Shown: positions 1 to 64,000 of the stretch, piece by piece
How positions within the stretch are numbered: the first letter of the stretch is position 1
How the letters are laid out: the number at the start of each line of letters is the position of its first letter
NCBI RefSeq assembly: GCF_005871165.1
Contig: NZ_SWKP01000003.1
Location: 496,001 to 560,000 of the forward strand
Source of the DNA: Maricaulis alexandrii
Lineage (GTDB): Bacteria > Pseudomonadota > Alphaproteobacteria > Caulobacterales > Maricaulaceae
DNA length: 64,000 nucleotides
Reading direction: 5' to 3'
Translations under genes and position numbers: made by a program
The notes under the pieces: model-generated
Database searches by the model: none
The model's input: the letters and a program-made list of their open reading frames with translations, nothing else
Told to the model about the DNA's origin: nothing

Positions 1-996
1 CTGGGACTGGGTGTCCTGGCGGCCCTGGCCGGTGAAGGCGGCGCCGCCGGTGCGCTGATGGCCTCGAGCCAGCAATTCGGTGCCCTGTCCTTCCTCACCT
101 ATAGCCGCGCCCAGGAGGCTTCGGCCGACCAGGCCGGGCTGCAATTCCTGGAGGCGGCAGGCGAGCCGGCCACGGGTCTGGTCGAGTTCTTCGAACGCTT
201 CCGCTATCAGGAAGTCATGTCGCAAGCGCGGCGTTTCCCCTATTTCCGCTCGCACCCGCTGTCATCGGAGCGGATCTCCTATCTGCGTGACCGGGCAGCC
301 AACGCGCCGTCTGTGAACAATGTCGATACGCCGGAGGAGATCGCCTATCTGCGGCGGATCCAGGCCAAAATCTACGGCTTCCTGGTCGACCCGGAATACG
401 TCTTCTACCGCTATCCAGAAAGCGACACCTCCCTGCCCGCCCGCTATGCCCGGGCCGTCGCCTATTATCATGAGGCCCGCCTCGACCGCGCTCTGGAGGA
501 GATCAACAGCCTCCTCGCGGAAGAGCCGGAGAACCCGTATTTCCACGAACTCCATGGCCAGATGCTGTTCGAGAGCGGCCATGCCGAGGAAGCGATTGCA
601 CCGCATCGCCGCTCGGTGGAACTGGAGCCGACCGCCCCCCTGCTCCGCATCAATCTGGCGATCGCGATGATCGCGACGGAAAATCCGGACTATCTGGAAG
701 AGGCCTCGCAGAATCTGCGGATTGCCCTGGATATCGAGCCGGACAACGCCTTCGCCTGGTATCAGCTGTCCATCGTGCACCAGCGCAATGGCAATACCTC
801 GCTGGCGCAGCTGGCGATTGCCGAACAGGCTTTTGCTTCCGGTCAGCGCATGCGGGCCCACCAGTTCGCCATGCGCGCCCGGGATGGTCTGGAAGAAGGC
901 ACGACGGCCTGGTTTCGCGCCACGGAGATCCAGGCGGTCTCACAGCCGACCGAAGCCGAGATGCGGGAAATGCGCCGCGAACAGCGCCGCAATTGA
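1..996 (+). CDS. M48 family metallopeptidase with TPR C-terminus, 5' end missing
   Basis: The reading frame is open from the first base, so the gene starts outside the window; the ATG at 58 is internal. The visible part begins in a Gly/Ala-rich hydrophobic stretch followed by RAQEASADQAG, which fits the helix of M48 peptidases carrying the third zinc ligand (E-x3-D). The HEXXH motif must lie upstream. The C-terminal half is made of tetratricopeptide-like helices (YHEARLDRALEEIN, LHGQMLFESGHAEEA, and so on). This architecture matches periplasmic BepA/YfgC-type proteases that control outer-membrane protein quality. Periplasmic location is inferred from the family because the signal peptide is not in view. 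Confidence 0.85.
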   Translation: MGLGVLAALAGEGGAAGALMASSQQFGALSFLTYSRAQEASADQAGLQFLEAAGEPATGLVEFFERFRYQEVMSQARRFPYFRSHPLSSERISYLRDRAANAPSVNNVDTPEEIAYLRRIQAKIYGFLVDPEYVFYRYPESDTSLPARYARAVAYYHEARLDRALEEINSLLAEEPENPYFHELHGQMLFESGHAEEAIAPHRRSVELEPTAPLLRINLAIAMIATENPDYLEEASQNLRIALDIEPDNAFAWYQLSIVHQRNGNTSLAQLAIAEQAFASGQRMRAHQFAMRARDGLEEGTTAWFRATEIQAVSQPTEAEMREMRREQRRN

Positions 997-1008
997 TGGG
1001 GCGTTCCA

Positions 1009-2181
1009 ATGCCCGCGGATGATGATCGCCCGGACGGGGCCACACTCAGCCTGCGTGCTGTCTCCGGCCTGAGCGAAGTGGATCGCGATGCCTGGGACGC
1101 CTTGGCCAATCCGCCGGATCAGGCCTATGACCCGTTCCTGTCCTGGGATTTCCTGGAAGCCCTGGAGGCCAGCGGCAGTGTCAGCGACGAGACCGGCTGG
1201 TCGCCGCGCCACCTCCTGCTGGAGAGCGAGGACGGGCGCCTGCTCGGCGTCATGCCCTTCTATATCAAGGCCCACTCCATGGGCGAATACGTGTTCGATC
1301 AGGGCTGGGCGGACGCCTATGAGCGCGCTGGCGGGCATTATTATCCCAAATGCCTGACGGCCGTTCCCTTCACGCCTGTGACCGGACGCCGCCTGCTGGC
1401 ACCGACACCGGCCCTACGTCAGGCCCTGGCAGCCGGCGCCGTGGACCTGACCCGACAGAACCACGCCTCCAGCTGGCATATCACCTTCCCGGACCTGACC
1501 GACTGGCAGACCCTGGGCGATCTCGGCCTGCTGCAGCGGATCGACCGGCAATTCATCTGGTCGAACAAGGGCTATGCCAGTTATGACGACTTCCTCGGCG
1601 ATTTGTCCTCGCGCAAGCGCAAAGGCCTGCGCAAGGAAAGACGCGCCGCCCAGGACGGGATCGAGATCGAGCGCCTGAGCGGTGACGGTCTTCAGCCGGA
1701 ACACTGGGACGTGTTCTTCGCCTGCTACCAGGACACCGGCTCGCGAAAATGGGGCTTCCCCTATCTCAATCGGGCCTTCTTCGACCTTCTGCACCAGCGC
1801 ATGGCCGACAAGGTCATCCTGGTGATGGCGAAGAAGGAGGGCCGCTATATCGCCTCAGCGCTCAACCTGATCGGATCAGAGGCGCTCTATGGCCGTTATT
1901 GGGGACGGCTGGATGATCACCCCTTCCTGCATTTCGAGCTGTGCTACCACCAGGCCATCGATATCGCGATCGAGCGTGGTCTGGACCGGGTGGAAGCCGG
2001 AGCCCAGGGCGAGCACAAGCTGGCCCGGGGCTACCGTCCGACCGCGGTCCACTCCGCGCACTTCATCGCCAATGACGGATTCCGGGACGCAGTCGCGGAG
2101 TATCTGGAGCGCGAACGTCCGGCCGTGGAAGCCGACATCGGCTTGCTGGACCAGGAGAGTCCTTTTCGCGAGGACTTGTAA
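1009..2181 (+). CDS. GNAT-fold acyltransferase-like protein (COG3146/DUF482 family)
   Basis: A 390-residue protein of the family often labelled peptidoglycan biosynthesis protein or DUF482, a double-GNAT fold related to FemAB. Recognisable segments are LLGVMPFYIKAHSMGEYVFD near residue 80, the YYPKCLTAVPFTPVTGRRLL segment near 115, and the C-terminal YWGR, FELCYHQAIDIAI and VEAGAQGEHKLARGY. The substrate is unknown; transfer of an aminoacyl or acetyl group is inferred only from the fold. It starts 12 bases after the M48 gene and its stop codon overlaps the next ATG by one base, so the three genes probably form one transcript. Confidence 0.8.
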   Translation: MPADDDRPDGATLSLRAVSGLSEVDRDAWDALANPPDQAYDPFLSWDFLEALEASGSVSDETGWSPRHLLLESEDGRLLGVMPFYIKAHSMGEYVFDQGWADAYERAGGHYYPKCLTAVPFTPVTGRRLLAPTPALRQALAAGAVDLTRQNHASSWHITFPDLTDWQTLGDLGLLQRIDRQFIWSNKGYASYDDFLGDLSSRKRKGLRKERRAAQDGIEIERLSGDGLQPEHWDVFFACYQDTGSRKWGFPYLNRAFFDLLHQRMADKVILVMAKKEGRYIASALNLIGSEALYGRYWGRLDDHPFLHFELCYHQAIDIAIERGLDRVEAGAQGEHKLARGYRPTAVHSAHFIANDGFRDAVAEYLERERPAVEADIGLLDQESPFREDL

Positions 2182-2402
2182 TGACTTCAAACTATTATCC
2201 CTGCCCGCAATGTGAGGGCCCGTCTCGCCGGCGTTTGAGAGCGGGCCTTTACATTCACATATTCAATTGGCTTGTGGGGTGGATTGCCATCAGCCTTTTC
2301 AAACGGGACTGGCGCTTCTTTGAGCGGGAATGCCGAGCTTGCGGACATGTCTGGTCGCCGCCTCCACCGGAACCCTTTGACTTGAATGAACCAAGGCCCT
2401 GA
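2181..2402 (+). CDS. small zinc-ribbon membrane protein, unknown function
   Basis: A 73-residue protein whose ATG overlaps the stop of the preceding gene (TAATG). It carries CPQC near the N-terminus and CRAC near residue 52, which could form a four-cysteine zinc site. Between them a hydrophobic segment (IHIFNWLVGWIAISLF) could span the membrane once, and the C-terminus is proline-rich. I do not recognise the family. Translational coupling to the COG3146 gene is the main support for its being real. Confidence 0.55.
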   Translation: MTSNYYPCPQCEGPSRRRLRAGLYIHIFNWLVGWIAISLFKRDWRFFERECRACGHVWSPPPPEPFDLNEPRP

Positions 2403-2487
2403 CGCTTTCTTCAGTCAGACGCCTTGCATCGCGAACCGGCCCGGACTTCCATGCGAGTCCGGTTGACCAGCCCCAGAGGACAACACC

Positions 2488-2925
2488 ATGAGCCTGTACG
2501 GCGAGTACGATCCAGAGAACATCTTCGCGAAAATCCTGAAGGGCGAGATGCCGTGCGTGAAAGTCTATGAGGACGAGCACGTGATCTCCTTCATGGACAT
2601 CTTCCCGCAGGCGCCGGGCCATACGCTGGTCGTGCCGCGTGAACCGGTGCGCAATGCGCTGGAGATGACGGATGGCGCCCTGCAGGCGACGATCGTGCGG
2701 GTAAAACGGATCGCCAATGCCGTGAAATCAGCGCTACAGCCGGACGGGATCGTGATCACCCAGTTCAACGGGGCCCCTGCGGGCCAGACGATCTTCCACG
2801 TCCACTTCCACATCATCCCGCGCATGGAGGGCCAGGCGCTGGGCGCGCATGGCGGTGGCCAGGCCGATATGGATGAGCTGAAGGCCCAGGCCGAAAAAAT
2901 CGCGGCGGCAATTGAAATGCCGTAA
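2488..2925 (+). CDS. HIT family nucleotide hydrolase/transferase
   Basis: A 145-residue histidine-triad protein. The catalytic motif is visible as IFHVHFHIIPR near residue 100, preceded by the typical N-terminal block IFAKILKGEMPCVKVYEDEHV and the GHTLVVPRE segment. Members act as purine nucleoside phosphoramidases or dinucleotide hydrolases (HinT-like) in the cytoplasm. Length is a little above the HinT norm, with an acidic or helical tail after the triad. It stands alone with a short leader of about 85 bases and converges on the membrane-protein gene downstream. Confidence 0.92.
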   Translation: MSLYGEYDPENIFAKILKGEMPCVKVYEDEHVISFMDIFPQAPGHTLVVPREPVRNALEMTDGALQATIVRVKRIANAVKSALQPDGIVITQFNGAPAGQTIFHVHFHIIPRMEGQALGAHGGGQADMDELKAQAEKIAAAIEMP

Positions 2926-2934
2926 TCCGGCCGC

Positions 2935-3378
2935 CTAGATCCGGACCGGCCGGACCGGCCGCGGTCCCAGGGAGCCGTCAAAGCTGAGGATCAGCAGAAG
3001 GGCAAAGATGGCGCCCTGCAGGGTGAAGGAAAACAGGGCCCAGGCATCGACGGCGACCATGTTGGAAAACAGGGTGTTCCCGGACATCAGGATCCATTCG
3101 CCCCGGTCCAGCATGAAGGACAGGATGAAGACCGGCAGGGCCAGCCGCCAGCGCAACAGCACCAAGACCAGCGTGACGCCGTTCATCACGACATGGGAAA
3201 AGAACAGGATTTCCTGGATCAGGCCCAGCGAGCGGACAAAATCGGCAGCCTGCTCGGCATCCGGCCACAAGCCCAGGCGCGCGGACACATCATGTCCCGC
3301 CCAGAACAGGCCATACAGAACCTGAATCGTCACCAGAACGATCAAGCTTCGGTGCATCCCATCCAGCCGGCTTTTCAT
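2935..3378 (-). CDS. small integral membrane protein, unknown function
   Basis: A 147-residue protein with about four predicted membrane segments (RSLIVLVTIQVLYGLFWAG, ILFFSHVVMNGVTLVLVLL, LALPVFILSFMLDRG, ALFSFTLQGAIFALLLIL). The ATG at 3378 is preceded by GGAAGGA at good spacing, so it is preferred to an upstream TTG. No family is recognised. It converges on the HIT gene and lies just upstream of recQ in gene order, but its own promoter would have to lie in the 52-base gap before recQ ends. Function unknown. Confidence 0.6.
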   Translation of the reverse strand: MKSRLDGMHRSLIVLVTIQVLYGLFWAGHDVSARLGLWPDAEQAADFVRSLGLIQEILFFSHVVMNGVTLVLVLLRWRLALPVFILSFMLDRGEWILMSGNTLFSNMVAVDAWALFSFTLQGAIFALLLILSFDGSLGPRPVRPVRI

Positions 3379-3430
3379 GACAGTCCTTCCCAAGACAGGT
3401 ACTCAGAACGCCATGAGTCTGCCGGGTCAG

Positions 3431-5233
3431 TCATCCCGGGTTGGCGGTGTCGTTCAGCCGTTCAAGAAAGATTTCGCCATAATCGGCCAGCTTCTTCGGC
3501 CCGACGCCTTTCACCTGTCCCAACTCTTCCAGGCTCTGCGGCCGGAGGGCTGCCATTTCCATCAGGGTCGCATCAGGAAAGACCACATAGGCCGGCACAC
3601 CCTTGTCCGCCGCCAAGTCCTTGCGCAGCTGTTTGAGCCGGCCCAGAAGGTCGGCATCGACATTCTCCGGCAGGTCCTGGACGCTCCGGCGCGGCCCCGA
3701 ACCGGTCTTCCGGGAAACATATTCACGGGTCTCTACCTGTGCCTTGCCCGCCAGAACGGCATCGCCGAGCTCCGTCAGACGCAAGGCCCCGAAACCCTCG
3801 ATGTCGAGCGCCAGCTGGCCACCGGCCAGGCATTGGCGCACCAGGCTCTGCCAGAAGGGTTTGGGGCGCCCGGCACCAACGCCGAAAGTGGGCAGGCTGT
3901 CATGGCCGCGTTCGCGGATCTTCTCCGTGTCGGCCCCGCGGACGATATCGATGATGTGGGCGGTCCCGAAGCGCTGGCCGGTGCGGGCAATCGCGGACAT
4001 CAGCATTTGTGCCTCACGTGTGGCATCGACGAGCTTGGGCGGATCCAGGCAGATATCGCAATTGCCGCAAGCCTCGTCCCGGTCCTCACCGAAATAGGAC
4101 AACAGGACCTGGCGCCGGCACCGGGTCGCCTCGCAATAGGCGAGCAAGGCGTCCAGACGCTTGTGTTCGCGGCGCTTGTGATCCATGTCCTCGCCATCAT
4201 TCTCGATGAACTGGCGACGCATGCGGGCATCGGACAGGCCGTAGAGCATCAGCGCTTCGGCATCGCCGCCGTCGCGGCCCGCGCGGCCGATCTCCTGGTA
4301 ATAGGCCTCCATGGAGGCTGGCAGATCCAGGTGCAGGACATAGCGGATGTCCGGTTTGTCGATCCCCATGCCGAAGGCAATCGTCGCCACCATGATCACG
4401 GCCGGCTCGGCCATGAAGATTTCCTGGTGCTCGCGCCGCATCTCCGGTGACAAGCCGGCATGATAGGGCAAGGCCCGGTATCCGGCGTCTGCCAGCCGGC
4501 GGGCGGTTTCCTCGGTCGACTTGCGCGACAGGCAATAGATGATGCCCGAGACATCACGCCGGTCCTTCAGGAAATCGAGCATCTGCTCCACCCCCTTCTG
4601 ACGCGGCATTACAGCCAGGGAGAGATTGGGCCGGTCGAAGCCATGGACCACGATCTCGCCAGATCCACCGAAGAGCTTGCGGGCAATGTCCTCGCGGGTC
4701 GCCGTATCCGCCGTTGCCGTGAAGGCGGCCAGACGGGCTTGGGGGAAATGCTGCCGCAGGGCGCTGAGCTGTTCGTATTCCGGCCGGAAACCGGCGCCCC
4801 ATTTGGAGATGCAGTGCGCTTCGTCGACGACGAACAGGGCTGGTTCCAGACGCTGTAGCGCGCCGATCATGCGCGGTGTCATCAGGCGTTCCGGAGACAG
4901 GTAGAGAAGTTTGATCTGCCCGGCCTCGAAACGCCGCCAGTCGGCGACATTCTCCTCGCGCACCCGGCCGGAATGGATGGCGGCGGCTTCGACGCCGTTG
5001 GCCCGAAGCCCCGCAACCTGGTCATCCATGAGGGCGGTGAGCGGCGACACGACGATGGTCGGCCCATCCAGCAGCAGGGCCGGAACCTGGTAGCACAGGG
5101 ACTTGCCGGCCCCGGTCGGCATGACACAGAGGGTCGGCTTACCGTCCAGGATATTGTCGACAATGTCCGCCTGCCCCGGCCGGAAGCCGGGAAAGCCGAA
5201 GACGTCGCGAAGAATCTCGGAGGCAGAAGGCAT
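3431..5233 (-). CDS. recQ: ATP-dependent DNA helicase RecQ
   Basis: A 600-residue RecQ helicase that unwinds DNA 3' to 5' in recombination and fork repair. Walker A is MPTGAGKS around residues 38-45 and the DEAH box follows at about 137-140 (VVDEAHCISKWG). The RecQ-specific GFRPEY segment follows it, then FGMGIDKPDIRYVLH and QEIGRAGRDG for the second RecA domain. A zinc-binding RQC region contains the CRRQ and CGNCDIC cysteines, and a single HRDC domain ends the protein (VKGVGPKKLADYGE). The first in-frame ATG is at 5233; an upstream GTG at 5248 lacks support. Confidence 0.97.
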   Translation of the reverse strand: MPSASEILRDVFGFPGFRPGQADIVDNILDGKPTLCVMPTGAGKSLCYQVPALLLDGPTIVVSPLTALMDDQVAGLRANGVEAAAIHSGRVREENVADWRRFEAGQIKLLYLSPERLMTPRMIGALQRLEPALFVVDEAHCISKWGAGFRPEYEQLSALRQHFPQARLAAFTATADTATREDIARKLFGGSGEIVVHGFDRPNLSLAVMPRQKGVEQMLDFLKDRRDVSGIIYCLSRKSTEETARRLADAGYRALPYHAGLSPEMRREHQEIFMAEPAVIMVATIAFGMGIDKPDIRYVLHLDLPASMEAYYQEIGRAGRDGGDAEALMLYGLSDARMRRQFIENDGEDMDHKRREHKRLDALLAYCEATRCRRQVLLSYFGEDRDEACGNCDICLDPPKLVDATREAQMLMSAIARTGQRFGTAHIIDIVRGADTEKIRERGHDSLPTFGVGAGRPKPFWQSLVRQCLAGGQLALDIEGFGALRLTELGDAVLAGKAQVETREYVSRKTGSGPRRSVQDLPENVDADLLGRLKQLRKDLAADKGVPAYVVFPDATLMEMAALRPQSLEELGQVKGVGPKKLADYGEIFLERLNDTANPG

Positions 5234-5319
5234 GGGGCCAGCATGCACGGACAGATGATCCGGTCACCTGCCAACATGCACACCGGCCCCGTATTCGGCC
5301 CGCCCTGCCCGCATCGGCG

Positions 5320-6159
5320 TCAGATATGCGGGCTCCACATCATCATCCAGGCTCCGAATACGCCCAGCGCGGTAAAGGCCGTCGCGGCCAGGACCACAGC
5401 GGACATGGCCAGTTTCACACCGCTGGAACGGCTGTCCTGGGCCCGCAGATAGAGTTCCAGCAGGATCCAGGGGATGAGAAAACTGCCCCAGGCGACGAAA
5501 TTGTCGAACCAGCCGGACATGTTGCGGGACATGCCTGCTCCGCCTGACAGGATCGCCCAGCCCATATAACCGATCCGGGTGAACCAGACGCCGCTGACAA
5601 AGATGAAGAGCCGCATGGCCCAGCGGCGGTGCTGGTCGATCCGGCGGGCGATGGCGTGGCGCAGGGCAAAGCCCGCCGCAACGAGTATGAGAATGCCGTC
5701 CAAGGTCGTGCCCAGGGCCGCGAAATCATTGACCCGCGTGCCGCGCACCCAGATCAGCGCCATGCCGCCCAGAGCCATGAATACAGCGATGAGCATATAG
5801 GTCCGGCCCGTCCATCGGTGCACGGCCGGAAACCGCTTGCGAAGCGGCGGTGTCAGCTGGAGCAGTCCGCCGGCCGTGATCACGGCGGCCAGCAGGACGT
5901 GGCTGATGAAACCCAGATTCCCCCAGATGTCACCGGCCGTATAGCCCTCCATCAGGCCGGTCTCGTCCCAGCGCGCATACTCGCCGGCAACGGTCACCGG
6001 GACATAGGCCAGCGCAATGTAATAGACGAACATCCATTGCCCGGCCGCAGCGGCCAGGAACCAGAGCTTGGCCGATCCGGACAACAGTTTTCGCGACAGG
6101 GCCAGCCCTGCAATGGGCCCGCGGGACGGGGCAGCTGGCGCGACAGACGCTTCTCGCAT
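5320..6159 (-). CDS. DUF2306 family integral membrane protein
   Basis: A 279-residue membrane protein with about seven hydrophobic segments. The middle resembles DUF2306 proteins (FISHVLLAAVITAGGLLQL, then RWTGRTYMLIAV, and IDQHRRWAMRLFIF), a family with conserved histidines and arginines that may bind cofactor, though no function is established. AGGAG precedes the ATG. It is divergent from an AraC-type gene across about 140 bases, the usual arrangement for a regulator and its target, so control by that regulator is inferred. Confidence 0.75.
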   Translation of the reverse strand: MREASVAPAAPSRGPIAGLALSRKLLSGSAKLWFLAAAAGQWMFVYYIALAYVPVTVAGEYARWDETGLMEGYTAGDIWGNLGFISHVLLAAVITAGGLLQLTPPLRKRFPAVHRWTGRTYMLIAVFMALGGMALIWVRGTRVNDFAALGTTLDGILILVAAGFALRHAIARRIDQHRRWAMRLFIFVSGVWFTRIGYMGWAILSGGAGMSRNMSGWFDNFVAWGSFLIPWILLELYLRAQDSRSSGVKLAMSAVVLAATAFTALGVFGAWMMMWSPHI

Positions 6160-6300
6160 GTTTCACTCCTTGTTAGTCACCGGCAGGGCTATGGGGATGC
6201 CGGCCTCGACATTCCCCTGCCAGAGCGGGGCAAAACCCGTCCTGCCGATTTGGAAATCGACCGGAATTCGGGCAAAAGAAGCCGATCAAGGAGTACGCAA

Positions 6301-7395
6301 ATGCTGGATTGGGTCCTGGCCATCAAACTGGGGGTCGCGGCGATCGGCCTGACCTGGATCATCGGCATCGTCATGATGCCGAAACGTCAGACGCTTCATG
6401 TGGTCTGGGCGATCTTCTGTGGTGGCCTCGCTGCCGTCATGCTGCGCGAAGTGTTCACGCCCGCCCAGCTCGGCCCGATGGAACCGGTCCTGCTCATCGC
6501 AAGCTGTGCCTCCTGCAGCCTGTTCTGGCTGGTGGCCCGCGCCCTGTTCCGCCCGACCGGCGCAGTCGGCTGGCCTCAGTTGATTCTGGTCGGCGGCATC
6601 TTCGCGCCGACCGTGATCAAGCAGATCATGCTGGCCATGCAGACCGAAACCGTGCTGGGTACAGCCATCCAGGCCCAGGTTTTTGAGGGGCTGGGCGGAT
6701 TCCAGACCCTGTTGAGCTCGACCGTCCTGGTTCTGTCCTTCTGGGAAGGTGTGCGCGGCTGGTCACCGAAACTGTCCGGCAATGAAAAGCGTCTGCGTGG
6801 CCTGTTTCTGGCGACCTTCGGTCTGTGTGTCTCGACCTGCGTCATGCTGCTGGATCATGGTGACGCCAATCTGCCCGCCTCCTTCATGGCCGCGACGCAG
6901 GCGGCCTGTGCCTTCGCGATCCTGATCGTGACCAGTGTCGCCGTGCGCTATCGCGAGCATCACCCCCTGCCCCGGCCGTCAGCCGGCACCAAGCCGGCCC
7001 TGGCTGCGGATGCGCAACGGGAGGCGCGCGAACTGGCCCAGCGTATCCGCGCCCTGATGGAACAGGATGCGCCCTATCTGGATCCGGACTTCAAGGTGGC
7101 GGGCCTAGCGCGCCGGCTGCGCGAGCCGGAATACAAGGTGTCCCGGGCGATCACGGCGGGCCTGGAAGCTCCGAATTTCAACCGCTATGTCAACGCCTGG
7201 CGAATCGAACACGCCAAATCCCTGCTGGCCGATCCGGAGCTGGCCCGTGAGCCGGTTCTCAATGTGGCGCTGGACAGCGGGTTTGCCTCTCTGGGGCCGT
7301 TCAACCGGGCCTTCAAGGATATGACCGGGCAAACGCCCCGGGCCTATCGCAAGTCCGCACGGGACAGCGAAAGCGGGTTGGCCCGCACGGCCTGA
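6301..7395 (+). CDS. membrane-anchored AraC family transcriptional regulator
   Basis: A 364-residue protein. The open frame extends far upstream, but AAGGAG seven bases before the ATG at 6301 fixes the start. The N-terminal two thirds contains about seven hydrophobic segments, and the last 110 residues form an AraC DNA-binding domain: YLDPDFKVAGLARRLREPEYKV gives the first helix-turn-helix and LNVALDSGFASLGPFNRAFK with TGQTPRAYR gives the second. Such regulators sense a membrane or extracellular signal. The adjacent divergent DUF2306 gene is the likely target. Confidence 0.85.
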   Translation: MLDWVLAIKLGVAAIGLTWIIGIVMMPKRQTLHVVWAIFCGGLAAVMLREVFTPAQLGPMEPVLLIASCASCSLFWLVARALFRPTGAVGWPQLILVGGIFAPTVIKQIMLAMQTETVLGTAIQAQVFEGLGGFQTLLSSTVLVLSFWEGVRGWSPKLSGNEKRLRGLFLATFGLCVSTCVMLLDHGDANLPASFMAATQAACAFAILIVTSVAVRYREHHPLPRPSAGTKPALAADAQREARELAQRIRALMEQDAPYLDPDFKVAGLARRLREPEYKVSRAITAGLEAPNFNRYVNAWRIEHAKSLLADPELAREPVLNVALDSGFASLGPFNRAFKDMTGQTPRAYRKSARDSESGLARTA

Positions 7396-7419
7396 CGGAG
7401 GACCGGTCTCACAAACAAG

Positions 7420-7443
7420 AACGGCGCCCCGCGGGGCGCCGTT
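7420..7443. terminator. bidirectional hairpin terminator between the AraC gene and clpA
   Basis: Perfect 11-bp inverted repeat AACGGCGCCCC / GGGGCGCCGTT with a 2-base centre, placed between two convergent genes. There is no long U-run on either side, so efficiency is uncertain. Confidence 0.75.
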
Positions 7444-7467
7444 CCGGTTTCAGGAGGATGGTGAGGA

Positions 7468-9780
7468 TCAGACCTCTTCCTTCTTGTCCTTTTTCTTGGC
7501 GTTGCGCGGCAGGAGCCGGTCGCCAGGCGTGATGTGGAAGTCGAGCCGCTCGCTGTCGGCCGGATCGACATCGACCTTCACAAGCCCACCCTTCTTCAGC
7601 TCGCCGAACAGGATCTGGTCCGCCAGCGGCTTCTTGATGTGTTCCTGGATCACGCGCGAGAGCGGACGGGCGCCGAAGCGCTTGTCATAGCCGCGCTCGG
7701 ACAGCCAGGCCGTCGCATCCGGGGTCAGTTCGAAGGTCACGCCGCGATCGATCAGCTGGGCTTCCAGCTGCAGGACGAATTTCTCGACCACACGACCGAT
7801 GACATCCGAGGAGAGCGGTGCGAAGGGAATGATCGCGTCCAGACGGTTGCGGAATTCCGGCGTGAACAGGCGTTCCACGGCGGCATCCGCCTCATCCGTC
7901 TTCTTGCCGCGACCAAAGCCGATGGCTTCCTTCTGGGCGTCGGCGGCCCCCGCATTCGTCGTCATCACCAGGATGACATTGCGGAAATCGACCTTCTTGC
8001 CGTTCGAGTCGGTCAGCGTGCCATTGTCCATCACCTGCAGGAGGATGTTGAACAAGTCCGGGTGCGCTTTCTCGATCTCGTCCAGCAGGAGCACGGAGTG
8101 CGGATGCTGATCGACGGCATCGGTCAGCAGACCGCCCTGGTCGAAACCGACATAGCCCGGAGGCGCACCGATCAGCCGCGAAACGGCATGGCGCTCCATG
8201 TATTCGGACATGTCGAACCGGTGCAATTGCACACCCATGATCTCGGACAACTGACGGGTCACCTCGGTCTTGCCGACGCCCGTGGGGCCGGAGAAGAGGT
8301 AACAACCGATCGGCTTGTTCGGCTCGCGCAGCCCGGCCCGCGACAGCTTGATCGCCGTCGACAGCTGGGAGATCGCCTCGTCCTGGCCGAACACGACATG
8401 CTTCAGATCCGTTTCCAGATTCTTCAGCGAGGTCTCGTCGTCCTTGGAGACGGTCTTCGGCGGGATGCGGGCCATGGTGGCGACCACGGCTTCGACTTCT
8501 TTCACGCCAATCGTCTTCTTGCGCTTGGAAACGGGCTGGAGCCGCATTTGGGCACCGGCTTCGTCGATCACGTCGATCGCCTTGTCCGGCAGTTTGCGGT
8601 CGCCCATGTAACGCGCCGACAATTCCACGGCCGTCTTCAGCGATTCATTGGTGAAACGGACATCGTGGAAATCCTCGAAATAGGATTTCAGACCCTGCAG
8701 GATCTTGATGGCGTCCGGCACGGACGGTTCCGCGACATCGATCTTCTGGAAGCGCCGTGCCAGGGCCCGGTCCTTCTCGAAGTGCTGGCGGTATTCCTTG
8801 TAGGTCGTCGAGCCCATGCAGCGCAGACCACCATTCTGAAGCGCCGGCTTCAGCAGGTTGGACGCGTCCATGGCGCCGCCGGACGTGGCGCCGGCACCGA
8901 TCACGGTATGGATCTCGTCGATGAAGAGGACGGCATTGTCCTTCTCCTCGAGTTCCTTGACGACCTGTTTGATCCGCTCCTCGAAATCGCCGCGATAGCG
9001 CGTACCGGCCAACAGCGACCCCATGTCGAGCGAGTAGATCGTGGCACCGGCGAGCACGTCGGGAACCTCGTTCTCGACGATCTTGCGGGCAATGCCTTCG
9101 GCGATCGCGGTCTTGCCAACGCCCGGGTCACCGACCAGGAGCGGATTGTTCTTGCGACGGCGGACCAGAACCTGGATGCAGCGCTCGACCTCGGAATCAC
9201 GGCCGATCAGGGGATCGACGCCGCCCTTCTTGGCCTTCTCGTTGAGATTGACGCAATAAGCAGAGAGCGCGTCGCCATCCTTGGCCGGCTCTTCGGTTTC
9301 CTCGGCACCGCGAACGGCGCGTTCTTCCGACGAGCCCGGCTTGCGGCCGATCCCGTGCGAAATGAAGTTCACCGCGTCATAACGGGTCATGTCGCGTTCG
9401 GCGAGGAAGTAGGCCGCATGGCTTTCGCGCTCAGCGAACAGGGCCACCAGGACATTCGCCCCCGTGACCTCTTCGCGGCCGGCATTCTGGACGTGGATCA
9501 CGGCGCGCTGGATCACGCGCTGGAAACCGGCCGTCGGCTTGGCGTCCTCGTCATCATCGACGACGAGTTCGGACAATTCATTGTCGACATATTCGGTCAG
9601 CGTGGCCCGCAGCTCGTCGAGGTCGACCTCGCAGGCCTTCATCACGGCGCTGGCATCCTGATCGTCCACAAGGGCAAGCAGAAGGTGCTCCAGGGTCGCG
9701 AATTCATGCCCACGCTCATTGGCGTAACCCAGAGCGCGGTGCAGGCTGTCTTCCAGATCTGAAGAGAAAGATGGCACCAC
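7468..9780 (-). CDS. clpA: ATP-dependent Clp protease ATP-binding subunit ClpA
   Basis: A 770-residue AAA+ unfoldase that feeds proteins to ClpP. The N-domain ([26 protein letters not shown]) binds the adaptor ClpS. Walker A of the first AAA+ module is [13 protein letters not shown] with [13 protein letters not shown] as Walker B; the second is [11 protein letters not shown] with [12 protein letters not shown]. There is no ClpB-type middle coiled coil. The IGFGRGK loop is where ClpA contacts ClpP. The start is GTG; two adjacent GTG codons (9780 and 9777) are possible, the second being better spaced from AGGAG. The gene begins one base after the clpS stop, so the two are co-transcribed. Confidence 0.97.
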
Positions 9781-9781
9781 T

Positions 9782-10111
9782 CTACTCCTTTTCCATTGTG
9801 CACTGGAGCGGGTGCTGGGCCCGCCGTGCTGCGTCCATGACCTGGGCTACCTTTGTCTCGGCAACCTCGTATGTGTACACGCCACACATGCCGACGCCGT
9901 TCTGATGAACATGGAGCATGATTCTCGCGGCATCTTCGGGCGTTTTTCGAAATATGCGGACGAGAATTTCGACCACAAACTCCATTGGCGTGTAGTCATC
10001 ATTGAGTAGGAGAACACGGTAAAGCGAAGGTTTCTTGGTCGCTGGACGCGTCTTCGTTGCGAGGCCCGTGCCTTCTTCAATTCCGCTATCTTCTTGGTTT
10101 TTCTCGGTCAT
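9782..10111 (-). CDS. clpS: ATP-dependent Clp protease adaptor ClpS
   Basis: A 109-residue adaptor that delivers proteins with destabilising N-terminal residues to ClpA. The conserved core is present: [20 protein letters not shown], the [19 protein letters not shown] segment, and [11 protein letters not shown]; the hydrophobic pocket residues lie in the first and second blocks. The first 28 residues are a charged flexible extension, as expected for the ClpA-engaging tail. No obvious ribosome binding site precedes the ATG. It forms a tight operon with clpA, and the aat gene that makes N-degrons lies about 23 kb away in this window. Confidence 0.96.
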
Positions 10112-10450
10112 ATTTTAAACGTGCTCGAATATTACTCTCGGCCTCACTCAGACAGATGGGGGCCCGTCTGGACAATGGAAAGACCCCGGCTGTGCACGGG
10201 TCCCGGACAAAAATATAACATGCCGGGCAAATTCTTTCTTCCCGTTTCGTGTGGAAAGACATATGAAGGGGCCCCCACAAATTGTGAGGGATCCACCGGA
10301 TCACCTTCGGGCCCGGTCGGGGAGGACAGCGCCGTCAGCATCCAGAAGACTGGAGCGGGCGCACATGGCGGACGGCACGGCGCGATCTAGCCGCCGGACG
10401 TGTCCCGCCAAGACGCCTGGGCGACCCACCGCCCCAAAACCAACAGACCC
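10112..10450. other. intergenic region upstream of clpS
   Basis: No convincing gene lies here. It must hold the clpS-clpA promoter, but I see no strong -35/-10 pair. Short inverted repeats occur near 10150-10175 (CAGAC and GTCTG) and 10184-10202 (GACCC and GGGTC). At 10309-10326 lies an 18-base near copy of the sequence at 10556-10573 beside the phasin terminator. Confidence 0.5.
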
Positions 10451-10484
10451 AAAATCAAAGGGCCCGGTGCTAGTCGCCGGGCCC
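10451..10484 (-). terminator. second, distal phasin terminator
   Basis: On the minus strand the 8-bp stem GGGCCCGG / CCGGGCCC (10460-10484) is followed by a U-rich tail TTTGATTTT. It shares its GGGCCC stem and flanking CCGACTG with the proximal terminator, so the two look like tandem copies. Confidence 0.65.
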
Positions 10485-10528
10485 AGTCGGTCCCTTGCGG
10501 CTGTCCCGTCGCGGGCCACGTCGCTGGC

Positions 10529-10561
10529 AAAAAAAGGGCCCGGTGACGAATCACCGGGCCC
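10529..10561 (-). terminator. rho-independent terminator of the phasin gene
   Basis: Read on the minus strand: an 11-bp perfect stem GGGCCCGGTGA / TCACCGGGCCC closed by the stable tetraloop TTCG and followed by seven T. This is a textbook intrinsic terminator 32 bases after the phasin stop. Confidence 0.92.
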
Positions 10562-10592
10562 AGTCGGGGAGGAAAAATCGGGTGCTGAAGCC

Positions 10593-11240
10593 CTAGTGGT
10601 TGGCTTGCGCCATCTCCATGGCAGCGGCAACGCGCGCATTGAGCGGCTTCAGCGAATCTTTCATCAGGCCGGAGAACAGGTCGGTCGTCTTGTTCAGCTC
10701 GGCAAGGTAGCTGTCGACAGTCGACTTGGTGAACTCGGACTGGATTTCAAACAGTTCCTGGACCGACTTGGCCGAGGCAAAAGCCTTGGTCGCGGTGACG
10801 CCTTCTTCCATCAGCGATTTCGCATAGGCGACGGCGTTCGCGTTGGCGGTCTCGATACCCTTGCCGGCGACGGTGGCCGAGGCGATCAGGGCATCCACGT
10901 TTTCTTTCTGGAAGTTGCTGGCTTCGGTGACCGATTTCAGCGTCTTCTCAAACCCGTCCTTGAGCGCTTCATTGCTCGCGGCGGTCATGCTCTCAATGGT
11001 CTGGTTCATGGCAAAGCTCGTTTCAGTGGGGGCTGAAGCCTTTGCGGGCTTGGCAGCCTGTTGGGGTTTGGCGGTCTTCAACTTGGGCTCCGCCGGCTTG
11101 CCCACTTTCTTCTTCGCGGTGGCCTTTGACTTCGCCACCGGCTTTTTCTTGACCGTCGCCTTGACCGTTTTCGGTGCAGCCGGAGCGGCTTTCGCCGCGG
11201 GCGCGTCCGTCTCGGTCGGGGTCGTTTTGACGTCGCTCAT
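10593..11240 (-). CDS. phasin family protein (polyhydroxyalkanoate granule-associated)
   Basis: A 215-residue protein. The first 75 residues are rich in Lys, Ala and Pro (KATVKKKPVAKSKATAKKK), like histone-type tails, and could contact DNA or granules. The rest is a helical phasin domain: NQTIESMTAASNEALKDGFEK, FQKENVDALIASATVAGKGIE, VQELFEIQSEFTKSTVDSYLA. Phasins coat poly-hydroxyalkanoate granules. The ATG at 11240 is chosen because the upstream in-frame residues are not phasin-like. A good promoter and two palindromic elements lie upstream and tandem terminators downstream, suggesting a strongly expressed, single-gene, regulated unit. Confidence 0.88.
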   Translation of the reverse strand: MSDVKTTPTETDAPAAKAAPAAPKTVKATVKKKPVAKSKATAKKKVGKPAEPKLKTAKPQQAAKPAKASAPTETSFAMNQTIESMTAASNEALKDGFEKTLKSVTEASNFQKENVDALIASATVAGKGIETANANAVAYAKSLMEEGVTATKAFASAKSVQELFEIQSEFTKSTVDSYLAELNKTTDLFSGLMKDSLKPLNARVAAAMEMAQANH

Positions 11241-11281
11241 CGATCTAACTTTTGTTGCGACCGCTCTTCGCAGTCGCACAA

Positions 11282-11310
11282 TAAATACCCAGCGCCCCGG
11301 GGTGCGTCAA
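11282..11310 (-). promoter_or_regulatory. phasin promoter (-35 TTGACG, 17 bp, -10 TATTTA)
   Basis: On the minus strand TTGACG (11310-11305) and TATTTA (11287-11282) are separated by exactly 17 bases, a good sigma-70-type promoter. The predicted start of transcription, near 11275, gives a leader of about 35 bases. Confidence 0.7.
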
Positions 11311-11317
11311 GCGGTTT

Positions 11318-11332
11318 TTGTGCGGCGCACAA
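11318..11332. promoter_or_regulatory. palindromic operator candidate upstream of the phasin promoter
   Basis: TTGTGC-GGC-GCACAA is a perfect 6-bp inverted repeat ending eight bases upstream of the phasin -35 box. Its left half (TTGTGCG) recurs on the minus strand right at the predicted transcription start (about 11276). PHB-responsive PhaR repressors bind GC-rich palindromes at phasin promoters, so PhaR is a reasonable candidate, but this is inference. Confidence 0.5.
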
Positions 11333-11399
11333 TTTTTCGCTCATGCCCTATGAGACGTGCTTAACCGGCTGGAAACATGCCGCACCGCACACTCCCGGC

Positions 11400-12692
11400 A
11401 TGCTTGGTTTCACACGCCTCGTTTCCTTCCTCTGTCTTGTCCTGGCAGCGCTGTCGCTGCCGGTGGGTGCCGCACAGGCCGACACCTCGCGCTATGCCGC
11501 CTTTGTCGTGGATCAGAGCACGGGCGTGGTGATGCATTCGCGTCGCTCCGATGCGAGCCGATATCCGGCCTCGCTGACCAAGATGATGACACTCTACATG
11601 TTGTTCGAAGCCATCGAGACCGGTGAGATCGGCCTGCAGGACCAGATCCGGGTCTCAGAAAACGCGTCCAATGCCGTCCCGTCCCGCCTGGGACTCGATG
11701 CCGGCGACACGATCACGGTGGAGACCGCGATCCGGGCCCTGGTCATCAAGAGTGCCAATGATGTGGCCGTGGCCGTCGGCGAACGCCTGGGCGGTGGTGA
11801 GAGCCGCTTCGCCACGCTGATGACGGAGCGCGCCGGCGAGCTGGGCCTGACCCAGACCGTCTTCCGCAACGCCTCCGGCCTGCCGGACCGGCGCCAGACC
11901 ACCACGGCCCGTGACATGGCCCGGCTGGCCATCGCCCTGCATCGCGACTTCCCGCAATACTTCCACTATTTCAACGAGGACCGCTTCACCTATAACGGCC
12001 GCACCTATCGCAACCACAACTCGCTGGTCGGTCGTGTCGACGGGGTCGACGGTCTCAAGACGGGCTATATCCGCGCCTCCGGCTTCAATGTGGTCGTGTC
12101 CGCCGAGCGCGGCGACCACCGGATCGTCGCCGTCGTGATGGGCGGTCCCAGCGCTGCCGCCCGCGATGCCCATGCCGAGGAATTGCTGGAAGCCGCCTTC
12201 GGAACGCTGGAACAGCGCGAGGACACCCGCCTGTTTGCCGCCCTCGCCTCACCGCGGGTCAGCCCGATGCGCCAGCAGGAACTGATCGCGATGGATGTCG
12301 CGGCCCTGCACCTGGCCGAACCGACCGAAATGGGCTCCAGCCAGCCGGCCCCGCCGGTCCGGATTGTCCTGGCCGATGAAGACGAGATGGCACAGCCGCG
12401 CATTTCCGACACGGAACCGCCGACCCGTGCGCCTTCCCTGCTACGCGGCGCCTGGTCCGTTCAGGTGGGCGCCTACAACTCGGCCGATCAGGCGCGGGAC
12501 CAGCTGGACCGGGTCACGGCCTATTCCCTGACCCTGAACGAGGCCCAGCCGGCCGCCCGTTCGGTCGATATCAATGGCAGCCGCCTGTGGCGGGCCCGCT
12601 TTGAATCCCTCACGGAAGACGAAGCCCGGCAAGCCTGCGAAGACCTCGAAGCCCGCCGCGAAGCCTGTTTCGCCGTCGCTCCCGGACGCTGA
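11400..12692 (+). CDS. D-alanyl-D-alanine carboxypeptidase (S11 family) with SPOR domain
   Basis: A 430-residue exported penicillin-binding protein that trims the terminal D-Ala of peptidoglycan stem peptides. The start at 11400 gives a proper signal peptide (MLGFTRLVSFLCLVLAALSL, cleaved near AQA). The three active-site motifs are SLTK at 58-61, SAN at 118-120 and KTG at 220-222. The C-terminal 80 residues form a SPOR domain (WSVQVGAYNSADQARDQLDRV), which binds denuded glycan strands at division sites, so the enzyme probably acts at the septum. It is divergent from the phasin gene. Confidence 0.95.
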   Translation: MLGFTRLVSFLCLVLAALSLPVGAAQADTSRYAAFVVDQSTGVVMHSRRSDASRYPASLTKMMTLYMLFEAIETGEIGLQDQIRVSENASNAVPSRLGLDAGDTITVETAIRALVIKSANDVAVAVGERLGGGESRFATLMTERAGELGLTQTVFRNASGLPDRRQTTTARDMARLAIALHRDFPQYFHYFNEDRFTYNGRTYRNHNSLVGRVDGVDGLKTGYIRASGFNVVVSAERGDHRIVAVVMGGPSAAARDAHAEELLEAAFGTLEQREDTRLFAALASPRVSPMRQQELIAMDVAALHLAEPTEMGSSQPAPPVRIVLADEDEMAQPRISDTEPPTRAPSLLRGAWSVQVGAYNSADQARDQLDRVTAYSLTLNEAQPAARSVDINGSRLWRARFESLTEDEARQACEDLEARREACFAVAPGR

Positions 12693-12693
12693 T

Positions 12694-12747
12694 ACCGACC
12701 GATTTCCACGCTTGTCCTGCGCGGCGGGCTGGAAACTTGTGGTCGGT
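12694..12747. repeat. interrupted inverted repeat between dac and topA
   Basis: Arms ACCGACC (12694-12700) plus TTTCCA (12703-12708) pair with TGGAAA (12730-12735) plus GGTCGGT (12741-12747). It could fold as a long stem-loop after the carboxypeptidase gene, as a terminator or a leader structure. A TTGACA hexamer overlaps its end (12747-12752) but lacks a good -10. Confidence 0.4.
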
Positions 12748-12830
12748 TGACACAACCTTGCCCCTCGAACACTTTCGCGCGCCCTGGCTGCCACGGGCGG
12801 CCCACAAACCATGTCTGGACGCAATTGCCG

Positions 12831-15440
<2,610 letters not shown>

Positions 15441-15445
15441 CCAGG

Positions 15446-17710
15446 ATGGCCGGCGAACCGACATCTGACGCCGGCTCCCTGCGCGAGGCGGTCGTCGAGG
15501 CGATCAAGCTGGGCGAAGGCCAGTTCGGCAAGCGCGAGATTGCGCGTGCTCTCAAGCTGAAGGGCACCGAGGCCAAATGGGCGCTCAAGGATGCCCTGGC
15601 GGACCTGGAAGCCGACGGCCAGATCACGCGCAACAGCGACAAGACCTACACGCTGGCCGGCGCCCTGCCCGCCGTGACGGTGGTGGAAATCACCGACCGG
15701 GACACGGATGGCGAATTGCTGGCCACGCCGGTCCGCGCCGACCGGGCCGCACCGCGTATCCGTCTGGCCCCGGGCGAAGGTGCTGGCGGCAAGGGACAGA
15801 CCGCCCTGGGCATCGGAGACCGGGCGCTGGTCCGTCTCTCACCGGATGATGAGGGCGGCTATGAGGCCCGCCTCATCAAGCGTCTGGGCCAAAGCGCGCA
15901 CAAGATTCTTTGCGTCCTGCGCAAACCGTCATCCGGCCCGATGCGCCTGCAGCCGGTGGACCGGCGCTCGCGCCATGAACTCATTCCGGCCAAGGGCGAA
16001 GCCGACAAGGCCGAGGATGGCGATCTGGTTCTCTGCCAGATCGCCCGGGAACGCCGCCACGGTCTGAAGACCGCCGAGATCGTCGAAGTCATCGGTGATG
16101 CGACCGGCCCCGGTGCCGGCAGCATCATCGCCCTGTATTCGCACGGCGTGCCGCAGGGCTTCTCCGAGACCGAACAGCGCGAAGCCGACACGGTCAAACC
16201 GGCGAAGATGAAGGATCGCGAAGACCTGCGGGACTTGCCCCTCATCACCATCGATCCGGATGATGCCAAGGACCATGACGATGCCGTCTGGGCCGCGCCC
16301 GACGACGATCCCAAGAATGAAGGCGGCTGGCAGGTCATCGTCGCCATTGCCGATGTCGCCGCCTATGTGACGCCGGGCAGTGCGCTGGACCGGGGCGCCT
16401 TCAAGCGGGGCAATTCCGTTTACCTGCCCGACCGGGTGGTTCCGATGCTGCCGGAGCGCCTGTCCAATGATCTGTGCTCCCTGCGCGAGCATGAGGAACG
16501 CCCCTGCATGGCCGTGCGGATGGTGTTTGACAAGCAGGGCAATAAGACCGGTCACCGCTTCCTGCGCGGCTGGATGAAGTCTGCCGCCAAGCTCTCCTAT
16601 ACGCAGGCCCAGGCCGCGATTGATGGCGGCGATGGCGGACCGGCCAATGCGCTTCTGGACGAGGTTCTCAAACCGCTCTGGGGGGCTTATTTTGCCGCCC
16701 GTGAAGCGCGCGCCCGCCGCGAGCCGCTGGAGATTGACGCACCGGAACGCCGGGTCCGCGTCGGACCGGATGGCAAGGTGGCCGGGGTTGAGGTTCGCGA
16801 ACGCTTCGATGCCCACAAGCTGATCGAAGAATTCATGATACAGGCGAACGTCTGTGCGGCGGAAACGCTGGAAAAGCACAAGACACCGCTCATCTATCGC
16901 GTCCACGAACAGCCGTCGAAGGAGAAGATCGAGGGCCTCGCCGCCTTCCTGCCGACGGTGGGCCTGAAATGGACGCGGGGCGAACGGGTCCAGACCGGCC
17001 GCTTCAACCAGCTCCTGAAACAGGCCAAGGCTTCCGAACACTATGAGACGATCAACGAGGTCGTCCTGCGCAGTCAGTCCCAGGCCGTCTATGACACGGA
17101 CAATCAGGGCCATTTCGGCCTCAATCTGGACCGGTATGCGCACTTTACCTCGCCGATCCGCCGCTATGCGGACCTGACCGTCCACCGCTCCCTGATCCGG
17201 GCCCTGAAACTGGGCTCCGACGGCCAGTCGGACGAAGAGCGCTCCAAGCTCGACGTGATCGCCGAGGAGATCACCCATGCTGAACGCCGGGCCATGGCCG
17301 CCGAGCGGGATGCCGTGGACCGGTTCATCGCGCTCTACCTGTCCGACAAGATCGGCTCCGAATTCGCGGGCCGCATCACAGGGGTCACCCGCTTCGGCCT
17401 GTTTGTCCGCCTGCACGAGACCGGTGCGGACGGGCTGGTCCCGATCAGCACGCTGGGCCAGGAACGCTTCGAGCATGTCGAGGCCGAACACGCTTTGGTC
17501 GGGCTGGAAACCGGAACGCGTTTCCGACTCGGCATGTCCGTGACGGTCCGCATTGAGGAAGCCCAACCGGTAACCGGCGGCCTGCTGCTGGACATTCTCA
17601 CGCCCGGCGAAAAGGGACCCAAGCCGAAATCCCGTTTCCGCCATGGCGGACCGCCCGGCGGTCGTCGCTCCGGCAAACCCTGGAAGGGCAAGAAGGGCCG
17701 ACGCCGATGA
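15446..17710 (+). CDS. rnr: ribonuclease R
   Basis: A 754-residue 3'-5' exoribonuclease of the RNB family that degrades structured RNA and takes part in trans-translation decay. Start at 15446 (MAGEPTSDAG), with an N-terminal winged-helix segment (QFGKREIARALKLKG). The RNB active site is LITIDPDDAKDHDDAVWA near residues 264-281, with the conserved aspartates. HFTSPIRRYADLTVHRSL is the later RNB signature. The S1 domain (EFAGRITGVTRFGLFVRLHE) and a basic tail end the protein. It follows topA by five bases and overlaps the next gene by ATGA. Confidence 0.97.
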   Translation: MAGEPTSDAGSLREAVVEAIKLGEGQFGKREIARALKLKGTEAKWALKDALADLEADGQITRNSDKTYTLAGALPAVTVVEITDRDTDGELLATPVRADRAAPRIRLAPGEGAGGKGQTALGIGDRALVRLSPDDEGGYEARLIKRLGQSAHKILCVLRKPSSGPMRLQPVDRRSRHELIPAKGEADKAEDGDLVLCQIARERRHGLKTAEIVEVIGDATGPGAGSIIALYSHGVPQGFSETEQREADTVKPAKMKDREDLRDLPLITIDPDDAKDHDDAVWAAPDDDPKNEGGWQVIVAIADVAAYVTPGSALDRGAFKRGNSVYLPDRVVPMLPERLSNDLCSLREHEERPCMAVRMVFDKQGNKTGHRFLRGWMKSAAKLSYTQAQAAIDGGDGGPANALLDEVLKPLWGAYFAAREARARREPLEIDAPERRVRVGPDGKVAGVEVRERFDAHKLIEEFMIQANVCAAETLEKHKTPLIYRVHEQPSKEKIEGLAAFLPTVGLKWTRGERVQTGRFNQLLKQAKASEHYETINEVVLRSQSQAVYDTDNQGHFGLNLDRYAHFTSPIRRYADLTVHRSLIRALKLGSDGQSDEERSKLDVIAEEITHAERRAMAAERDAVDRFIALYLSDKIGSEFAGRITGVTRFGLFVRLHETGADGLVPISTLGQERFEHVEAEHALVGLETGTRFRLGMSVTVRIEEAQPVTGGLLLDILTPGEKGPKPKSRFRHGGPPGGRRSGKPWKGKKGRRR

Positions 17711-18387
17711 GTGACGAGACCCCGCGCCCTGATATCAAGCCGATGCGGCCGAAACTGGCCGCCTCGCTGATCCTGACCCGCCCTGTCGCCGATACAGTGG
17801 AAGTCCTGATGGGCCGTCGCTCGTCGAAGCATGTCTTCATGCCGAACAAATACGTCTTCCCTGGCGGGCGTGTGGACCGGGCGGACCTGACAGCGCCCTA
17901 TGCCCGCGATCTGGATCCGCGCGTGATGGACATCATGTCCCGTACCCTGCCCGCCCATCGCGCCCGGGCCGCCGCGGCCGCCGCCGTTCGCGAAACGGCG
18001 GAAGAAACCGGATTGCTGATTGCCCGGGACGGAGAGGTTCGCTCGCGCCACGCCAACTGGTCGCCCTTCCGTCAGCACAAGGCCGCGCCGGATCTGGGTG
18101 GGCTGAAACTGATCACGCGGGCCATCACCCCACCGGGCCGGACACGCCGGTTCGACACCTGGTTCTTCACGGCCGATGCCGGCGTCCTGTTCGATGACCG
18201 TCCGCCCTCGCCCAGCCCCGAGCTGGAAGACGTGCAATGGGTGCCGTTGGCCCAGACACGGGACCTGGACCTGCCCTTCGTGACGCATTTCGTGCTGGAC
18301 GAGCTGGGCCGTGTCCTGCCGCCCGCGCCGGAAAACCCGCGCTGCATGCGGGCGCGCCACGGAAAAATGGTGCTGGAGGCGCTCTGA
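17707..18387 (+). CDS. Nudix hydrolase, NUDT19-like
   Basis: A 226-residue pyrophosphohydrolase overlapping rnr by four bases. The Nudix box is split: FPGGRVD near residue 55 and RETAEETGLL near residue 97 are separated by about 40 extra residues, an arrangement known from the NUDT19/CoA-diphosphatase branch. The catalytic glutamates of REtaEETG are intact. The substrate may be a CoA or ADP-ribose derivative; this is inference from the branch. The position right behind rnr suggests constitutive co-expression. Confidence 0.88.
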   Translation: MSDETPRPDIKPMRPKLAASLILTRPVADTVEVLMGRRSSKHVFMPNKYVFPGGRVDRADLTAPYARDLDPRVMDIMSRTLPAHRARAAAAAAVRETAEETGLLIARDGEVRSRHANWSPFRQHKAAPDLGGLKLITRAITPPGRTRRFDTWFFTADAGVLFDDRPPSPSPELEDVQWVPLAQTRDLDLPFVTHFVLDELGRVLPPAPENPRCMRARHGKMVLEAL

Positions 18388-18388
18388 A

Positions 18389-18664
18389 TTGGCCGACACT
18401 GCCTCCCCTCTGGCCCGCATGATCCGGTCGCACCCCGCCCTCGCCCTGGGCCTGCCCTGGGGGATGATCATGATCGTCGTCATGACGGCGTTCAGTGTGT
18501 TCCAGGGCCAGGCCTTCTGGCCGACCCTGGTCCTGCATGTACCGATCTACGGGCTGGGTGGTCTGGCCTTCGGGTTTGCCATGAAATGGCTATCCCTGCG
18601 GCAGATGAAGCGCCAGGCCGAAGCCCGCGACAAGCCTGACGATACGCCCCCGCCTGCCGCCTGA
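18389..18664 (+). CDS. small two-helix membrane protein, unknown function
   Basis: A 91-residue protein if it starts at TTG 18389, which has GGAGG nine bases upstream; the first ATG is at 18419 and would give 81 residues. Two hydrophobic segments are visible (ALALGLPWGMIMIVVMTAF and WPTLVLHVPIYGLGGLAFGF), followed by a charged tail ending in prolines. It begins one base after the Nudix stop codon, so it is almost certainly part of that transcript. No family is recognised. Confidence 0.6.
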   Translation: MADTASPLARMIRSHPALALGLPWGMIMIVVMTAFSVFQGQAFWPTLVLHVPIYGLGGLAFGFAMKWLSLRQMKRQAEARDKPDDTPPPAA

Positions 18665-18702
18665 GCGAGACGGGAGACGCAGGCAGCGCTATAGCTCCTG
18701 CC

Positions 18703-19878
18703 ATGCTCGCCCTGCTGACCGATATCCGCTATGGCCAGACCCGCGCCCTGATTGCGGCGATCTGCTGTGCCGCCGTGTGCGGAATCGTATTCGGCCTGTC
18801 CATGCCGCTGATCTCACTGCGCCTAGAATACATGACCGGGTCAGGGCTTGTCGTCGGGCTCAACGGTGCGGCGGCGGCCATTTCGACCTTGCTGATGGCG
18901 CCGATCGTGCCCCGGATCATGACGCTGGCCAGCCCGCGTTTCCTGCTCTGTCTGGGCCTGGTACTGGCCGGTGCTCTTTTCCTGCTTTTTCCCGTCTTCG
19001 TCAGCGTCGACGCCTGGTTCATCCTGCGCTTTGCCGTGGGCTGTCTGATGACGCTGGTCTTCGTGATTTCGGAGAGCTGGATCAACCAGGTCGTCTCCCC
19101 TCACCGCCGCGCCCTGATGCTGGGCATATACGGTACAGCGCTGGCTGGCGGATTCGGTGTGGGCGGATTGTTGTTTGCCGTGCTCGACCCCATGGCCGAC
19201 ACGGCGTTCTGGCTGGGCGCGCTGATCTTTGTAGCCGGCATCACTCCGGTGACCCTGCTACAAGGCCCCCAAGCGGTCCCGCCCGATGAGGAAGGGTCCT
19301 CAGTCCGGGCCATGCTGAAAGCGGCCGGCACGGCGCCGGCGGCGATTCTCGCGGGCCTGGCCTTCGGGGCGCTGGAGACCCTCGCCTTCTCTCTTCTGCC
19401 CGTCTATGGCGAGCGGATCGGGCTGGAGCATGCCTTGATCGGCGCCATGATGGTGGCGGTCGCACTGGGCGGATTGTCCTTCCAGATCCCGCTTGGCTGG
19501 ATTGCCGACAAGACGGACCGGCGCGCCACCCTGTTCTGGATTGCCGCTTTCACGACGCTGTCGCCTCTGGCCATCGGACTGAGCGGCGGCCACCTCGCCG
19601 GACTGCTGATCCTGGTCTTCCTGCAGGCCGGCATGGCCAGCGGCATGTATTCGGTCGGTCTGTCCCTGCTGGGCGAGCGTTTCTCCGGCGGTGCCATTGC
19701 TGCGGCCAATGCCAGCTTCATTTTCGCCTATGGGTTGGGCAGTTTTGCCGGCCCGCCCATGGCCGGTGGCGCCATGGATGTGATGGGCCCCTGGGGGCTG
19801 TTGGTGACCCTGGCCGCCATCTCCGGCAGCTATGTCCTGATTGTGGGACTGCGGAGCCTGACCCGGCAGGCCGACTGA
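18703..19878 (+). CDS. MFS permease (YcaD-like)
   Basis: A 391-residue transporter with about twelve membrane segments. It opens ALIAAICCAAVCGIVFGLSMPLISLRLEYM, has the ESWINQVVSPHRRALMLGIYG segment that marks the YcaD/CsbX-like branch, and a DKTDRR cytoplasmic loop between helices 8 and 9. Substrate is unknown. It is 38 bases downstream of the small membrane protein and may be co-transcribed with it; the region after it holds the rpmG promoter. Confidence 0.88.
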   Translation: MLALLTDIRYGQTRALIAAICCAAVCGIVFGLSMPLISLRLEYMTGSGLVVGLNGAAAAISTLLMAPIVPRIMTLASPRFLLCLGLVLAGALFLLFPVFVSVDAWFILRFAVGCLMTLVFVISESWINQVVSPHRRALMLGIYGTALAGGFGVGGLLFAVLDPMADTAFWLGALIFVAGITPVTLLQGPQAVPPDEEGSSVRAMLKAAGTAPAAILAGLAFGALETLAFSLLPVYGERIGLEHALIGAMMVAVALGGLSFQIPLGWIADKTDRRATLFWIAAFTTLSPLAIGLSGGHLAGLLILVFLQAGMASGMYSVGLSLLGERFSGGAIAAANASFIFAYGLGSFAGPPMAGGAMDVMGPWGLLVTLAAISGSYVLIVGLRSLTRQAD

Positions 19879-19891
19879 CCGCTGACAGGTG

Positions 19892-19919
19892 TTGACTTAC
19901 CCCCCTGCATGCGTATGTT
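19892..19919 (+). promoter_or_regulatory. rpmG promoter (TTGACT, 16 bp, TATGTT)
   Basis: TTGACT at 19892-19897 and TATGTT at 19914-19919 are 16 bases apart, about 60 bases before the rpmG start codon. Position and quality suit a strong housekeeping promoter. Confidence 0.6.
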
Positions 19920-19978
19920 CGCGCGCTCCCGCGACGGCATTGGGCCGTGACGCGTACCAAGTTTTATGGACCAGAGCC

Positions 19979-20146
19979 ATGGCGAAGCCGACAACTATCA
20001 AGATCCGCCTGAACTCCACGGCTGATACGGGTTACTTCTACGTGACCAAGAAAAATGCGCGTACGATGACCGAGAAGCTCGTGCTGAAAAAGTACGACCC
20101 GATCGCACGCAAGCACGTCGATTTCAAGGAAGCCAAGATCAAGTAG
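19979..20146 (+). CDS. rpmG: 50S ribosomal protein L33
   Basis: A 55-residue protein, [20 protein letters not shown] onward, the usual length of L33. It belongs to the cysteine-free type: no CxxC zinc motif is present, consistent with the zinc-independent L33 of most Proteobacteria. Conserved features include [10 protein letters not shown] and [16 protein letters not shown]. It has its own promoter upstream and a hairpin after the stop. Confidence 0.97.
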
Positions 20147-20152
20147 GTTGAG

Positions 20153-20170
20153 GGTGCGATTTATCGCACC
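20153..20170 (+). terminator. possible terminator after rpmG
   Basis: GGTGCGA / TCGCACC, a 7-bp stem with a TTTA loop, seven bases after the stop. No U-run follows, so termination may be weak or rho-assisted. Confidence 0.45.
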
Positions 20171-20203
20171 TCACTGAACGATTTCAGGCAATAAGCCTTT
20201 CAG

Positions 20204-21568
20204 TCAGGCCGCGGATGCTTCCGCGGCCTGAACTTGATTCCGGCCATCATGCTTGGCGGCGTAAAGCGCCACGTCGGCACGGCGGAGCAGGCTTTCAAAG
20301 GTCTCGCCGACCTGGGCCTGAGCCAGGCCGATACTGACCGTCACCGCGATATCCGTGCCGTCTTCCAGCAGGAAAGGCGTATCCGCGACCTCGGCCCGCA
20401 GGCGTTCGGCCGCGATCTGGGCTTCCGCCATGCCGGCTCCCGGCATCACCACCAGGAATTCCTCGCCGCCATAGCGGGCGGCCAGATCCAGGGCCCGCAG
20501 TGCGGCATGCATGCGCTTGGCAAAGCCCTGCAGCACATGGTCTCCCGCTTCATGGCCGTAAAGGTCATTGATCGACTTGAAGTGATCGATATCCGCGATC
20601 AGCACCGAAACCGGCGCGCCACCATTATTCGCCCCGGCCAAGGCCTGGCGCAGGCGCGATGAGATGTAACGGCGATTGTGAAGGCCCGTCAGTGGGTCCG
20701 TGACGGCCATTTCCAGGCTTTGATCCAGAGAGGCCCTCAGGCGGTCGGCGTAACGCTTGCGGCGCAACTGTGTCCGCGCGCGGGCATTCAGTTCGCCAGC
20801 ATCGACCGGACGATGGATGATGTCATTCACACCCAGATCGAGGGCGCGCACGGCCTTGGCCACATCATCCGGGCTCACGACAGCGAGAATCGGCAATTGG
20901 CGGGTCTCGGCATCCGACCGGACCCGGGCACACAGACGCAAACCGTCATAATCGGCCGCCGTCAAATCCACGATCAGCAGATCGGTCCCGGCACGCGCAG
21001 CCGCAACGGCTTTGGCCGGATCCGTATAACAGCTCGGCGTCACGCTGTTCGGCAGCGCCGTTGCGTAACGTTTTGCGGCCCGCGGGTCTGCGGAGACGAT
21101 GACCGCCTGATAGCCCTCGGCCTGCTCTTCATTGATGTCGGCGTGCAACTCAGCGAAGGCCGCGTTGGACTCGCGATAGCGCAATTCATCCAGCAGGGTT
21201 TTCAGACGCAGCAGGCTGCGCACCCGGGCGAAAAGGGCGACATCATCGATGGGCTTGGTCAGGAAATCATCGGCACCGGATTCCAGGCCGCGGATACGAT
21301 CCTCGCGCTGGTCCAGCGCGGTGACCATGACGACGGGAATGTGGCGTGTGGACGGATCTGCCTTCAGCTTGGCACAGGTCTCATACCCGTCCATGCGCGG
21401 CATCATCACATCCAGAAGAATCAGGTCCGGCTGCTGGTTGCGGGCAACCTCGATGGCCTCGAATCCGTCGCTCGCCGTGCAGACATCGAAATACTCAGCC
21501 TGAAGGCGCGCTTCGAGAAGGCGCACATTGGCGGCCTGATCATCAACTACGAGAATACGCGCACTCAC
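20204..21568 (-). CDS. pleD: response regulator PleD, diguanylate cyclase
   Basis: A 454-residue protein with the PleD layout REC-REC-GGDEF. The first receiver domain (RILVVDDQAANVRLLEARL) has its phosphoacceptor in LILLDVMMPRMDGYE. The second (AVIVSADPRAAKRYA, LLIVDLTAADYDG) is an adaptor for dimerisation. The catalytic GGDEF domain reads RYGGEEFLVV, with the inhibitory-site arginine region upstream (TDPLTGLHNRRYI). It makes cyclic di-GMP at the differentiating pole in Caulobacter. Start GTG with GGGGG seven bases upstream. It follows divK by 11 bases. Confidence 0.96.
   Translation of the reverse strand: MSARILVVDDQAANVRLLEARLQAEYFDVCTASDGFEAIEVARNQQPDLILLDVMMPRMDGYETCAKLKADPSTRHIPVVMVTALDQREDRIRGLESGADDFLTKPIDDVALFARVRSLLRLKTLLDELRYRESNAAFAELHADINEEQAEGYQAVIVSADPRAAKRYATALPNSVTPSCYTDPAKAVAAARAGTDLLIVDLTAADYDGLRLCARVRSDAETRQLPILAVVSPDDVAKAVRALDLGVNDIIHRPVDAGELNARARTQLRRKRYADRLRASLDQSLEMAVTDPLTGLHNRRYISSRLRQALAGANNGGAPVSVLIADIDHFKSINDLYGHEAGDHVLQGFAKRMHAALRALDLAARYGGEEFLVVMPGAGMAEAQIAAERLRAEVADTPFLLEDGTDIAVTVSIGLAQAQVGETFESLLRRADVALYAAKHDGRNQVQAAEASAA
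20205..20230 (-). repeat. 11-bp inverted repeat inside the pleD 3' end
   Basis: CAGGCCGCGGA / TCCGCGGCCTG with a 4-base loop covers the last codons and the stop of pleD. It may act as a terminator or as an mRNA-stabilising 3' structure. No U-run is adjacent. Confidence 0.5.
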
Positions 21569-21579
21569 AGGCCAGCCCC

Positions 21580-21945
21580 CTAATCCAGGAACTGGCGGAC
21601 GGTCTCGATGAAGGTTGTGACGGTGATCGGCTTGGAGAGGTAGGCTTCGCAGCCGCCCTCCCGAATACGCTCTTCGTCCCCTTTCATCGCGAACGCCGTG
21701 ACAGCGACCACGGGAATTGCCGACAGCGATTCGTCATCCTTGAGCCATTTGGTGACTTCGAGGCCGGAGACTTCCGGCAACTGGATATCCATGAGAATCA
21801 GGTCGGGCGTATGCTCACGGGCGAGTTCGAGCGCCTTGAAGCCATCCTTCGTCTGCAAGGTCTCATAGCCATGAGCCTCAAGCAGATCGTTGAAGAGCTT
21901 CATGTTCAGCTCGTTATCCTCGACGATCAGGACCTTTTTCGGCAT
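21580..21945 (-). CDS. divK: single-domain response regulator DivK
   Basis: A 121-residue receiver domain without output domain, start [20 protein letters not shown]. The phosphoacceptor aspartate lies in [15 protein letters not shown], with the conserved threonine (VAVTAFAM) and lysine (AYLSKPI). DivK is the essential polar cell-cycle regulator controlled by PleC and DivJ and acts on the CckA-CtrA pathway in Caulobacter. The ATG at 21945 is chosen because upstream in-frame residues are not conserved. The pair divK-pleD is a hallmark of Caulobacterales and relatives. Confidence 0.95.
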
Positions 21946-22075
21946 GACCTGCAGCATGTCGGTGACGCGCTTCCCGTGTAGTGCACGCTTTTTACGTGCG
22001 TGTTTAACCCCGCCTGCATCAAACCCGATCTTCCTTACCAAACCATGAGTCAAAGGGCACTTTTCCGGTCCAAAG

Positions 22076-22090
22076 GAACAAGATAAGAAC
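22076..22090 (+). promoter_or_regulatory. LexA-type SOS box upstream of the ROK-dinB operon
   Basis: GAAC-N7-GAAC (22076-22079 and 22087-22090) is the direct-repeat form recognised by alphaproteobacterial LexA. It lies 30 bases before the first ATG of an operon that includes dinB. The second GAAC also starts a perfect 14-base palindrome GAACAAATTTGTTC (22087-22100). The gap is shared with divK, whose start is 130 bases away. Confidence 0.65.
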
Positions 22091-22119
22091 AAATTTGTTC
22101 AAGAAAAGGCCGGGAGCGT

Positions 22120-23028
22120 ATGACAGAGGCGGGACCCAACCGGATCGGGATCGACCTGGGCGGCACCAAGACGGAAGCGGTGGTGATGCGCCCGGATGGC
22201 AGTCTGGCCGCCCGGGAACGGATCGCCACACCCCCCGCCTATGCCGAAAGTCTCGAGGCCATCACCGCACTGGTCGCTCGCCTGGAGGCCGATTCCGGTC
22301 CCTGCCGGATCGGCCTGGGCCATCCCGGCTCGCTGAACCCGGCGACCGGCCTGATGCGCAATGCCAATTCCACCTGGCTGAACGGCCAACCGCTCCAGCG
22401 TGATCTGGAGACCCGTCTCGACCGCCCGGTCCGGACCGCCAATGATGCCGACTGCTTCGCGCTTTCCGAGGCACGCGACGGCGCCGGGGCCGGTTACAAA
22501 ACCGTATTTGGTGTCATCCTGGGTACGGGCGTGGGCGGCGGGCTGGTGATGGCCGGGCAGCTTCATGCTGGTGCCGGCAACAAGGCCGGGGAATGGGGCC
22601 ATAACCCGCTGCCCTGGCCTGTCGCCGAAGAATATCCCGGCCCTGATTGCTGGTGCGAGAAGCAAGGCTGTCTGGAAGCCTGGCTGTCCGGACCGGGCCT
22701 GGCAGAGGACCACCGGATCCGGACCGGCGAAACCCGGGACGCGGCCGAGCTTTTGGCCGCGGACGATGCTGCGGCCCGCCAGACACAGGACCGCCACGCG
22801 TCCCGCCTGGCCCGCGGCCTGGCCCATGTGATCAATCTGATTGATCCGGACGTGATCGTTCTGGGCGGTGGCGTTTCCAACGCTCCCGGACTCGCGGAAC
22901 GGGTGGAAGCGGCCCTGCCCACCCTGGTCTTCGCTGATGGTATCCGGACACCGGTCCGGCGCCATGCCCACGGCGACAGTTCCGGGGTGCGCGGCGCCGC
23001 CTGGCTCTGGCCGGATCAAGCGGAATGA
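22120..23028 (+). CDS. ROK family sugar kinase
   Basis: A 302-residue kinase. The phosphate motif IGIDLGGTKTEAVV lies near residue 8, the ROK block GVILGTGVGGGLVMAGQLHA near 130, and the zinc-binding signature CWCEKQGCLEAW near 177, followed by GPGL. Close relatives phosphorylate fructose, mannose or N-acetylglucosamine, and the exact sugar cannot be read from sequence. The ATG has GGGAG at proper distance. Its stop overlaps the start of dinB by ATGA, so the kinase and polymerase are translationally coupled under the LexA-like site. Confidence 0.92.
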   Translation: MTEAGPNRIGIDLGGTKTEAVVMRPDGSLAARERIATPPAYAESLEAITALVARLEADSGPCRIGLGHPGSLNPATGLMRNANSTWLNGQPLQRDLETRLDRPVRTANDADCFALSEARDGAGAGYKTVFGVILGTGVGGGLVMAGQLHAGAGNKAGEWGHNPLPWPVAEEYPGPDCWCEKQGCLEAWLSGPGLAEDHRIRTGETRDAAELLAADDAAARQTQDRHASRLARGLAHVINLIDPDVIVLGGGVSNAPGLAERVEAALPTLVFADGIRTPVRRHAHGDSSGVRGAAWLWPDQAE

Positions 23029-24326
23029 GCGGGCAGCCGAGCGATCCGGGCTATTGCCGGGCCTGCCTGACGCCCTTGTCCGGTGGCGAACCTGCGTGTC
23101 CGACCTGCGGGTCGCACAAACTCCTGCGGCATGCCGAGATCAATACATTGTCGATCGCCCATATTGATTGCGACGCCTTTTTTGCCGCGATCGAGAAACG
23201 GGATGATCCCTCCCTGGAAGACAAGCCGGTGATCATCGGCGGCGGCCAGCGCGGCGTGGTGTCGACCTGTTGCTACATCGCCCGCATGGACGGCGTGCAT
23301 TCCGCCATGCCCATGTTCAAGGCGCTGAAGGCCTGTCCCGATGCCGTGGTGATCAAGCCGGAGCACGGGAAGTACACGCGCGAGGGATACCGTATCCGGG
23401 ACATGATGTGTGACATCACCCCGCTGGTGGAGCCGCTCTCCATCGACGAAGCCTTCCTGGACCTGACGGGCACATCCCGCCTCCATCATGCGCCGCCCGC
23501 CCTGACCCTGCTGCGCCTGCAGCGGGCCATACGCGAAGAGGTTGGCATCACGGTGTCTGTGGGCCTGTCCTTCAACAAATTCCTCGCCAAGACGGCCTCC
23601 GACCTCGACAAGCCGCACGGCTTCGCCGTGATCGGAGAAGCGGAGGCCCAGGACTTCCTCGCCCAGCGTCCGGTGCGGGCGATCTATGGTGTCGGTCCCG
23701 CCTTTGCGGCCAAGCTGGAGCGCGACGGTATCCGCACCCTCGCCGATATCCGCCGTCAGGGCGACAAGGCCATGGCCCAGCGCTATGGCGATATGGGCTA
23801 CCATCTGTCCCGGCTCTCCCGGGGCGAGGACACGCGCAAGGTCTCGCCGGTCCGCGAACGCAAGAGCGTGTCGAGCGAAACCACGTTCAACGCGGATCAC
23901 GACGACCGCGACGTGCTGGAAAAACAGCTCTGGCGCCTGTGTGTGAAAGTCTCCGACCAGATGAAGGCCAAGGGGATCGCCGGATCAGTCGTGACGCTGA
24001 AACTCAAAACCTCGGACTTCAAGTCCCGTACCCGCCGCCGCACCCTCTCAGAGCCCAGCCAGCTGGCGGACACGCTGTTCCGGGTCGGCCGGGACCTGCT
24101 GGCCAAGGAAATCAACGGGACACGCTATCGTCTGATCGGCACCGGCTTTTCCGACCTTCGGGATGCTGTGGGCGATGCCGCCGACCTGCTGGATCCCAAT
24201 GCGATCCGCCGCGCGACGGCCGAACGCGCCATGGACAAGGCCCGTGAGAAATTCGGGGGCGATGCGGTGGTCAAGGGGATCGGTTTCCGGTCGAAGCCGA
24301 AGCGGAAGCCTGACGATCAGAGATAG
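23025..24326 (+). CDS. dinB: DNA polymerase IV with N-terminal zinc ribbon
   Basis: A 433-residue Y-family translesion polymerase. Palm motifs are IAHIDCDAFFAAIEKRDDP near residue 45 and LSIDEAFLDL near 145, with helix-hairpin-helix IYGVGPAFAAKLERDGI and the little-finger domain beyond. Before the palm the protein has about 40 extra residues with CRAC and CPTC, a four-cysteine zinc ribbon lacking in E. coli Pol IV. It overlaps the ROK kinase upstream by four bases and the convergent hydrolase downstream by ten bases. SOS control is inferred from the upstream site. Confidence 0.95.
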   Translation: MSGQPSDPGYCRACLTPLSGGEPACPTCGSHKLLRHAEINTLSIAHIDCDAFFAAIEKRDDPSLEDKPVIIGGGQRGVVSTCCYIARMDGVHSAMPMFKALKACPDAVVIKPEHGKYTREGYRIRDMMCDITPLVEPLSIDEAFLDLTGTSRLHHAPPALTLLRLQRAIREEVGITVSVGLSFNKFLAKTASDLDKPHGFAVIGEAEAQDFLAQRPVRAIYGVGPAFAAKLERDGIRTLADIRRQGDKAMAQRYGDMGYHLSRLSRGEDTRKVSPVRERKSVSSETTFNADHDDRDVLEKQLWRLCVKVSDQMKAKGIAGSVVTLKLKTSDFKSRTRRRTLSEPSQLADTLFRVGRDLLAKEINGTRYRLIGTGFSDLRDAVGDAADLLDPNAIRRATAERAMDKAREKFGGDAVVKGIGFRSKPKRKPDDQR

Positions 24327-25180
24327 GTGTCGAACCCGTTGAAGGGCATCGGCCAGAAGCCTTCCGCGCCGCGCCGGAACGCCCCCGCATGATCAATTCG
24401 GCTTGCCCCCACATCCTGCGGTGCCAGGCGCAGAATTTCGGGTCGGGAGGCCGTGTAAAGGCTCATCAATTCGCGCACGGAGCGTTCCGAGGCCAGTGCG
24501 TCATCGGTGAAGGTGTAATTGCGGATCGGCGTCGTGACCCGGTCGAACCGGGCCCCCTCGATTTGGTCCAGCACATCACCGAAATAGCGCGGCTGGAAGG
24601 CCCAGTCCCGCCATTGGCGGAAGACCGGGGCCGGCAAGGCCGTGCCGCCCCAGATTCCGCCTTCCGGGATATAGCCCTTCAGCGCAAGGCAAGCCGGGCC
24701 ATAGGCCAGCCAGAAGAAAAGCGCCTTGGGGCGGTAAGCCGGATCATGCGCGCCCCAATAGCCCGAGCCGACGCACACAAAGGCATGCGCCCGGGCCCGG
24801 TCTTCATTGTCGGCAAATCCGACCAGATGACCGCCCACGGAATGCCCCAGGGTGAAGAGCGGCTTGTCCGGGGCCAGTGCAGCGGCTCGGTCCAATGCGG
24901 CAGGAAAGTCGAGCCTGCCCCAATCCAGGATATCTGCCTGAAACCCCTTGAGCTGCGCGGGCGCCGACCCGCCAATCCCGCGATAATCATAGATCAGACA
25001 CGCATAACCCTGTTCGGCCCCGGCCAGCGCGATGCGGCGATACACGCCTTTGGGAAACCCCGTCCCCGAGGAAATCAGTACCGCCGCCTTCGGATCGGCT
25101 GGCGCAATGATGCGACCGGACAGGGAATACCCGTCCCGCGCATCAAACCGGATCTCGCTTTCCTCGATCAACTGGGTCAT
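24317..25180 (-). CDS. alpha/beta hydrolase (COG4757-like)
   Basis: A 287-residue hydrolase fold: VLISSGTGFPKGVYRRIA near residue 35, YDYRGIGGS near 65, and the nucleophile elbow GHSVGGH near 113. The C-terminus has a likely catalytic histidine in RIDHAGAFRRG. The family hydrolyses small esters, but substrates are uncharacterised. Convergent with dinB, overlapping its last ten bases. Confidence 0.88.
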   Translation of the reverse strand: MTQLIEESEIRFDARDGYSLSGRIIAPADPKAAVLISSGTGFPKGVYRRIALAGAEQGYACLIYDYRGIGGSAPAQLKGFQADILDWGRLDFPAALDRAAALAPDKPLFTLGHSVGGHLVGFADNEDRARAHAFVCVGSGYWGAHDPAYRPKALFFWLAYGPACLALKGYIPEGGIWGGTALPAPVFRQWRDWAFQPRYFGDVLDQIEGARFDRVTTPIRNYTFTDDALASERSVRELMSLYTASRPEILRLAPQDVGASRIDHAGAFRRGAEGFWPMPFNGFDTYL

Positions 25181-25281
25181 GCCGGCAGTGTGCCGGATGA
25201 CGTGCGCGTCAAGTCAAGAAGGTTGATTGCATGGCGTCGAGACACGACTAAATTCCCGACAGACAATCCGAGGAGAATCCC

Positions 25282-25743
25282 ATGTCCGCGATCGATACCC
25301 GCCTGGCCGAGCTCGGCATTGACCTGCCCGAACCGGTCGCCCCTGTGGCCAATTATGTGCCCTTTGTGCAAACCGGCAGCCAGGTTTTCATTTCCGGCCA
25401 GGTCTCCCTCGGGCCTGACGGGCTGGTGAAGGGCACGCTGGGCGGTGACATGGATGTCGCGGCCGGTCAGGCTGCCGCCCGCCTGTGCGGGATCAATCTG
25501 ATTGCCCAGCTCAAGGCGGCCTGTGGCGGCGACCTGTCGCGCCTGAAACGCGTTGTGAAACTGGGTGGCTTCGTCACCGCGGCACCGGGCTTCACGGACA
25601 TTCCCTTGGTGATCAATGGCTGTTCCGACCTGATGGTCGAGGTGTTCGGGGATGCCGGCCGACACGCCCGCTCAGCCGTCTCCTGCCCGGCCCTGCCGCT
25701 GGGCGCTGCCGTGGAAGTCGACGGGATTTTCGAGATTGCGTGA
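25282..25743 (+). CDS. RidA family enamine/imine deaminase
   Basis: A 153-residue YjgF/YER057c/UK114 protein of the longer (about 150-residue) branch, opening MSAIDTRLAELGIDLPEPV and containing NYVPFVQTGSQVFISGQVSL, INLIAQLKAACGGDLSRLKR and the C-terminal RSAVSCPALPLGAAVEVDGI. The arginine that binds the carboxylate in active RidA appears in the ARSAV segment. It removes reactive enamines formed by PLP enzymes. AGGAG precedes the ATG at good spacing. Confidence 0.92.
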   Translation: MSAIDTRLAELGIDLPEPVAPVANYVPFVQTGSQVFISGQVSLGPDGLVKGTLGGDMDVAAGQAAARLCGINLIAQLKAACGGDLSRLKRVVKLGGFVTAAPGFTDIPLVINGCSDLMVEVFGDAGRHARSAVSCPALPLGAAVEVDGIFEIA

Positions 25744-25746
25744 CGG

Positions 25747-26316
25747 TCAGCCGGCGGTCATGTGGCTGACAAAGATCGATACACCGATCAGGATCAGCGT
25801 GGTGCCGCCGGCGATCTCCGCCCAGCCGCCCAGTCTTTCCCCGACTTTCGGCCCGATCCGGTAGCCGATGGACGCGATCAGGAAGGAGGACGTCCCCACC
25901 ATCAGGGCCGTCCAGACGGGCCCGCCGGACACGGCCAGCGCCACGCCGACAGCAGCGGCATCGATACTCGTGCCCAGGGCCGTGATGACCGTGCCACCGA
26001 GCGTCGCCCGGACGGGCGCTGCCGCCTCGTCTTCCGCCTCTCCGCCAATCCCGTTGCGGATCATCAGCCCGCCGATCACGCCCAGCAGGATAAGCGCGAT
26101 CCAATGATCCAGCGCCGTGATCCAGTTTTCGGCGATTTGCGCCAGTGACCAGCCGGCCAGGCACATAAGCCCCTCCGACAGGCCGAAAACGGCCCCCGTC
26201 CGCAAAGCTTCCGGCGTCCGCGCGCCCGGATGCCCGGCACCGCGCGCCAACGCGGCGGCGAAAGCATCCGTGGACAGGGAGAGACTGGTCAGGACAAGCA
26301 GGATCGGAGACAGCAT
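25747..26316 (-). CDS. mntP: MntP-type manganese efflux pump
   Basis: A 189-residue membrane protein with six predicted helices in two repeats. Signature segments are LTSLSLSTDAFAAALARG near the start and VITALGTSIDAAAVGVALA in the second half, each with the conserved aspartate of MntP. The start at 26316 is preferred because upstream in-frame residues are Arg/Ala-rich and not membrane-like. Mn2+ export is inferred from the family. No yybP-ykoY riboswitch was recognised in front of it. Confidence 0.88.
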   Translation of the reverse strand: MLSPILLVLTSLSLSTDAFAAALARGAGHPGARTPEALRTGAVFGLSEGLMCLAGWSLAQIAENWITALDHWIALILLGVIGGLMIRNGIGGEAEDEAAAPVRATLGGTVITALGTSIDAAAVGVALAVSGGPVWTALMVGTSSFLIASIGYRIGPKVGERLGGWAEIAGGTTLILIGVSIFVSHMTAG

Positions 26317-26466
26317 GCCTTCCCTTAGGCAGGCGCCCGGAGAGAGGCAAGCCAAGCCGCACAGTCGGCGAGCACACGCGGAATTTACACGCCGCCCCCT
26401 CGCCGCCACGCCCGAGACCGGCTAAGTACTCCCCAGCAACAGAATTTCTTCCGAGGATTTGTCCCA

Positions 26467-27210
26467 ATGATGCGTTTTGCCGGATTGATGATCGCTGCCT
26501 TCGCCCTGCTTGGCTGTCAGCAGCCCGAGGCCCAGGCCCAGATGTCCGAGAATGAACGCGATGAAGTCCGTGAAATCGTGCGCGACTACATCCTGGAAAA
26601 CCCGGAAATCATCGAGGAAGCCCTGATCGAGCTTCAGCGCCGGGCCCGCGCCCGCGAGATGCAATCCACCTATGACGCGGTGACGGCCCAGGCCGACGCC
26701 ATCTTCAATGATCAGCGTGACCCGCGCGTCGGCCCGGCCGATGCGGATCTCGTGATCGTCGAGTTCATGGATTACAAATGCTCCTATTGCCGCGTCGCCA
26801 ATGACTGGGTCGAGGACGTGCGCGAGGAATATGGCGACCGCGTCCAGTTCATCATCAAGGAATACCCGATCCTGGGCGATGACTCGGTCCAGGCAGCCCG
26901 CGCAGCGCTGGCTGCCCTGCGCCAGGGCGAAGACGTCTACACGACCTTCCACACCGCCATGGTTTCCTCTTCCGGCCCGCTGCCGGACGAGCGCATCTTC
27001 CAGCTGGCCCGCAGTTCGGGCGTGGACGTCGAGCGCATGCGGGAGGACATGGAAGATCCGGCGATCATGGATCACATCGCACAGAACCGCTCGCTCGGCA
27101 GCGTTCTGGGCGTGTCCGGCACCCCCTTCTTCATCGTCGGGGACACCGTCGTACCGGGCGCCAATGAAATGGCCCTCGACGAAGCCTTGGCGCGCGGGCT
27201 CAGCAACTAA
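26467..27210 (+). CDS. DsbA family thiol oxidoreductase, probable lipoprotein
   Basis: A 247-residue protein. Signal MMRFAGLMIAAFALLGC ends in a lipobox-like LLGC, so Cys17 may be lipidated and the protein anchored in the periplasm. The thioredoxin-like domain begins near residue 85 with VIVEFMDYKCSYCRVAND; CSYC is the active site, and the cis-proline lies in SGTPFFIVGD. A helical segment of about 55 residues precedes it. The layout resembles ScsC/BdbD-like DsbA proteins that oxidise or isomerise cysteines in exported proteins. The next gene encodes an exported 16-cysteine protein, a plausible client. Confidence 0.93.
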   Translation: MMRFAGLMIAAFALLGCQQPEAQAQMSENERDEVREIVRDYILENPEIIEEALIELQRRARAREMQSTYDAVTAQADAIFNDQRDPRVGPADADLVIVEFMDYKCSYCRVANDWVEDVREEYGDRVQFIIKEYPILGDDSVQAARAALAALRQGEDVYTTFHTAMVSSSGPLPDERIFQLARSSGVDVERMREDMEDPAIMDHIAQNRSLGSVLGVSGTPFFIVGDTVVPGANEMALDEALARGLSN

Positions 27211-27291
27211 AAAGCGATCCGCCACAATCATTCATTGCGCAGTCATGCACAGCCCTCTCTACTGACCTATCAGCACAGGGGGTTTTTGGTT

Positions 27292-28260
27292 GTGTTTCGT
27301 AAATTGCTTGCATGCATGCTGGCCGCTGCGGCCGGAGGAGTCTTGTCAACATCAGCGTTCGCGCAGCAGCCGGGCTCTGGACAACTCCCGCCGGGAAATT
27401 GGCAAGAGTCGTGTACCAACTCGCTGGTCAACGGAGTCATTCTGCAGACAGTCTGCATAGACAGTTCCGGCCAGTTCTTCCCGAATATCCGAGATCTGCG
27501 CGACGCCAGTGGGCCGCTGATCAATTGCGCTGGCGTCCTGTCGCCCATGACCGATTGCAATATCATGGCCCAGCCCTATCCCGGCGTGATGGTGCCGGAG
27601 GGGACATGGCGCACCTCCTGTGTCCTGGAACACTGGAATTACACGAGCATCGCAGCCCGCTGCTATGACCGCAGCAGTGGTGGTTATTACTACAGCGAAG
27701 TGGAAGTCGGCGGCTGGAACGGGCAGGTCCAGAATTGCGACGGCCTGCTGTACGCCGGCATGGATTGCGCCGACGCGGGGACCCGGTTGGCACGCCCTTC
27801 ACCGCGACCGCAGGTTCAGCCCACACCGACACCGCAGCCCAGCCAGCCCGCCCTGCCACCGGGCAGCTGGTCGAGCAGCTGCAGCAATGGCCGCGTCGAA
27901 AACGGCTTCCTGATGGCCACCTGCCGCCGCACGGATGGCAGTCTGAACGCCGACGATATCCGCATCACTTCGATGTCCGAGCGCATTTCCAACTGCTATG
28001 GCGCGCTTCACCGGGGCAATTCATGCCCGGCCCTGCCGCCGGGGCCGTGGCGCCAATCCTGCCGGGTCACAGGCCTGTCGGACGATGTCCTGAGCGTGGA
28101 ATGCTGGCGGGCCGCCTCATCGCGCCGCAGTGGCGGCGGCGGCTATGTCGATATACCGGCGGGTTATCAGCCCGATGTGATCCCCTATCGCCGCTATGCC
28201 GGGCAGAGCTTCGTCAATTGCGCCCATGACCTGCGTCTGGGGACGCAGTGTCCCAACTGA
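27292..28260 (+). CDS. secreted protein with four CVNH-like (cyanovirin-N homology) repeats
   Basis: A 322-residue exported protein. Start GTG at 27292 has AGGGGG nine bases upstream and gives signal peptide FRKLLACMLAAAAGGVLS ending AFA. Four repeats begin near residues 32, 101, 188 and 248 (LPPGNW, VPEGTW, LPPGSW, LPPGPW). Each has four cysteines with identical spacing: C-x13-C, then C-x9-C in a block like NCxGxL. The first spacing and the SCxN...C pattern match CVNH lectins, where the pair forms a disulfide. A Pro/Gln linker separates repeats 2 and 3. Sugar binding is possible but unproven. It lies just after a DsbA-like gene. Confidence 0.75.
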   Translation: MFRKLLACMLAAAAGGVLSTSAFAQQPGSGQLPPGNWQESCTNSLVNGVILQTVCIDSSGQFFPNIRDLRDASGPLINCAGVLSPMTDCNIMAQPYPGVMVPEGTWRTSCVLEHWNYTSIAARCYDRSSGGYYYSEVEVGGWNGQVQNCDGLLYAGMDCADAGTRLARPSPRPQVQPTPTPQPSQPALPPGSWSSSCSNGRVENGFLMATCRRTDGSLNADDIRITSMSERISNCYGALHRGNSCPALPPGPWRQSCRVTGLSDDVLSVECWRAASSRRSGGGGYVDIPAGYQPDVIPYRRYAGQSFVNCAHDLRLGTQCPN

Positions 28261-28277
28261 TTGCGGGGACGCTGCCG

Positions 28278-28694
28278 TCACACGCCCATCGACACATTGC
28301 CGCCGGCGTCGATGACCCATTGGTCGTTCCAGGCGATTTCCCAGGCATGACCGTCCGGGTCGGCGAAATAGCCGGAATATCCACCCCACGGGGCCTGGTG
28401 GGCAGCCTTCAACAGGCTGCCCCCGGCTTCCACCGCCTGGTCGAGAAGCGGATCGACCTCATCGCGCTCGCGAACATTATAGGCCAGCGCCACCCGGCCA
28501 GATCCGTCATTGTCGCGCATCATGTCGGCATCAAAGCTCTCACGCCGAAAAAGGCCGAGCACGACGCCATTGAGCTGGAAGAAGACGATCTCGTCATTCT
28601 CGAAGCTCGCCGTCCAGCCCATCGCCTCGTAAAAGGCGCGGGACCGGGCCGGGTCCGTGACGCCCAGCGTGATCAGGGAAATGCGTTGATCCAT
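28278..28694 (-). CDS. VOC (glyoxalase/bleomycin-resistance fold) protein
   Basis: A 138-residue protein of the vicinal-oxygen-chelate fold: ISLITLGVTDPARSRAFYEA at the start, VVLGLFRRE, and GYFADPDGHAWEIAWN near the end, where the glutamate could ligate a metal. The start at 28694 follows AAGGAG on the minus strand. Substrate unknown; the adjacent genes give no hint. Confidence 0.88.
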   Translation of the reverse strand: MDQRISLITLGVTDPARSRAFYEAMGWTASFENDEIVFFQLNGVVLGLFRRESFDADMMRDNDGSGRVALAYNVRERDEVDPLLDQAVEAGGSLLKAAHQAPWGGYSGYFADPDGHAWEIAWNDQWVIDAGGNVSMGV

Positions 28695-28845
28695 GGCGGT
28701 TCTCCTTCCAGGACCAACGCTAGAACAAAAGCAGAACATATGTCCAGGACAAAGCCGGCCGGATTGCCCTGAGACAGGTCAGGCGCAAAACTGGCATTGT
28801 CCCGGAATCGCTTCGGGTGCCGCAAACCGACAGGACAGGATCACC

Positions 28846-29607
28846 GTGCTGAAGACCATCCGCGCCCTTTACGAAGCCAATACGCCGGCGGCCCACCAAT
28901 TCCGCTATGGCCTGCTCGCCTTCGACATTCTGGCGACGCTCTATGTGATCGCGACCTCCTTCTTCCCGCGTTCACTGGCTATCGAACTGGGTGACATGCT
29001 TCTGGGCGTGGTGATCCTGACGGATTTCGTGGCACGCCTGCTTATCGAAAAGGACAAGCGGATGATCTTCATCCGGCCGACAACCTGGGCGGATATCATC
29101 GCGATCGGCTCCTTCCTTGCGCCGATTGCCGGAGAGGGGCTGGGCTTCCTGCGCGTATTGCGGACGCTGCGCCTGCTGCATTCCTACCAATTGCTGACCC
29201 GGCTGAGGAAAGACATCCGCTTCTGCCGCAATCATGAGGAGGAATTGCTGGCCGGGCTGAACCTGGTGATCTTCCTCTTTGTCACCACCGGCCTGATCTA
29301 TGCGCTGCAATACGGGATCAATCCGCAGATCCGCAATTATGCCGACGCCTTCTATTTCACGGTGACCACGCTCACCACGACCGGGTTTGGCGATATCACG
29401 CTGGAGGGCACGGGCGGCCGTCTTCTCTCCGTGGCGGTGATGATTGTCGGCGTGACGCTCTTCCTGCGCCTCGCACAGGTTCTCTTCCGCCCCAGCAAGG
29501 TGCGCGAGGAATGTCAGAAATGCGGACTGATGCTGCACGATGCCGACGCGGTGCATTGCAAGCACTGCGGCGAAACCATCCACATTCACACCGAGGGCAG
29601 CGCCTAG
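28846..29607 (+). CDS. voltage-gated-type K+ channel with C-terminal zinc ribbon
   Basis: A 253-residue channel subunit. The GTG at 28846 has AGGA upstream; the frame is open further but the upstream residues are not conserved. Segments S1-S4 include the arginine-bearing FLRVLRTLRLLHSYQLLTRL, S5 is LNLVIFLFVTTGLIYAL, and the pore loop carries TTLTTTGFGDIT, with TGFGD as selectivity filter. After S6 the C-terminus has CQKCG and CKHCG, a four-cysteine rubredoxin-like or zinc ribbon in place of an RCK domain. Potassium conduction is inferred from the filter. Confidence 0.85.
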   Translation: MLKTIRALYEANTPAAHQFRYGLLAFDILATLYVIATSFFPRSLAIELGDMLLGVVILTDFVARLLIEKDKRMIFIRPTTWADIIAIGSFLAPIAGEGLGFLRVLRTLRLLHSYQLLTRLRKDIRFCRNHEEELLAGLNLVIFLFVTTGLIYALQYGINPQIRNYADAFYFTVTTLTTTGFGDITLEGTGGRLLSVAVMIVGVTLFLRLAQVLFRPSKVREECQKCGLMLHDADAVHCKHCGETIHIHTEGSA

Positions 29608-29608
29608 A

Positions 29609-30409
29609 TCAGATCAGCCCCGACAACGGGCTGGACGGGTCGGCATAGCGTTTCTTGGGCATACGGCCGGCCAGATAGGCTTCGCGACCGGCGATGACCG
29701 CGTGCTTCATGGCGGAAGCCATGCGGATCGGATCCTTGGCTTCGGCGATGGCCGTATTCATCAGGACACCGTCACAGCCCAGCTCCATCGCCACAGCCGC
29801 ATCAGAAGCCGTGCCAACACCGGCATCCACGATGACCGGGACCTTCGTCTGCTCGATGATCAGGCGGATATTGACCGGGTTCTGGATGCCCAGACCCGAG
29901 CCGATCGGGGCCCCGAGCGGCATGATGGCGCAACAGCCAATCTCTTCCAGCTTCTTGGCGTAAACCGGATCATCCGAGCAATAGACCATGACGTCGAACC
30001 CGTCCTTGATCAGCATTTCGGCGGCGCGCAGCGTCTCGGCCATGTCCGGATAGAGGTGTTTGGGATCGGACAGGACTTCCAGCTTCACCAGATTCCAGCC
30101 CCCCGCCTCACGCGCCAGGCGCAGCGTTCGGACCGCGTCCTCGCCGGTGAAACAGCCGGCCGTGTTCGGCAGGAAGGTGTAGTCCTCCGGCGAAATGAAA
30201 TCGACCAAGCGGGGCTCGTCCGGATTGGACAGGTTCACGCGACGGATCGCCACTGTGATCATGTCGGCCCCGGAGGCTTTCAGCGCCTCGGCATTCTGGG
30301 CGTAGGTGGCATACTTGCCGGTGCCAATGATGAGGCGGGAGTTGAAGGTCCGTCCGGCCACGACCAGCGGCGTATCGTCAACCGTCACTTTCGGATTTGC
30401 GTCATCCAT
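29609..30409 (-). CDS. thiG: thiazole synthase ThiG
   Basis: A 266-residue TIM-barrel enzyme that forms the thiazole phosphate of thiamine from deoxyxylulose phosphate, the ThiS thiocarboxylate and dehydroglycine. Recognised blocks are [20 protein letters not shown], the Schiff-base lysine region LVKLEVL, and the phosphate loop [18 protein letters not shown]. It starts two bases downstream of the thiS stop, forming a thiSG unit. No other thi genes are in the window. Confidence 0.96.
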
Positions 30410-30411
30410 GC

Positions 30412-30615
30412 CTATCCACCTCCGACAAAGGCGACGATCTCGATCCGGTCGCCATTTTCCAGTTCCGTGCCGCCATATTGCGAGCGCGGTACGATCTCCA
30501 GATTGCGCTCGACGGCGATCTTGCGACCATCCAGATCGAGTGCACTCACCAGGTCCGACACACTGCTGCCGGCGGGCAATGACCGGTCTTCCCCATTGAC
30601 TGTTAGCTGCAGCAC
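30412..30615 (-). CDS. thiS: sulfur carrier protein ThiS
   Basis: A 67-residue ubiquitin-like carrier ending in the required Gly-Gly (VAFVGGG), activated as a thiocarboxylate to deliver sulfur to ThiG. The GTG at 30615, with AGAGG upstream, gives the usual length; a longer form from GTG 30654 (80 residues) is also possible. The 73-base gap to divergent aroQ is too short for a TPP riboswitch, and none is seen. Confidence 0.88.
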
Positions 30616-30688
30616 GGCTTCGCTGACCTCTTTGTGAGTCCTGACATTTGTCACCTCGTAATTCCCTCTAGGGCTTGAAGGCAAGGCC

Positions 30689-31123
30689 ATGACCAAACCC
30701 ATTCACATCCTGAACGGTCCGAATCTCAACCTTCTGGGCACCCGGGAACCGGAGGTCTACGGCACGATGACGCTGGCCGACATCGAATCGGCCTGCATCG
30801 ACCGCGCCCGTGACTTGGGGGTTCCGCTTGTGTTTCGCCAGTCCAATCATGAGGGTCAGTTGATCGACTGGCTGCATGACGCAAACGTCAACGCGTCTGC
30901 AGTGGTGTTCAACCCGGGTGCATTTACGCATACATCGGTCGCTTTGCATGACGCCGTTCGCGCTATAGAACCTCCGGTCATCGAAGTTCACTTGAGTCAG
31001 ACGGCAGCACGCGAAGACTTCCGGCACCATTCCTATGTCGCTCCTGTCGCCCGGGGCAGTATCACCGGGCTGGGGCTGCAGAGTTATCTGCTGGGCATCG
31101 AAGCCGCTGCCAAATGTCTCTGA
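30689..31123 (+). CDS. aroQ: type II 3-dehydroquinate dehydratase
   Basis: A 144-residue enzyme for the third step of the shikimate pathway. Opening [19 protein letters not shown] carries the lid arginine and catalytic tyrosine; [30 protein letters not shown] and the histidine in VIEVHLSQ complete the active site. It precedes accB by 31 bases, the arrangement aroQ-accB-accC common in Proteobacteria. Confidence 0.97.
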
Positions 31124-31154
31124 TTACAATCGACGGAACCAAAGGCCTTTCATC

Positions 31155-31640
31155 ATGAGTTCTGATTCTCGTTCCCGTACGCCGATCGATCCCGCCCTCG
31201 TCCGTGAACTGGCGGATATCCTGCGTGAAACGGAATTGTCCGAAATCGAAGTCGAGCATGACGATCTGCGCCTGCGGATTGCCCGTCAGCTGACCGCCGC
31301 GCCCGTCGCCCAGACGATCAGCGTCCCGGCCGCCGCCCCGGCGGCCGCTGCCCCGGCACCTGCCGCAGAGGCCGCTCCGGCCGCCGCTGCTCCGGCGGGT
31401 GACAAGCCGGGCACGGTGAAGTCCCCGATGGTCGGCACCGCCTATCTCAAGCCGAACCCGGACAGCGCCAATTTCGTGCGTCCCGGCGATGCTGTGAAGA
31501 AGGGCGACACCATCCTGCTGGTGGAAGCCATGAAAACCTTCAACCCGATTACCGCCGAGAAGGATGGTACGGTGACCGATCTCCTGGTTGATGACGGTCA
31601 GCCGGTGGAATACGGCGAGCCGCTCTTCGTCCTGTCCTGA
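31155..31640 (+). CDS. accB: biotin carboxyl carrier protein of acetyl-CoA carboxylase
   Basis: A 161-residue carrier. An N-terminal helical part ([20 protein letters not shown]) is followed by an Ala/Pro-rich linker and the biotinyl domain with biotinylated lysine in VEAMKTFN. Start at ATG 31155, although the ribosome binding site is poor. It carries the carboxyl group from AccC to the transferase in fatty-acid synthesis. Located 29 bases before accC. Confidence 0.96.
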
Positions 31641-31669
31641 CCCCAACAGCCGAGGCGACCGCACAAGCC

Positions 31670-33016
31670 ATGTTCGACAAGATCCTGATCGCCAATCGCG
31701 GCGAGATCGCCCTTCGCGTCCACCGGGCCTGCCGGGAAATGGGCATCCGCACCGTCGCGGTGCACTCGGAGGCCGATGCCAATGCCATGCATGTCCGCCT
31801 GGCGGATGAGAGCGTGTGCATCGGCCCGCCGCCCGCCGGCAAATCCTATCTCAACATTCCGGCCATCATCACGGCCGCCGAAGTGACCGGCGCCCAGGCC
31901 GTGCACCCCGGCTATGGCTTCCTGTCGGAAAATGCCCGTTTCGCCGAGATTGTCGAAGCCCACGGCCTCGCCTTCATCGGCCCGACCGCGGACCATATCC
32001 GCATGATGGGCGACAAGATCACCGCCAAGAAAGCCGTCATGGATGCCGGCATTCCGGTGGTTCCGGGGTCCGAGGGCGGCGTGGCGACCTATGAGGACGC
32101 CAAGCCCATCGCCGAGGAAATCGGCTATCCGGTCCTCATCAAGGCGGCCTCGGGTGGTGGTGGCCGCGGCATGAAGGTCGCGGAAACGGCCGACAAGCTG
32201 AAAGAGGCCATGCAGACCGCTTCGGCTGAAGCCTCGGCCGCTTTCGGTGATGGCACCGTCTATCTGGAAAAATATCTCGGCCAGCCGCGCCATATCGAGA
32301 TCCAGGTTCTTGCGGACACCCATGGCAATGTCGTGCATCTGGGCGAGCGTGACTGCTCCCTGCAGCGCCGTCACCAGAAACTGCTCGAAGAGGCCCCCTC
32401 GCCGGCGCTCAGCGACGCCGAGCGTGCGGAGATCGGTGAAGTGGTGCGCAAGGCCATCTCAGCCATCGGCTATCGCGGCGTCGGCACGATCGAATTCCTC
32501 TGGGAGAACGGTGAGTTCTACTTCATCGAGATGAATACCCGCCTGCAGGTGGAACACCCGGTCACCGAAATGATCACCGGTATCGACCTGGTGCGCGAAC
32601 AGATCCGTGTCGCAGCCGGCCTGCCGCTGGAGATCACCCAGGACGACATCCAGCTGGAAGGCTGGGCCATTGAATGCCGCATCAATGCGGAGAACCCGAA
32701 AACCTTCGCGCCTTCGCCGGGCAAGGTCACCGAGTTCCATGCGCCGGGCGGTCTGGGCGTTCGCCTCGATTCCGCCCTGTATGCGGGCTATTCCATCCCG
32801 CCGTATTATGACAGCCTGATCGGCAAGCTGATCGTCCATGGCCGGACCCGCGAGGAAACCCTCCTCCGCCTGCGCCGCGCCCTGGAAGAAATGGTTGTCA
32901 GCGGTGTTGAAACGACGATCCCGATCTTCCTCGACCTGCTGGAAGAGGCGGACTTCGTGAATGGCGACTATCACATTCGCTGGCTGGAGGAGTGGCTCGC
33001 CCAGCGCAATGGCTAG
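31670..33016 (+). CDS. accC: biotin carboxylase subunit of acetyl-CoA carboxylase
   Basis: A 448-residue ATP-grasp enzyme that carboxylates AccB biotin. Start block [20 protein letters not shown], the glycine-rich loop [13 protein letters not shown], and active-site [14 protein letters not shown] with the catalytic Arg/Glu pair are intact. Length is standard. It is followed by aat 29 bases downstream and shares a transcript with accB. Confidence 0.98.
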
Positions 33017-33045
33017 CGCCCCACGCCAGAGAAGGCGGAGGCTTG

Positions 33046-33729
33046 ATGCGCGGATTTGGCGCCCAGGACCTGATTAACTGCTATGCCCGCGGCGTCTTTC
33101 CGATGGCGGAAGGCCGCGAGGATCCGCGTATCTATCTGCTCGACCCGGACGAGCGGGGCATTCTCCCGCTCGACCATTTCCACATTTCGCGCAGCCTGAA
33201 AAAAACCGTCCGCCAGGACCTCTACCAGATCTCCATCGACGAGTGCTTCCACGATGTCGTGGAAGGCTGTGCTGCGCCGGCGCCCGGTCGCGAAGAGACC
33301 TGGATCAATTCCGGCATTCTCTCGCTCTACAGCGAACTCCACACGCTGGGCATCGCGCATTCCGTTGAGTGCTGGTCCGGCGGTGACCTGGTCGGCGGTC
33401 TCTACGGCGTGTCCCTGGGCGGGGCGTTTTTCGGCGAGAGCATGTTTTCCCGCCGCCGGGATGCATCCAAGGTGGCGCTCGTCCATTTGATCGCCCGCTT
33501 GCGGGCCGGAGGCTTCGTCCTGCTGGACACCCAATTCACGACTGAGCACCTGGAGCGTTTCGGCGCGGAAACGATCTCACGCTCAACCTATCAGGAGCGG
33601 CTGGGTGCTGCGCTGTCAGTGGAGGCTGATTTCAGGGCTTTGCCGGACGAGATCAGCGGCGCACAGGCCCTGCATCTCGCCTTGCCGCCCGCGCATCAGG
33701 ACCGGCAGTCCAGCACCCAGACATCATAG
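33046..33729 (+). CDS. aat: leucyl/phenylalanyl-tRNA-protein transferase
   Basis: A 227-residue enzyme that adds Leu or Phe to N-terminal Arg or Lys, marking proteins for ClpS-ClpAP. The FemX-like core is visible: NCYARGVFPMAEG, WINSGILSLYSELHTLGIAHSVE, GLYGVSLGGAFFGESMFS and LDTQFTTEHLERFGA. GGCGGAGG precedes the ATG. Its last 34 bases overlap the end of the convergent DUF2155 gene. Confidence 0.96.
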   Translation: MRGFGAQDLINCYARGVFPMAEGREDPRIYLLDPDERGILPLDHFHISRSLKKTVRQDLYQISIDECFHDVVEGCAAPAPGREETWINSGILSLYSELHTLGIAHSVECWSGGDLVGGLYGVSLGGAFFGESMFSRRRDASKVALVHLIARLRAGGFVLLDTQFTTEHLERFGAETISRSTYQERLGAALSVEADFRALPDEISGAQALHLALPPAHQDRQSSTQTS

Positions 33730-34169
33730 ACCGGGTGCTCCAGCGGGTTCTGCGCCGGACGTGACGCGAACATCCAGCCTGAAAAGATCTGCTCACCTTC
33801 GACATCCACGCCGAAACCGTCCGTGCGGCGGTCATTGATTTCGAGGAAGGCATAAGTTTCCGGTGTCTCTTCCGGCGGACGCTTGCGGCAATAATGGGCC
33901 GTGACCGACAACGCGCCGAACTGGGCCGTCTCACCGATCGGGATTTCAAAATCCCGGGTCCGGGCCGTCACCTTGTCCAGTCCGCGAAGGACGAGAAGCT
34001 CGCCCGGCTCGCTGGACAGAGGACCACGATCCTGCGCGTCCGGATCGTCCCGGCGCAGCATATCGGCGATGGCATCTCCATCCTCACCGGATTGAGACAT
34101 GTCCTGCGCCTGGACGGCAGACGCCATCAGGCCGGCAACACAAAGGGAAACAAGAAATCGGGTTTTCAT
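33696..34169 (-). CDS. DUF2155 periplasmic protein
   Basis: A 157-residue exported protein with signal peptide MKTRFLVSLCVAGLMASAVQ, cleaved after AQA. The conserved domain covers VLRGLDKVTARTRDFEIPIG, GALSVTAHYCRKRPPEETPE, DGFGVDVEGEQIFSGWMFAS and the end PVYDVWVLDC. Alphaproteobacterial relatives sit beside NDUFA12 as here. Function unknown. Only the start at 34169 yields a signal peptide; the frame is open far upstream but without coding character. It overlaps aat by 34 bases tail to tail. Confidence 0.88.
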   Translation of the reverse strand: MKTRFLVSLCVAGLMASAVQAQDMSQSGEDGDAIADMLRRDDPDAQDRGPLSSEPGELLVLRGLDKVTARTRDFEIPIGETAQFGALSVTAHYCRKRPPEETPETYAFLEINDRRTDGFGVDVEGEQIFSGWMFASRPAQNPLEHPVYDVWVLDCRS

Positions 34170-34210
34170 GACGCCCACCCTGCCGTGGGAATGTGGCCGT
34201 GTCGAGACGC

Positions 34211-34621
34211 TCACGCCTCGTCGGGGGACCAGGCCTGATAATCGCCGGATGCCGCCTGGCGCTTTTCGCTGACCAGAAGGCTGCCCGTCGGGCGATAGGC
34301 ATAGACCGTACCGGTGAGATTGGGATGGTGATCCTTCTCCCAGGCCTGGCGCGGCAGCGGCGCTTCGCTCGGCGGCGTGTCGAAAGTGTGGTGCAGCCAG
34401 CCATGCCAGTCCGACGGGACCCGCGAGGCATCGGCATAACCCTTGTAGACCACCCAGCGACGATTGCGGCCATCCGGACCGGTATTGCCGCGCTCGGTGA
34501 AGTAGCGGTTGCCGTATTCGTCCTCGCCAACCTTCTGGGCGCCGCGCATGGCAAGGGTCAGGAAAGTCCCCGGCGTGGCGTCTTTCCACCAGACGAAAAT
34601 CTTGGCGATTAATCCGAACAT
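34211..34621 (-). CDS. NADH:ubiquinone oxidoreductase subunit NDUFA12 family
   Basis: A 136-residue homologue of the mitochondrial complex I accessory subunit NDUFA12 (B17.2). Diagnostic segments are GEDEYGNRYFTERG, NRRWVVYKGYADASRVP and WHGWLHHTFDTPP. In alphaproteobacteria it is one of the few supernumerary complex I subunits. It is located 41 bases upstream of DUF2155 and is likely co-transcribed. The nuo genes proper are not in the window. Confidence 0.94.
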   Translation of the reverse strand: MFGLIAKIFVWWKDATPGTFLTLAMRGAQKVGEDEYGNRYFTERGNTGPDGRNRRWVVYKGYADASRVPSDWHGWLHHTFDTPPSEAPLPRQAWEKDHHPNLTGTVYAYRPTGSLLVSEKRQAASGDYQAWSPDEA

Positions 34622-34790
34622 GGTCTTGGGCTCCGAGTCGGGTAGGTCGTTCGTGGCTTATATGCCTGTGTGAACGCGTGGGGTCCAGTGCCGAACGCGG
34701 CTTGTCGCGTCTTCGGGTTTCTCCGCCCGGCTGCACCGCGTTAGACTCGTTCAACTCCCGGGCGATTCGGGCGTGTTTGAGGGTGGCTCC

Positions 34791-37730
34791 ATGCAGATCA
34801 AACAAGGCTTTGCTGAATGGCTGGCAAACCAGGGAGAGGCGTGCGCCCTGGAAGAGCGTACACTGGTTGCTGGCGGCGATCCCGACCTGCCCAGCGAGAC
34901 GCGTCGCCTCGCCGTGCCGGCCCATTGGAGCCCGGCTGCCGCCGAAACCCTGCTGCGCCTGCTGGATACGCCCCGCCCTGTCCGCACACAGCCCAAGCCG
35001 GGCGTGAAGGCGTTCGGGGGCCTGACACCCCACGTCGCTGATGGCGAAACCCGGCAGCTGGAATCCTCGCTCGATGCCGTCACCACGCGGCTCGCCGGCT
35101 CCCTGGCTTGGTCGGCCGCCCGTCAGGGTGCATTCGACGAGGCCAGCGATGCAGAAGCCCTGGCCCGGGAACTGGCCGCGAGCATCCAGGGCGGCTTCGT
35201 CACACCGGATGCCCACCTGATCCGCGAAGGCGGAGTCGATTGGGCCTATGGCGACACGCCGGCATCCGATGAAGCGGCCGACCTGCCCTTGCAGATCCGC
35301 GCCAAGTCCCGCACCGCACCGGGACAACTGCGCCGGGTCGCGGAAGGCGCGCTCCGCGCCTCGGTTCTGGATGTCGGTGCCCGGGTTACACGGGAACGCC
35401 TGGAAGCCATCGGCGAGGCCTGCCGGCGCTGTTCCGGAGACGAGACCGAATGCTTTGACCCGCGCCGCAATGCCGCCCTCGCCCGCGCCATGCGCCGGGC
35501 GCTCAAGGACGGCGTGCCGGAAGAAGCCGTGGAGCGAGCCCTCGCCCTGGCCCGCCAGGGCACAGATGATGACGCGCTGTCGTCCCTGATCCCCGATTCC
35601 GTGCCGCAGCGGCCCGCCGTGATGCATGTTCCTGCCGCACTCAGCCAAGCCGTCAAGGATGATGAGTCCTGGTCCTTCGATGAGGATGGCGGCACGGTCC
35701 GCGCCCGCGATTTCCGCTCCGGGATTGCTCGTTCCATCTGGAGTTTCGGTACGCCGGGCCTGGCCTTCCATGAAAACCCGCCCGTGGTCGGCCCGACGCT
35801 CTACATCAACCTGCCCGCCTTCCTGGATGAAGCCTCCCAGCTGCAGGCCGGCCTGCTGGCCGATGCCATCACCTATTGGGCCACGGTTCTCATTCTGAGC
35901 GCCTCCAAGGGTGCCTCCTCCGCCGGCACGTTGTCGCTGAACGGGCTTTCCGCCGTGCTGATGAGCACAGGTCTCGCCCATGACAGCGAGGACGGACGCC
36001 GGGCGGCCGCCGCAATTGGCCGGCTGGCAACACTGGCCCTGCGTGACGCCGCCTCGGAGACCGGCGCCAGCGCACCGGGTTTGGGCCCGGATATTGAGCT
36101 GGACGGCCTGCCGGAGGGCTTCGATCTCCTGGTCGACGCCCTCAACGCCGCTGACACCAATTTCATGCCCAAGGCCGCGATCGCCCGTCCGGGCATCCAG
36201 CTGGCCTGTCTGGTGCCACCCGCCGAACTGTCCGGCCTGATGGAGACGGACAGTCTCGGCGCCCTGCCCGTGAACGGAACGACCACGACCGACGACACCT
36301 ATTCCGGCAGCCGCCGGCTGCGGGTCTGCGCCCGGCGCGGACTGGAACAGTCCGGCCTGTCCGCCGCCCAGATCGAGGCCGCCGAAGATCACGCGGCGGG
36401 CCATGGCACGCTGCGCGGCGCCCCGGGGATTTCCCTGGACATGCTGCGCGAGCGCGGTGTGCCGGAAGACGCTTTGGAACGGCTGGATGATTCCATTGGC
36501 GAAGGGGCTTCGGTCCGCTTTGCCCTCAATCGCTGGACGCTCGGGGACCGGGTGTGCCGCGAGCTCGGCCTGCCGTCCGATGTCGTGGAATCCCAGGCCC
36601 AGTCCTTGTGCCAGGCCCTCGGTTATTCGGATCGTGATATCCGTGCGGCAGACCGCCATGCGCTTGGCACGGGAAGCCTTGACGACGCCCCCGGCCTGAC
36701 GGCCGACCAGCGCGCCGTTTTCGCACCGGTCAGTGCCCAGGCCCAGATGCTGATGGCCCAGGCACTGGAACAACAGATCGAGGGCGCCTGTGCGATACCG
36801 CTGGCCCTGGATGGTGATGCCACGATCGACGACGTCGCCAGCCTGATCGATCTGGGCGGCGAGCTGGGCCTGCGACGGCTCGACCTGCGCCGCACGGCAT
36901 CGGGTCTGTTCGACCTCCTGCCCGCCATCGATTTCGACAAGGGCGATTACGCCAATGAGCCGCCTGTCCAGGAACGCATCGTGGAACGCACGGTCGAGCG
37001 GGTCGTGGAGAAGCCGGCTGCCCGCCGCAAACTGCCGGACCGCCGCAAAGGCTATATCCAGAAGGCCACGGTGGGCGGACACAAGGTCTATCTCCACACC
37101 GGCGAGTTCGATGATGGCGAACTCGGCGAGATCTTCATCGACATGCACAAGGAAGGTGCCGCCTTCCGGTCTCTGATGAACAATTTCGCGATCGCCATTT
37201 CGATCGGCCTGCAATACGGCGTCCCGCTCGAGGAATTCGTCGACGCCTTTGTCTATACGCGTTTCGAACCGGCGGGCCCGGTCGAGGGCAATGATTCCAT
37301 CCAGCACGCGACCTCCATCCTGGACTATCTCTTCCGCGAACTGGGCGTGTCCTATCTGGGACGCGAGGACCTCGCCGAGGTCTCTCCGGACAAGGCGGAT
37401 CCGGGTGGTATCGGCAAGGGTGTGGAACAAGAAAAGCTGGCCCAGGAGGCCGCTGCCAAATTCATTTCGCGCGGTTTCTCGCGCGGCCAGGTGCCGGACA
37501 ATATCCTGATGTTCGCCAATGCCCCCAAAAAGGCGGCTGCCGGCGGCAAGGACGGAACCGATACGGGTGGTCATTACGAGCTGGAAGACCATACGGTCAG
37601 CCGACCAACGAGTGGCCGGGACATCACCGCCTATTCCGGTGATCCCTGTCCGGAATGCGGGCATTTCACGGTGACCGGCGGCGATGATGACACGCCGCGT
37701 ACCTGTGATGCCTGCGGCTGGCACGACTAG
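34791..37730 (+). CDS. degenerate class II ribonucleotide reductase-like protein (TSCPD)
   Basis: A 979-residue paralogue of vitamin B12-dependent NrdJ (usually about 1,200). The N-terminus keeps VPAHWSPAAAETLL (residue 42), the middle keeps CRRCSGDETECFDPRRNAAL (211-230) and RWTLGDRVCRELGLPSD. The TSCPD region (about 745-870) is highly conserved, for example GGHKVYLHTGEFDDGELGEI. A C-terminal zinc ribbon has Cys 953, 956, 972 and 975. Missing are the finger-loop NPCSE, the PTGTIG motif, the SGQNSNNSVR segment and the glycine-rich substrate loops. Catalysis therefore looks impossible. ATG 34791 has GAGGG upstream; GTG 34773 is an alternative. Role unknown. Confidence 0.85.
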   Translation: MQIKQGFAEWLANQGEACALEERTLVAGGDPDLPSETRRLAVPAHWSPAAAETLLRLLDTPRPVRTQPKPGVKAFGGLTPHVADGETRQLESSLDAVTTRLAGSLAWSAARQGAFDEASDAEALARELAASIQGGFVTPDAHLIREGGVDWAYGDTPASDEAADLPLQIRAKSRTAPGQLRRVAEGALRASVLDVGARVTRERLEAIGEACRRCSGDETECFDPRRNAALARAMRRALKDGVPEEAVERALALARQGTDDDALSSLIPDSVPQRPAVMHVPAALSQAVKDDESWSFDEDGGTVRARDFRSGIARSIWSFGTPGLAFHENPPVVGPTLYINLPAFLDEASQLQAGLLADAITYWATVLILSASKGASSAGTLSLNGLSAVLMSTGLAHDSEDGRRAAAAIGRLATLALRDAASETGASAPGLGPDIELDGLPEGFDLLVDALNAADTNFMPKAAIARPGIQLACLVPPAELSGLMETDSLGALPVNGTTTTDDTYSGSRRLRVCARRGLEQSGLSAAQIEAAEDHAAGHGTLRGAPGISLDMLRERGVPEDALERLDDSIGEGASVRFALNRWTLGDRVCRELGLPSDVVESQAQSLCQALGYSDRDIRAADRHALGTGSLDDAPGLTADQRAVFAPVSAQAQMLMAQALEQQIEGACAIPLALDGDATIDDVASLIDLGGELGLRRLDLRRTASGLFDLLPAIDFDKGDYANEPPVQERIVERTVERVVEKPAARRKLPDRRKGYIQKATVGGHKVYLHTGEFDDGELGEIFIDMHKEGAAFRSLMNNFAIAISIGLQYGVPLEEFVDAFVYTRFEPAGPVEGNDSIQHATSILDYLFRELGVSYLGREDLAEVSPDKADPGGIGKGVEQEKLAQEAAAKFISRGFSRGQVPDNILMFANAPKKAAAGGKDGTDTGGHYELEDHTVSRPTSGRDITAYSGDPCPECGHFTVTGGDDDTPRTCDACGWHD

Positions 37731-37790
37731 ACAGCCCGGCGGCGTGCGCCTTGCAGGGAACACGCTGGATTGACCCGGGAGTGCTCCACT

Positions 37791-38279
37791 ATGGCACGCG
37801 TTCTGATCGCTTTGGCTTTGCTGATTGCCGCTCCGGCCACAACTCTGGCCCAGGATGCGTCGCAGATTGCACGCGTCCAGGCAGGACAGTCCTGCCCCGG
37901 CTGCAATCTGTTCCAAGCAGAACTGGCCTATCGCGACCTGCCGGGCATCGATGTGTCCGGTGCCCGCCTGCGCCAGGCCAATCTCGCCCTGTCGACCATG
38001 AATCATGCCCGTTTCGACAATGCCAATCTGTCGGTCGCCAATCTGTTCGGCGGCCGGTTCACCGGTGCGAGTTTCCGGCAGGCCGATCTGACTCGCGCCA
38101 ATCTCGTCGGTGCCTATTTCGGCGGCGCGGACCTGACCGGTGCGACGCTGACGGGGGCCACCCTGTCCGGGGCCGAACTGCAGACGGCGCGCGGATTGAC
38201 GCAAAGCCAGCTCAACACGGCCTGCGGTGACAGCTCCACCCGTCTGCCCGCTGGTTTCACCATTCCCGGCTGCGACTGA
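37791..38279 (+). CDS. exported pentapeptide-repeat protein
   Basis: A 162-residue protein with signal peptide MARVLIALALLIAAPATTLA. After a CPGC motif near residue 40, pentapeptide repeats of the A(D/N)LxX type form a right-handed beta-helix: ADLTRANLVGAYFGGADLTG and others. The end, LTQSQLNTACGDSSTRLPAG, is a typical cap with the cysteines C-x-n-C. The next gene encodes a longer relative with the same CxxC opening and cap. Function unknown; a periplasmic structural or binding role is inferred. Confidence 0.85.
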   Translation: MARVLIALALLIAAPATTLAQDASQIARVQAGQSCPGCNLFQAELAYRDLPGIDVSGARLRQANLALSTMNHARFDNANLSVANLFGGRFTGASFRQADLTRANLVGAYFGGADLTGATLTGATLSGAELQTARGLTQSQLNTACGDSSTRLPAGFTIPGCD

Positions 38280-38404
38280 GCGCCGGGCCCGACCTGCCCC
38301 GCCTTTGCCACCAGGCCGAAACCCTCTACGCTTCATACGATATGCGGTGGGGTTACTGTGATTTAAGTCGAATTCAGTCAATGCCTGCCGTATCCCTTGG
38401 GGTT

Positions 38405-39703
38405 ATGCGCTACACGAAACGCGTCATTCTTTCGGCTTTGACCACGTCCCTGCTGGCCAGCATGCCAGCCTGGGCGGGGGATGATGAGCATCCGCGCCGC
38501 GGTCTCTCGATCGGCGGTGACTGTGAAAACTGCGACTTTTCCGAGAAAAACCTGGCCGGCGCGATCTTCATTGGTGCCAATTTCCAGGGCTCCACCTTTG
38601 CCGACAGCGAATTGCCCGGCGTGACCATTGTCGAGAGCCGGTTCAACGTCACTGACTTCTCCGATGCCCAGATGACCGGCGCCCGCCTGACCGGCGTCAC
38701 CTTCTCCCGCTCCGTTCTGGACGATGCGAATCTCAGCCAGAGCCATATCGAACGGGTGAATTTCTCGTCCGCCAATCTGAGCGACACCGATTTTTCCGGG
38801 GCCCAGATGGTGTTCGTGACCTTTATCGGATCCGAGCTCGACGGCACCCTGTTTGCCAATGCCCGTCTGCGCCAGGTCAATTTCCTGCGCGCCCGGATGA
38901 ATGATACCAATTTCCGCAGCGCCGAGCTGCGCCGGGCGAACTTTGCCGAAGTCATCGGCGAGGATGTGAACTTCCACGAAGCCGACCTGTCCGGTGCGAG
39001 CTTTGAAGGCGCCCATATCGACGATGCCGACTTCACCGGGGCCGTGCTGAGCGGAGCCAATTTCTCTTCGGCACAAATCACCAATGCCACCGGGCTGACC
39101 AAGACCAGTCTGACCGGCGCCTGCGGCAATGATGAAACCCAGATCAATTGGGACTTCGTCCTGCCGGCCTGCGATGTCGCCAATGGCACGCCCGCTTCCG
39201 CCTCGGCCCAGAGCTATTCCTATGTCGTGCGCTATGGCGATACGAGTGCCGGCGAAACGGTGGTCGAGCTGCAATCGCTGGAAAACACGCGGATCGAAGT
39301 GCTCACCCAGATTGCCGATGCGCTGGAAACCCATGCCGGTGATCTGGACCGCGACGCCATCCAGTCGGCCGCCAATGACGCCATGCGCGAGATTGCCCGG
39401 GCCGAACGCGCCCTGCGCGAGGCCCACCGGGACAGCGCCCGGGACGCCGCCGAACGCGAACGCCATCGCGAACTTCTGCGGGAACAGGTGGAGATGGAAC
39501 GCGAGCTGATCCGTGAACAACGGGAAATGGAACGCGAGCTGATCCGCGAGCAGCGGGAAGAGGAACGCCGCCGCATCATCGAACTCCATGCACTCGAGCC
39601 TGATCGCAGCCTGTTCCGTGACAATGACCTGCCCCGCTCCCGTCTTCTGGGCGAAGGCAGTCCGGACTTTCCGGAACCACCACCCCCGCCACCTCAGCGC
39701 TGA
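38405..39703 (+). CDS. exported pentapeptide-repeat protein with long helical tail
   Basis: A 432-residue protein. Start ATG 38405 gives signal peptide MRYTKRVILSALTTSLLASM ending AWA. A CENCDF motif opens a beta-helix of about 20 pentapeptide repeats (ANLSDTDFSG, ANFAEVIGEDVNFHEADLSG), capped by LTGACGNDETQINWD. From about residue 290 it changes to a charged helix with heptad-like EMERELIREQRE repeated, predicted coiled coil, and ends in Pro-Pro. Paralogue of the preceding gene, 125 bases downstream. Function unknown. Confidence 0.85.
   Translation: MRYTKRVILSALTTSLLASMPAWAGDDEHPRRGLSIGGDCENCDFSEKNLAGAIFIGANFQGSTFADSELPGVTIVESRFNVTDFSDAQMTGARLTGVTFSRSVLDDANLSQSHIERVNFSSANLSDTDFSGAQMVFVTFIGSELDGTLFANARLRQVNFLRARMNDTNFRSAELRRANFAEVIGEDVNFHEADLSGASFEGAHIDDADFTGAVLSGANFSSAQITNATGLTKTSLTGACGNDETQINWDFVLPACDVANGTPASASAQSYSYVVRYGDTSAGETVVELQSLENTRIEVLTQIADALETHAGDLDRDAIQSAANDAMREIARAERALREAHRDSARDAAERERHRELLREQVEMERELIREQREMERELIREQREEERRRIIELHALEPDRSLFRDNDLPRSRLLGEGSPDFPEPPPPPPQR
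39494..39559 (+). repeat. 33-bp tandem duplication in the coiled-coil coding region
   Basis: Bases 39494-39526 and 39527-39559 are near-identical copies (ATGGAACGCGAGCTGATCCG in both), encoding EMERELIREQRE twice. This shows the helical tail grew by duplication of an 11-residue unit. Confidence 0.85.
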
Positions 39704-39730
39704 CCTGGGCCCAGTTTACGCAAACAAAAA

Positions 39731-39758
39731 GCCCCGGCGGATAACCGCCGGGGCTTTT
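39731..39758. terminator. bidirectional terminator between pentapeptide gene and aspS
   Basis: 10-bp perfect stem GCCCCGGCGG / CCGCCGGGGC with loop ATAA, preceded by AAAAA and followed by TTTT, so it can stop transcription from both convergent genes. Confidence 0.92.
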
Positions 39759-39778
39759 GCTTGGCTTGTCAGCCCGGA

Positions 39779-41593
39779 TCAGCCCTTCTTGGCGTCCGGA
39801 ACCACGGTGCGCAGGTGAAGCTCGCGCAGCTGTTTCATCTCGACCTCGGCCGGCGCATTCATCATCAGGTCGCGGGCTTGCTGATCCTTCGGGAACATCA
39901 CGACTTCGCGCAGGTTTTCGACACCGGCGAGCAGCATGACGATACGGTCCACACCCGGCGCGATACCGGCGTGCGGCGGGGCGCCATACCGGAAGGCGTT
40001 CAGCATGCCGCCGAACTCTTCCTCGACCGTCTCGGCATCATAGCCGGCGAAGGCGAAGGCTTTCAGCATCACGTCCGGACGGTGGTTCCGCACGGCGCCG
40101 GAGGAGAGTTCCACACCATTACAGACGATGTCGTACTGGAAGGCCTTCAGGGCCAGCAGTGCGTCCGTGTCGGACCCGTCGAACTTGAGGAATTCATCCG
40201 GATCGATCTGCGGCATGGAGAACGGGTTGTGGGAGAAGTCGACCTTCTTGTTGTCCTCATCCCATTCATACATCGGGAAATCGACGATCCAGCAGAAACG
40301 GAACGTGTCCTTCTCGCACAGTTCCAGCTCGCTCCCGACCACATCACGGGCCTTGCCGGCGAAGCTGTAGAAGTCCTTGGGATCACCGGCGGCGAAGAAG
40401 ACCGCATCGCCCGGCTCCAGGCCGAGTTCGGTGCGCAGGGCTTCGGTGCGTTCCGGACCGATATTCTTGGCGATCGGGCCGGCGCCCTCAATGGCGCCAC
40501 CCTCTTCACGCCAGAAGATATAGCCCAGACCCGGCTGGCCTTCCTTCTGCGCCCAGGAATTCATCCGGTCGCAGAAAGCGCGAGACCCACCAGTCTTGGC
40601 CGGGATCGCCCAGACCTGGACCTTCGGGTTCTTTTCCAGCATGCCGGCAAAGACCTTGAAGCCGGAGCCGCGGAAAGTCTCGGACACGTCCGACATCTTG
40701 ATCGGGTTGCGCAGGTCCGGCTTGTCGGAGCCATACCAGCGGATCGCGTCGAAATACGGGATCTGGACGAAGGGCTCGTCCGGCACGGTGCGTCCGTCAG
40801 CGAATTCCTCGAACAGGCCCTTCATGACCGGTTCGATCACGTCGAACACATCCTGCTGGGTCGCGAAGCTCATTTCCATGTCGAGCTGGTAGAACTCGCC
40901 CGGAGCCCGGTCGGCACGGGCATCTTCATCGCGGAAACAGGGCGCAATCTGGAAATACCGGTCGAAGCCGGAGACCATGATCAGCTGTTTGAACTGCTGC
41001 GGTGCCTGCGGCAGGGCGTAGAACTTGCCCGGGTGCAGACGGGACGGGACCAGGAAGTCCCGCGCGCCTTCCGGCGAGGAGGCCGTCAGGATCGGTGTCT
41101 GATACTCGGTGAAGTTTTCCTCGACCATGCGGCGGCGGATGCTGTCGATGATCTTGGAGCGCAGCACGATGCGCTTGTGCAGGCTTTCACGGCGCAGGTC
41201 GACATAGCGGTGCTTGAGGCGAACCTCTTCGGACCAGTCCGGCTCACCGAAGACCGGGAGCGGCAGCTCTTCCGCTTCCGACTGGATCGACATCTCCGCC
41301 AGGCGGACCTCGATCTCGCCGGTCGGCAGGTTCGGGTTCACGGTCTCGTCAGAGCGGGCGATGACCTCACCGGTCACCGTGATGACGCTTTCAACCCGCA
41401 GGCGTTCGAGCGTGGCGAAATGCTCGCTTTCCGGCTCCAGGACGACCTGGGTCAGACCGTAATGGTCGCGCAGGTCGATGAAGAGCAGACCACCATGGTC
41501 GCGCTTGCGGTGAATCCAGCCGGAAATCCGCGCGGTCTGGCCGACGTCAGCCTTGCGCAGCTGGGCGCAGGTGTGGGTGCGATATGCGTGCAT
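39779..41593 (-). CDS. aspS: aspartyl-tRNA synthetase
   Basis: A 604-residue class IIb synthetase of the bacterial type. The OB anticodon-binding domain opens [20 protein letters not shown]; class II motif 2 is [19 protein letters not shown] and motif 3 is GVDRIVMLL near the end. The GAD insertion ([30 protein letters not shown]) is present. Start [18 protein letters not shown] at 41593. Whether it also charges tRNA-Asn cannot be judged without gatCAB information. Confidence 0.97.
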
Positions 41594-41709
41594 GGGTAAG
41601 CGTCCGAAAAACGGTGTTTGACAAGTTGCCGCGATGTGCCGGTTTGCGGGGTGAAATGTCAAGGAGAGCGGGGCGCGGGGCGCAGTTGTTTGCGCCCGCC
41701 TAGATCAAG

Positions 41710-41734
41710 AAAAAGGGGGCGCCGAAGCGCCCCC
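41710..41734 (-). terminator. flagellin terminator
   Basis: On the minus strand GGGGGCGC / GCGCCCCC with the stable TTCG tetraloop followed by TTTTT, about 55 bases after the flagellin stop. Confidence 0.88.
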
Positions 41735-41789
41735 AGTTGTACGCCGACCTCAAAACGGCGTCACCAAGTGTTCTGTGTGGGCTCCCGGA

Positions 41790-42614
41790 TCAATTGAAAT
41801 AACCCAGGATGCTGGCCGGCGCGGCATTCGCGATCGACAGCGCCTCGACCCCCAATTGTTGCTTGACCTGCAGGGATTGCAGACGCGCGCTTTCCTTGGC
41901 CAGGTCGGCATCGACCAGATTGCCGATCCCCTGCTCCAGCGCGTCGGACAGCTTGGTTACAAAGGCCTTGTGGACACCCAGGGATTTCGACCCGGTTCCC
42001 AGGCGCGCCAGCGAGGCGTTGAGATTGTCCAGCGAGGTCTCGATCGTGGCCACCAGGGTACTGGCCGCACCCGCCGAGGCAAAGGACGCCGCGGCCGCCA
42101 GCGTGACGACCGTGCCGCCCAGCGACAAATCCTCGGCCACGATGGAAATGGTTGATGTGCCGGCCGCATTGGCCAGCGAGGAGATCGAACTTTGCGAGCC
42201 GTCGATCAGATTGGTGCCATTGAACGACGCCGTCTCGACGATCTTGGAGACCTGGTCACGCAGCGCCTTGAAATCCTCGTTCAGGGCCGAGCGCGAGGCG
42301 GTGTCGAGAGAAGTGTCGGATCCGGCCAGCGCCTTTTCCTTCATCTCCACCAGAAGATCGGAAATGGCCTCGCCCCCCGCGAGCGCCACATCCACGGTCG
42401 AGACCGACAGATCGAGAGAGTTGGCCACGGCCGCATATCCGCGCACATCGCCGCGCATGGCCTGTGCAATGGCAAAGACACCGCCATTATCCTTGGCCGA
42501 ACCGATGGCCAGACCGGTATTGATCCGGTTCTGGACCTTTTCCAGATCGCGTTGCGTCTGGTTCAAATTCTGCAGGGCCATCATGGCCCCGGCATTCGTG
42601 TTGATCGTCGCCAT
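41790..42614 (-). CDS. flagellin, Caulobacter FljK type
   Basis: A 274-residue short flagellin with D0/D1 ends and almost no central variable region. The N-terminus MATINTNAGAMMALQNLNQT and the C-terminus SLQVKQQLGVEALSIANAAP match the 25-kDa flagellins of Caulobacter. The start at 42614 has GGGGGAG upstream. A convincing sigma-54 or sigma-28 promoter was not found in the leader. No other flagellar genes are in the window, so it may be one of several dispersed flagellin copies. Confidence 0.96.
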   Translation of the reverse strand: MATINTNAGAMMALQNLNQTQRDLEKVQNRINTGLAIGSAKDNGGVFAIAQAMRGDVRGYAAVANSLDLSVSTVDVALAGGEAISDLLVEMKEKALAGSDTSLDTASRSALNEDFKALRDQVSKIVETASFNGTNLIDGSQSSISSLANAAGTSTISIVAEDLSLGGTVVTLAAAASFASAGAASTLVATIETSLDNLNASLARLGTGSKSLGVHKAFVTKLSDALEQGIGNLVDADLAKESARLQSLQVKQQLGVEALSIANAAPASILGYFN

Positions 42615-42893
42615 TTCTTGGCTCCCCCACACTGTTACCACCACCGGGTCCCGAACCATGCTTTTTGCTGGTTTTCTGAGCACCCGGTTTTCACAGACTA
42701 CCGCCGATTTATAAATTATGAGCTAACGCGAATAGCGATATTCCCTGTGCACACAGGCGAGTTCATCATTTTTGGAAACAAAACAGGCTGCTAGCGGAGG
42801 ATGTATCCGGTTCTTTCATCGCCTCAAACGGGATTTTCGGACCTGTTTTCAGCCCAGAAAGCGCCACGCGCTGTCACGCTGGCGGTATGAGGA

Positions 42894-42958
42894 GTGCGGG
42901 ACGCCATCCGGCATCGTCGCTAATGAATTTGTGAGTGACACCGAAAGGCGTCCCGCAC
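42894..42958. repeat. 12-bp perfect inverted repeat, 41-base loop
   Basis: GTGCGGGACGCC (42894-42905) and GGCGTCCCGCAC (42947-42958) are perfect reverse complements. With the hairpin at 43010-43028 it suggests a structured RNA or a protein-binding element. Confidence 0.6.
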
Positions 42959-43009
42959 ACGGAGATTTCCTCCCGCCTCTCGACGGGTATTCAAGACCGG
43001 GTGGGTACA

Positions 43010-43028
43010 GGTTCCAACCCTTGGAACC
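43010..43028. repeat. 8-bp hairpin with 3-base loop
   Basis: GGTTCCAA-CCC-TTGGAACC, perfect. There is no adjacent U-run, so it is not a simple intrinsic terminator. Confidence 0.6.
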
Positions 43029-43190
43029 AGCGGACCCCCTCGATAGCCGTTCCGTCTCTCCGGTGGTCAACCCGGACATCCGGAACGCTCCGCTACCGCC
43101 TCACCCCCGACCTGACCGGGCCGGGCCTCGAGTGGTGAAGAGGCTCGAAGAGTATGGAGCGGGATGATGGGGGTGGGGATAAGTGTTCCT

Positions 43191-43207
43191 CCCCCGCCGC
43201 GCGGGGG
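43191..43207. repeat. GC palindrome, copy 1 of a possible repeat family
   Basis: CCCCCGC-CGC-GCGGGGG with TTCCTCC before and CAG after. A related element lies at 44439-44465 on the other side of the membrane-SRPBCC gene; both share the 10-mer GCGGGGGCAG. Confidence 0.45.
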
Positions 43208-43258
43208 CAGAAAAAATACGCCTTCTCCCCGGAGAGATGGGAAGCAAACGATGTCGGA

Positions 43259-44275
43259 TTACGCGCCGCTTTCGGCCTCGGCTCGGTCGGCGATGATGTG
43301 AAGGATGTTGTTCTGGATGCCACCCAGGATGACCTCACCCCACAGGGCGCTGTAGTGGTTGGCCGGGCTGCTGGCACGGTATCGGGTGTGAAGGGTCAGA
43401 CGGGTTTGGCCATCGCCAACAGGGATCAGTTCATAGCCGCCGGTCTCGATACCAAGATAATCACTGTCCGGCCCGATATGGGCATCGGTGTAGCGGCCGA
43501 CCGAGTCGTTGGGGAAGACGAAGCGCCAGGTCAGCCGCTGCTCCGGACGCCAGTCCGTGACATGCTCTTCGAAAGTGATGTGATCCCCCCATTGGGCAAG
43601 GCGCCTGGCTCCCTCGCCCTCCCCCACAACCACGGCAGAGCGTGGACGGGGAATGCGCAACAGGTTCTGGGCTATCGTCCACTCGCCCTCCCGATCGGAC
43701 AGGTTTTCCAGCGCGAGCAAATGCGGCCAGATCCGGTCCACAGGCGCCTCGATGATGATCGACCGCCGGACCTCGAAATGGTGGGTGGCGTGCGGAAGGA
43801 CAGGCCCCGCGAACAGGACAAGGAAAGGCAGGGCCATCAGACCGGCGCTGTGAAGCCGGGCACGCCGCCTGAAAGCGGCTTGCAGGCTACCCACCGTGGT
43901 CACGCCGAGCAAACCGCTGATCCCCCAAGGAATGGCCAGCATGACGAGGCAGATCACACCTTCCCGGAAGACCACACCCACCAGCACCATGATGGCGAGC
44001 GTTGCGATCAGGGACAGCGAACTCTTCCAGCCGCCGCGCTTTGGGGGCTGTTCGGGCCTGTCCTCGGCCCCAGACCCCAGGGCCAGCCGCAAAATGCCAC
44101 CGACGGTGAAAGGCAGGATGAAAAGGGTGGAAAAGCCGCCGGCGAACCCGGCACCGGAGCTCGTTCCTCCGATCAGGTAAAAAGCGACTGCAAGCAGCAG
44201 GAGGACAAGAAATACCACCAGAAAGCGCATTCCGACCCAGAGCCGCATCCCGGGCTGCCCCTTGCCATCGCTCAT
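43259..44275 (-). CDS. multi-pass membrane protein with C-terminal SRPBCC domain
   Basis: A 338-residue protein. The first 165 residues hold about five hydrophobic segments (MRFLVVFLVLLLLAVAFYLI, LSLIATLAIMVLVGVVF, VICLVMLAIPWGISGLLGV, LMALPFLVLFAGPVLPH). The rest is a START/SRPBCC-type domain, recognisable by RRSIIIEAPVDRIWPHLLAL and GGYELIPVGDGQTRLTLHTR. Such domains bind hydrophobic ligands. I do not recognise a named family for the fusion. It stands alone, flanked by two related palindromes. Confidence 0.75.
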   Translation of the reverse strand: MSDGKGQPGMRLWVGMRFLVVFLVLLLLAVAFYLIGGTSSGAGFAGGFSTLFILPFTVGGILRLALGSGAEDRPEQPPKRGGWKSSLSLIATLAIMVLVGVVFREGVICLVMLAIPWGISGLLGVTTVGSLQAAFRRRARLHSAGLMALPFLVLFAGPVLPHATHHFEVRRSIIIEAPVDRIWPHLLALENLSDREGEWTIAQNLLRIPRPRSAVVVGEGEGARRLAQWGDHITFEEHVTDWRPEQRLTWRFVFPNDSVGRYTDAHIGPDSDYLGIETGGYELIPVGDGQTRLTLHTRYRASSPANHYSALWGEVILGGIQNNILHIIADRAEAESGA

Positions 44276-44499
44276 TCCGATTCCCCCTCAGTTCAAGCTG
44301 GCACTGCGCCTGAGCGGGCGGTCCGGGTCAAGGCGAGGACTGTGCGGCGGATGGTCCAGGAGGGTGCTGGTGAAAAACGTGAACCACGCCCGCCCTTGGC
44401 GGGTGCCCCCTTCGACCCGAAGCTCCGCTTCGGCCCACTTCCTCCACTTTGCGGGGGCAGCCCCCACAGCCAAACCACCGAAAACATGAGTAAATAATC
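44276..44499. other. intergenic region with stable hairpins before the TetR operators
   Basis: No gene is seen. It contains CGAAGC-TCC-GCTTCG (44418-44432) and GGGGGC-A-GCCCCC (44453-44465), the second related to the palindrome at 43191. From 44490 the base composition turns AT-rich, marking the promoter/operator zone of the TetR operon. Confidence 0.5.
44439..44465. repeat. GC palindrome, copy 2 of a possible repeat family
   Basis: TTCCTCC, then GCGGGGGCAG and CCCCC. It shares the TTCCTCC and GCGGGGGCAG blocks with 43186-43210. Confidence 0.4.
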
Positions 44500-44530
44500 T
44501 TTACACGCCATGTAAGCGATTATTCACTTG
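44500..44530. promoter_or_regulatory. operator 1 of the TetR-lipid operon
   Basis: TTTACA-CGCCA-TGTAAG followed by an AT-rich block ending ATTCACTTG. It is the first copy of a 31-base direct repeat whose second copy lies 49 bases downstream. Palindromic halves fit a TetR dimer. Confidence 0.6.
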
Positions 44531-44548
44531 CGGATTTGCGAACGGCGT

Positions 44549-44579
44549 TTTACAAAATGTGTAAATAGTCATTCACATG
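44549..44579. promoter_or_regulatory. operator 2 of the TetR-lipid operon
   Basis: TTTACA-AAATG-TGTAAA, a perfect 6-bp inverted repeat with 5-base spacer, followed by CATTCACATG. It ends 26 bases before the TetR start codon, so binding would block its own transcription. Confidence 0.65.
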
Positions 44580-44605
44580 ACGGATTTCACAAGGGACGAC
44601 ACGCC

Positions 44606-45232
44606 ATGACCGGGATGCTGAGAGACGGGATTTTTGACGGGGTCGACACGAATGTCGGCGTGACGGCGAAGACCGGAACAACGAAGGCCCGCATCGAGCG
44701 GGCGGCGTTGATGCTGTTTGCCCAGCACGGCATGGATGGTGTCTCGATCAAGCAGATCGCCGAGGCCTGCACGATCTCCGATGGCGCCATGTACCGGCAC
44801 TTCAAGTCCAAGGATGCGCTGGGCCGGCAGATGTTCGAGGCGATCCACAAAAAGCTGGAAGCCCTGGTCGCCGCGCATCTCAAGCCGAATGCGACGATGG
44901 AAGACATCGCCCGCGCCCTGACCAAGGCCTATTGCGAACTGGCCGATGGTGATCCGGCGCAATTCGTCTTCCACCTGACCCACCGCAATTACTTCATCGC
45001 GGCCTCGGGCGATGGCGGAGCGGACCCGTCCGATTTGATGACCGATTGCGTGGCCGAGGCCATGAAGCGCGGCGAGATCCCAGATGGCGATCCGGAACTT
45101 CGTTCGGCCATGGCGCTGGGCGTGGTGATGCAGACCGCGGAATACTCGCTCTATGGGCGGATCAAACTCCCGCTTTCACAGCATGTGGAGACTTTCGTGC
45201 GGTCGATCATGGCCGTTCTGAGAACCGCCTAG
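44606..45232 (+). CDS. TetR family transcriptional regulator
   Basis: A 208-residue repressor. The DNA-binding domain covers about residues 22-70: TKARIERAALMLFAQHGMDG, VSIKQIAEACTISDGAMYRH and FKSKDALGRQMFEAI. The C-terminal ligand domain is helical. AAGGGA precedes ATG 44606. It heads a unit with two acyltransferases and a lysophospholipid transporter, so an acyl lipid or acyl-CoA is the likely ligand. Two tandem palindromic operators upstream indicate autoregulation. Confidence 0.9.
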   Translation: MTGMLRDGIFDGVDTNVGVTAKTGTTKARIERAALMLFAQHGMDGVSIKQIAEACTISDGAMYRHFKSKDALGRQMFEAIHKKLEALVAAHLKPNATMEDIARALTKAYCELADGDPAQFVFHLTHRNYFIAASGDGGADPSDLMTDCVAEAMKRGEIPDGDPELRSAMALGVVMQTAEYSLYGRIKLPLSQHVETFVRSIMAVLRTA

Positions 45233-45277
45233 ACTCCACCAACCCACTCAATATCAACAGCAAAAAGGGAGGCGATC

Positions 45278-46039
45278 ATGCGCTCCTTGGCGTTCAATAT
45301 TGCCTATTGGTCCCTGTCCGGCGTCTACGCCATTGTCTGCGCCGTGCTGGCGCTCTTCCCCGGCCGTCGCGTGCTGATGCACGGTCTGCGCTCCTATTCC
45401 CGGGCCACGCTGATCCTGATGCGCGTGATCTGCGGCATCAAAGTGGAGGTGCGCGGCACAGCCCCGAAAAACCAGCCGGTGATCATCGGCGCCAAACACC
45501 AGTCCTGGGGCGATGGCATCGTCATGATGGCCAAGTGTGGCGATGTGAACTTCGTCTGTGGTGATCACATGCTGGACTATCCGCTGATCGGCTGGGTGCT
45601 GAAGCGCTGTGGCGCCATCGTGCTGTCGAACCAGGGCGGCGCCGAAGCACAGGCCAGCCTGGAGGCCGGTGTGCAACGCTCGCAGGGCGAAGGCCGCCCG
45701 CGTCCGATCCTGATCTATCCGGAAGGCCATCTGACGCCGGTGGGCGAAGGGATGCGCTATCGCTCGGGCGTGTGGCGCCTGTCGCAGCAGCTGAACCGTC
45801 CGATTGTTCCGGTTGCCACCAATCTGGGCCAGTGCTGGCCGCAGAACCAGTGGAGCAAGTTTTCCGGCACGGCCGTGATCGAATTCCTGGACCCGATCCA
45901 GCCCAGCGATGACCGCGACGGCGTGCTGGCCGAGCTGGAAACGCGCGTGGAAGCCCGCTCCCGGCAGCTTGAAGCAGAGTTTGCGCCGGCGCTCGAAGCG
46001 TCGCAGTGTCAAACCCAACCGGAAGGAGCCCGCCCGTGA
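45278..46039 (+). CDS. 1-acylglycerol-3-phosphate acyltransferase (PlsC type), copy A
   Basis: A 253-residue membrane-bound acyltransferase. An N-terminal membrane helix (NIAYWSLSGVYAIVCAVLAL) is followed by the H-x4-D motif KHQSWGDG near residue 75 and the glycerophosphate-binding YPEGHLTP near 150. It most likely adds the second acyl chain to lysophosphatidic acid or reacylates lysolipids. The adjacent gene 46076-46813 is a paralogue with the same layout. It starts 45 bases after the TetR gene. Confidence 0.92.
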   Translation: MRSLAFNIAYWSLSGVYAIVCAVLALFPGRRVLMHGLRSYSRATLILMRVICGIKVEVRGTAPKNQPVIIGAKHQSWGDGIVMMAKCGDVNFVCGDHMLDYPLIGWVLKRCGAIVLSNQGGAEAQASLEAGVQRSQGEGRPRPILIYPEGHLTPVGEGMRYRSGVWRLSQQLNRPIVPVATNLGQCWPQNQWSKFSGTAVIEFLDPIQPSDDRDGVLAELETRVEARSRQLEAEFAPALEASQCQTQPEGARP

Positions 46040-46075
46040 GAGGCGCGACCGACCGGCCCATGACGGGGAGAACAG

Positions 46076-46813
46076 ATGCGATCGGCCCTCTTCAATGGCC
46101 TGTTCTGGCCAAGCCTGGCGATCTTCGCCATCGCCGCCTGGCTGGCAAGCTTCCTGCCCTGGCGCAGCCCGCTGATCAGCGTCATGCACGCGGCCTGCCG
46201 CACTGTGCGCTGGCTGATGCACCGAGTGATGGGGATCGAGGTGGAGATCCGGGGCACGCCGCCGCGCCAGCAGCCTGTCATCATCGCCTCCAAACACCAG
46301 TCTTGGGCGGATGGCTTCATCCAGATGTCCCTGCTGGGCGATCTCAACTTCGTCATCGGCAACGGGATCGAGACCTTTCCCCTGGTCAGCCGCATCGTGG
46401 CGAAATCCGGCGCGGTCATGGTCGCCTCCCCGGGCCTGCGCGGTGCGGAAGGGGCGCTGCAGGCAGCGCTGGAGAAGGCGGCGGACGATCCGCGCCCCAT
46501 GCTGATCTTCCCCGAGGGCGGACTGGCCGAAGTGGGCGAGGCCAAGCGGTACAGGAAAGGCGTGCACCTCATGTATGAAACGCTGAACCGGCCAGTCGTG
46601 CCTGTCGCCCACAATCTCGGCCTGCGCTGGCCGCAGAACCAGTGGACCAAATTCCCCGGCCCCGCCGTGATCGAGTTTCTCGACCCGATCCCGCCCGGCC
46701 TGCCGCGCGACGCCTTTTTGCCGCGCCTGCAAGTGACCATCGAATCCCGGACGCGCGATCTGGAGGCTGAAGGCCTCGCCGCAAGGTCCGCCGAACAGGA
46801 GGCGAGCTCATGA
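46076..46813 (+). CDS. 1-acylglycerol-3-phosphate acyltransferase (PlsC type), copy B
   Basis: A 245-residue paralogue of the previous gene: membrane helix LFNGLFWPSLAIFAIAAWLA, KHQSWADGF as the H-x4-D motif, and FPEGGLAEVGEAKRYRKGVH as the second block. Shared segments such as NRPVVPVAHNLGLRWPQNQW show a tandem duplication with later divergence, perhaps towards different acyl donors or head groups. Its end overlaps the transporter gene by ATGA. Confidence 0.92.
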   Translation: MRSALFNGLFWPSLAIFAIAAWLASFLPWRSPLISVMHAACRTVRWLMHRVMGIEVEIRGTPPRQQPVIIASKHQSWADGFIQMSLLGDLNFVIGNGIETFPLVSRIVAKSGAVMVASPGLRGAEGALQAALEKAADDPRPMLIFPEGGLAEVGEAKRYRKGVHLMYETLNRPVVPVAHNLGLRWPQNQWTKFPGPAVIEFLDPIPPGLPRDAFLPRLQVTIESRTRDLEAEGLAARSAEQEASS

Positions 46814-48129
46814 GTGCCGCCATTGCTGCCAATCTGATGACCCAGCGCCGCTTCGTGCCGCTGCTGGTGGCCCAGTCCTTGGGCGCGTTCAACGACAATT
46901 TCTTCCGCTATGCCGTGGTGACCATGGTGACCTTTGGCGGATTGACCCTGTTCGACATGGACCGTCTGACCCTAGTGTCTGTTGCCGCCTCCATGTTTAC
47001 CTTCCCCATCTTCCTGTTCTCGGCCATTGCCGGCCGCTTTGCCGACCGGTTTGACCGGACCCGGATCATGCGCTTTGCGAAATTCGCCGAGATCTGGCTG
47101 ATGCTGCTGGTCGCCATTGCCTTCATCCTGGAACAGCCGCTGCTGCTGGTGGTCACCCTCTTCCTGATGGGCACCCAATCGGCCTTTTTCACGCCGGCCA
47201 AGAATTCCGCCCTGCCGACCCTGCTGGCGGACGAGGAATTGGTGCCGGCCAATGCGCTCCTGTCCGGACTGCTCAATGTCTCGGTCCTGGTCGGGATCGG
47301 TCTGGGCACCTGGCTGATCACCCAGACGTTCGGCCCGATTGCCGTCGGCATGGGCCTGGTCGGCATGGCCATCATCGGCTGGCTGGCGATTCGGCAATTG
47401 CCCCAGGCGCCAGCCTCACAGCCGGATCTGAAACTGACCTTCAACTTCATCGCCGAGACCATCCGCGTGCTGGGCTTCGCCTTCCGGGCCCCGGATGTGC
47501 TGCGCCCCCTGCTGGGTGTCGCCTGGTTCTGGATGCTGGCGGCGTCAATTGTCACGCTGATGCCGGTCTTCACGGCCTCGGTCCTGGGGGCCAATGAAAC
47601 CGTGGTCCTGGCCTTCTCCGCCCTTTTCACCCTGGGCGCCGCCCTCGGCGCCGTCCTGTGCGGCACGTTGAGCGGCAAGGGCGATGCCCTGCCCTTCTCC
47701 ATCGCCGGCGCCATCGGCGTGGTGATCTTCGCCGGGGATGTCGCGCTTTACACCTGGTCGCGCCCACTGACGCCGGACGGGGCCGAACTGGTGGCCATCG
47801 ATGCCTTCCTCGCCGACCGGGCCAATTGGCGCATCCTGATCGATCTGGCCCTCGCCGCGGTGTCGGCAGGTCTGTTCGTGGTGCCCTTGCAGGCCATGGC
47901 CCAACGCCGGGCAGCGCCTGAGCTGCGCGGGCGCCTGCTGGCCGCCGGCGGCATCCTGAATGCCGCCACGGCCACGCTGGGCCAGTTCGTTCTGGCCGCG
48001 ATTGCCGCCACCGGCCTGCCCATCCAGAGCGCCTTCCTGTCCATCTCACTGATCAGCATCATCGCCGCCGGGATCATCGGCTGGCGGCTCAGCAAGCGGT
48101 GGAAAACCGCCTCTGACTCGCCTTCCTGA
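46810..48129 (+). CDS. LplT-like MFS transporter (lysophospholipid importer)
   Basis: A 439-residue, about twelve-helix MFS protein. The opening QRRFVPLLVAQSLGAFNDNF and the segment GTQSAFFTPAKNSALPTLLA are typical of LplT, which flips lysophospholipids inward for reacylation by acyltransferases. It is translationally coupled to the second PlsC gene. Together with the two acyltransferases it could form a lysolipid salvage pathway; substrate is inferred from family and context. Confidence 0.88.
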   Translation: MSAAIAANLMTQRRFVPLLVAQSLGAFNDNFFRYAVVTMVTFGGLTLFDMDRLTLVSVAASMFTFPIFLFSAIAGRFADRFDRTRIMRFAKFAEIWLMLLVAIAFILEQPLLLVVTLFLMGTQSAFFTPAKNSALPTLLADEELVPANALLSGLLNVSVLVGIGLGTWLITQTFGPIAVGMGLVGMAIIGWLAIRQLPQAPASQPDLKLTFNFIAETIRVLGFAFRAPDVLRPLLGVAWFWMLAASIVTLMPVFTASVLGANETVVLAFSALFTLGAALGAVLCGTLSGKGDALPFSIAGAIGVVIFAGDVALYTWSRPLTPDGAELVAIDAFLADRANWRILIDLALAAVSAGLFVVPLQAMAQRRAAPELRGRLLAAGGILNAATATLGQFVLAAIAATGLPIQSAFLSISLISIIAAGIIGWRLSKRWKTASDSPS

Positions 48130-48166
48130 TGGAAAAGTGGAGCGGTCCGCGCTAAAGGGCCGCTCC

Positions 48167-49324
48167 ATGAACATTATCACGACGACCGAGGCCCTCGAAC
48201 GGGCCTGTGACGAACTGCTTCAAAATCCCTATGTCGCTGTCGACACCGAATTCATGCGGGAGACGGTCTACTGGCCGCAGCTCTGCCTGATCCAGGCCGC
48301 CGGCGGCACGACGGAAGTCATCATTGATCCGCTGGCCGAGGGCCTGGACCTTGAGCCCTTCTGGGAGCTGATGGCCGATGAGCGGATCACCAAGGTCTTC
48401 CACGCGGCACGCCAGGATCTGGAAATCTTCTTCCACCGGGGTGGCGACAGCCTGATCCCGCACCCCATGTTCGACAGCCAGGTCGCCGCCATGGCGCTGG
48501 GACTGGGCGACTCCATCGCCTATGACGCGCTGGTGAAGGCGCTGCTCAAACGCCCGATCGACAAGGGGCCGCGCTTCACCGATTGGTCGCGCCGCCCGCT
48601 GTCCAATGCGCAGCTGGAATACGCCATCGCCGATGTCACCCATTTGCGCGACCTCTATCCGATCATGCTGGAACGGCTGGAGAAGAAGGGTCGCGGTGAA
48701 TGGCTAGTCGAGGAAATGAAAGTCCTCACCAATCCGGACACTTACCGGCTCGATCCGGAAGAAAGCTGGCGCCGGATGAAGCTGCGCAAGTCGACGCCGA
48801 AATGGCTCGCCGCCCTGCGCGCTGCTGCCGCCTGGCGCGAAACCGAAGCCCAGACCCGCGACATGCCGCGCCAGCGCGTGATGAAGGATGATGCGATCTA
48901 CGAGATCGCCGGGGTTGCCCCGACCGCGCCGGAACAGCTGCAGGGCCTGCGCGCCGTGCCGAAGGGCTTCGAACGCTCCTCCCCGGCCCGACGCCTGTTC
49001 GAAAAGATGAGCGAAGCCCTGGCGGATGCAGAGGCTTATGCGCCGGCCTATGAGAAACCGGCCCCGCCGCCCCAGGGCGTTGGCCCGACGGTGGAATTGC
49101 TCAAGGTCCTCCTGAAGCAGGTCGCAGAGGAAGCCGGTGTCGCCACCCGCCTCATCGCCACCGTTCCGGACCTGGAACGCCTGGCCGCCAGCGATGACGA
49201 GAATGTTCCCGCCATGCAGGGCTGGCGCCGGGAAGTCTTCGGCGAACCCGCCATGCGCCTCAAGCGCGGCGAGCTCTCTCTGACACTGAAGGACGGCAAA
49301 GTGGTCGTGTCCGAGGTGAAATAA
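48167..49324 (+). CDS. rnd: ribonuclease D
   Basis: A 385-residue DEDDy 3'-5' exoribonuclease that trims tRNA 3' ends. Exo I motif VAVDTEFMRE near residue 24, Exo II VFHAARQDLEIFF near 78, and Exo III with tyrosine in NAQLEYAIADVTHLRDLYP near 145. Two HRDC-like helical domains follow. Start MNIITTTEALER at 48167. A terminator follows. Confidence 0.96.
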   Translation: MNIITTTEALERACDELLQNPYVAVDTEFMRETVYWPQLCLIQAAGGTTEVIIDPLAEGLDLEPFWELMADERITKVFHAARQDLEIFFHRGGDSLIPHPMFDSQVAAMALGLGDSIAYDALVKALLKRPIDKGPRFTDWSRRPLSNAQLEYAIADVTHLRDLYPIMLERLEKKGRGEWLVEEMKVLTNPDTYRLDPEESWRRMKLRKSTPKWLAALRAAAAWRETEAQTRDMPRQRVMKDDAIYEIAGVAPTAPEQLQGLRAVPKGFERSSPARRLFEKMSEALADAEAYAPAYEKPAPPPQGVGPTVELLKVLLKQVAEEAGVATRLIATVPDLERLAASDDENVPAMQGWRREVFGEPAMRLKRGELSLTLKDGKVVVSEVK

Positions 49325-49332
49325 GTGAAACC

Positions 49333-49354
49333 GGGGCCCTGCGGGGCCCCTTTT
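49333..49354 (+). terminator. rho-independent terminator after rnd
   Basis: GGGGCCC-TGCG-GGGCCCC followed by TTTT, eight bases after the rnd stop and in front of the convergent ppx end. Confidence 0.85.
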
Positions 49355-49364
49355 CATATGCGGC

Positions 49365-50888
49365 TCAGACGTATTCGGTCTCGGCCTTGCGGTTGATGGC
49401 ACCGGCGAGATTGTCGAGCAGGGACAGCGAGCGCTCGACATAGAGGTCGCGCACGCTTTCATCGACGGACAGATGCACGGTTTCCGGTGTCACCGAGAGC
49501 GTGAAGCGATCCAGCAGGCGCGTGGCACGGCCTGAGAGCTTGGCGCCCAGCCGCAGGGCGCAGCCCATCATCTGGGCGACATTGTGCTGGGTCTCGTCGA
49601 GCAAATCGAACTCGTCATGCTTTTCCAGCTGGGAGCGTTTGCCGGCATAGCGGTAGTGCAGCGCCGCTGCGAGGAAGGCGCGCTCGGCATGGGTGACGCC
49701 CGCAAAGGGGGCGTAGAGGACGGTATCGCGGGCCAGTTCGGCGCGGTGGTCGGGATGGAAACGCGCGCCGAGATCGGTCAGCCGCGCGCCGGCCTCCTGC
49801 AGGACACGGTCGCGGGCCGGATCGAAGGCCGTCTCCACCTCGCGCATGGCCGGGGCGATCCAGGCCGCCAGGGCACGACCGAAATCCGGGGCGGGCGAAG
49901 ACGGGCGCGCCATCGCTTCGGCGCCGGCAATCAGCGGATCTGTAGCCAGCAGGTCCGGCGGCAGGCTTTCGGCCAGCACACCCTCGCGCACGCCATAGGC
50001 CGAGAAGACGATGCGGTCGAACGCGCCATGCCGGATCACCCGGCGCAGCAGGAGCGCCGCATAGGGCAACGTCTCTACCCGGCGTGAGGACAGGCCGGGC
50101 GTTCCGCGCAGGGAAGCGGCGCTGAGCCGGGTCGTCAGACGGGCCAGCTCGCGGGCTTCATCGGCATCCAGCGCGAACTGGTGGACGACGTGCAGGGGAT
50201 AATCAAAGCGCGCGAAGGCCAGCTGCGCCATGGCGCGCCAGGCCCCGCCGACCGCATAGAAGGTGCCGCCCTGCCCCGTCAGAACGCCGGTCTCGGCCAG
50301 ACGCTCATCGATCATGCCGGTGGCCGCCTCACTGTCGAACGGTGCCCCCTTGAGCACTTCCTGCGGCCCCAGGGCCGAGGTTCGGCCCGGCTGGGGCTGA
50401 CCATTGAGGATGGGAGTGAGTTCCAGCGAGGAGCCGCCCAGGTCGCCCATGACGCCGTGAGCGTCAGGAATGCCGGCGGCGAGCCCCAACGCGGAATACC
50501 AAGCCTCGTCCTCACCGGAGAGGATACGCACGTCCAGCCCCGTCTCCTCGGCGACCTCCCGCACGAAATCGCCGCCGTCATTGGCGTTGCGCACGGCTGC
50601 CGTGGCGACGACATGGCGATTGTGGACGCCCTTGGCATCGAGCAGGCGCTGAAAGCGTTTGAGCGCGCGAAGGGCGATGTCGCGGCCTTCCGGATGCAGT
50701 TTTCCGGTATCGTGAACACCGCGGCCCAGCCCGGCCATGACCTTCTCGTTGAAGATCGGCCAGAGCGCCCGCCCCTCAACCCGAAAATGCACAAGGCGCA
50801 CCGAATTGGAGCCGACATCGATCACCGCGATATCGCGGTGGATCGCGGTCTCGGCGATCAGCGGTTCGATGGACGGCAGCTCAGCCAA
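49365..50888 (-). CDS. ppx: Ppx/GppA family exopolyphosphatase
   Basis: A 507-residue phosphatase of the actin-like ASKHA fold. The P1 block is IAVIDVGSNSVRLVHF near residue 19, and the conserved GEDEAWYSALGLAAGIP and VMGDLGGSSLELTPI follow. The C-terminal HD-like part (AERAFLAAALHYRYAGKRS) is present. It cleaves terminal phosphates of polyphosphate or pppGpp; the two roles cannot be distinguished here. It starts five bases after the ppk stop. Confidence 0.93.
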   Translation of the reverse strand: MAELPSIEPLIAETAIHRDIAVIDVGSNSVRLVHFRVEGRALWPIFNEKVMAGLGRGVHDTGKLHPEGRDIALRALKRFQRLLDAKGVHNRHVVATAAVRNANDGGDFVREVAEETGLDVRILSGEDEAWYSALGLAAGIPDAHGVMGDLGGSSLELTPILNGQPQPGRTSALGPQEVLKGAPFDSEAATGMIDERLAETGVLTGQGGTFYAVGGAWRAMAQLAFARFDYPLHVVHQFALDADEARELARLTTRLSAASLRGTPGLSSRRVETLPYAALLLRRVIRHGAFDRIVFSAYGVREGVLAESLPPDLLATDPLIAGAEAMARPSSPAPDFGRALAAWIAPAMREVETAFDPARDRVLQEAGARLTDLGARFHPDHRAELARDTVLYAPFAGVTHAERAFLAAALHYRYAGKRSQLEKHDEFDLLDETQHNVAQMMGCALRLGAKLSGRATRLLDRFTLSVTPETVHLSVDESVRDLYVERSLSLLDNLAGAINRKAETEYV

Positions 50889-50893
50889 GGCGG

Positions 50894-53071
50894 TCAGTTG
50901 CCCGATCGCCCGGTCAGCGTGGGCGGCTGGTCATTCTTCAGGGCATGACCGCGCCCCGACAGGCTCGGATTGGTCATGAAATAGGCGTGCGCCGAGAAGG
51001 GCTTGTCGACATTGACCGTGTCGACGCGGTGATAATCACCCTCGCTGTCCATATACCAGGATTGGTCGGTGTCATTGAGATTGGCGACCATGATCTGGTC
51101 GAGCACCTGCCGGTGCACGGTCGGGTTCTGGATCGGGCAGAGGTGCTCCACCCGGCGGTCCAGATTGCGCGGCATCCAGTCGGCCGAGGAAATGAAGACC
51201 TTGGCGGCCGGCGACGGCATGGCCTGGCCATTGGCGAAGCAGACAATGCGCGAATGCTCCAGGAAACGGCCGACAATCGACTTCACCCGGATATTCTCCG
51301 ACAGGCCCTTGATACCCGGCCGCAGGCAGCAGATGCCGCGCACGACCAGCTCCACCCGAACCCCCGCCTGGCTGGCCCGGTAGAGCGCGTCAATGATCTC
51401 CGGATGCACAAGGGAGTTGAGCTTGGCCCAGACGGCGGCCGGCTTGCCGGCGCGGGCATTGGTGATCTCGTGCTCGATATGTTCGAGAATGAATTCCTTC
51501 ATCCCGATCGGCGAGACGGACAGGCGTTCCAGGTTTTCCGGGCGAGCATAGCCGGTGACATAGTTGAACACGCGTCCGGCATCGCGCCCGAAGGCCGGGT
51601 CGGCCGTGAACAGGGACAAATCCGTATAGATGCGCGCCGTGATCGGATGGTAATTGCCGGTTCCGAAATGGGCATAGGTGCGCAGGTCCGAGCCTTCGCG
51701 GCGGACGACCAGTGATATCTTGGCGTGGGTCTTGTACTCGATGAAGCCATAGACGACCTGCACGCCGGCCCGCTCCAGGTCGCGGGCCCATTTCAGATTG
51801 GCCTCTTCGTCGAAGCGCGCCTTCAGCTCGACCAGGGCGGTGACATTCTTGCCGCTCTCGGCCGCCTCGATCAGGGCGGCCACGATGGGGCTGTCCTTGG
51901 AGGTGCGATACAGGGTTTGCTTGATCGCGATCACATCCGGGTCGGCCGCGGCCTGGCGCAGGAAGCCGACCACGACATCGAAGCTCTCATAGGGATGGTG
52001 GACGATGATGTCCTTTTCCTTGATCGCCGAGAAGCAATCCCCGCCATGATCGCGGATCCGTTCCGGATAGCGCGGCTCATAGGGCGTGAAGGTGTGGTCG
52101 GGCCGGTCGTCGGGAATGAGCTGGGCGGCCTGGGCCAGGCCGAGAATGCCATTGATCGGGACGATGTCCTGCGGTCCGGCATGCATGTGCTGGACGATCA
52201 TGTCGCGCAAGGCCGGCGGCATGCCGGCGCCCATGGTCAGGCGGACCACGGCACCGCGGCGACGCTGTTTCAGCAGGTTCTCGAATTCCAGCATCAGGTC
52301 TTCGGACTCTTCCTCGACCTCGATATCGCTGTCGCGGATGACCCGGAACTCGCCCTTGCCGACCACTTCATGGCCCGGGAAGAGCGTGTCGACGAACAGG
52401 GTCAGGACATCTTCCAGCGAGATGAAACGCCGGTCCGGCCGACCGCCATCGCGGCGGGCCCGGTTGGGCAGTTCCACAAAGCGCTTCACACCGCTGGGCA
52501 GCGGAATGAGTGCATTCATCAGCTTGCCGCTCCCCTTGCGGCGCAGCTGCAGCGCCAGGGCAAAGCCCAGATTGGGGATGAAGGGAAAGGGGTGCGCCGG
52601 ATCGATCGCCAGCGGCGTGATCACCGGCAGGGTGTGCTTGAGGAAATCCCCGCGCAGCCAGGCCTCGTCGGTCTTGTTGATCTGGCTGGGCTGCAGCACC
52701 TTGACCCCGGCCTTGCCGATCTCGGTCTTCAGGCGGCTCCACAGTTTCTGCTGTTTCACCATCAGTTCGCCGGCCAGGGCGTGAATCTTCTCCAGCTGCT
52801 CGGCCGGGGTGAGACCGTCAATACTGGTCGCCGTGACACCGGAATGCATCTGGGCGCGCAGACCGGCCACGCGCACCATGTAGAATTCATCCAGATTGCT
52901 GGCGGAAATCGACAGGAAGCGCAGGCGTTCGAAAGCCGGATGGTTCTCGTTCTCCGCCTCTTCCAGAACCCGCAGATTGAAGCGCACCCAGGAAAGCTCC
53001 CGGTTGAGGAAGCGGGAGGGCGAGTTCATCAGTGCATCAATGTCCGATATGTCACGCATCGGCAGGTTCAT
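50894..53071 (-). CDS. ppk: polyphosphate kinase 1
   Basis: A 725-residue PPK1 that makes polyphosphate from ATP. The N-terminal block is [20 protein letters not shown]; the catalytic region has [30 protein letters not shown], and the phosphohistidine segment with the HAKI motif ([15 protein letters not shown]). A second PLD-like module contains [15 protein letters not shown]. Start ATG 53071 overlaps the hdaA stop (ATGA), so the two are translationally coupled. Confidence 0.96.
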
Positions 53072-53748
53072 CCCGGCTCTCCATTCTCCTGCCATGTCTC
53101 TAGCACTTCGCGCGCCACGGCGCGATTGATCGGTGACTTTTTTGCCAGTGCCAGCTTGTCCATCCGCTCGACGAGCCGGCGGACATCGGCCACCGAGCGC
53201 TCCATGCGCGGCAGGACATAGTCGATCACGCCGGGATTGATTGCCACGCCGCGGTCGGCGAGCTGTTTCTCGATCAGCCGGGTCAGCAATTCATCATCCG
53301 CTTCGTGCAGATCCGTGTGCGGCAGGGCCCGCAGGCGCGAAACCAGGTCCGGCAGCTGGGCAGACCAGAGGACGGGCGGCTTGCGGGCGGTCAGCAGGAG
53401 CGCGGGAATATCGCGTTCCGCCGCCCGGTTGAGCGTGTGGAACAGCGCATCGTCCGCAACGCCGCGATCGACATCCTCGACGACCAGGGTCTGGCCGGCC
53501 GGAATATCCGGCAGCACAGCGTGCAGATCCTGCGCGGACACAATACGGGCCTGGCTGTTGGCCGCCCAGATCGAGGCCAGATGCGACTTGCCGGCGCCTT
53601 CCGGACCGATCAGCGCCATCACATGGCGTGGCCAATCATGCCAACGCCCCAGCGCCGCCAGCGCCTCGGCATTGGACGGTCCCAGGATCAGGCTTTGCGC
53701 AGAGAAGTCCTCGCGCACGGGCAGATCGAGCGCCAATTGGGGTGTCAT
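53068..53748 (-). CDS. hdaA: DnaA-related regulator HdaA (RIDA)
   Basis: A 226-residue AAA+ protein homologous to the DnaA ATPase domain but lacking domain IV. It opens with a clamp-binding-like segment, [14 protein letters not shown], where QLALDLP fits the beta-clamp motif Q-L-x-L-x-L-P. Walker A is [16 protein letters not shown], Walker [10 protein letters not shown], sensor regions LLTARKPP and [11 protein letters not shown]. In Caulobacter HdaA stimulates hydrolysis of DnaA-ATP behind the replisome. ATG 53748 is preferred to GTG 53772. It overlaps ppk by four bases. Confidence 0.92.
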
Positions 53749-53775
53749 TCCGGATCCGCCGTGTTTCGTCACGAG

Positions 53776-54858
53776 TTAAGGCGTGGTCAGTACCACCCAG
53801 CCCAGTCCGGGGTGTTCTTCCAATGTCGCGCCGCGCTCGGCAAGCTCGGACACCAGCTGCTCGAAAGCACCGCGATAGCTCACCGTCATGCGGGCCCCGT
53901 CACGCGACAGGGCATCCAGCTGGGCATTCTGGACCAGGGAGGCGCGGGTCAGCGCCTGTTGCAGGGAGCGCCATTCCGGCAGACCGGAATACATGACGGT
54001 CACCCGCAGCTCGGTTTCCTCGCCATCCCGCACGATGGACTGGACTTTCCAGGCTTCTTCCCGGTCCGCCACGAAATCCCGGGCGCCGGTATTCCAGTCG
54101 CCGTAAATCGTCTGCGGGCCCCAGGTCTCCACCGCCATCGTTCCATCCGGCAGGACTTCGAGCAGATAGCCGCCAAAGCGACGGGCGCCGCCGCGCTCAC
54201 CGGCGCGCAGAACGGCAATCCGGTTGACACCGTGCGACCGGGCCAGCGCCAGCAGGGCCGGCTCGTCCAGTTCCAGCGCCTGACGCGGCGTGATGTCGCC
54301 ACGGGCCGGCACCATCATCGGGGTCAGGGAATTGCCGAAATTCTGCCTCCAGGCCGCACGCCAGGGGTTGGAATCCCAGAGCAGGAAACCGTTCTCGGCC
54401 TCATAAACCGGCAGGACCAGCATGGGGCGGGACTGGCTTTCCACGAAGGGCACGCCATAGGCGTCCATGACACGGGCCACGGTGCGGCGGTGGAAGCTGA
54501 CATCCAGCTCCGCCAGATAGCGGGTGGCCGAGCGCTGCTCATTGCGGATCTCCAGGCCGGAAATCATCTCGGCGATGATGGCATCGGACAGGGCAAATCC
54601 CGGCTGGGTCTCGCCAAACTCGTCGACGCTCGGCTGCAGGTCGAGCGGTGTTCCGACCCGGTCCTCGGCCAGGGTCAGGCGCCGCACCAGACGGCGGGCC
54701 GCTTCGCGCTGCCCGTCCCGCAAGGCGAGCTGGTAGGCTTCCAGCGCATTCGATGCGGTGGCATCAATCGCCACGCCGGGCACGGTGAAGGGGTCATCTG
54801 CATGCGCAGAAGACAGGGAAGCCAGGCTGAGGCATAACGCGGCGATGAATGAACGCAC
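53776..54858 (-). CDS. DUF2066 exported protein
   Basis: A 360-residue protein. Start GTG 54858 has AGGAG six bases upstream and gives signal peptide RSFIAALCLSLASLSSAHA. The DUF2066 domain covers AIDATASNALEAYQLALRDG, AARRLVRRLTLAED and EIRNEQRSATRYLAELDVSF. No catalytic motif is visible. The gene lies just upstream of hdaA (27 bases) and divergent to purM, the usual order in alphaproteobacteria. Function unknown. Confidence 0.85.
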   Translation of the reverse strand: MRSFIAALCLSLASLSSAHADDPFTVPGVAIDATASNALEAYQLALRDGQREAARRLVRRLTLAEDRVGTPLDLQPSVDEFGETQPGFALSDAIIAEMISGLEIRNEQRSATRYLAELDVSFHRRTVARVMDAYGVPFVESQSRPMLVLPVYEAENGFLLWDSNPWRAAWRQNFGNSLTPMMVPARGDITPRQALELDEPALLALARSHGVNRIAVLRAGERGGARRFGGYLLEVLPDGTMAVETWGPQTIYGDWNTGARDFVADREEAWKVQSIVRDGEETELRVTVMYSGLPEWRSLQQALTRASLVQNAQLDALSRDGARMTVSYRGAFEQLVSELAERGATLEEHPGLGWVVLTTP

Positions 54859-54988
54859 GACGGACTCCTGTGGGATTCTTGTCGGCGCCACTATACCCGG
54901 ACGCAGTCCCGCGTGAAGCCCGTGCCTTGCTTCACAGGCGGGTTTCGACTGTACTCCGCCACACTTTTGAAGAGACGAGGGAATCGGC

Positions 54989-56029
54989 ATGGCCGAAACC
55001 GACAAGACCCCGCCGAAAAACGGACTGACCTACGCCGATAGCGGGGTCGATATCGATGCCGGCGACGCGCTGGTCGATCGCATCAAACCTCTGGCCGCTG
55101 CCACGCGCCGGGCTGGCGCTGCGGCGGATTTGGGCGGATTTGGCGGCGCCTTCGACCTCAAGGCGGCCGGCTATGACGATCCGATCCTGATTTCCGGTAC
55201 GGACGGGGTCGGCACCAAGCTGAAACTTGCCATCGCCACCGGCAAGGTGGATACGGTCGGCATCGATCTGGTGGCCATGTGCGTCAATGACGTGCTTGCC
55301 CAGGGCGCCGAACCGCTCTTCTTCCTGGACTACCTGGCCTGCTCGAAGCTGGACCCGTCGCGCGGCGAAGCCATCGTGAAAGGTATTGCCGATGGCTGCC
55401 GGGAAAGCGGCTGCGCCCTGATCGGCGGCGAGACGGCTGAAATGCCCGGCATGTATGAGGGCGATGATTTCGACCTGGCCGGTTTCGTGGTTGGCGCCGC
55501 CGAGCGCGGCCGGCTCCTGCCGGACCATGACGCCATGCAGGAGGGCGATGTGCTGATCGGCCTCGCCTCCTCCGGCGTTCACTCCAACGGCTTCTCGCTG
55601 GTGCGCAAGGTGATGGAAGTGGCCGGTCTGGACTGGTCCGACCCGGCACCCTTTGCCGACGGCCAGACACTGGGCGATGTCTTCCTGACGCCGACCCGCC
55701 TCTACGTGAAATCCTGCATCCCGCTGATCAAGTCCGGCCTGTTGAAAGGCCTTGCCCATATCACCGGCGGCGGTCTGGTCGAGAACCCGCCCCGCATGAT
55801 GCCGGACCATCTGGTCGCGACCATCGACTATGACAGTTTCACGCTTCCGCCGCTCTTCCAGTGGCTGGAATCCACGGGCGGGATTGCCCGTCATGAAATG
55901 CACCGGACCTTCAATTGCGGCATCGGCATGCTGCTCTGTGTCGCAGCCGACAAGGTCGATGCGGTCACCGACGCGCTTGCCTTGACCGGCGAGACCGCCA
56001 TGATTGTCGGTCGTGTCGACAAGGCCTGA
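54989..56029 (+). CDS. purM: phosphoribosylformylglycinamidine cyclo-ligase
   Basis: A 346-residue PurM that closes the imidazole ring of purines (AIR synthetase). Blocks include [20 protein letters not shown] at the start, [17 protein letters not shown], and [20 protein letters not shown], the ATP-binding signature. GAGGG lies upstream. purN follows 21 bases downstream, forming a purMN pair. Confidence 0.98.
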
Positions 56030-56050
56030 TCCGGCTGGGAACCAAGTATT

Positions 56051-56701
56051 ATGGCGAAGACCAAAATCGCCGTGCTCATTTCAGGGCGCGGTTCGAACAT
56101 GCAGGCTTTGATCGAAGCCGCCAAGCATGAGGACTATCCGGCCGAGATCGTGCTGGTGGCCTCCAACAATCCCGATGCGCCGGGCCTCGAGATCGCGCGC
56201 GCGGCCGGGATCGAGACCGATGTCGTCAATCACCGCGACTATGAGGACCGCGAAGAATTCGAGGAAGCACTGGACCAGACGATCAAGCTCTATGGCGCTC
56301 GCATCGTCTGCCTGGCCGGCTTCATGCGCATTCTGACACCCTGGTTCACCGAGCGCTGGCGTGATCTGCTGATCAATATCCACCCGTCGCTCCTGCCGGC
56401 CTTCAAAGGGCTGCACACGCATGAGCGGGCGCTGGAAGCCGGCGTGCGCATTCATGGCTGTACGGTGCATTATGTGCGTCCGGAAATGGATGACGGTCCG
56501 ATCATCGGCCAGGCCGCCGTCCCGGTTCTGCCGGGCGACACGCCGGACACCTTGTCCGCCCGCGTGCTGGAGGCCGAACACAAGCTCTACCCGCAATGCG
56601 TCGCCCTGGCCTGTTCCGGCAAGGCCCGCGTCGCCGGGGAACGGGTCCGTCTGCAGGCGCGTGAATTCGGCGCCGAACTGTTGATGAACCCGCACGACTA
56701 G
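56051..56701 (+). CDS. purN: phosphoribosylglycinamide formyltransferase
   Basis: A 216-residue enzyme that formylates GAR with 10-formyl-THF. VLISGRGSNMQALIEAA is the substrate loop; INIHPSLLPAFKGLHTHERA contains the catalytic histidine and neighbouring asparagine; GCTVHYVRPEMDDGPIIGQA holds the catalytic aspartate. The next gene starts immediately after its stop codon. Confidence 0.97.
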   Translation: MAKTKIAVLISGRGSNMQALIEAAKHEDYPAEIVLVASNNPDAPGLEIARAAGIETDVVNHRDYEDREEFEEALDQTIKLYGARIVCLAGFMRILTPWFTERWRDLLINIHPSLLPAFKGLHTHERALEAGVRIHGCTVHYVRPEMDDGPIIGQAAVPVLPGDTPDTLSARVLEAEHKLYPQCVALACSGKARVAGERVRLQAREFGAELLMNPHD

Positions 56702-57121
56702 ATGCGTATCACCGACACGCTGGCGATTGACGAGGCCTGGATCGAGGAGAGCTTCATGCGGGCCTCCGGTCCGGGTGGCCAGCATGTCAACAAGACGGAG
56801 AGCGCGGTCCAGCTGCGCTTTGACCTGAAGGCCTGCACAGTCCTGGATCCGGGTCAGGTCTCACGCCTGAAACGCCTGGCCGGTTCCCGCCTCACCCAGG
56901 ACGGGACGATCCTGATCCGCTGTGACAGCCACCGCATGCGCGAGCGCAATCGTGCCGAGGCCCGCGAACGCCTGCGCGCGCTGATCGAGCGTTGTCTGGA
57001 GGCGCCGAAGCCGCGCAAGAAGTCGCGGCCCTCCCTGGCTTCGGTGAAACGCGCCAAGGCCGCCAAGGAACAGAAGTCCCGTACCAAGGCCCTGCGGCGC
57101 AAGCCGGCGCGCGACGACTAG
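56702..57121 (+). CDS. arfB: peptidyl-tRNA hydrolase ArfB (ribosome rescue)
   Basis: A 139-residue release-factor-like protein with the catalytic GGQ (FMRASGPGGQHVNKTESAVQ near residue 19-38) and a basic C-terminal tail (RPSLASVKRAKAAKEQKSRT) that enters the empty mRNA channel. It lacks codon-recognition domains, the mark of ArfB/YaeJ. It frees stalled ribosomes without a stop codon. The ATG abuts the purN stop. Confidence 0.94.
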   Translation: MRITDTLAIDEAWIEESFMRASGPGGQHVNKTESAVQLRFDLKACTVLDPGQVSRLKRLAGSRLTQDGTILIRCDSHRMRERNRAEARERLRALIERCLEAPKPRKKSRPSLASVKRAKAAKEQKSRTKALRRKPARDD

Positions 57122-58137
57122 GCGGCGCCTTCCAGCACGGCATCGATCTCGGCGAGATGGACGGCTTTCTCCGCCTCGGACAGGAAGCTGCCCTCGAAGG
57201 AATTTCGCGCCAGGGTGATGATCTCCTCCGCCGTCAGGCCGATGGCCTCGGTGGTGCGCACGAAATTGTCATTCACATAGCCGCCGAAATAGGCCGGATC
57301 GTCCGAATTGACCGTGGCGTGGAGACCCGCCGCCAGCATGCGCTTGAGCGGATGATCTTCCAGGCGGGGAATGCCGCACAGGCGCAGATTGGACAACGGG
57401 CAGACGGTGAGCGTGATACCGCTTTCGGCGAGACGCCGGGTCAGGGCTTCGTCCTCCAGGGACCGATTGCCATGGTCGAGCCGGTCGACATGGAGCAGGT
57501 CCAGCGCCTCGATCACGTATTCGGGCGGGCCTTCCTCACCGGCATGGGCGACACGCAGCAGCCCCAGCGAACCGGCGGCATCAAAGACACGCTGGAATTT
57601 TGAGGGCGGATGGCCCAGTTCCGAACTGTCCAGCCCGACCCCGTCGATCCGGTGCAGCCAGGGCTTGGCCATGTCGAGCGTCTCGAAAGCGGCCTCCTCG
57701 GAGAGATGGCGCAGGAAGCAGAGGATGAGTTTGGAGGTCATCCCCCATTCCGCCTGGGCCTGATCGAGCGCGCGCGTGATGCCGGTCATCACGGTGTCGA
57801 AGGCAATGCCGCGATCCGTATGGCCTTGCGGGTCAAAGAAGACCTCGACATGGCGGACATTGTCCTCACGCACCCGGGACAGATAGGCCCAGGTCAGGTC
57901 GAAGAAATCCTGCTCCTGAACGAGGACATTCATGCCGACATAATAGATGTCGAGAAAATCCTGGAGATTGGAGAAGTCATAGGCGGCGCGGATCTCCTCG
58001 ACGGATTTGTAGGGGATTTCGAGACCATTGCGCTGGGCCAGGGCGAACATGAGTTCCGGTTCCAGCGAGCCTTCCAGATGCAGATGGAGCTCGGCCTTGG
58101 GCAGGGTTTCGATCAGGCGGACAAGATCGGGGGACAT
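57118..58137 (-). CDS. adenine deaminase (type II, adenosine-deaminase fold)
   Basis: A 339-residue metal-dependent deaminase. LPKAELHLHLEGSLEPELMF gives the first metal histidines; the HAGEEGPPEYVIEALDLLHV segment contains the catalytic glutamate; RLDHGNRSLED and NSDDPAYFGG give further metal ligands. The HAGEEGPPEYV and YFGGYVND forms point to adenine deaminase rather than adenosine deaminase. Start at 58137 (MSPDLVRLIETLP). Convergent with arfB, sharing the CTAG at 57118-57121. Confidence 0.9.
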   Translation of the reverse strand: MSPDLVRLIETLPKAELHLHLEGSLEPELMFALAQRNGLEIPYKSVEEIRAAYDFSNLQDFLDIYYVGMNVLVQEQDFFDLTWAYLSRVREDNVRHVEVFFDPQGHTDRGIAFDTVMTGITRALDQAQAEWGMTSKLILCFLRHLSEEAAFETLDMAKPWLHRIDGVGLDSSELGHPPSKFQRVFDAAGSLGLLRVAHAGEEGPPEYVIEALDLLHVDRLDHGNRSLEDEALTRRLAESGITLTVCPLSNLRLCGIPRLEDHPLKRMLAAGLHATVNSDDPAYFGGYVNDNFVRTTEAIGLTAEEIITLARNSFEGSFLSEAEKAVHLAEIDAVLEGAA

Positions 58138-58204
58138 GGCGTTCTCCTTCTGGCTGGCCCCCAGACTCCGCGCTTTGGGCCGGGCTGGCAAGGCCGGGCA
58201 CTGA

Positions 58205-59425
58205 TCAACAGGCCTCGCCGGTCGCCTGTTCCAGGTCGGCGCACAGGGCCGTGGCCTCGGCTGCATCACCTGACGCAGACAGGATGCCGGACAGGCCACG
58301 CACCGCTTCGGCATTGAGCGGATCCAGAGTCAGGACCCGGCGATACCAGAGCTCGGCCTCTTCCAAGGCCCCGGCCTCCAGCTTGTGGCGCGCCACGGAC
58401 AGGCCGACCTCGCTATGCCAGGGCCGGATCTCCACCGGATCAACGGCATAGCGGCGCTCCATAGCGCTCCAAGCCTGTTCCAGATAGGGCGTGGATTGCT
58501 GCGGTTCGCCCATCAGCGTGTAAAGCTCGGACAGATTGATCATCGTCCCCCAATCGTCCGGATCAATGACCAAGGCGCGCTCATAGGCCCGTTCGGCCTG
58601 GGTGAACTCGCCCGCCGCGGACAGGGCCAGGCCAAGCGCCCGCCAGGCCCGGACATGGGACGGATCGACATCCGTGGCCCGGCGCGCCAGCGCCACGGCG
58701 CGTTCCAGCGCCGCCCGGGCGGTCTCGCTGTCCAGCCAGCCGGACTCCAGCGCCTGGGTCAGCGTGGTCCGCCCCTGGCCTAGCGAGCCGGGACCCTCAT
58801 AGCGGATCTGGCGCTGGGTCAGCGCATTCGCCAGCCCGGCCAGGGCCGGCGCATTGTCGGGGTCGAGGTCCAGCGCGTCGGAATAGAGGCGCAGGGCCGC
58901 TTCATTGTCAGCCCGCTGATACTGGGAATAGAAACCGTCCGCCCGATCCAGCAGACGCGCCACACTGTCCTGCGGCGGCGCTTGGGGCGTGTCGCCAGTC
59001 TGGAACAGGCCATACAGGAAAACGGCGATGAAAAGCACGACGAGGACAACGGTCCCGGCCAGGGCCTTGCGATGCCAGGTTTCCGCCCTGGCGGCCAGGC
59101 GTTCCGCCGGTGTCGACACGGCGGCGACAAGTCGATAGCCGCGCTTGGGCACAGTCGCGACATAGCGCGAATTGCGGGCCTCATCCCCCAGCGCCTTGCG
59201 CAGCTTGAACACGGTCCGGGTCAGAGCGTCGTCATTGACGTGGACCTCGCCCCACAGGGCCTTGGCAATCTCGTCCTTGGAAATCACCTCACCCGGCTGG
59301 GCGGCCAGCAGCATGAGCAGATCCATCACCCGCGGCTCCAGCTCCGATGTCCCGTCGGGGCCGGTAATCTGGTTGGCGCGGGCATCCACGCTCCAATCGC
59401 CAATGATGACACGCTTTGACGCCAT
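58205..59425 (-). CDS. CadC/ToxR-like membrane regulator: winged helix, TM helix, TPR
   Basis: A 406-residue one-component regulator. An OmpR-type winged helix fills residues 1-100 (ELEPRVMDLLMLLAAQPGEV, DALTRTVFKLRKALGD, TVPKRGYRLV). A single membrane helix follows near 130 (LAGTVVLVVLFIAVFLYGLF). The periplasmic part is tetratricopeptide repeats (AYERALVIDPDDWGTMINLS, LWYRRVLTLDPLNAEAVRGL). It is divergent from the S41 peptidase across 145 bases, the probable target. It lies upstream of the deaminase on the same strand. Confidence 0.88.
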   Translation of the reverse strand: MASKRVIIGDWSVDARANQITGPDGTSELEPRVMDLLMLLAAQPGEVISKDEIAKALWGEVHVNDDALTRTVFKLRKALGDEARNSRYVATVPKRGYRLVAAVSTPAERLAARAETWHRKALAGTVVLVVLFIAVFLYGLFQTGDTPQAPPQDSVARLLDRADGFYSQYQRADNEAALRLYSDALDLDPDNAPALAGLANALTQRQIRYEGPGSLGQGRTTLTQALESGWLDSETARAALERAVALARRATDVDPSHVRAWRALGLALSAAGEFTQAERAYERALVIDPDDWGTMINLSELYTLMGEPQQSTPYLEQAWSAMERRYAVDPVEIRPWHSEVGLSVARHKLEAGALEEAELWYRRVLTLDPLNAEAVRGLSGILSASGDAAEATALCADLEQATGEAC

Positions 59426-59570
59426 GTTCTTCCATCGCGGGAGGGCCGAAAATAAAAAGGTCAGATGATGAGGAGGCCCCGGTCATGGCTATCCAGCACG
59501 GGATGACGCTTTCGTAAAGGCACACGCCGCGCTGGCGGCCTGTTATCCCCTGACGATGAGAGACCCGAGC

Positions 59571-61037
59571 ATGAAATCCCTGACCGCCCTTCTCCGCCCT
59601 GCCCTGGCCAGCCTGGCCATGCTGACCTCCCTGGGGGCAGCCTGCGCCCAGACCGGCCTGATCACGCCCGACGATGCCCGGGATGATCTGGATGCCCTTT
59701 ACACCGGTCTGGCCGAAGCCGATGCCGGCCTGTTCGAAACCACACCGCAGGCCGTGTTCGAGGCCCGCTATCGCGAACTGCATGACCGCCTCGACGAACC
59801 GGTCAGCCAGGCCCGCCTGCATGCCGAATTCCAGCGCTTTGCCGCCCTCGCGCGCCATGCCCATACCCGGATCGAAGGGCTCAACCCAGTCTGGCCGGAG
59901 CACGCCGCAACAGATGGCCCGCTCTTTCCCCTCGCTTTCATCGTCGAGCATGGCGAGGTGATCGTGACCGATGCGCCGGCCGATGCGCCGGTGCGCCCCG
60001 GTGACCGTATCCTTTCCCTGGAGGGCGAACCCAACCCGATCTGGCTGTCCCGTCTGACCCGGAATATTTCCGCCGACACGCCGGACTTCGCCTACGCCCA
60101 GCTCTCCAACGGCGAATTCTACTATGTGCTGGTCGAGTACGGCGTGCGCGAGAGCTTCGATCTGGAAATCAGCCGCGATGGCGATGTGCGCGCGGTAACG
60201 GTGCAGGCCATTCCCCTCTCCCGGATGGGCGAGCGGATCGGCACCGGGCCCGGCTTCCGGCTGGACGGCCGCGAGGCGCGCATGTTGACGGACCGCATCG
60301 CCTATCTGCGCCCCGGACCCTTCTATGATTTCGAAGCCAGCGACCCGGCCCGGCAATACGCGCCGGACGCCATTGCCGCCTTCCAAGCCTGGCTGGACAA
60401 CGCCTATGCCGGTTTCATCGCTGCCGGCGCCACGGATCTTGTCCTCGACCTGCGGGACAATCCGGGCGGGGACTATTCCTTCTCCGATCCGGTCATTGCC
60501 TGGTTTGCCGACCGGCCTTTCCGCTTTGCCTCGGATTTCCGCATCCGGGTGAGCGAGCAGGCCATTGCCTCCAACCAGGCGCGTCTGGACGCGACCGGCG
60601 GCGGCGACACGTCCGGCTCAGCCCGTCTGGCCGCGCTTTATGAGGGCGCCCGGATCGGCGACACCGTCACCTACGACATCCCGATGACCCAACCGCGATC
60701 GGACATGCGTTTCGGGGGCGGGGTCCATGTCCTGGTGAACCGCCATTCCTATTCCAATGCCGTCACGACCGCCGCCCTGATCCAGGATTACGGCTTCGGC
60801 ACGATCTATGGCGAGACCACCCGCGACATGGCCACCACCTTCGGTGCCATGGAGCATTTCACCCTGCCCCATTCCGGACTGGTGGTCGGCTTCCCCAAGG
60901 CCCGGATCATCCGCCCCAATGGCGAGGTCGTGCCGCACCCGCTGACGCCGGACGTCATGCTGCCCGCCCCGGCCATCCGCGGTGAGCGCGATGTGAGGCT
61001 GGACTTGCTGGTGGAGCGGATCGAGACCGCCGACTAG
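59571..61037 (+). CDS. exported S41 family peptidase
   Basis: A 488-residue protein with signal peptide MKSLTALLRPALASLAMLTS cleaved near ACA. A PDZ-like segment (VRPGDRILSLEGEPNPIW) precedes the tail-specific protease core: LVLDLRDNPGGDYSFSDPVI, HVLVNRHSYSNAVTTAALIQ with the likely nucleophile Ser in HSYSNAV, and TIYGETTRDMA. The usual catalytic lysine position cannot be assigned with confidence. Start ATG 59571 gives the best signal peptide; ATG 59556 adds five residues. Confidence 0.9.
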   Translation: MKSLTALLRPALASLAMLTSLGAACAQTGLITPDDARDDLDALYTGLAEADAGLFETTPQAVFEARYRELHDRLDEPVSQARLHAEFQRFAALARHAHTRIEGLNPVWPEHAATDGPLFPLAFIVEHGEVIVTDAPADAPVRPGDRILSLEGEPNPIWLSRLTRNISADTPDFAYAQLSNGEFYYVLVEYGVRESFDLEISRDGDVRAVTVQAIPLSRMGERIGTGPGFRLDGREARMLTDRIAYLRPGPFYDFEASDPARQYAPDAIAAFQAWLDNAYAGFIAAGATDLVLDLRDNPGGDYSFSDPVIAWFADRPFRFASDFRIRVSEQAIASNQARLDATGGGDTSGSARLAALYEGARIGDTVTYDIPMTQPRSDMRFGGGVHVLVNRHSYSNAVTTAALIQDYGFGTIYGETTRDMATTFGAMEHFTLPHSGLVVGFPKARIIRPNGEVVPHPLTPDVMLPAPAIRGERDVRLDLLVERIETAD

Positions 61038-61660
61038 CCCGCCAGGATCATCAGGATCGTCGCGGCAATGGTCGCGGCGATCCCGGCATTGAGGATGCGG
61101 GCCCAGCGCGGATCGCTCATGAAGCGTTTCATCGTGCCGCCGGCCAGCATCCAGGCCAGGCCGCCCGGCGAGCCGAAGACCACGAAGGAGGCCACCATGA
61201 TCAGGGCCCGCTCCGGCGCGGTGTCGGCCAGGGCGACATAGGCCCCGGCAGCCGAGATGGTCATCATCAGGGCTTTGGGATTGACGATCTGGAACAGGGC
61301 CGCCTCCCAGGTCCGGAAGGGGCGCGTGCGGGTCTTGCCCTCGGCGCGCTGGGCGGCGGGCAGCGGGTTGATCGCCGCCGAGGCAAACTTCCAGCTCATC
61401 CAGGCCAGCCACACCGCTCCGCCGATCTTCACCACGGTCAGCGAGACCGGATAGCGCGCCACGAGTTCACCCAGGCCGAAAACGGCGGCGACCAGCAAGA
61501 GGTTGAAGCCGACATTGACCCCGAACCAATGCGGCAGGGTCCGCTTGAAGCCGAACAGGGCGCTCGACGACATCACCATGAGATTATTGGGGCCCGGCGT
61601 GTAGGACATCGCCAGGATGAACCCCACCAGACCGAACCAGAGCGCCATATCCATCGGCAT
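61034..61660 (-). CDS. LysE family amino-acid exporter
   Basis: A 208-residue, six-helix transporter. It begins ALWFGLVGFILAMSYTPGPN; the PGPN(N) motif and FQIVNPKALMM segment are characteristic of LysE/RhtB exporters. It is convergent with the S41 gene, sharing CTAG at 61034-61037. Substrate unknown. Confidence 0.92.
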   Translation of the reverse strand: MPMDMALWFGLVGFILAMSYTPGPNNLMVMSSSALFGFKRTLPHWFGVNVGFNLLLVAAVFGLGELVARYPVSLTVVKIGGAVWLAWMSWKFASAAINPLPAAQRAEGKTRTRPFRTWEAALFQIVNPKALMMTISAAGAYVALADTAPERALIMVASFVVFGSPGGLAWMLAGGTMKRFMSDPRWARILNAGIAATIAATILMILAG

Positions 61661-61756
61661 TTCCTCGCCTGTACGAGGCCGACAGTTAGTAAGCGCCGCG
61701 ACCGATCACAATCCGTGTTTTGCGGCGTGCTGACACAAGCGTGTCAGGACACGCGC

Positions 61757-62629
61757 CTATTCAAGGTCCTCGAATGCCCGATAGGCCGGCAGAGAGCCGC
61801 TGGACGGGCCCAGATAGACGAAGCTGTCATAGTCATCCACGCGGGTGGCCAGATAGGAATTCGCTGCAATCTCGTCGGCCTCCAAGACACGGGGATCGCC
61901 TGTCGTCTCAGACCGGATGGGATGAACGGCGCAGGTTGGCTGGCCATCTTCACCGAGCTGGCAGTTCCAGGACTCCCCGGACCCCGCGACCAGATTGATG
62001 GCGTGGAAGGCCTCGCGCGGGGTGAGACTTCCGATGGTTTCCAGCACACGGTCACCAAAGCGGGCCTGATTGCGTTGGGCATGGCCATTGCCAACGATCA
62101 GGATGACGCGGTCAACGTCTTCCGCCAATGCCTGAAGGCGCCGTGACATGGCCTGGTCCCGGGGTCGCGGCAGATCATCCAGATCCGCATCCGGCTCACC
62201 GCGGTCCACGGCACGCAGGCTGAGCGCGGCCCCGTCCGCGATCCGCTGACGCGTGCGCTCGATCAAGTCGAGCATGGCCGCACTGCTGCGCCCGTCCTGG
62301 AACGACGTCATCCAGCGTTCGCTGGACGCAATCGTGCGCCGGGCTGCCTCGCCGCCATCCGAGGCGATATAGGCGTCATAGAGCGGTTGCTCATCGACGG
62401 TCCGTTCCAGCGCGAGCACCACGGTCTCGCCGCGGGCCAGGGCCAAACAGACAAAGGCATCGGCCGCGGCCGGTGCTTCATTCGTGCCGTGCAATTCTCC
62501 CAGCAGGAGGATGGGCGCCGGCGTATTGGCAAGGAACTCTGCCGCGCCCGCCGGGGCGTTGCAGGCTTCATCGGAAACGGCAGGGCTGGCTGCCGCCACG
62601 AACAGGGCAAGACTCGTCAGATACAACAT
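61757..62629 (-). CDS. ChaN/EreA-like exported protein
   Basis: A 290-residue exported protein with signal peptide MLYLTSLALFVAAASPAVS. ILLLGELHGTNEAP near residue 40 and VILIVGNGHAQR near 170 match the paired histidine motifs of the ChaN/TIKI/erythromycin-esterase-like superfamily, which includes haem-binding and proteolytic members. An acidic GGNxxG-type lipobox is absent. Function is not resolvable. It is in the same orientation as ndk upstream but separated by about 140 bases and a terminator. Confidence 0.75.
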   Translation of the reverse strand: MLYLTSLALFVAAASPAVSDEACNAPAGAAEFLANTPAPILLLGELHGTNEAPAAADAFVCLALARGETVVLALERTVDEQPLYDAYIASDGGEAARRTIASSERWMTSFQDGRSSAAMLDLIERTRQRIADGAALSLRAVDRGEPDADLDDLPRPRDQAMSRRLQALAEDVDRVILIVGNGHAQRNQARFGDRVLETIGSLTPREAFHAINLVAGSGESWNCQLGEDGQPTCAVHPIRSETTGDPRVLEADEIAANSYLATRVDDYDSFVYLGPSSGSLPAYRAFEDLE

Positions 62630-62715
62630 GGGGCGGAAGCTACCGGCACTGCCACGCGGGTCAAATTAAACTCAATCAACGCACCGCCAAATGTCACGAA
62701 CGCCCTTCCGGCCAC

Positions 62716-62743
62716 AAAAAAGGCCCGGCGTTTCCGCCGGGCC
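62716..62743 (-). terminator. rho-independent terminator of ndk
   Basis: On the minus strand GGCCCGGCG / CGCCGGGCC with a 4-base loop followed by TTTTTT, about 25 bases after the ndk stop. Confidence 0.9.
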
Positions 62744-62768
62744 CTTCAAACTTGATAAGGCGAAAGCC

Positions 62769-63191
62769 TTAGCCGACGATTTCGGCGTCCGTGAAGAAGA
62801 ATTTGATCTCTTCAGCGGCGGTTTCCGGAGCGTCGGAACCGTGCACGGAGTTTTCGCCGATCGACAGGGCGAATTCCTTGCGGATCGTGCCATCAGCGGC
62901 TTCGGCCGGATTGGTGGCGCCCATGACTTCGCGGTTCTTCGCGATGGCGTCTTCACCTTCCAGGACCTGGACCACGACCGGCTCGGAGATCATGAAGTCG
63001 ACCAGTTCGCCGAAGAAGGGGCGTTCCTTGTGGACCGCGTAGAAGCCTTCGGCCTGCTCGCGGGTCATGTGGATACGCTTGGACGCGACGATACGCAGAC
63101 CGGCTTCCTCGAACTTGGCGATGATCTTGCCGGTGAGGTTACGCTTGGTCGCGTCGGGCTTAATGATGGAGAAGGTGCGCTGGATCGCCAT
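62769..63191 (-). CDS. ndk: nucleoside diphosphate kinase
   Basis: A 140-residue enzyme that exchanges phosphate between NTPs and NDPs. Start [19 protein letters not shown]; the active-site histidine is in [20 protein letters not shown], and AMVWEG-equivalent [17 protein letters not shown] and [15 protein letters not shown] complete the core. Length is standard. The promoter is not obvious in the 218-base gap to the SDR gene. Confidence 0.98.
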
Positions 63192-63344
63192 GGGAGACTT
63201 CCTTGATACGTGACTAGTAGAGCGGGGTTGCCCGGAGGGACCGGCCAATGAATTCGCGCGGCTTATAGCGGGGGATGGCGGGAATGGGAAGGTCGCAGCG
63301 TTGTTTGAACTGAGTGCACCTGAAACACCGGCTTGACCCTGCCA

Positions 63345-63362
63345 CTAGCGGCAAGCCGCTAG
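63345..63362. promoter_or_regulatory. 18-base palindrome upstream of the SDR gene
   Basis: CTAGCGGC-AA-GCCGCTAG, perfect 8-bp arms, 47 bases before the SDR start codon. Possible operator. Confidence 0.45.
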
Positions 63363-63409
63363 GCCATGCTCAGGCGCAGTTTTGCGCTTTCGACAAACAG
63401 GAAAGTTGA

Positions 63410-64000
63410 ATGAGCATGACACAAGACAATGCATGGACCGACAAGGTCGCCATCGTCACCGGCGGCAGTTCGGGAATCGGCCGTGCCACCGCCCTGGCCC
63501 TGGCCGAACGCGGCGCCAAGGTCGTCATTACCGGACGGGACCTCACCCGACTGGATGCGGTCGCGGACAGCCACGCCAACCTTCTGCCCTTGCGGGCCGA
63601 CAGTGCTGACCCCGCCTCGGCCAACCAAGCCGTCGCTGTTGCCCTGGGCGAATGGGGACAGCTCGACCTGCTGGTGAACAATGCCGGCGCCGGGGGAATG
63701 GCCCCGGTCGAGCGTTATGATGCGGACACGATCGCCCGCATGTGCGCGATCAATATCCTGGCCCCCTCCTTGATGCTGAAAGCCGCCCTGCCCGGTCTGC
63801 GGGACAGCCGCGGCGCCGTCATCAATATCGCCACAGCCGTCTCCCGCCGGGCCGCACCCGGACTGGCGCATTATGCCGCAACCAAAATCGCCTTGGAGCA
63901 TCTGACCCGATCCTGGGCCGCTGAACTGGCGGGGGATGGCATTCGCGTCAACGCGATTGCGCCCGGCCCGGTCGAGAGCGGTGCCCTGACCGGAATGATG
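63410..64000 (+). CDS. short-chain dehydrogenase/reductase, 3' end missing
   Basis: The first 197 codons of an SDR that runs past the window end. Rossmann cofactor motif VAIVTGGSSGIGRATALALA lies near residue 13; NNAGAG near 90; catalytic serine region INIATAVSRR, and the YxxxK pair in HYAATKIALEHLTR. These are the classical NAD(P)-dependent features. AGGAAAG precedes ATG 63410. Substrate unknown. Confidence 0.95.
   Translation, partial: MSMTQDNAWTDKVAIVTGGSSGIGRATALALAERGAKVVITGRDLTRLDAVADSHANLLPLRADSADPASANQAVAVALGEWGQLDLLVNNAGAGGMAPVERYDADTIARMCAINILAPSLMLKAALPGLRDSRGAVINIATAVSRRAAPGLAHYAATKIALEHLTRSWAAELAGDGIRVNAIAPGPVESGALTGMM

Follow-up and report, generated by a model that had tools for sequence, protein, structure and literature searches.

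A class II ribonucleotide reductase homologue without its catalytic parts, probably retained for a non-catalytic function of its TSCPD/IscU-like domain, in Maricaulis alexandrii and related bacteria

The 979 aa protein encoded within the window (the whole stretch of 64,000 nucleotides of Maricaulis alexandrii DNA that was analysed) is, judged from its sequence, a descendant of the class II ribonucleotide reductase (RNR) NrdJ in which all five reaction thiols have been lost. As an enzyme homologue that is devoid of the catalytic motifs and is under purifying selection, this "gutted" NrdJ is very likely a pseudoenzyme, and taken as a whole the observations are best explained by a pseudoenzyme that persists because its TSCPD domain has a function other than catalysis, probably in dNTP control. 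In the parts of the literature that were searched, no description of an inactive NrdJ was recognised. Some herpesviruses possess catalytically inactive homologues of the RNR large subunit, which are viral, of class I, and have other roles; the likeness to the present protein would be that in both cases an RNR pseudoenzyme is kept for another role. The features of the locus are as follows.

32992–33729, + strand: aat (leucyl/phenylalanyl-tRNA-protein transferase), conserved neighbour
33696–34202, − strand: DUF2155 gene, start not fixed, conserved neighbour
34211–34621, − strand: NDUFA12-family gene, conserved divergent neighbour
34791–37730, + strand: whole gutted NrdJ gene, 979 aa, with a possible GTG start at 34773
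34791–36200, + strand: N-terminal domain and catalytic-barrel remnant (residues 1–470), without catalytic Cys, finger loop and specificity loops; its AF2 model matches 7b9p
35270–35280, + strand: junction of a 102 aa deletion near residue 161 (beta-A Cys and specificity/substrate loops, L144 residues 166–267, lost), from alignment columns
35772–35784, + strand: junction of a 25 aa deletion near residue 330 (NPCSE finger loop, L144 residues 450–474, lost), from alignment columns
36198–36908, + strand: remnant of the PTGTIG region and insert with the RWTLGD segment (residues 470–706)
36909–37025, + strand: low-confidence linker (residues 707–745)
37023–37388, + strand: TSCPD/IscU-like domain (residues 745–866), extremely conserved
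37380–37634, + strand: low-confidence tail (residues 864–948), with S893, G895, R898, and N904 invariant in alignment A1
37638–37727, + strand: C-terminal zinc ribbon, Cys953, 956, 972, and 975 kept, redox pair lost
37770–38279, + strand: pentapeptide-repeat protein, conserved downstream of gutted and intact genes
38342–39703, + strand: second pentapeptide-repeat protein, downstream
39779–41662, − strand: class II tRNA synthetase gene (aspS), conserved flank of the locus

The open reading frame starts with an ATG at 34791, and in translation the frame is open from 34773 to 37730. An open homologue is present in all 12 surveyed genomes of the genus, that of the window included, which rules out a sequencing error as the origin of the gutted form. 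The only Pfam family exceeding its cut-off in this protein is TSCPD (48.6 bits vs. 22.8), and its score of 450 bits with the NCBIfam NrdJ model PRK07562.1 falls short of the curated cut-off of 1737 bits for class II RNR NrdJ (NF005736). The best fold match of its AF2 model is the NrdJ of R. sphaeroides (7b9p), with an E-value of 1.8e-31 and a TM-score of 0.52 by query.

The loss of the catalytic parts was established by aligning 33 gutted with 25 intact proteins; numbering follows the intact protein L144. Cys191 (beta-A) is deleted in all 33 gutted proteins, Cys468 (NPCSE) and Cys479 are Cys in none of them, and thus the thiyl Cys of the NPCSE finger loop and the two active-site redox Cys are present in 0/33; the C-terminal redox-active pair is likewise Cys in 0/33, and PTGTIG is absent throughout. 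The specificity loops and the SGQNxNNS segment were missing or unalignable in the five gutted rows that were examined. Neither a motif scan nor the alignment columns revealed the finger-loop motif at a shifted position. Deletions of at least 10 aa sum to 217 aa in the window protein, and in the aligned sets the gutted proteins are 769–1050 aa long vs. 1172–1355 aa for the intact ones. All four putative zinc ligands of the ribbon are kept in every gutted protein aligned. The sequence-only reading, which had described the protein as catalytically dead, lacking these same motifs and short of about 220 residues, is thereby borne out. Compared with the class II B12-dependent enzyme NrdJd (PRK07562; R. 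sphaeroides 7b9p), the gutted protein shares its ancestry, locus, domain order, TSCPD domain, and zinc ligands, but it lacks the active-site Cys, finger loop, specificity loops, PTGTIG, and redox pair.

When all candidates in the genome of the window were scored, the gutted ORF proved to be the only NrdJ-type gene. Class I NrdAB is present and NrdD was not found there. The aat/DUF2155/NDUFA12 genes lie upstream in 31/33 gutted and 6 of the 13 intact loci of the order, and a pentapeptide gene lies downstream in 25/33 and 11/13, respectively. On this synteny, the gene is a single-copy orthologue left at the ancestral nrdJ locus. The absence of a second NrdJ-type gene, together with a locus common to intact nrdJ, rules out a recent paralogue, and the original term "paralogue" is unsupported; a search for a second, intact nrdJ found none, which removes the partner for the proposed mixed dimers with a true NrdJ, and the suggested sensing of B12 is unsupported by these data. 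A genome devoid of both intact NrdJ and NrdAB had been named as evidence against a non-catalytic role; here intact NrdJ is absent and NrdAB is present. A mobile gene was also rejected, as no place in plasmid and phage collections covers 80% of the query. No riboswitch or other Rfam RNA was detected at the gathering threshold between 33500 and 40000 of the window.

The conservation of the protein is concentrated in its TSCPD/IscU-like domain (residues 745–866), where the mean identity between gutted and intact proteins is 80%, compared with 45% for the ribbon and 17–26% for the other regions. Hence, of the earlier claim that both C-terminal parts stay close to active NrdJ, the TSCPD portion stands, whereas the ribbon has diverged although its four zinc Cys are kept. 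Among the intact enzymes the domain is equally conserved (82%), and its conservation thus points to a kept function rather than a new one. Columns invariant in intact proteins are kept in at least 80% of the gutted ones at 68/72 positions of the domain and 7/7 of the linker; the corresponding fractions are 11/267 for the part upstream of L144 residue 760, 9/57 for the insert, and 7/18 for the tail and ribbon together. Relative to the nearest relative, the domain has a dN/dS of 0.000 (122/122 residues identical, dS 0.70) and the overall value is 0.10; against three other relatives the domain gives 0.013–0.028. Purifying selection was seen in every region of the gutted gene that was counted, and relaxed selection along the whole length, set beforehand as a refuting result, was not observed. 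These results support the earlier suggestion that selection maintains a role other than catalysis, with the TSCPD part at its centre.

What this role may be admits of several explanations. The protein could bind DNA or RNA through its zinc ribbon, its basic domain (RR.GY.QK...GGHK), and a weak YebC-N-like stretch, its RNR ancestry being incidental. Many Arg, Lys, and His residues are indeed invariant, and there are sub-threshold matches to YebC_N in the window protein and, weakly, to Zn_Ribbon_TF in L141. However, the same residues are invariant when intact NrdJ is included, the YebC_N match (22 bits vs. a cut-off of 36) is seen also in the intact protein L042, and a fold search of the PDB gave nothing for the domain at E ≤ 0.001; we consider this explanation unlikely. 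A scaffold for Fe-S clusters, suggested by the likeness to IscU reported in part of PMC9669993 and by the recurrence of IscU entries among the insignificant matches of the fold search, is extremely improbable, as the domain contains no Cys in 32/33 gutted and 25/25 intact proteins.

According to a passage of PMC9669993, the NrdJb or CRD portion of class II RNR consists of an IscU-like domain and a zinc finger. The gutted protein has this domain and ribbon in common with P. aeruginosa NrdJb and the CRD of S. nassauensis NrdJd (described in part of PMC5704485), but differs in that they are fused to a gutted barrel and both redox Cys are missing. A partner that delivers electrons to class I NrdA in trans, or helps in its assembly, as NrdJb does for NrdJa, would accord with this layout and with the statement in PMC5704485 that electrons can cross subunits in active NrdJd. 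The redox pair is nevertheless lost in 33/33 gutted proteins, NrdA of the window's genome carries its own C-terminal CLACQ, and all six Cys are kept in six copies of the domain that stand alone in viruses, which makes such a partner very unlikely. In the preferred reading, that of a pseudoenzyme retained for its TSCPD domain, class II NrdJ would have lost catalysis without leaving its locus, class I NrdAB being able to sustain dNTP synthesis, and the gene would have been retained for a function of the C-terminal TSCPD/IscU-like domain, the zinc ribbon being structural. It is on balance probable that the protein has a role in dNTP metabolism. In active NrdJd the CRD is required for oligomers induced by dATP/dGTP, as stated in PMC5704485, and we infer that the domain may be a purine-dNTP-responsive oligomerising module; because of this, the protein could regulate dNTP supply or serve it as a scaffold, with NrdAB or the use of dNTPs as its target. 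That the domain acts by a specific dATP/dGTP mechanism, which is argued by analogy, is possible but doubtful.

In some lineages the gutted protein may also be made as part of the NrdR response. A single-site scan for NrdR boxes gave results mostly at the level of shuffles, and it was replaced by one for tandem NrdR-type boxes 31–32 bp apart, scored against 132 control promoters. Boxes scoring above all 132 controls were found in 9/9 promoters of the Caulobacteraceae-like family f3 and 4/7 of family f4 in the first scan, and in 6/6 (f3), 1/2 (f4), and 1/3 (f2) of the loci new to the scan, giving totals of 15/15, 5/9, and 1/7 gutted genes, respectively. They were missing from the other six f2 promoters and from all 13 gutted promoters scanned in f1, the window's own family, including that of the window gene, to which the box-based link with dNTPs is therefore not extendable.

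Of 249 genomes of the order, 175 score as the gutted form and 63 as intact NrdJ, both forms occurring within f1; outside the order, some genomes have intermediate scores. In the remaining 11 no match to the gutted protein was found; a match to the TSCPD domain is missing from the same 11 and from G193, and hence the domain is dispensable in some genomes. NrdB gave no match in G236 (87% complete), which scores as gutted. The form could be viewed as a relic, a class II RNR that NrdAB rendered superfluous and that is still eroding while a well-folding domain drifts slowly. The gutted lengths down to 769 aa, the 11 genomes without a match, and the split, frame-shifted or internally deleted state of some copies (L177 is a split gene, and in L179 part of the domain is missing) favour this view. 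It is contradicted by the dN/dS values, the zinc Cys retained in 33/33 proteins, the persistence of the form in 175 genomes, and the tandem boxes retained in all f3 promoters scanned, and we regard it as highly improbable.

The gutted form may have arisen once or more than once. In a tree of 58 sequences, the gutted proteins split from the intact ones with a support of 100, a division that long-branch attraction may shape. Tests on a subset of 25 sequences rejected a clade uniting the gutted proteins of f1 with all f1 intact proteins (AU p 2.8e-07) and one uniting them with the g9 pair only (AU p 1.4e-46), the program warning of too few replicates. Gutted and intact proteins intermingle with low support in a tree of the slowly evolving domain alone, and a four-gene species tree (30/46 loci) has weak deep support.

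If our reading is correct, a widely annotated enzyme lacks enzymatic function in most of the genomes surveyed in this order, to which a major cell-cycle model belongs, and models of the use of B12 for dNTPs in Caulobacter would need correction. The gutted NrdJ would also be an experiment of nature in which the function of the IscU-like domain, whose role in class II RNRs is unreported, is set apart from catalysis and electron transfer, making it directly testable in a tractable laboratory strain. As a long shot, the domain may sense purine dNTPs and oligomerise as a module in its own right; most surveyed members of the order would then have discarded the surrounding RNR, using the retained sensor to adjust class I RNR or the entry into S phase, with NrdR controlling it in Caulobacter. 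In PMC6538847, CCNA_01966 ("NrdJ") of Caulobacter crescentus is treated as a working B12-dependent enzyme, and nonessential B12-related genes are described as giving higher fitness on disruption, the latter passage containing no statement on NrdJ. In the C. vibrioides control genome, TSCPD exceeds its cut-off and no intact NrdJ does so. CCNA_01966 is very probably the same gutted gene, an assignment made by synteny rather than from its own sequence: as at the gutted loci, uppS lies at a distance of 32–35 kb and in matching relative orientation.

The gene under study and the features that overlap or adjoin it lie in the window as follows.

34791-37730, plus strand: the gene, with 979 open codons (985 if the GTG at 34773 is the start)
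35457-35549, plus strand: residues 223-253 of its product, from CFDPRRN onward, with a likeness to the YebC/TACO1 N-terminal domain (22 bits, under the cut-off of 36) that is also present below cut-off in an intact NrdJ (L042)
33696-38381, minus strand: an antisense open frame of 1561 codons spanning the whole gene and reaching DUF2155, most likely a chance frame
37770-39703: pentapeptide-repeat genes after the gene, a conserved association with nrdJ

The only Pfam family above cut-off in the protein is TSCPD (residues 757-851, 48.6 bits vs. a cut-off of 22.8), and the NCBIfam class II RNR model PRK07562.1 scores it at 450 bits, the cut-off being 1737. The sole solved-structure sequences matching it at E<=1 are those of the R. 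sphaeroides NrdJ (7b9p and 7b9q), and 7b9p was also the best match (E 1.8e-31, TM 0.52 by query length) in a fold search with its AlphaFold2 model (mean pLDDT 78.8, pTM 0.71). The protein is a descendant of NrdJ.

The catalytic parts were examined in an alignment of 33 such "gutted" proteins, judging by their labels all from different genomes, and 25 intact class II NrdJ proteins, positions being numbered on the intact L144. The beta-A Cys191 falls inside a deleted segment in all 33 gutted proteins, and none of them has Cys at the finger-loop position 468 (NPCSE), at its redox neighbour 479 or at the C-terminal shuttle positions 1205 and 1217. The shuttle and zinc positions of L144 were matched by us, through their spacing, to cysteines of the S. 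nassauensis NrdJd, for which PMC5704485 proposes C933 and C945 as a redox pair and four further cysteines as zinc ligands. A motif scan found neither the finger-loop nor the PTGT motif anywhere in the 33 ORFs, and the glycine-rich loops (L144 166-267) and the SGQNxNNS segment were absent or unalignable in the five gutted rows inspected. The sequence-only reading, which had reported the loss of NPCSE, PTGTIG, SGQNSNNS and the substrate loops with about 220 residues missing, is thus borne out, the deletions of at least 10 aa in the window protein adding up to 217 aa.

The C-terminal part is differently preserved. Of the positions invariant in at least 95% of the intact proteins, 68/72 in the TSCPD domain and 7/7 in the linker preceding it are kept in at least 80% of the gutted proteins, vs. 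11/267 upstream of L144 residue 760, 9/57 in the insert and 7/18 in the tail and ribbon. Within the domain, two gutted proteins are on average 86% identical (528 pairs), two intact ones 82% (300 pairs) and a gutted and an intact one 80% (825 pairs), so its evolutionary pace stayed the same when catalysis was lost. Outside the domain, gutted-intact identity is 17-26% per region, except for the ribbon. The earlier statement that both TSCPD domain and ribbon remain near active NrdJ therefore holds for the domain but not for the ribbon (45%), although the four zinc cysteines are present in 33/33 gutted proteins. Compared with the nearest relative (aa identity 86%) by Nei-Gojobori counting, the whole gene has a dN/dS of 0.10; by region, the value is 0.16 for the N-terminal part, 0.10 for the barrel remnant, 0.14 for the insert and 0.00 for the TSCPD domain (122 codons, dS 0.70). 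With three remoter members of the genus, Maricaulis, where dS is high, the whole gene gives 0.22-0.26 and the domain 0.013-0.028. A separate AlphaFold2 model of residues 741-979 is confident for its residues 11-120 (block means 86-96); it has no PDB fold match at E<=0.001, and IscU entries recur among the insignificant matches.

In the window's genome no second match to the protein was found (14/14 candidates scored). A second, intact nrdJ was rejected, as the NrdJ model matches nothing besides this gene and NrdA (6/6 candidates scored). The NrdA (637 aa) has the finger loop NLCAE and, C-terminally, CLACQ, with no ATP-cone by Pfam at E<=1e-5; NrdB is present and NrdD gave no match. The neighbourhood is conserved in the order thiG, aroQ, accB, accC, aat, DUF2155, NDUFA12, nrdJ, pentapeptide genes and aspS. 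The upstream aat/DUF2155/NDUFA12 group accompanies 31/33 gutted and 6/13 intact loci of the order, and a downstream pentapeptide gene 25/33 and 11/13, respectively; two gutted loci (L140, L143) and two intact ones (L147 and L044, whose stretch starts at the gene) have none of these neighbours or aspS. The neighbours common to both forms indicate that the gutted form sits at the ancestral locus of nrdJ, and its description as a paralogue of NrdJ has to be abandoned.

Within the order, the protein query matches 238/249 genomes. The NrdJ model gives E=0 in 63 of the 249, 53 of these over cut-off and ten under it (some divergent, some partial, G193 broken); most E=0 genomes show three matches, the number that a single NrdJ plus an NrdA in two pieces would give. 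Only NrdA-like background was seen in 10 genomes, one (G002) has an ambiguous result, and the other 175 give low scores of the kind shown by the gutted form. The two forms were not seen together in any genome, with two candidates per genome scored by the NrdJ model, up to three by the protein query, and match places covering part of the genomes. NrdB occurs in 245/249 genomes, and one of the four without it (G236, 87% complete) scores as gutted. Family f5 is intact in 49/49 genomes, the window's family f1 contains both forms (14 genomes intact), and no genome of f2-f4 reaches E=0. NPCSE and PTGT are absent from the domain-bearing ORF in all 48 gutted loci inspected, comprising the 33 aligned and 15 further loci, among them two that are split or frame-shifted there (L177, L178) and two truncated at contig ends (L181, L182). 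In L177 (G225) the domain forms a separate ORF of 227 aa, out of frame with the N-terminal part, and L179 (G037) has lost part of the nearly invariant domain inside a single open frame. The reverse of the window case is seen in L189 (G193, f1), which is of intact type across its first 754 residues, with no TSCPD-domain match; the following piece overlaps this NrdJ in alignment. In a survey of the class, NrdJ scores between background and intact (~1e-56 to 1e-143) occur outside the order in genus g204 of f92 and in f12, f87, f102, f107, f134, f142 and f155; these may be further gutted, or otherwise short, versions of NrdJ. Six viral contigs (L195, L196, L198, L199, L200, L201) carry the TSCPD domain in stand-alone ORFs, 210-251 aa long, that retain all six cysteines, and no NPCSE/NLCSE or PTGTI beside them in the stretches examined; judged by sequence, these are NrdJb-like genes.

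The full gene tree unites the gutted proteins in one group and the domain-only tree does not, and by taxonomy both forms occur within f1. These results are compatible with a single origin followed by replacement as well as with repeated, convergent origins.

According to PMC5704485, active NrdJd needs this domain to form dATP/dGTP-induced oligomers. The gutted protein keeps the domain and lacks the parts for chemistry, specificity-site effector binding and electron transfer. Were the IscU-like domain instead the holder of a Cys-bound Fe-S cluster, cysteines should be found in it, but it has none in 32/33 gutted proteins, which makes a cluster very improbable. With the oligomer domain kept, the other parts gone and the domain Cys-free, we favour the reading that gutted NrdJ may act as a non-catalytic module for dNTP control. 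The same source describes a few Alphaproteobacteria with two NrdJd enzymes, only one bearing the C-terminal region (CRD), which differs from the window's case. No report of a gutted bacterial NrdJ was recognised among the open-access papers searched.

NrdR-type boxes were sought with a weight matrix built on 24 nrdA promoters, each promoter window (360 nt) being scored by its best pair of boxes at a distance of 31 or 32 bp. The controls, 132 promoters belonging to aat, accC, aspS, aroQ and thiG at these loci, had a mean of -10.8 and a maximum of 5.5. In the first scan, all controls were exceeded by 9/9 gutted genes of f3, presumably Caulobacteraceae (17.8 to 28.5), by 4/7 of f4 (6.2 to 20.5; the lowest, L131, was matched by 3/100 shuffles), by 0/13 of f1 (window gene -14.3), by 0/4 of f2 and by 2/12 intact genes (L044, with its short upstream, left out). 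A second scan of 11 of the 15 further loci, omitting the two split and two cut ones, gave 6/6 in f3 (7.9 to 24.4), 1/2 in f4 and 1/3 in f2. The pooled counts (f3 15/15, f4 5/9, f2 1/7, f1 0/13) point to a predicted NrdR-regulon link that is strong in one lineage and, by the tandem-box test, absent in that of the window. The L179 promoter still has tandem boxes (24.3) despite the partial domain loss. In C. crescentus, according to PMC12186491, NrdR is the RNR repressor and nrdR deletion gives a spreading phenotype.

The Caulobacter gene CCNA_01966 is named NrdJ in a nucleotide-reduction pathway by PMC6538847, which lists dNTP production among the uses of B12. PMC5869019 places an antisense signal within CCNA_01966 on the minus strand (2110225-2110275), so that the gene lies on the plus strand, and uppS (CCNA_01996) on the minus strand (2142908-2143687). 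In G161, an f3 genome, the gutted gene match is on the plus strand (2121184-2123613) and uppS on the minus, ending at 2155843, the order, orientation and distance all being the same as for CCNA_01966 and CCNA_01996. A C. vibrioides control had TSCPD over cut-off and no match over the NrdJ cut-off. In view of this synteny and the control, CCNA_01966 is very probably a gutted NrdJ, by its position rather than by its own sequence.
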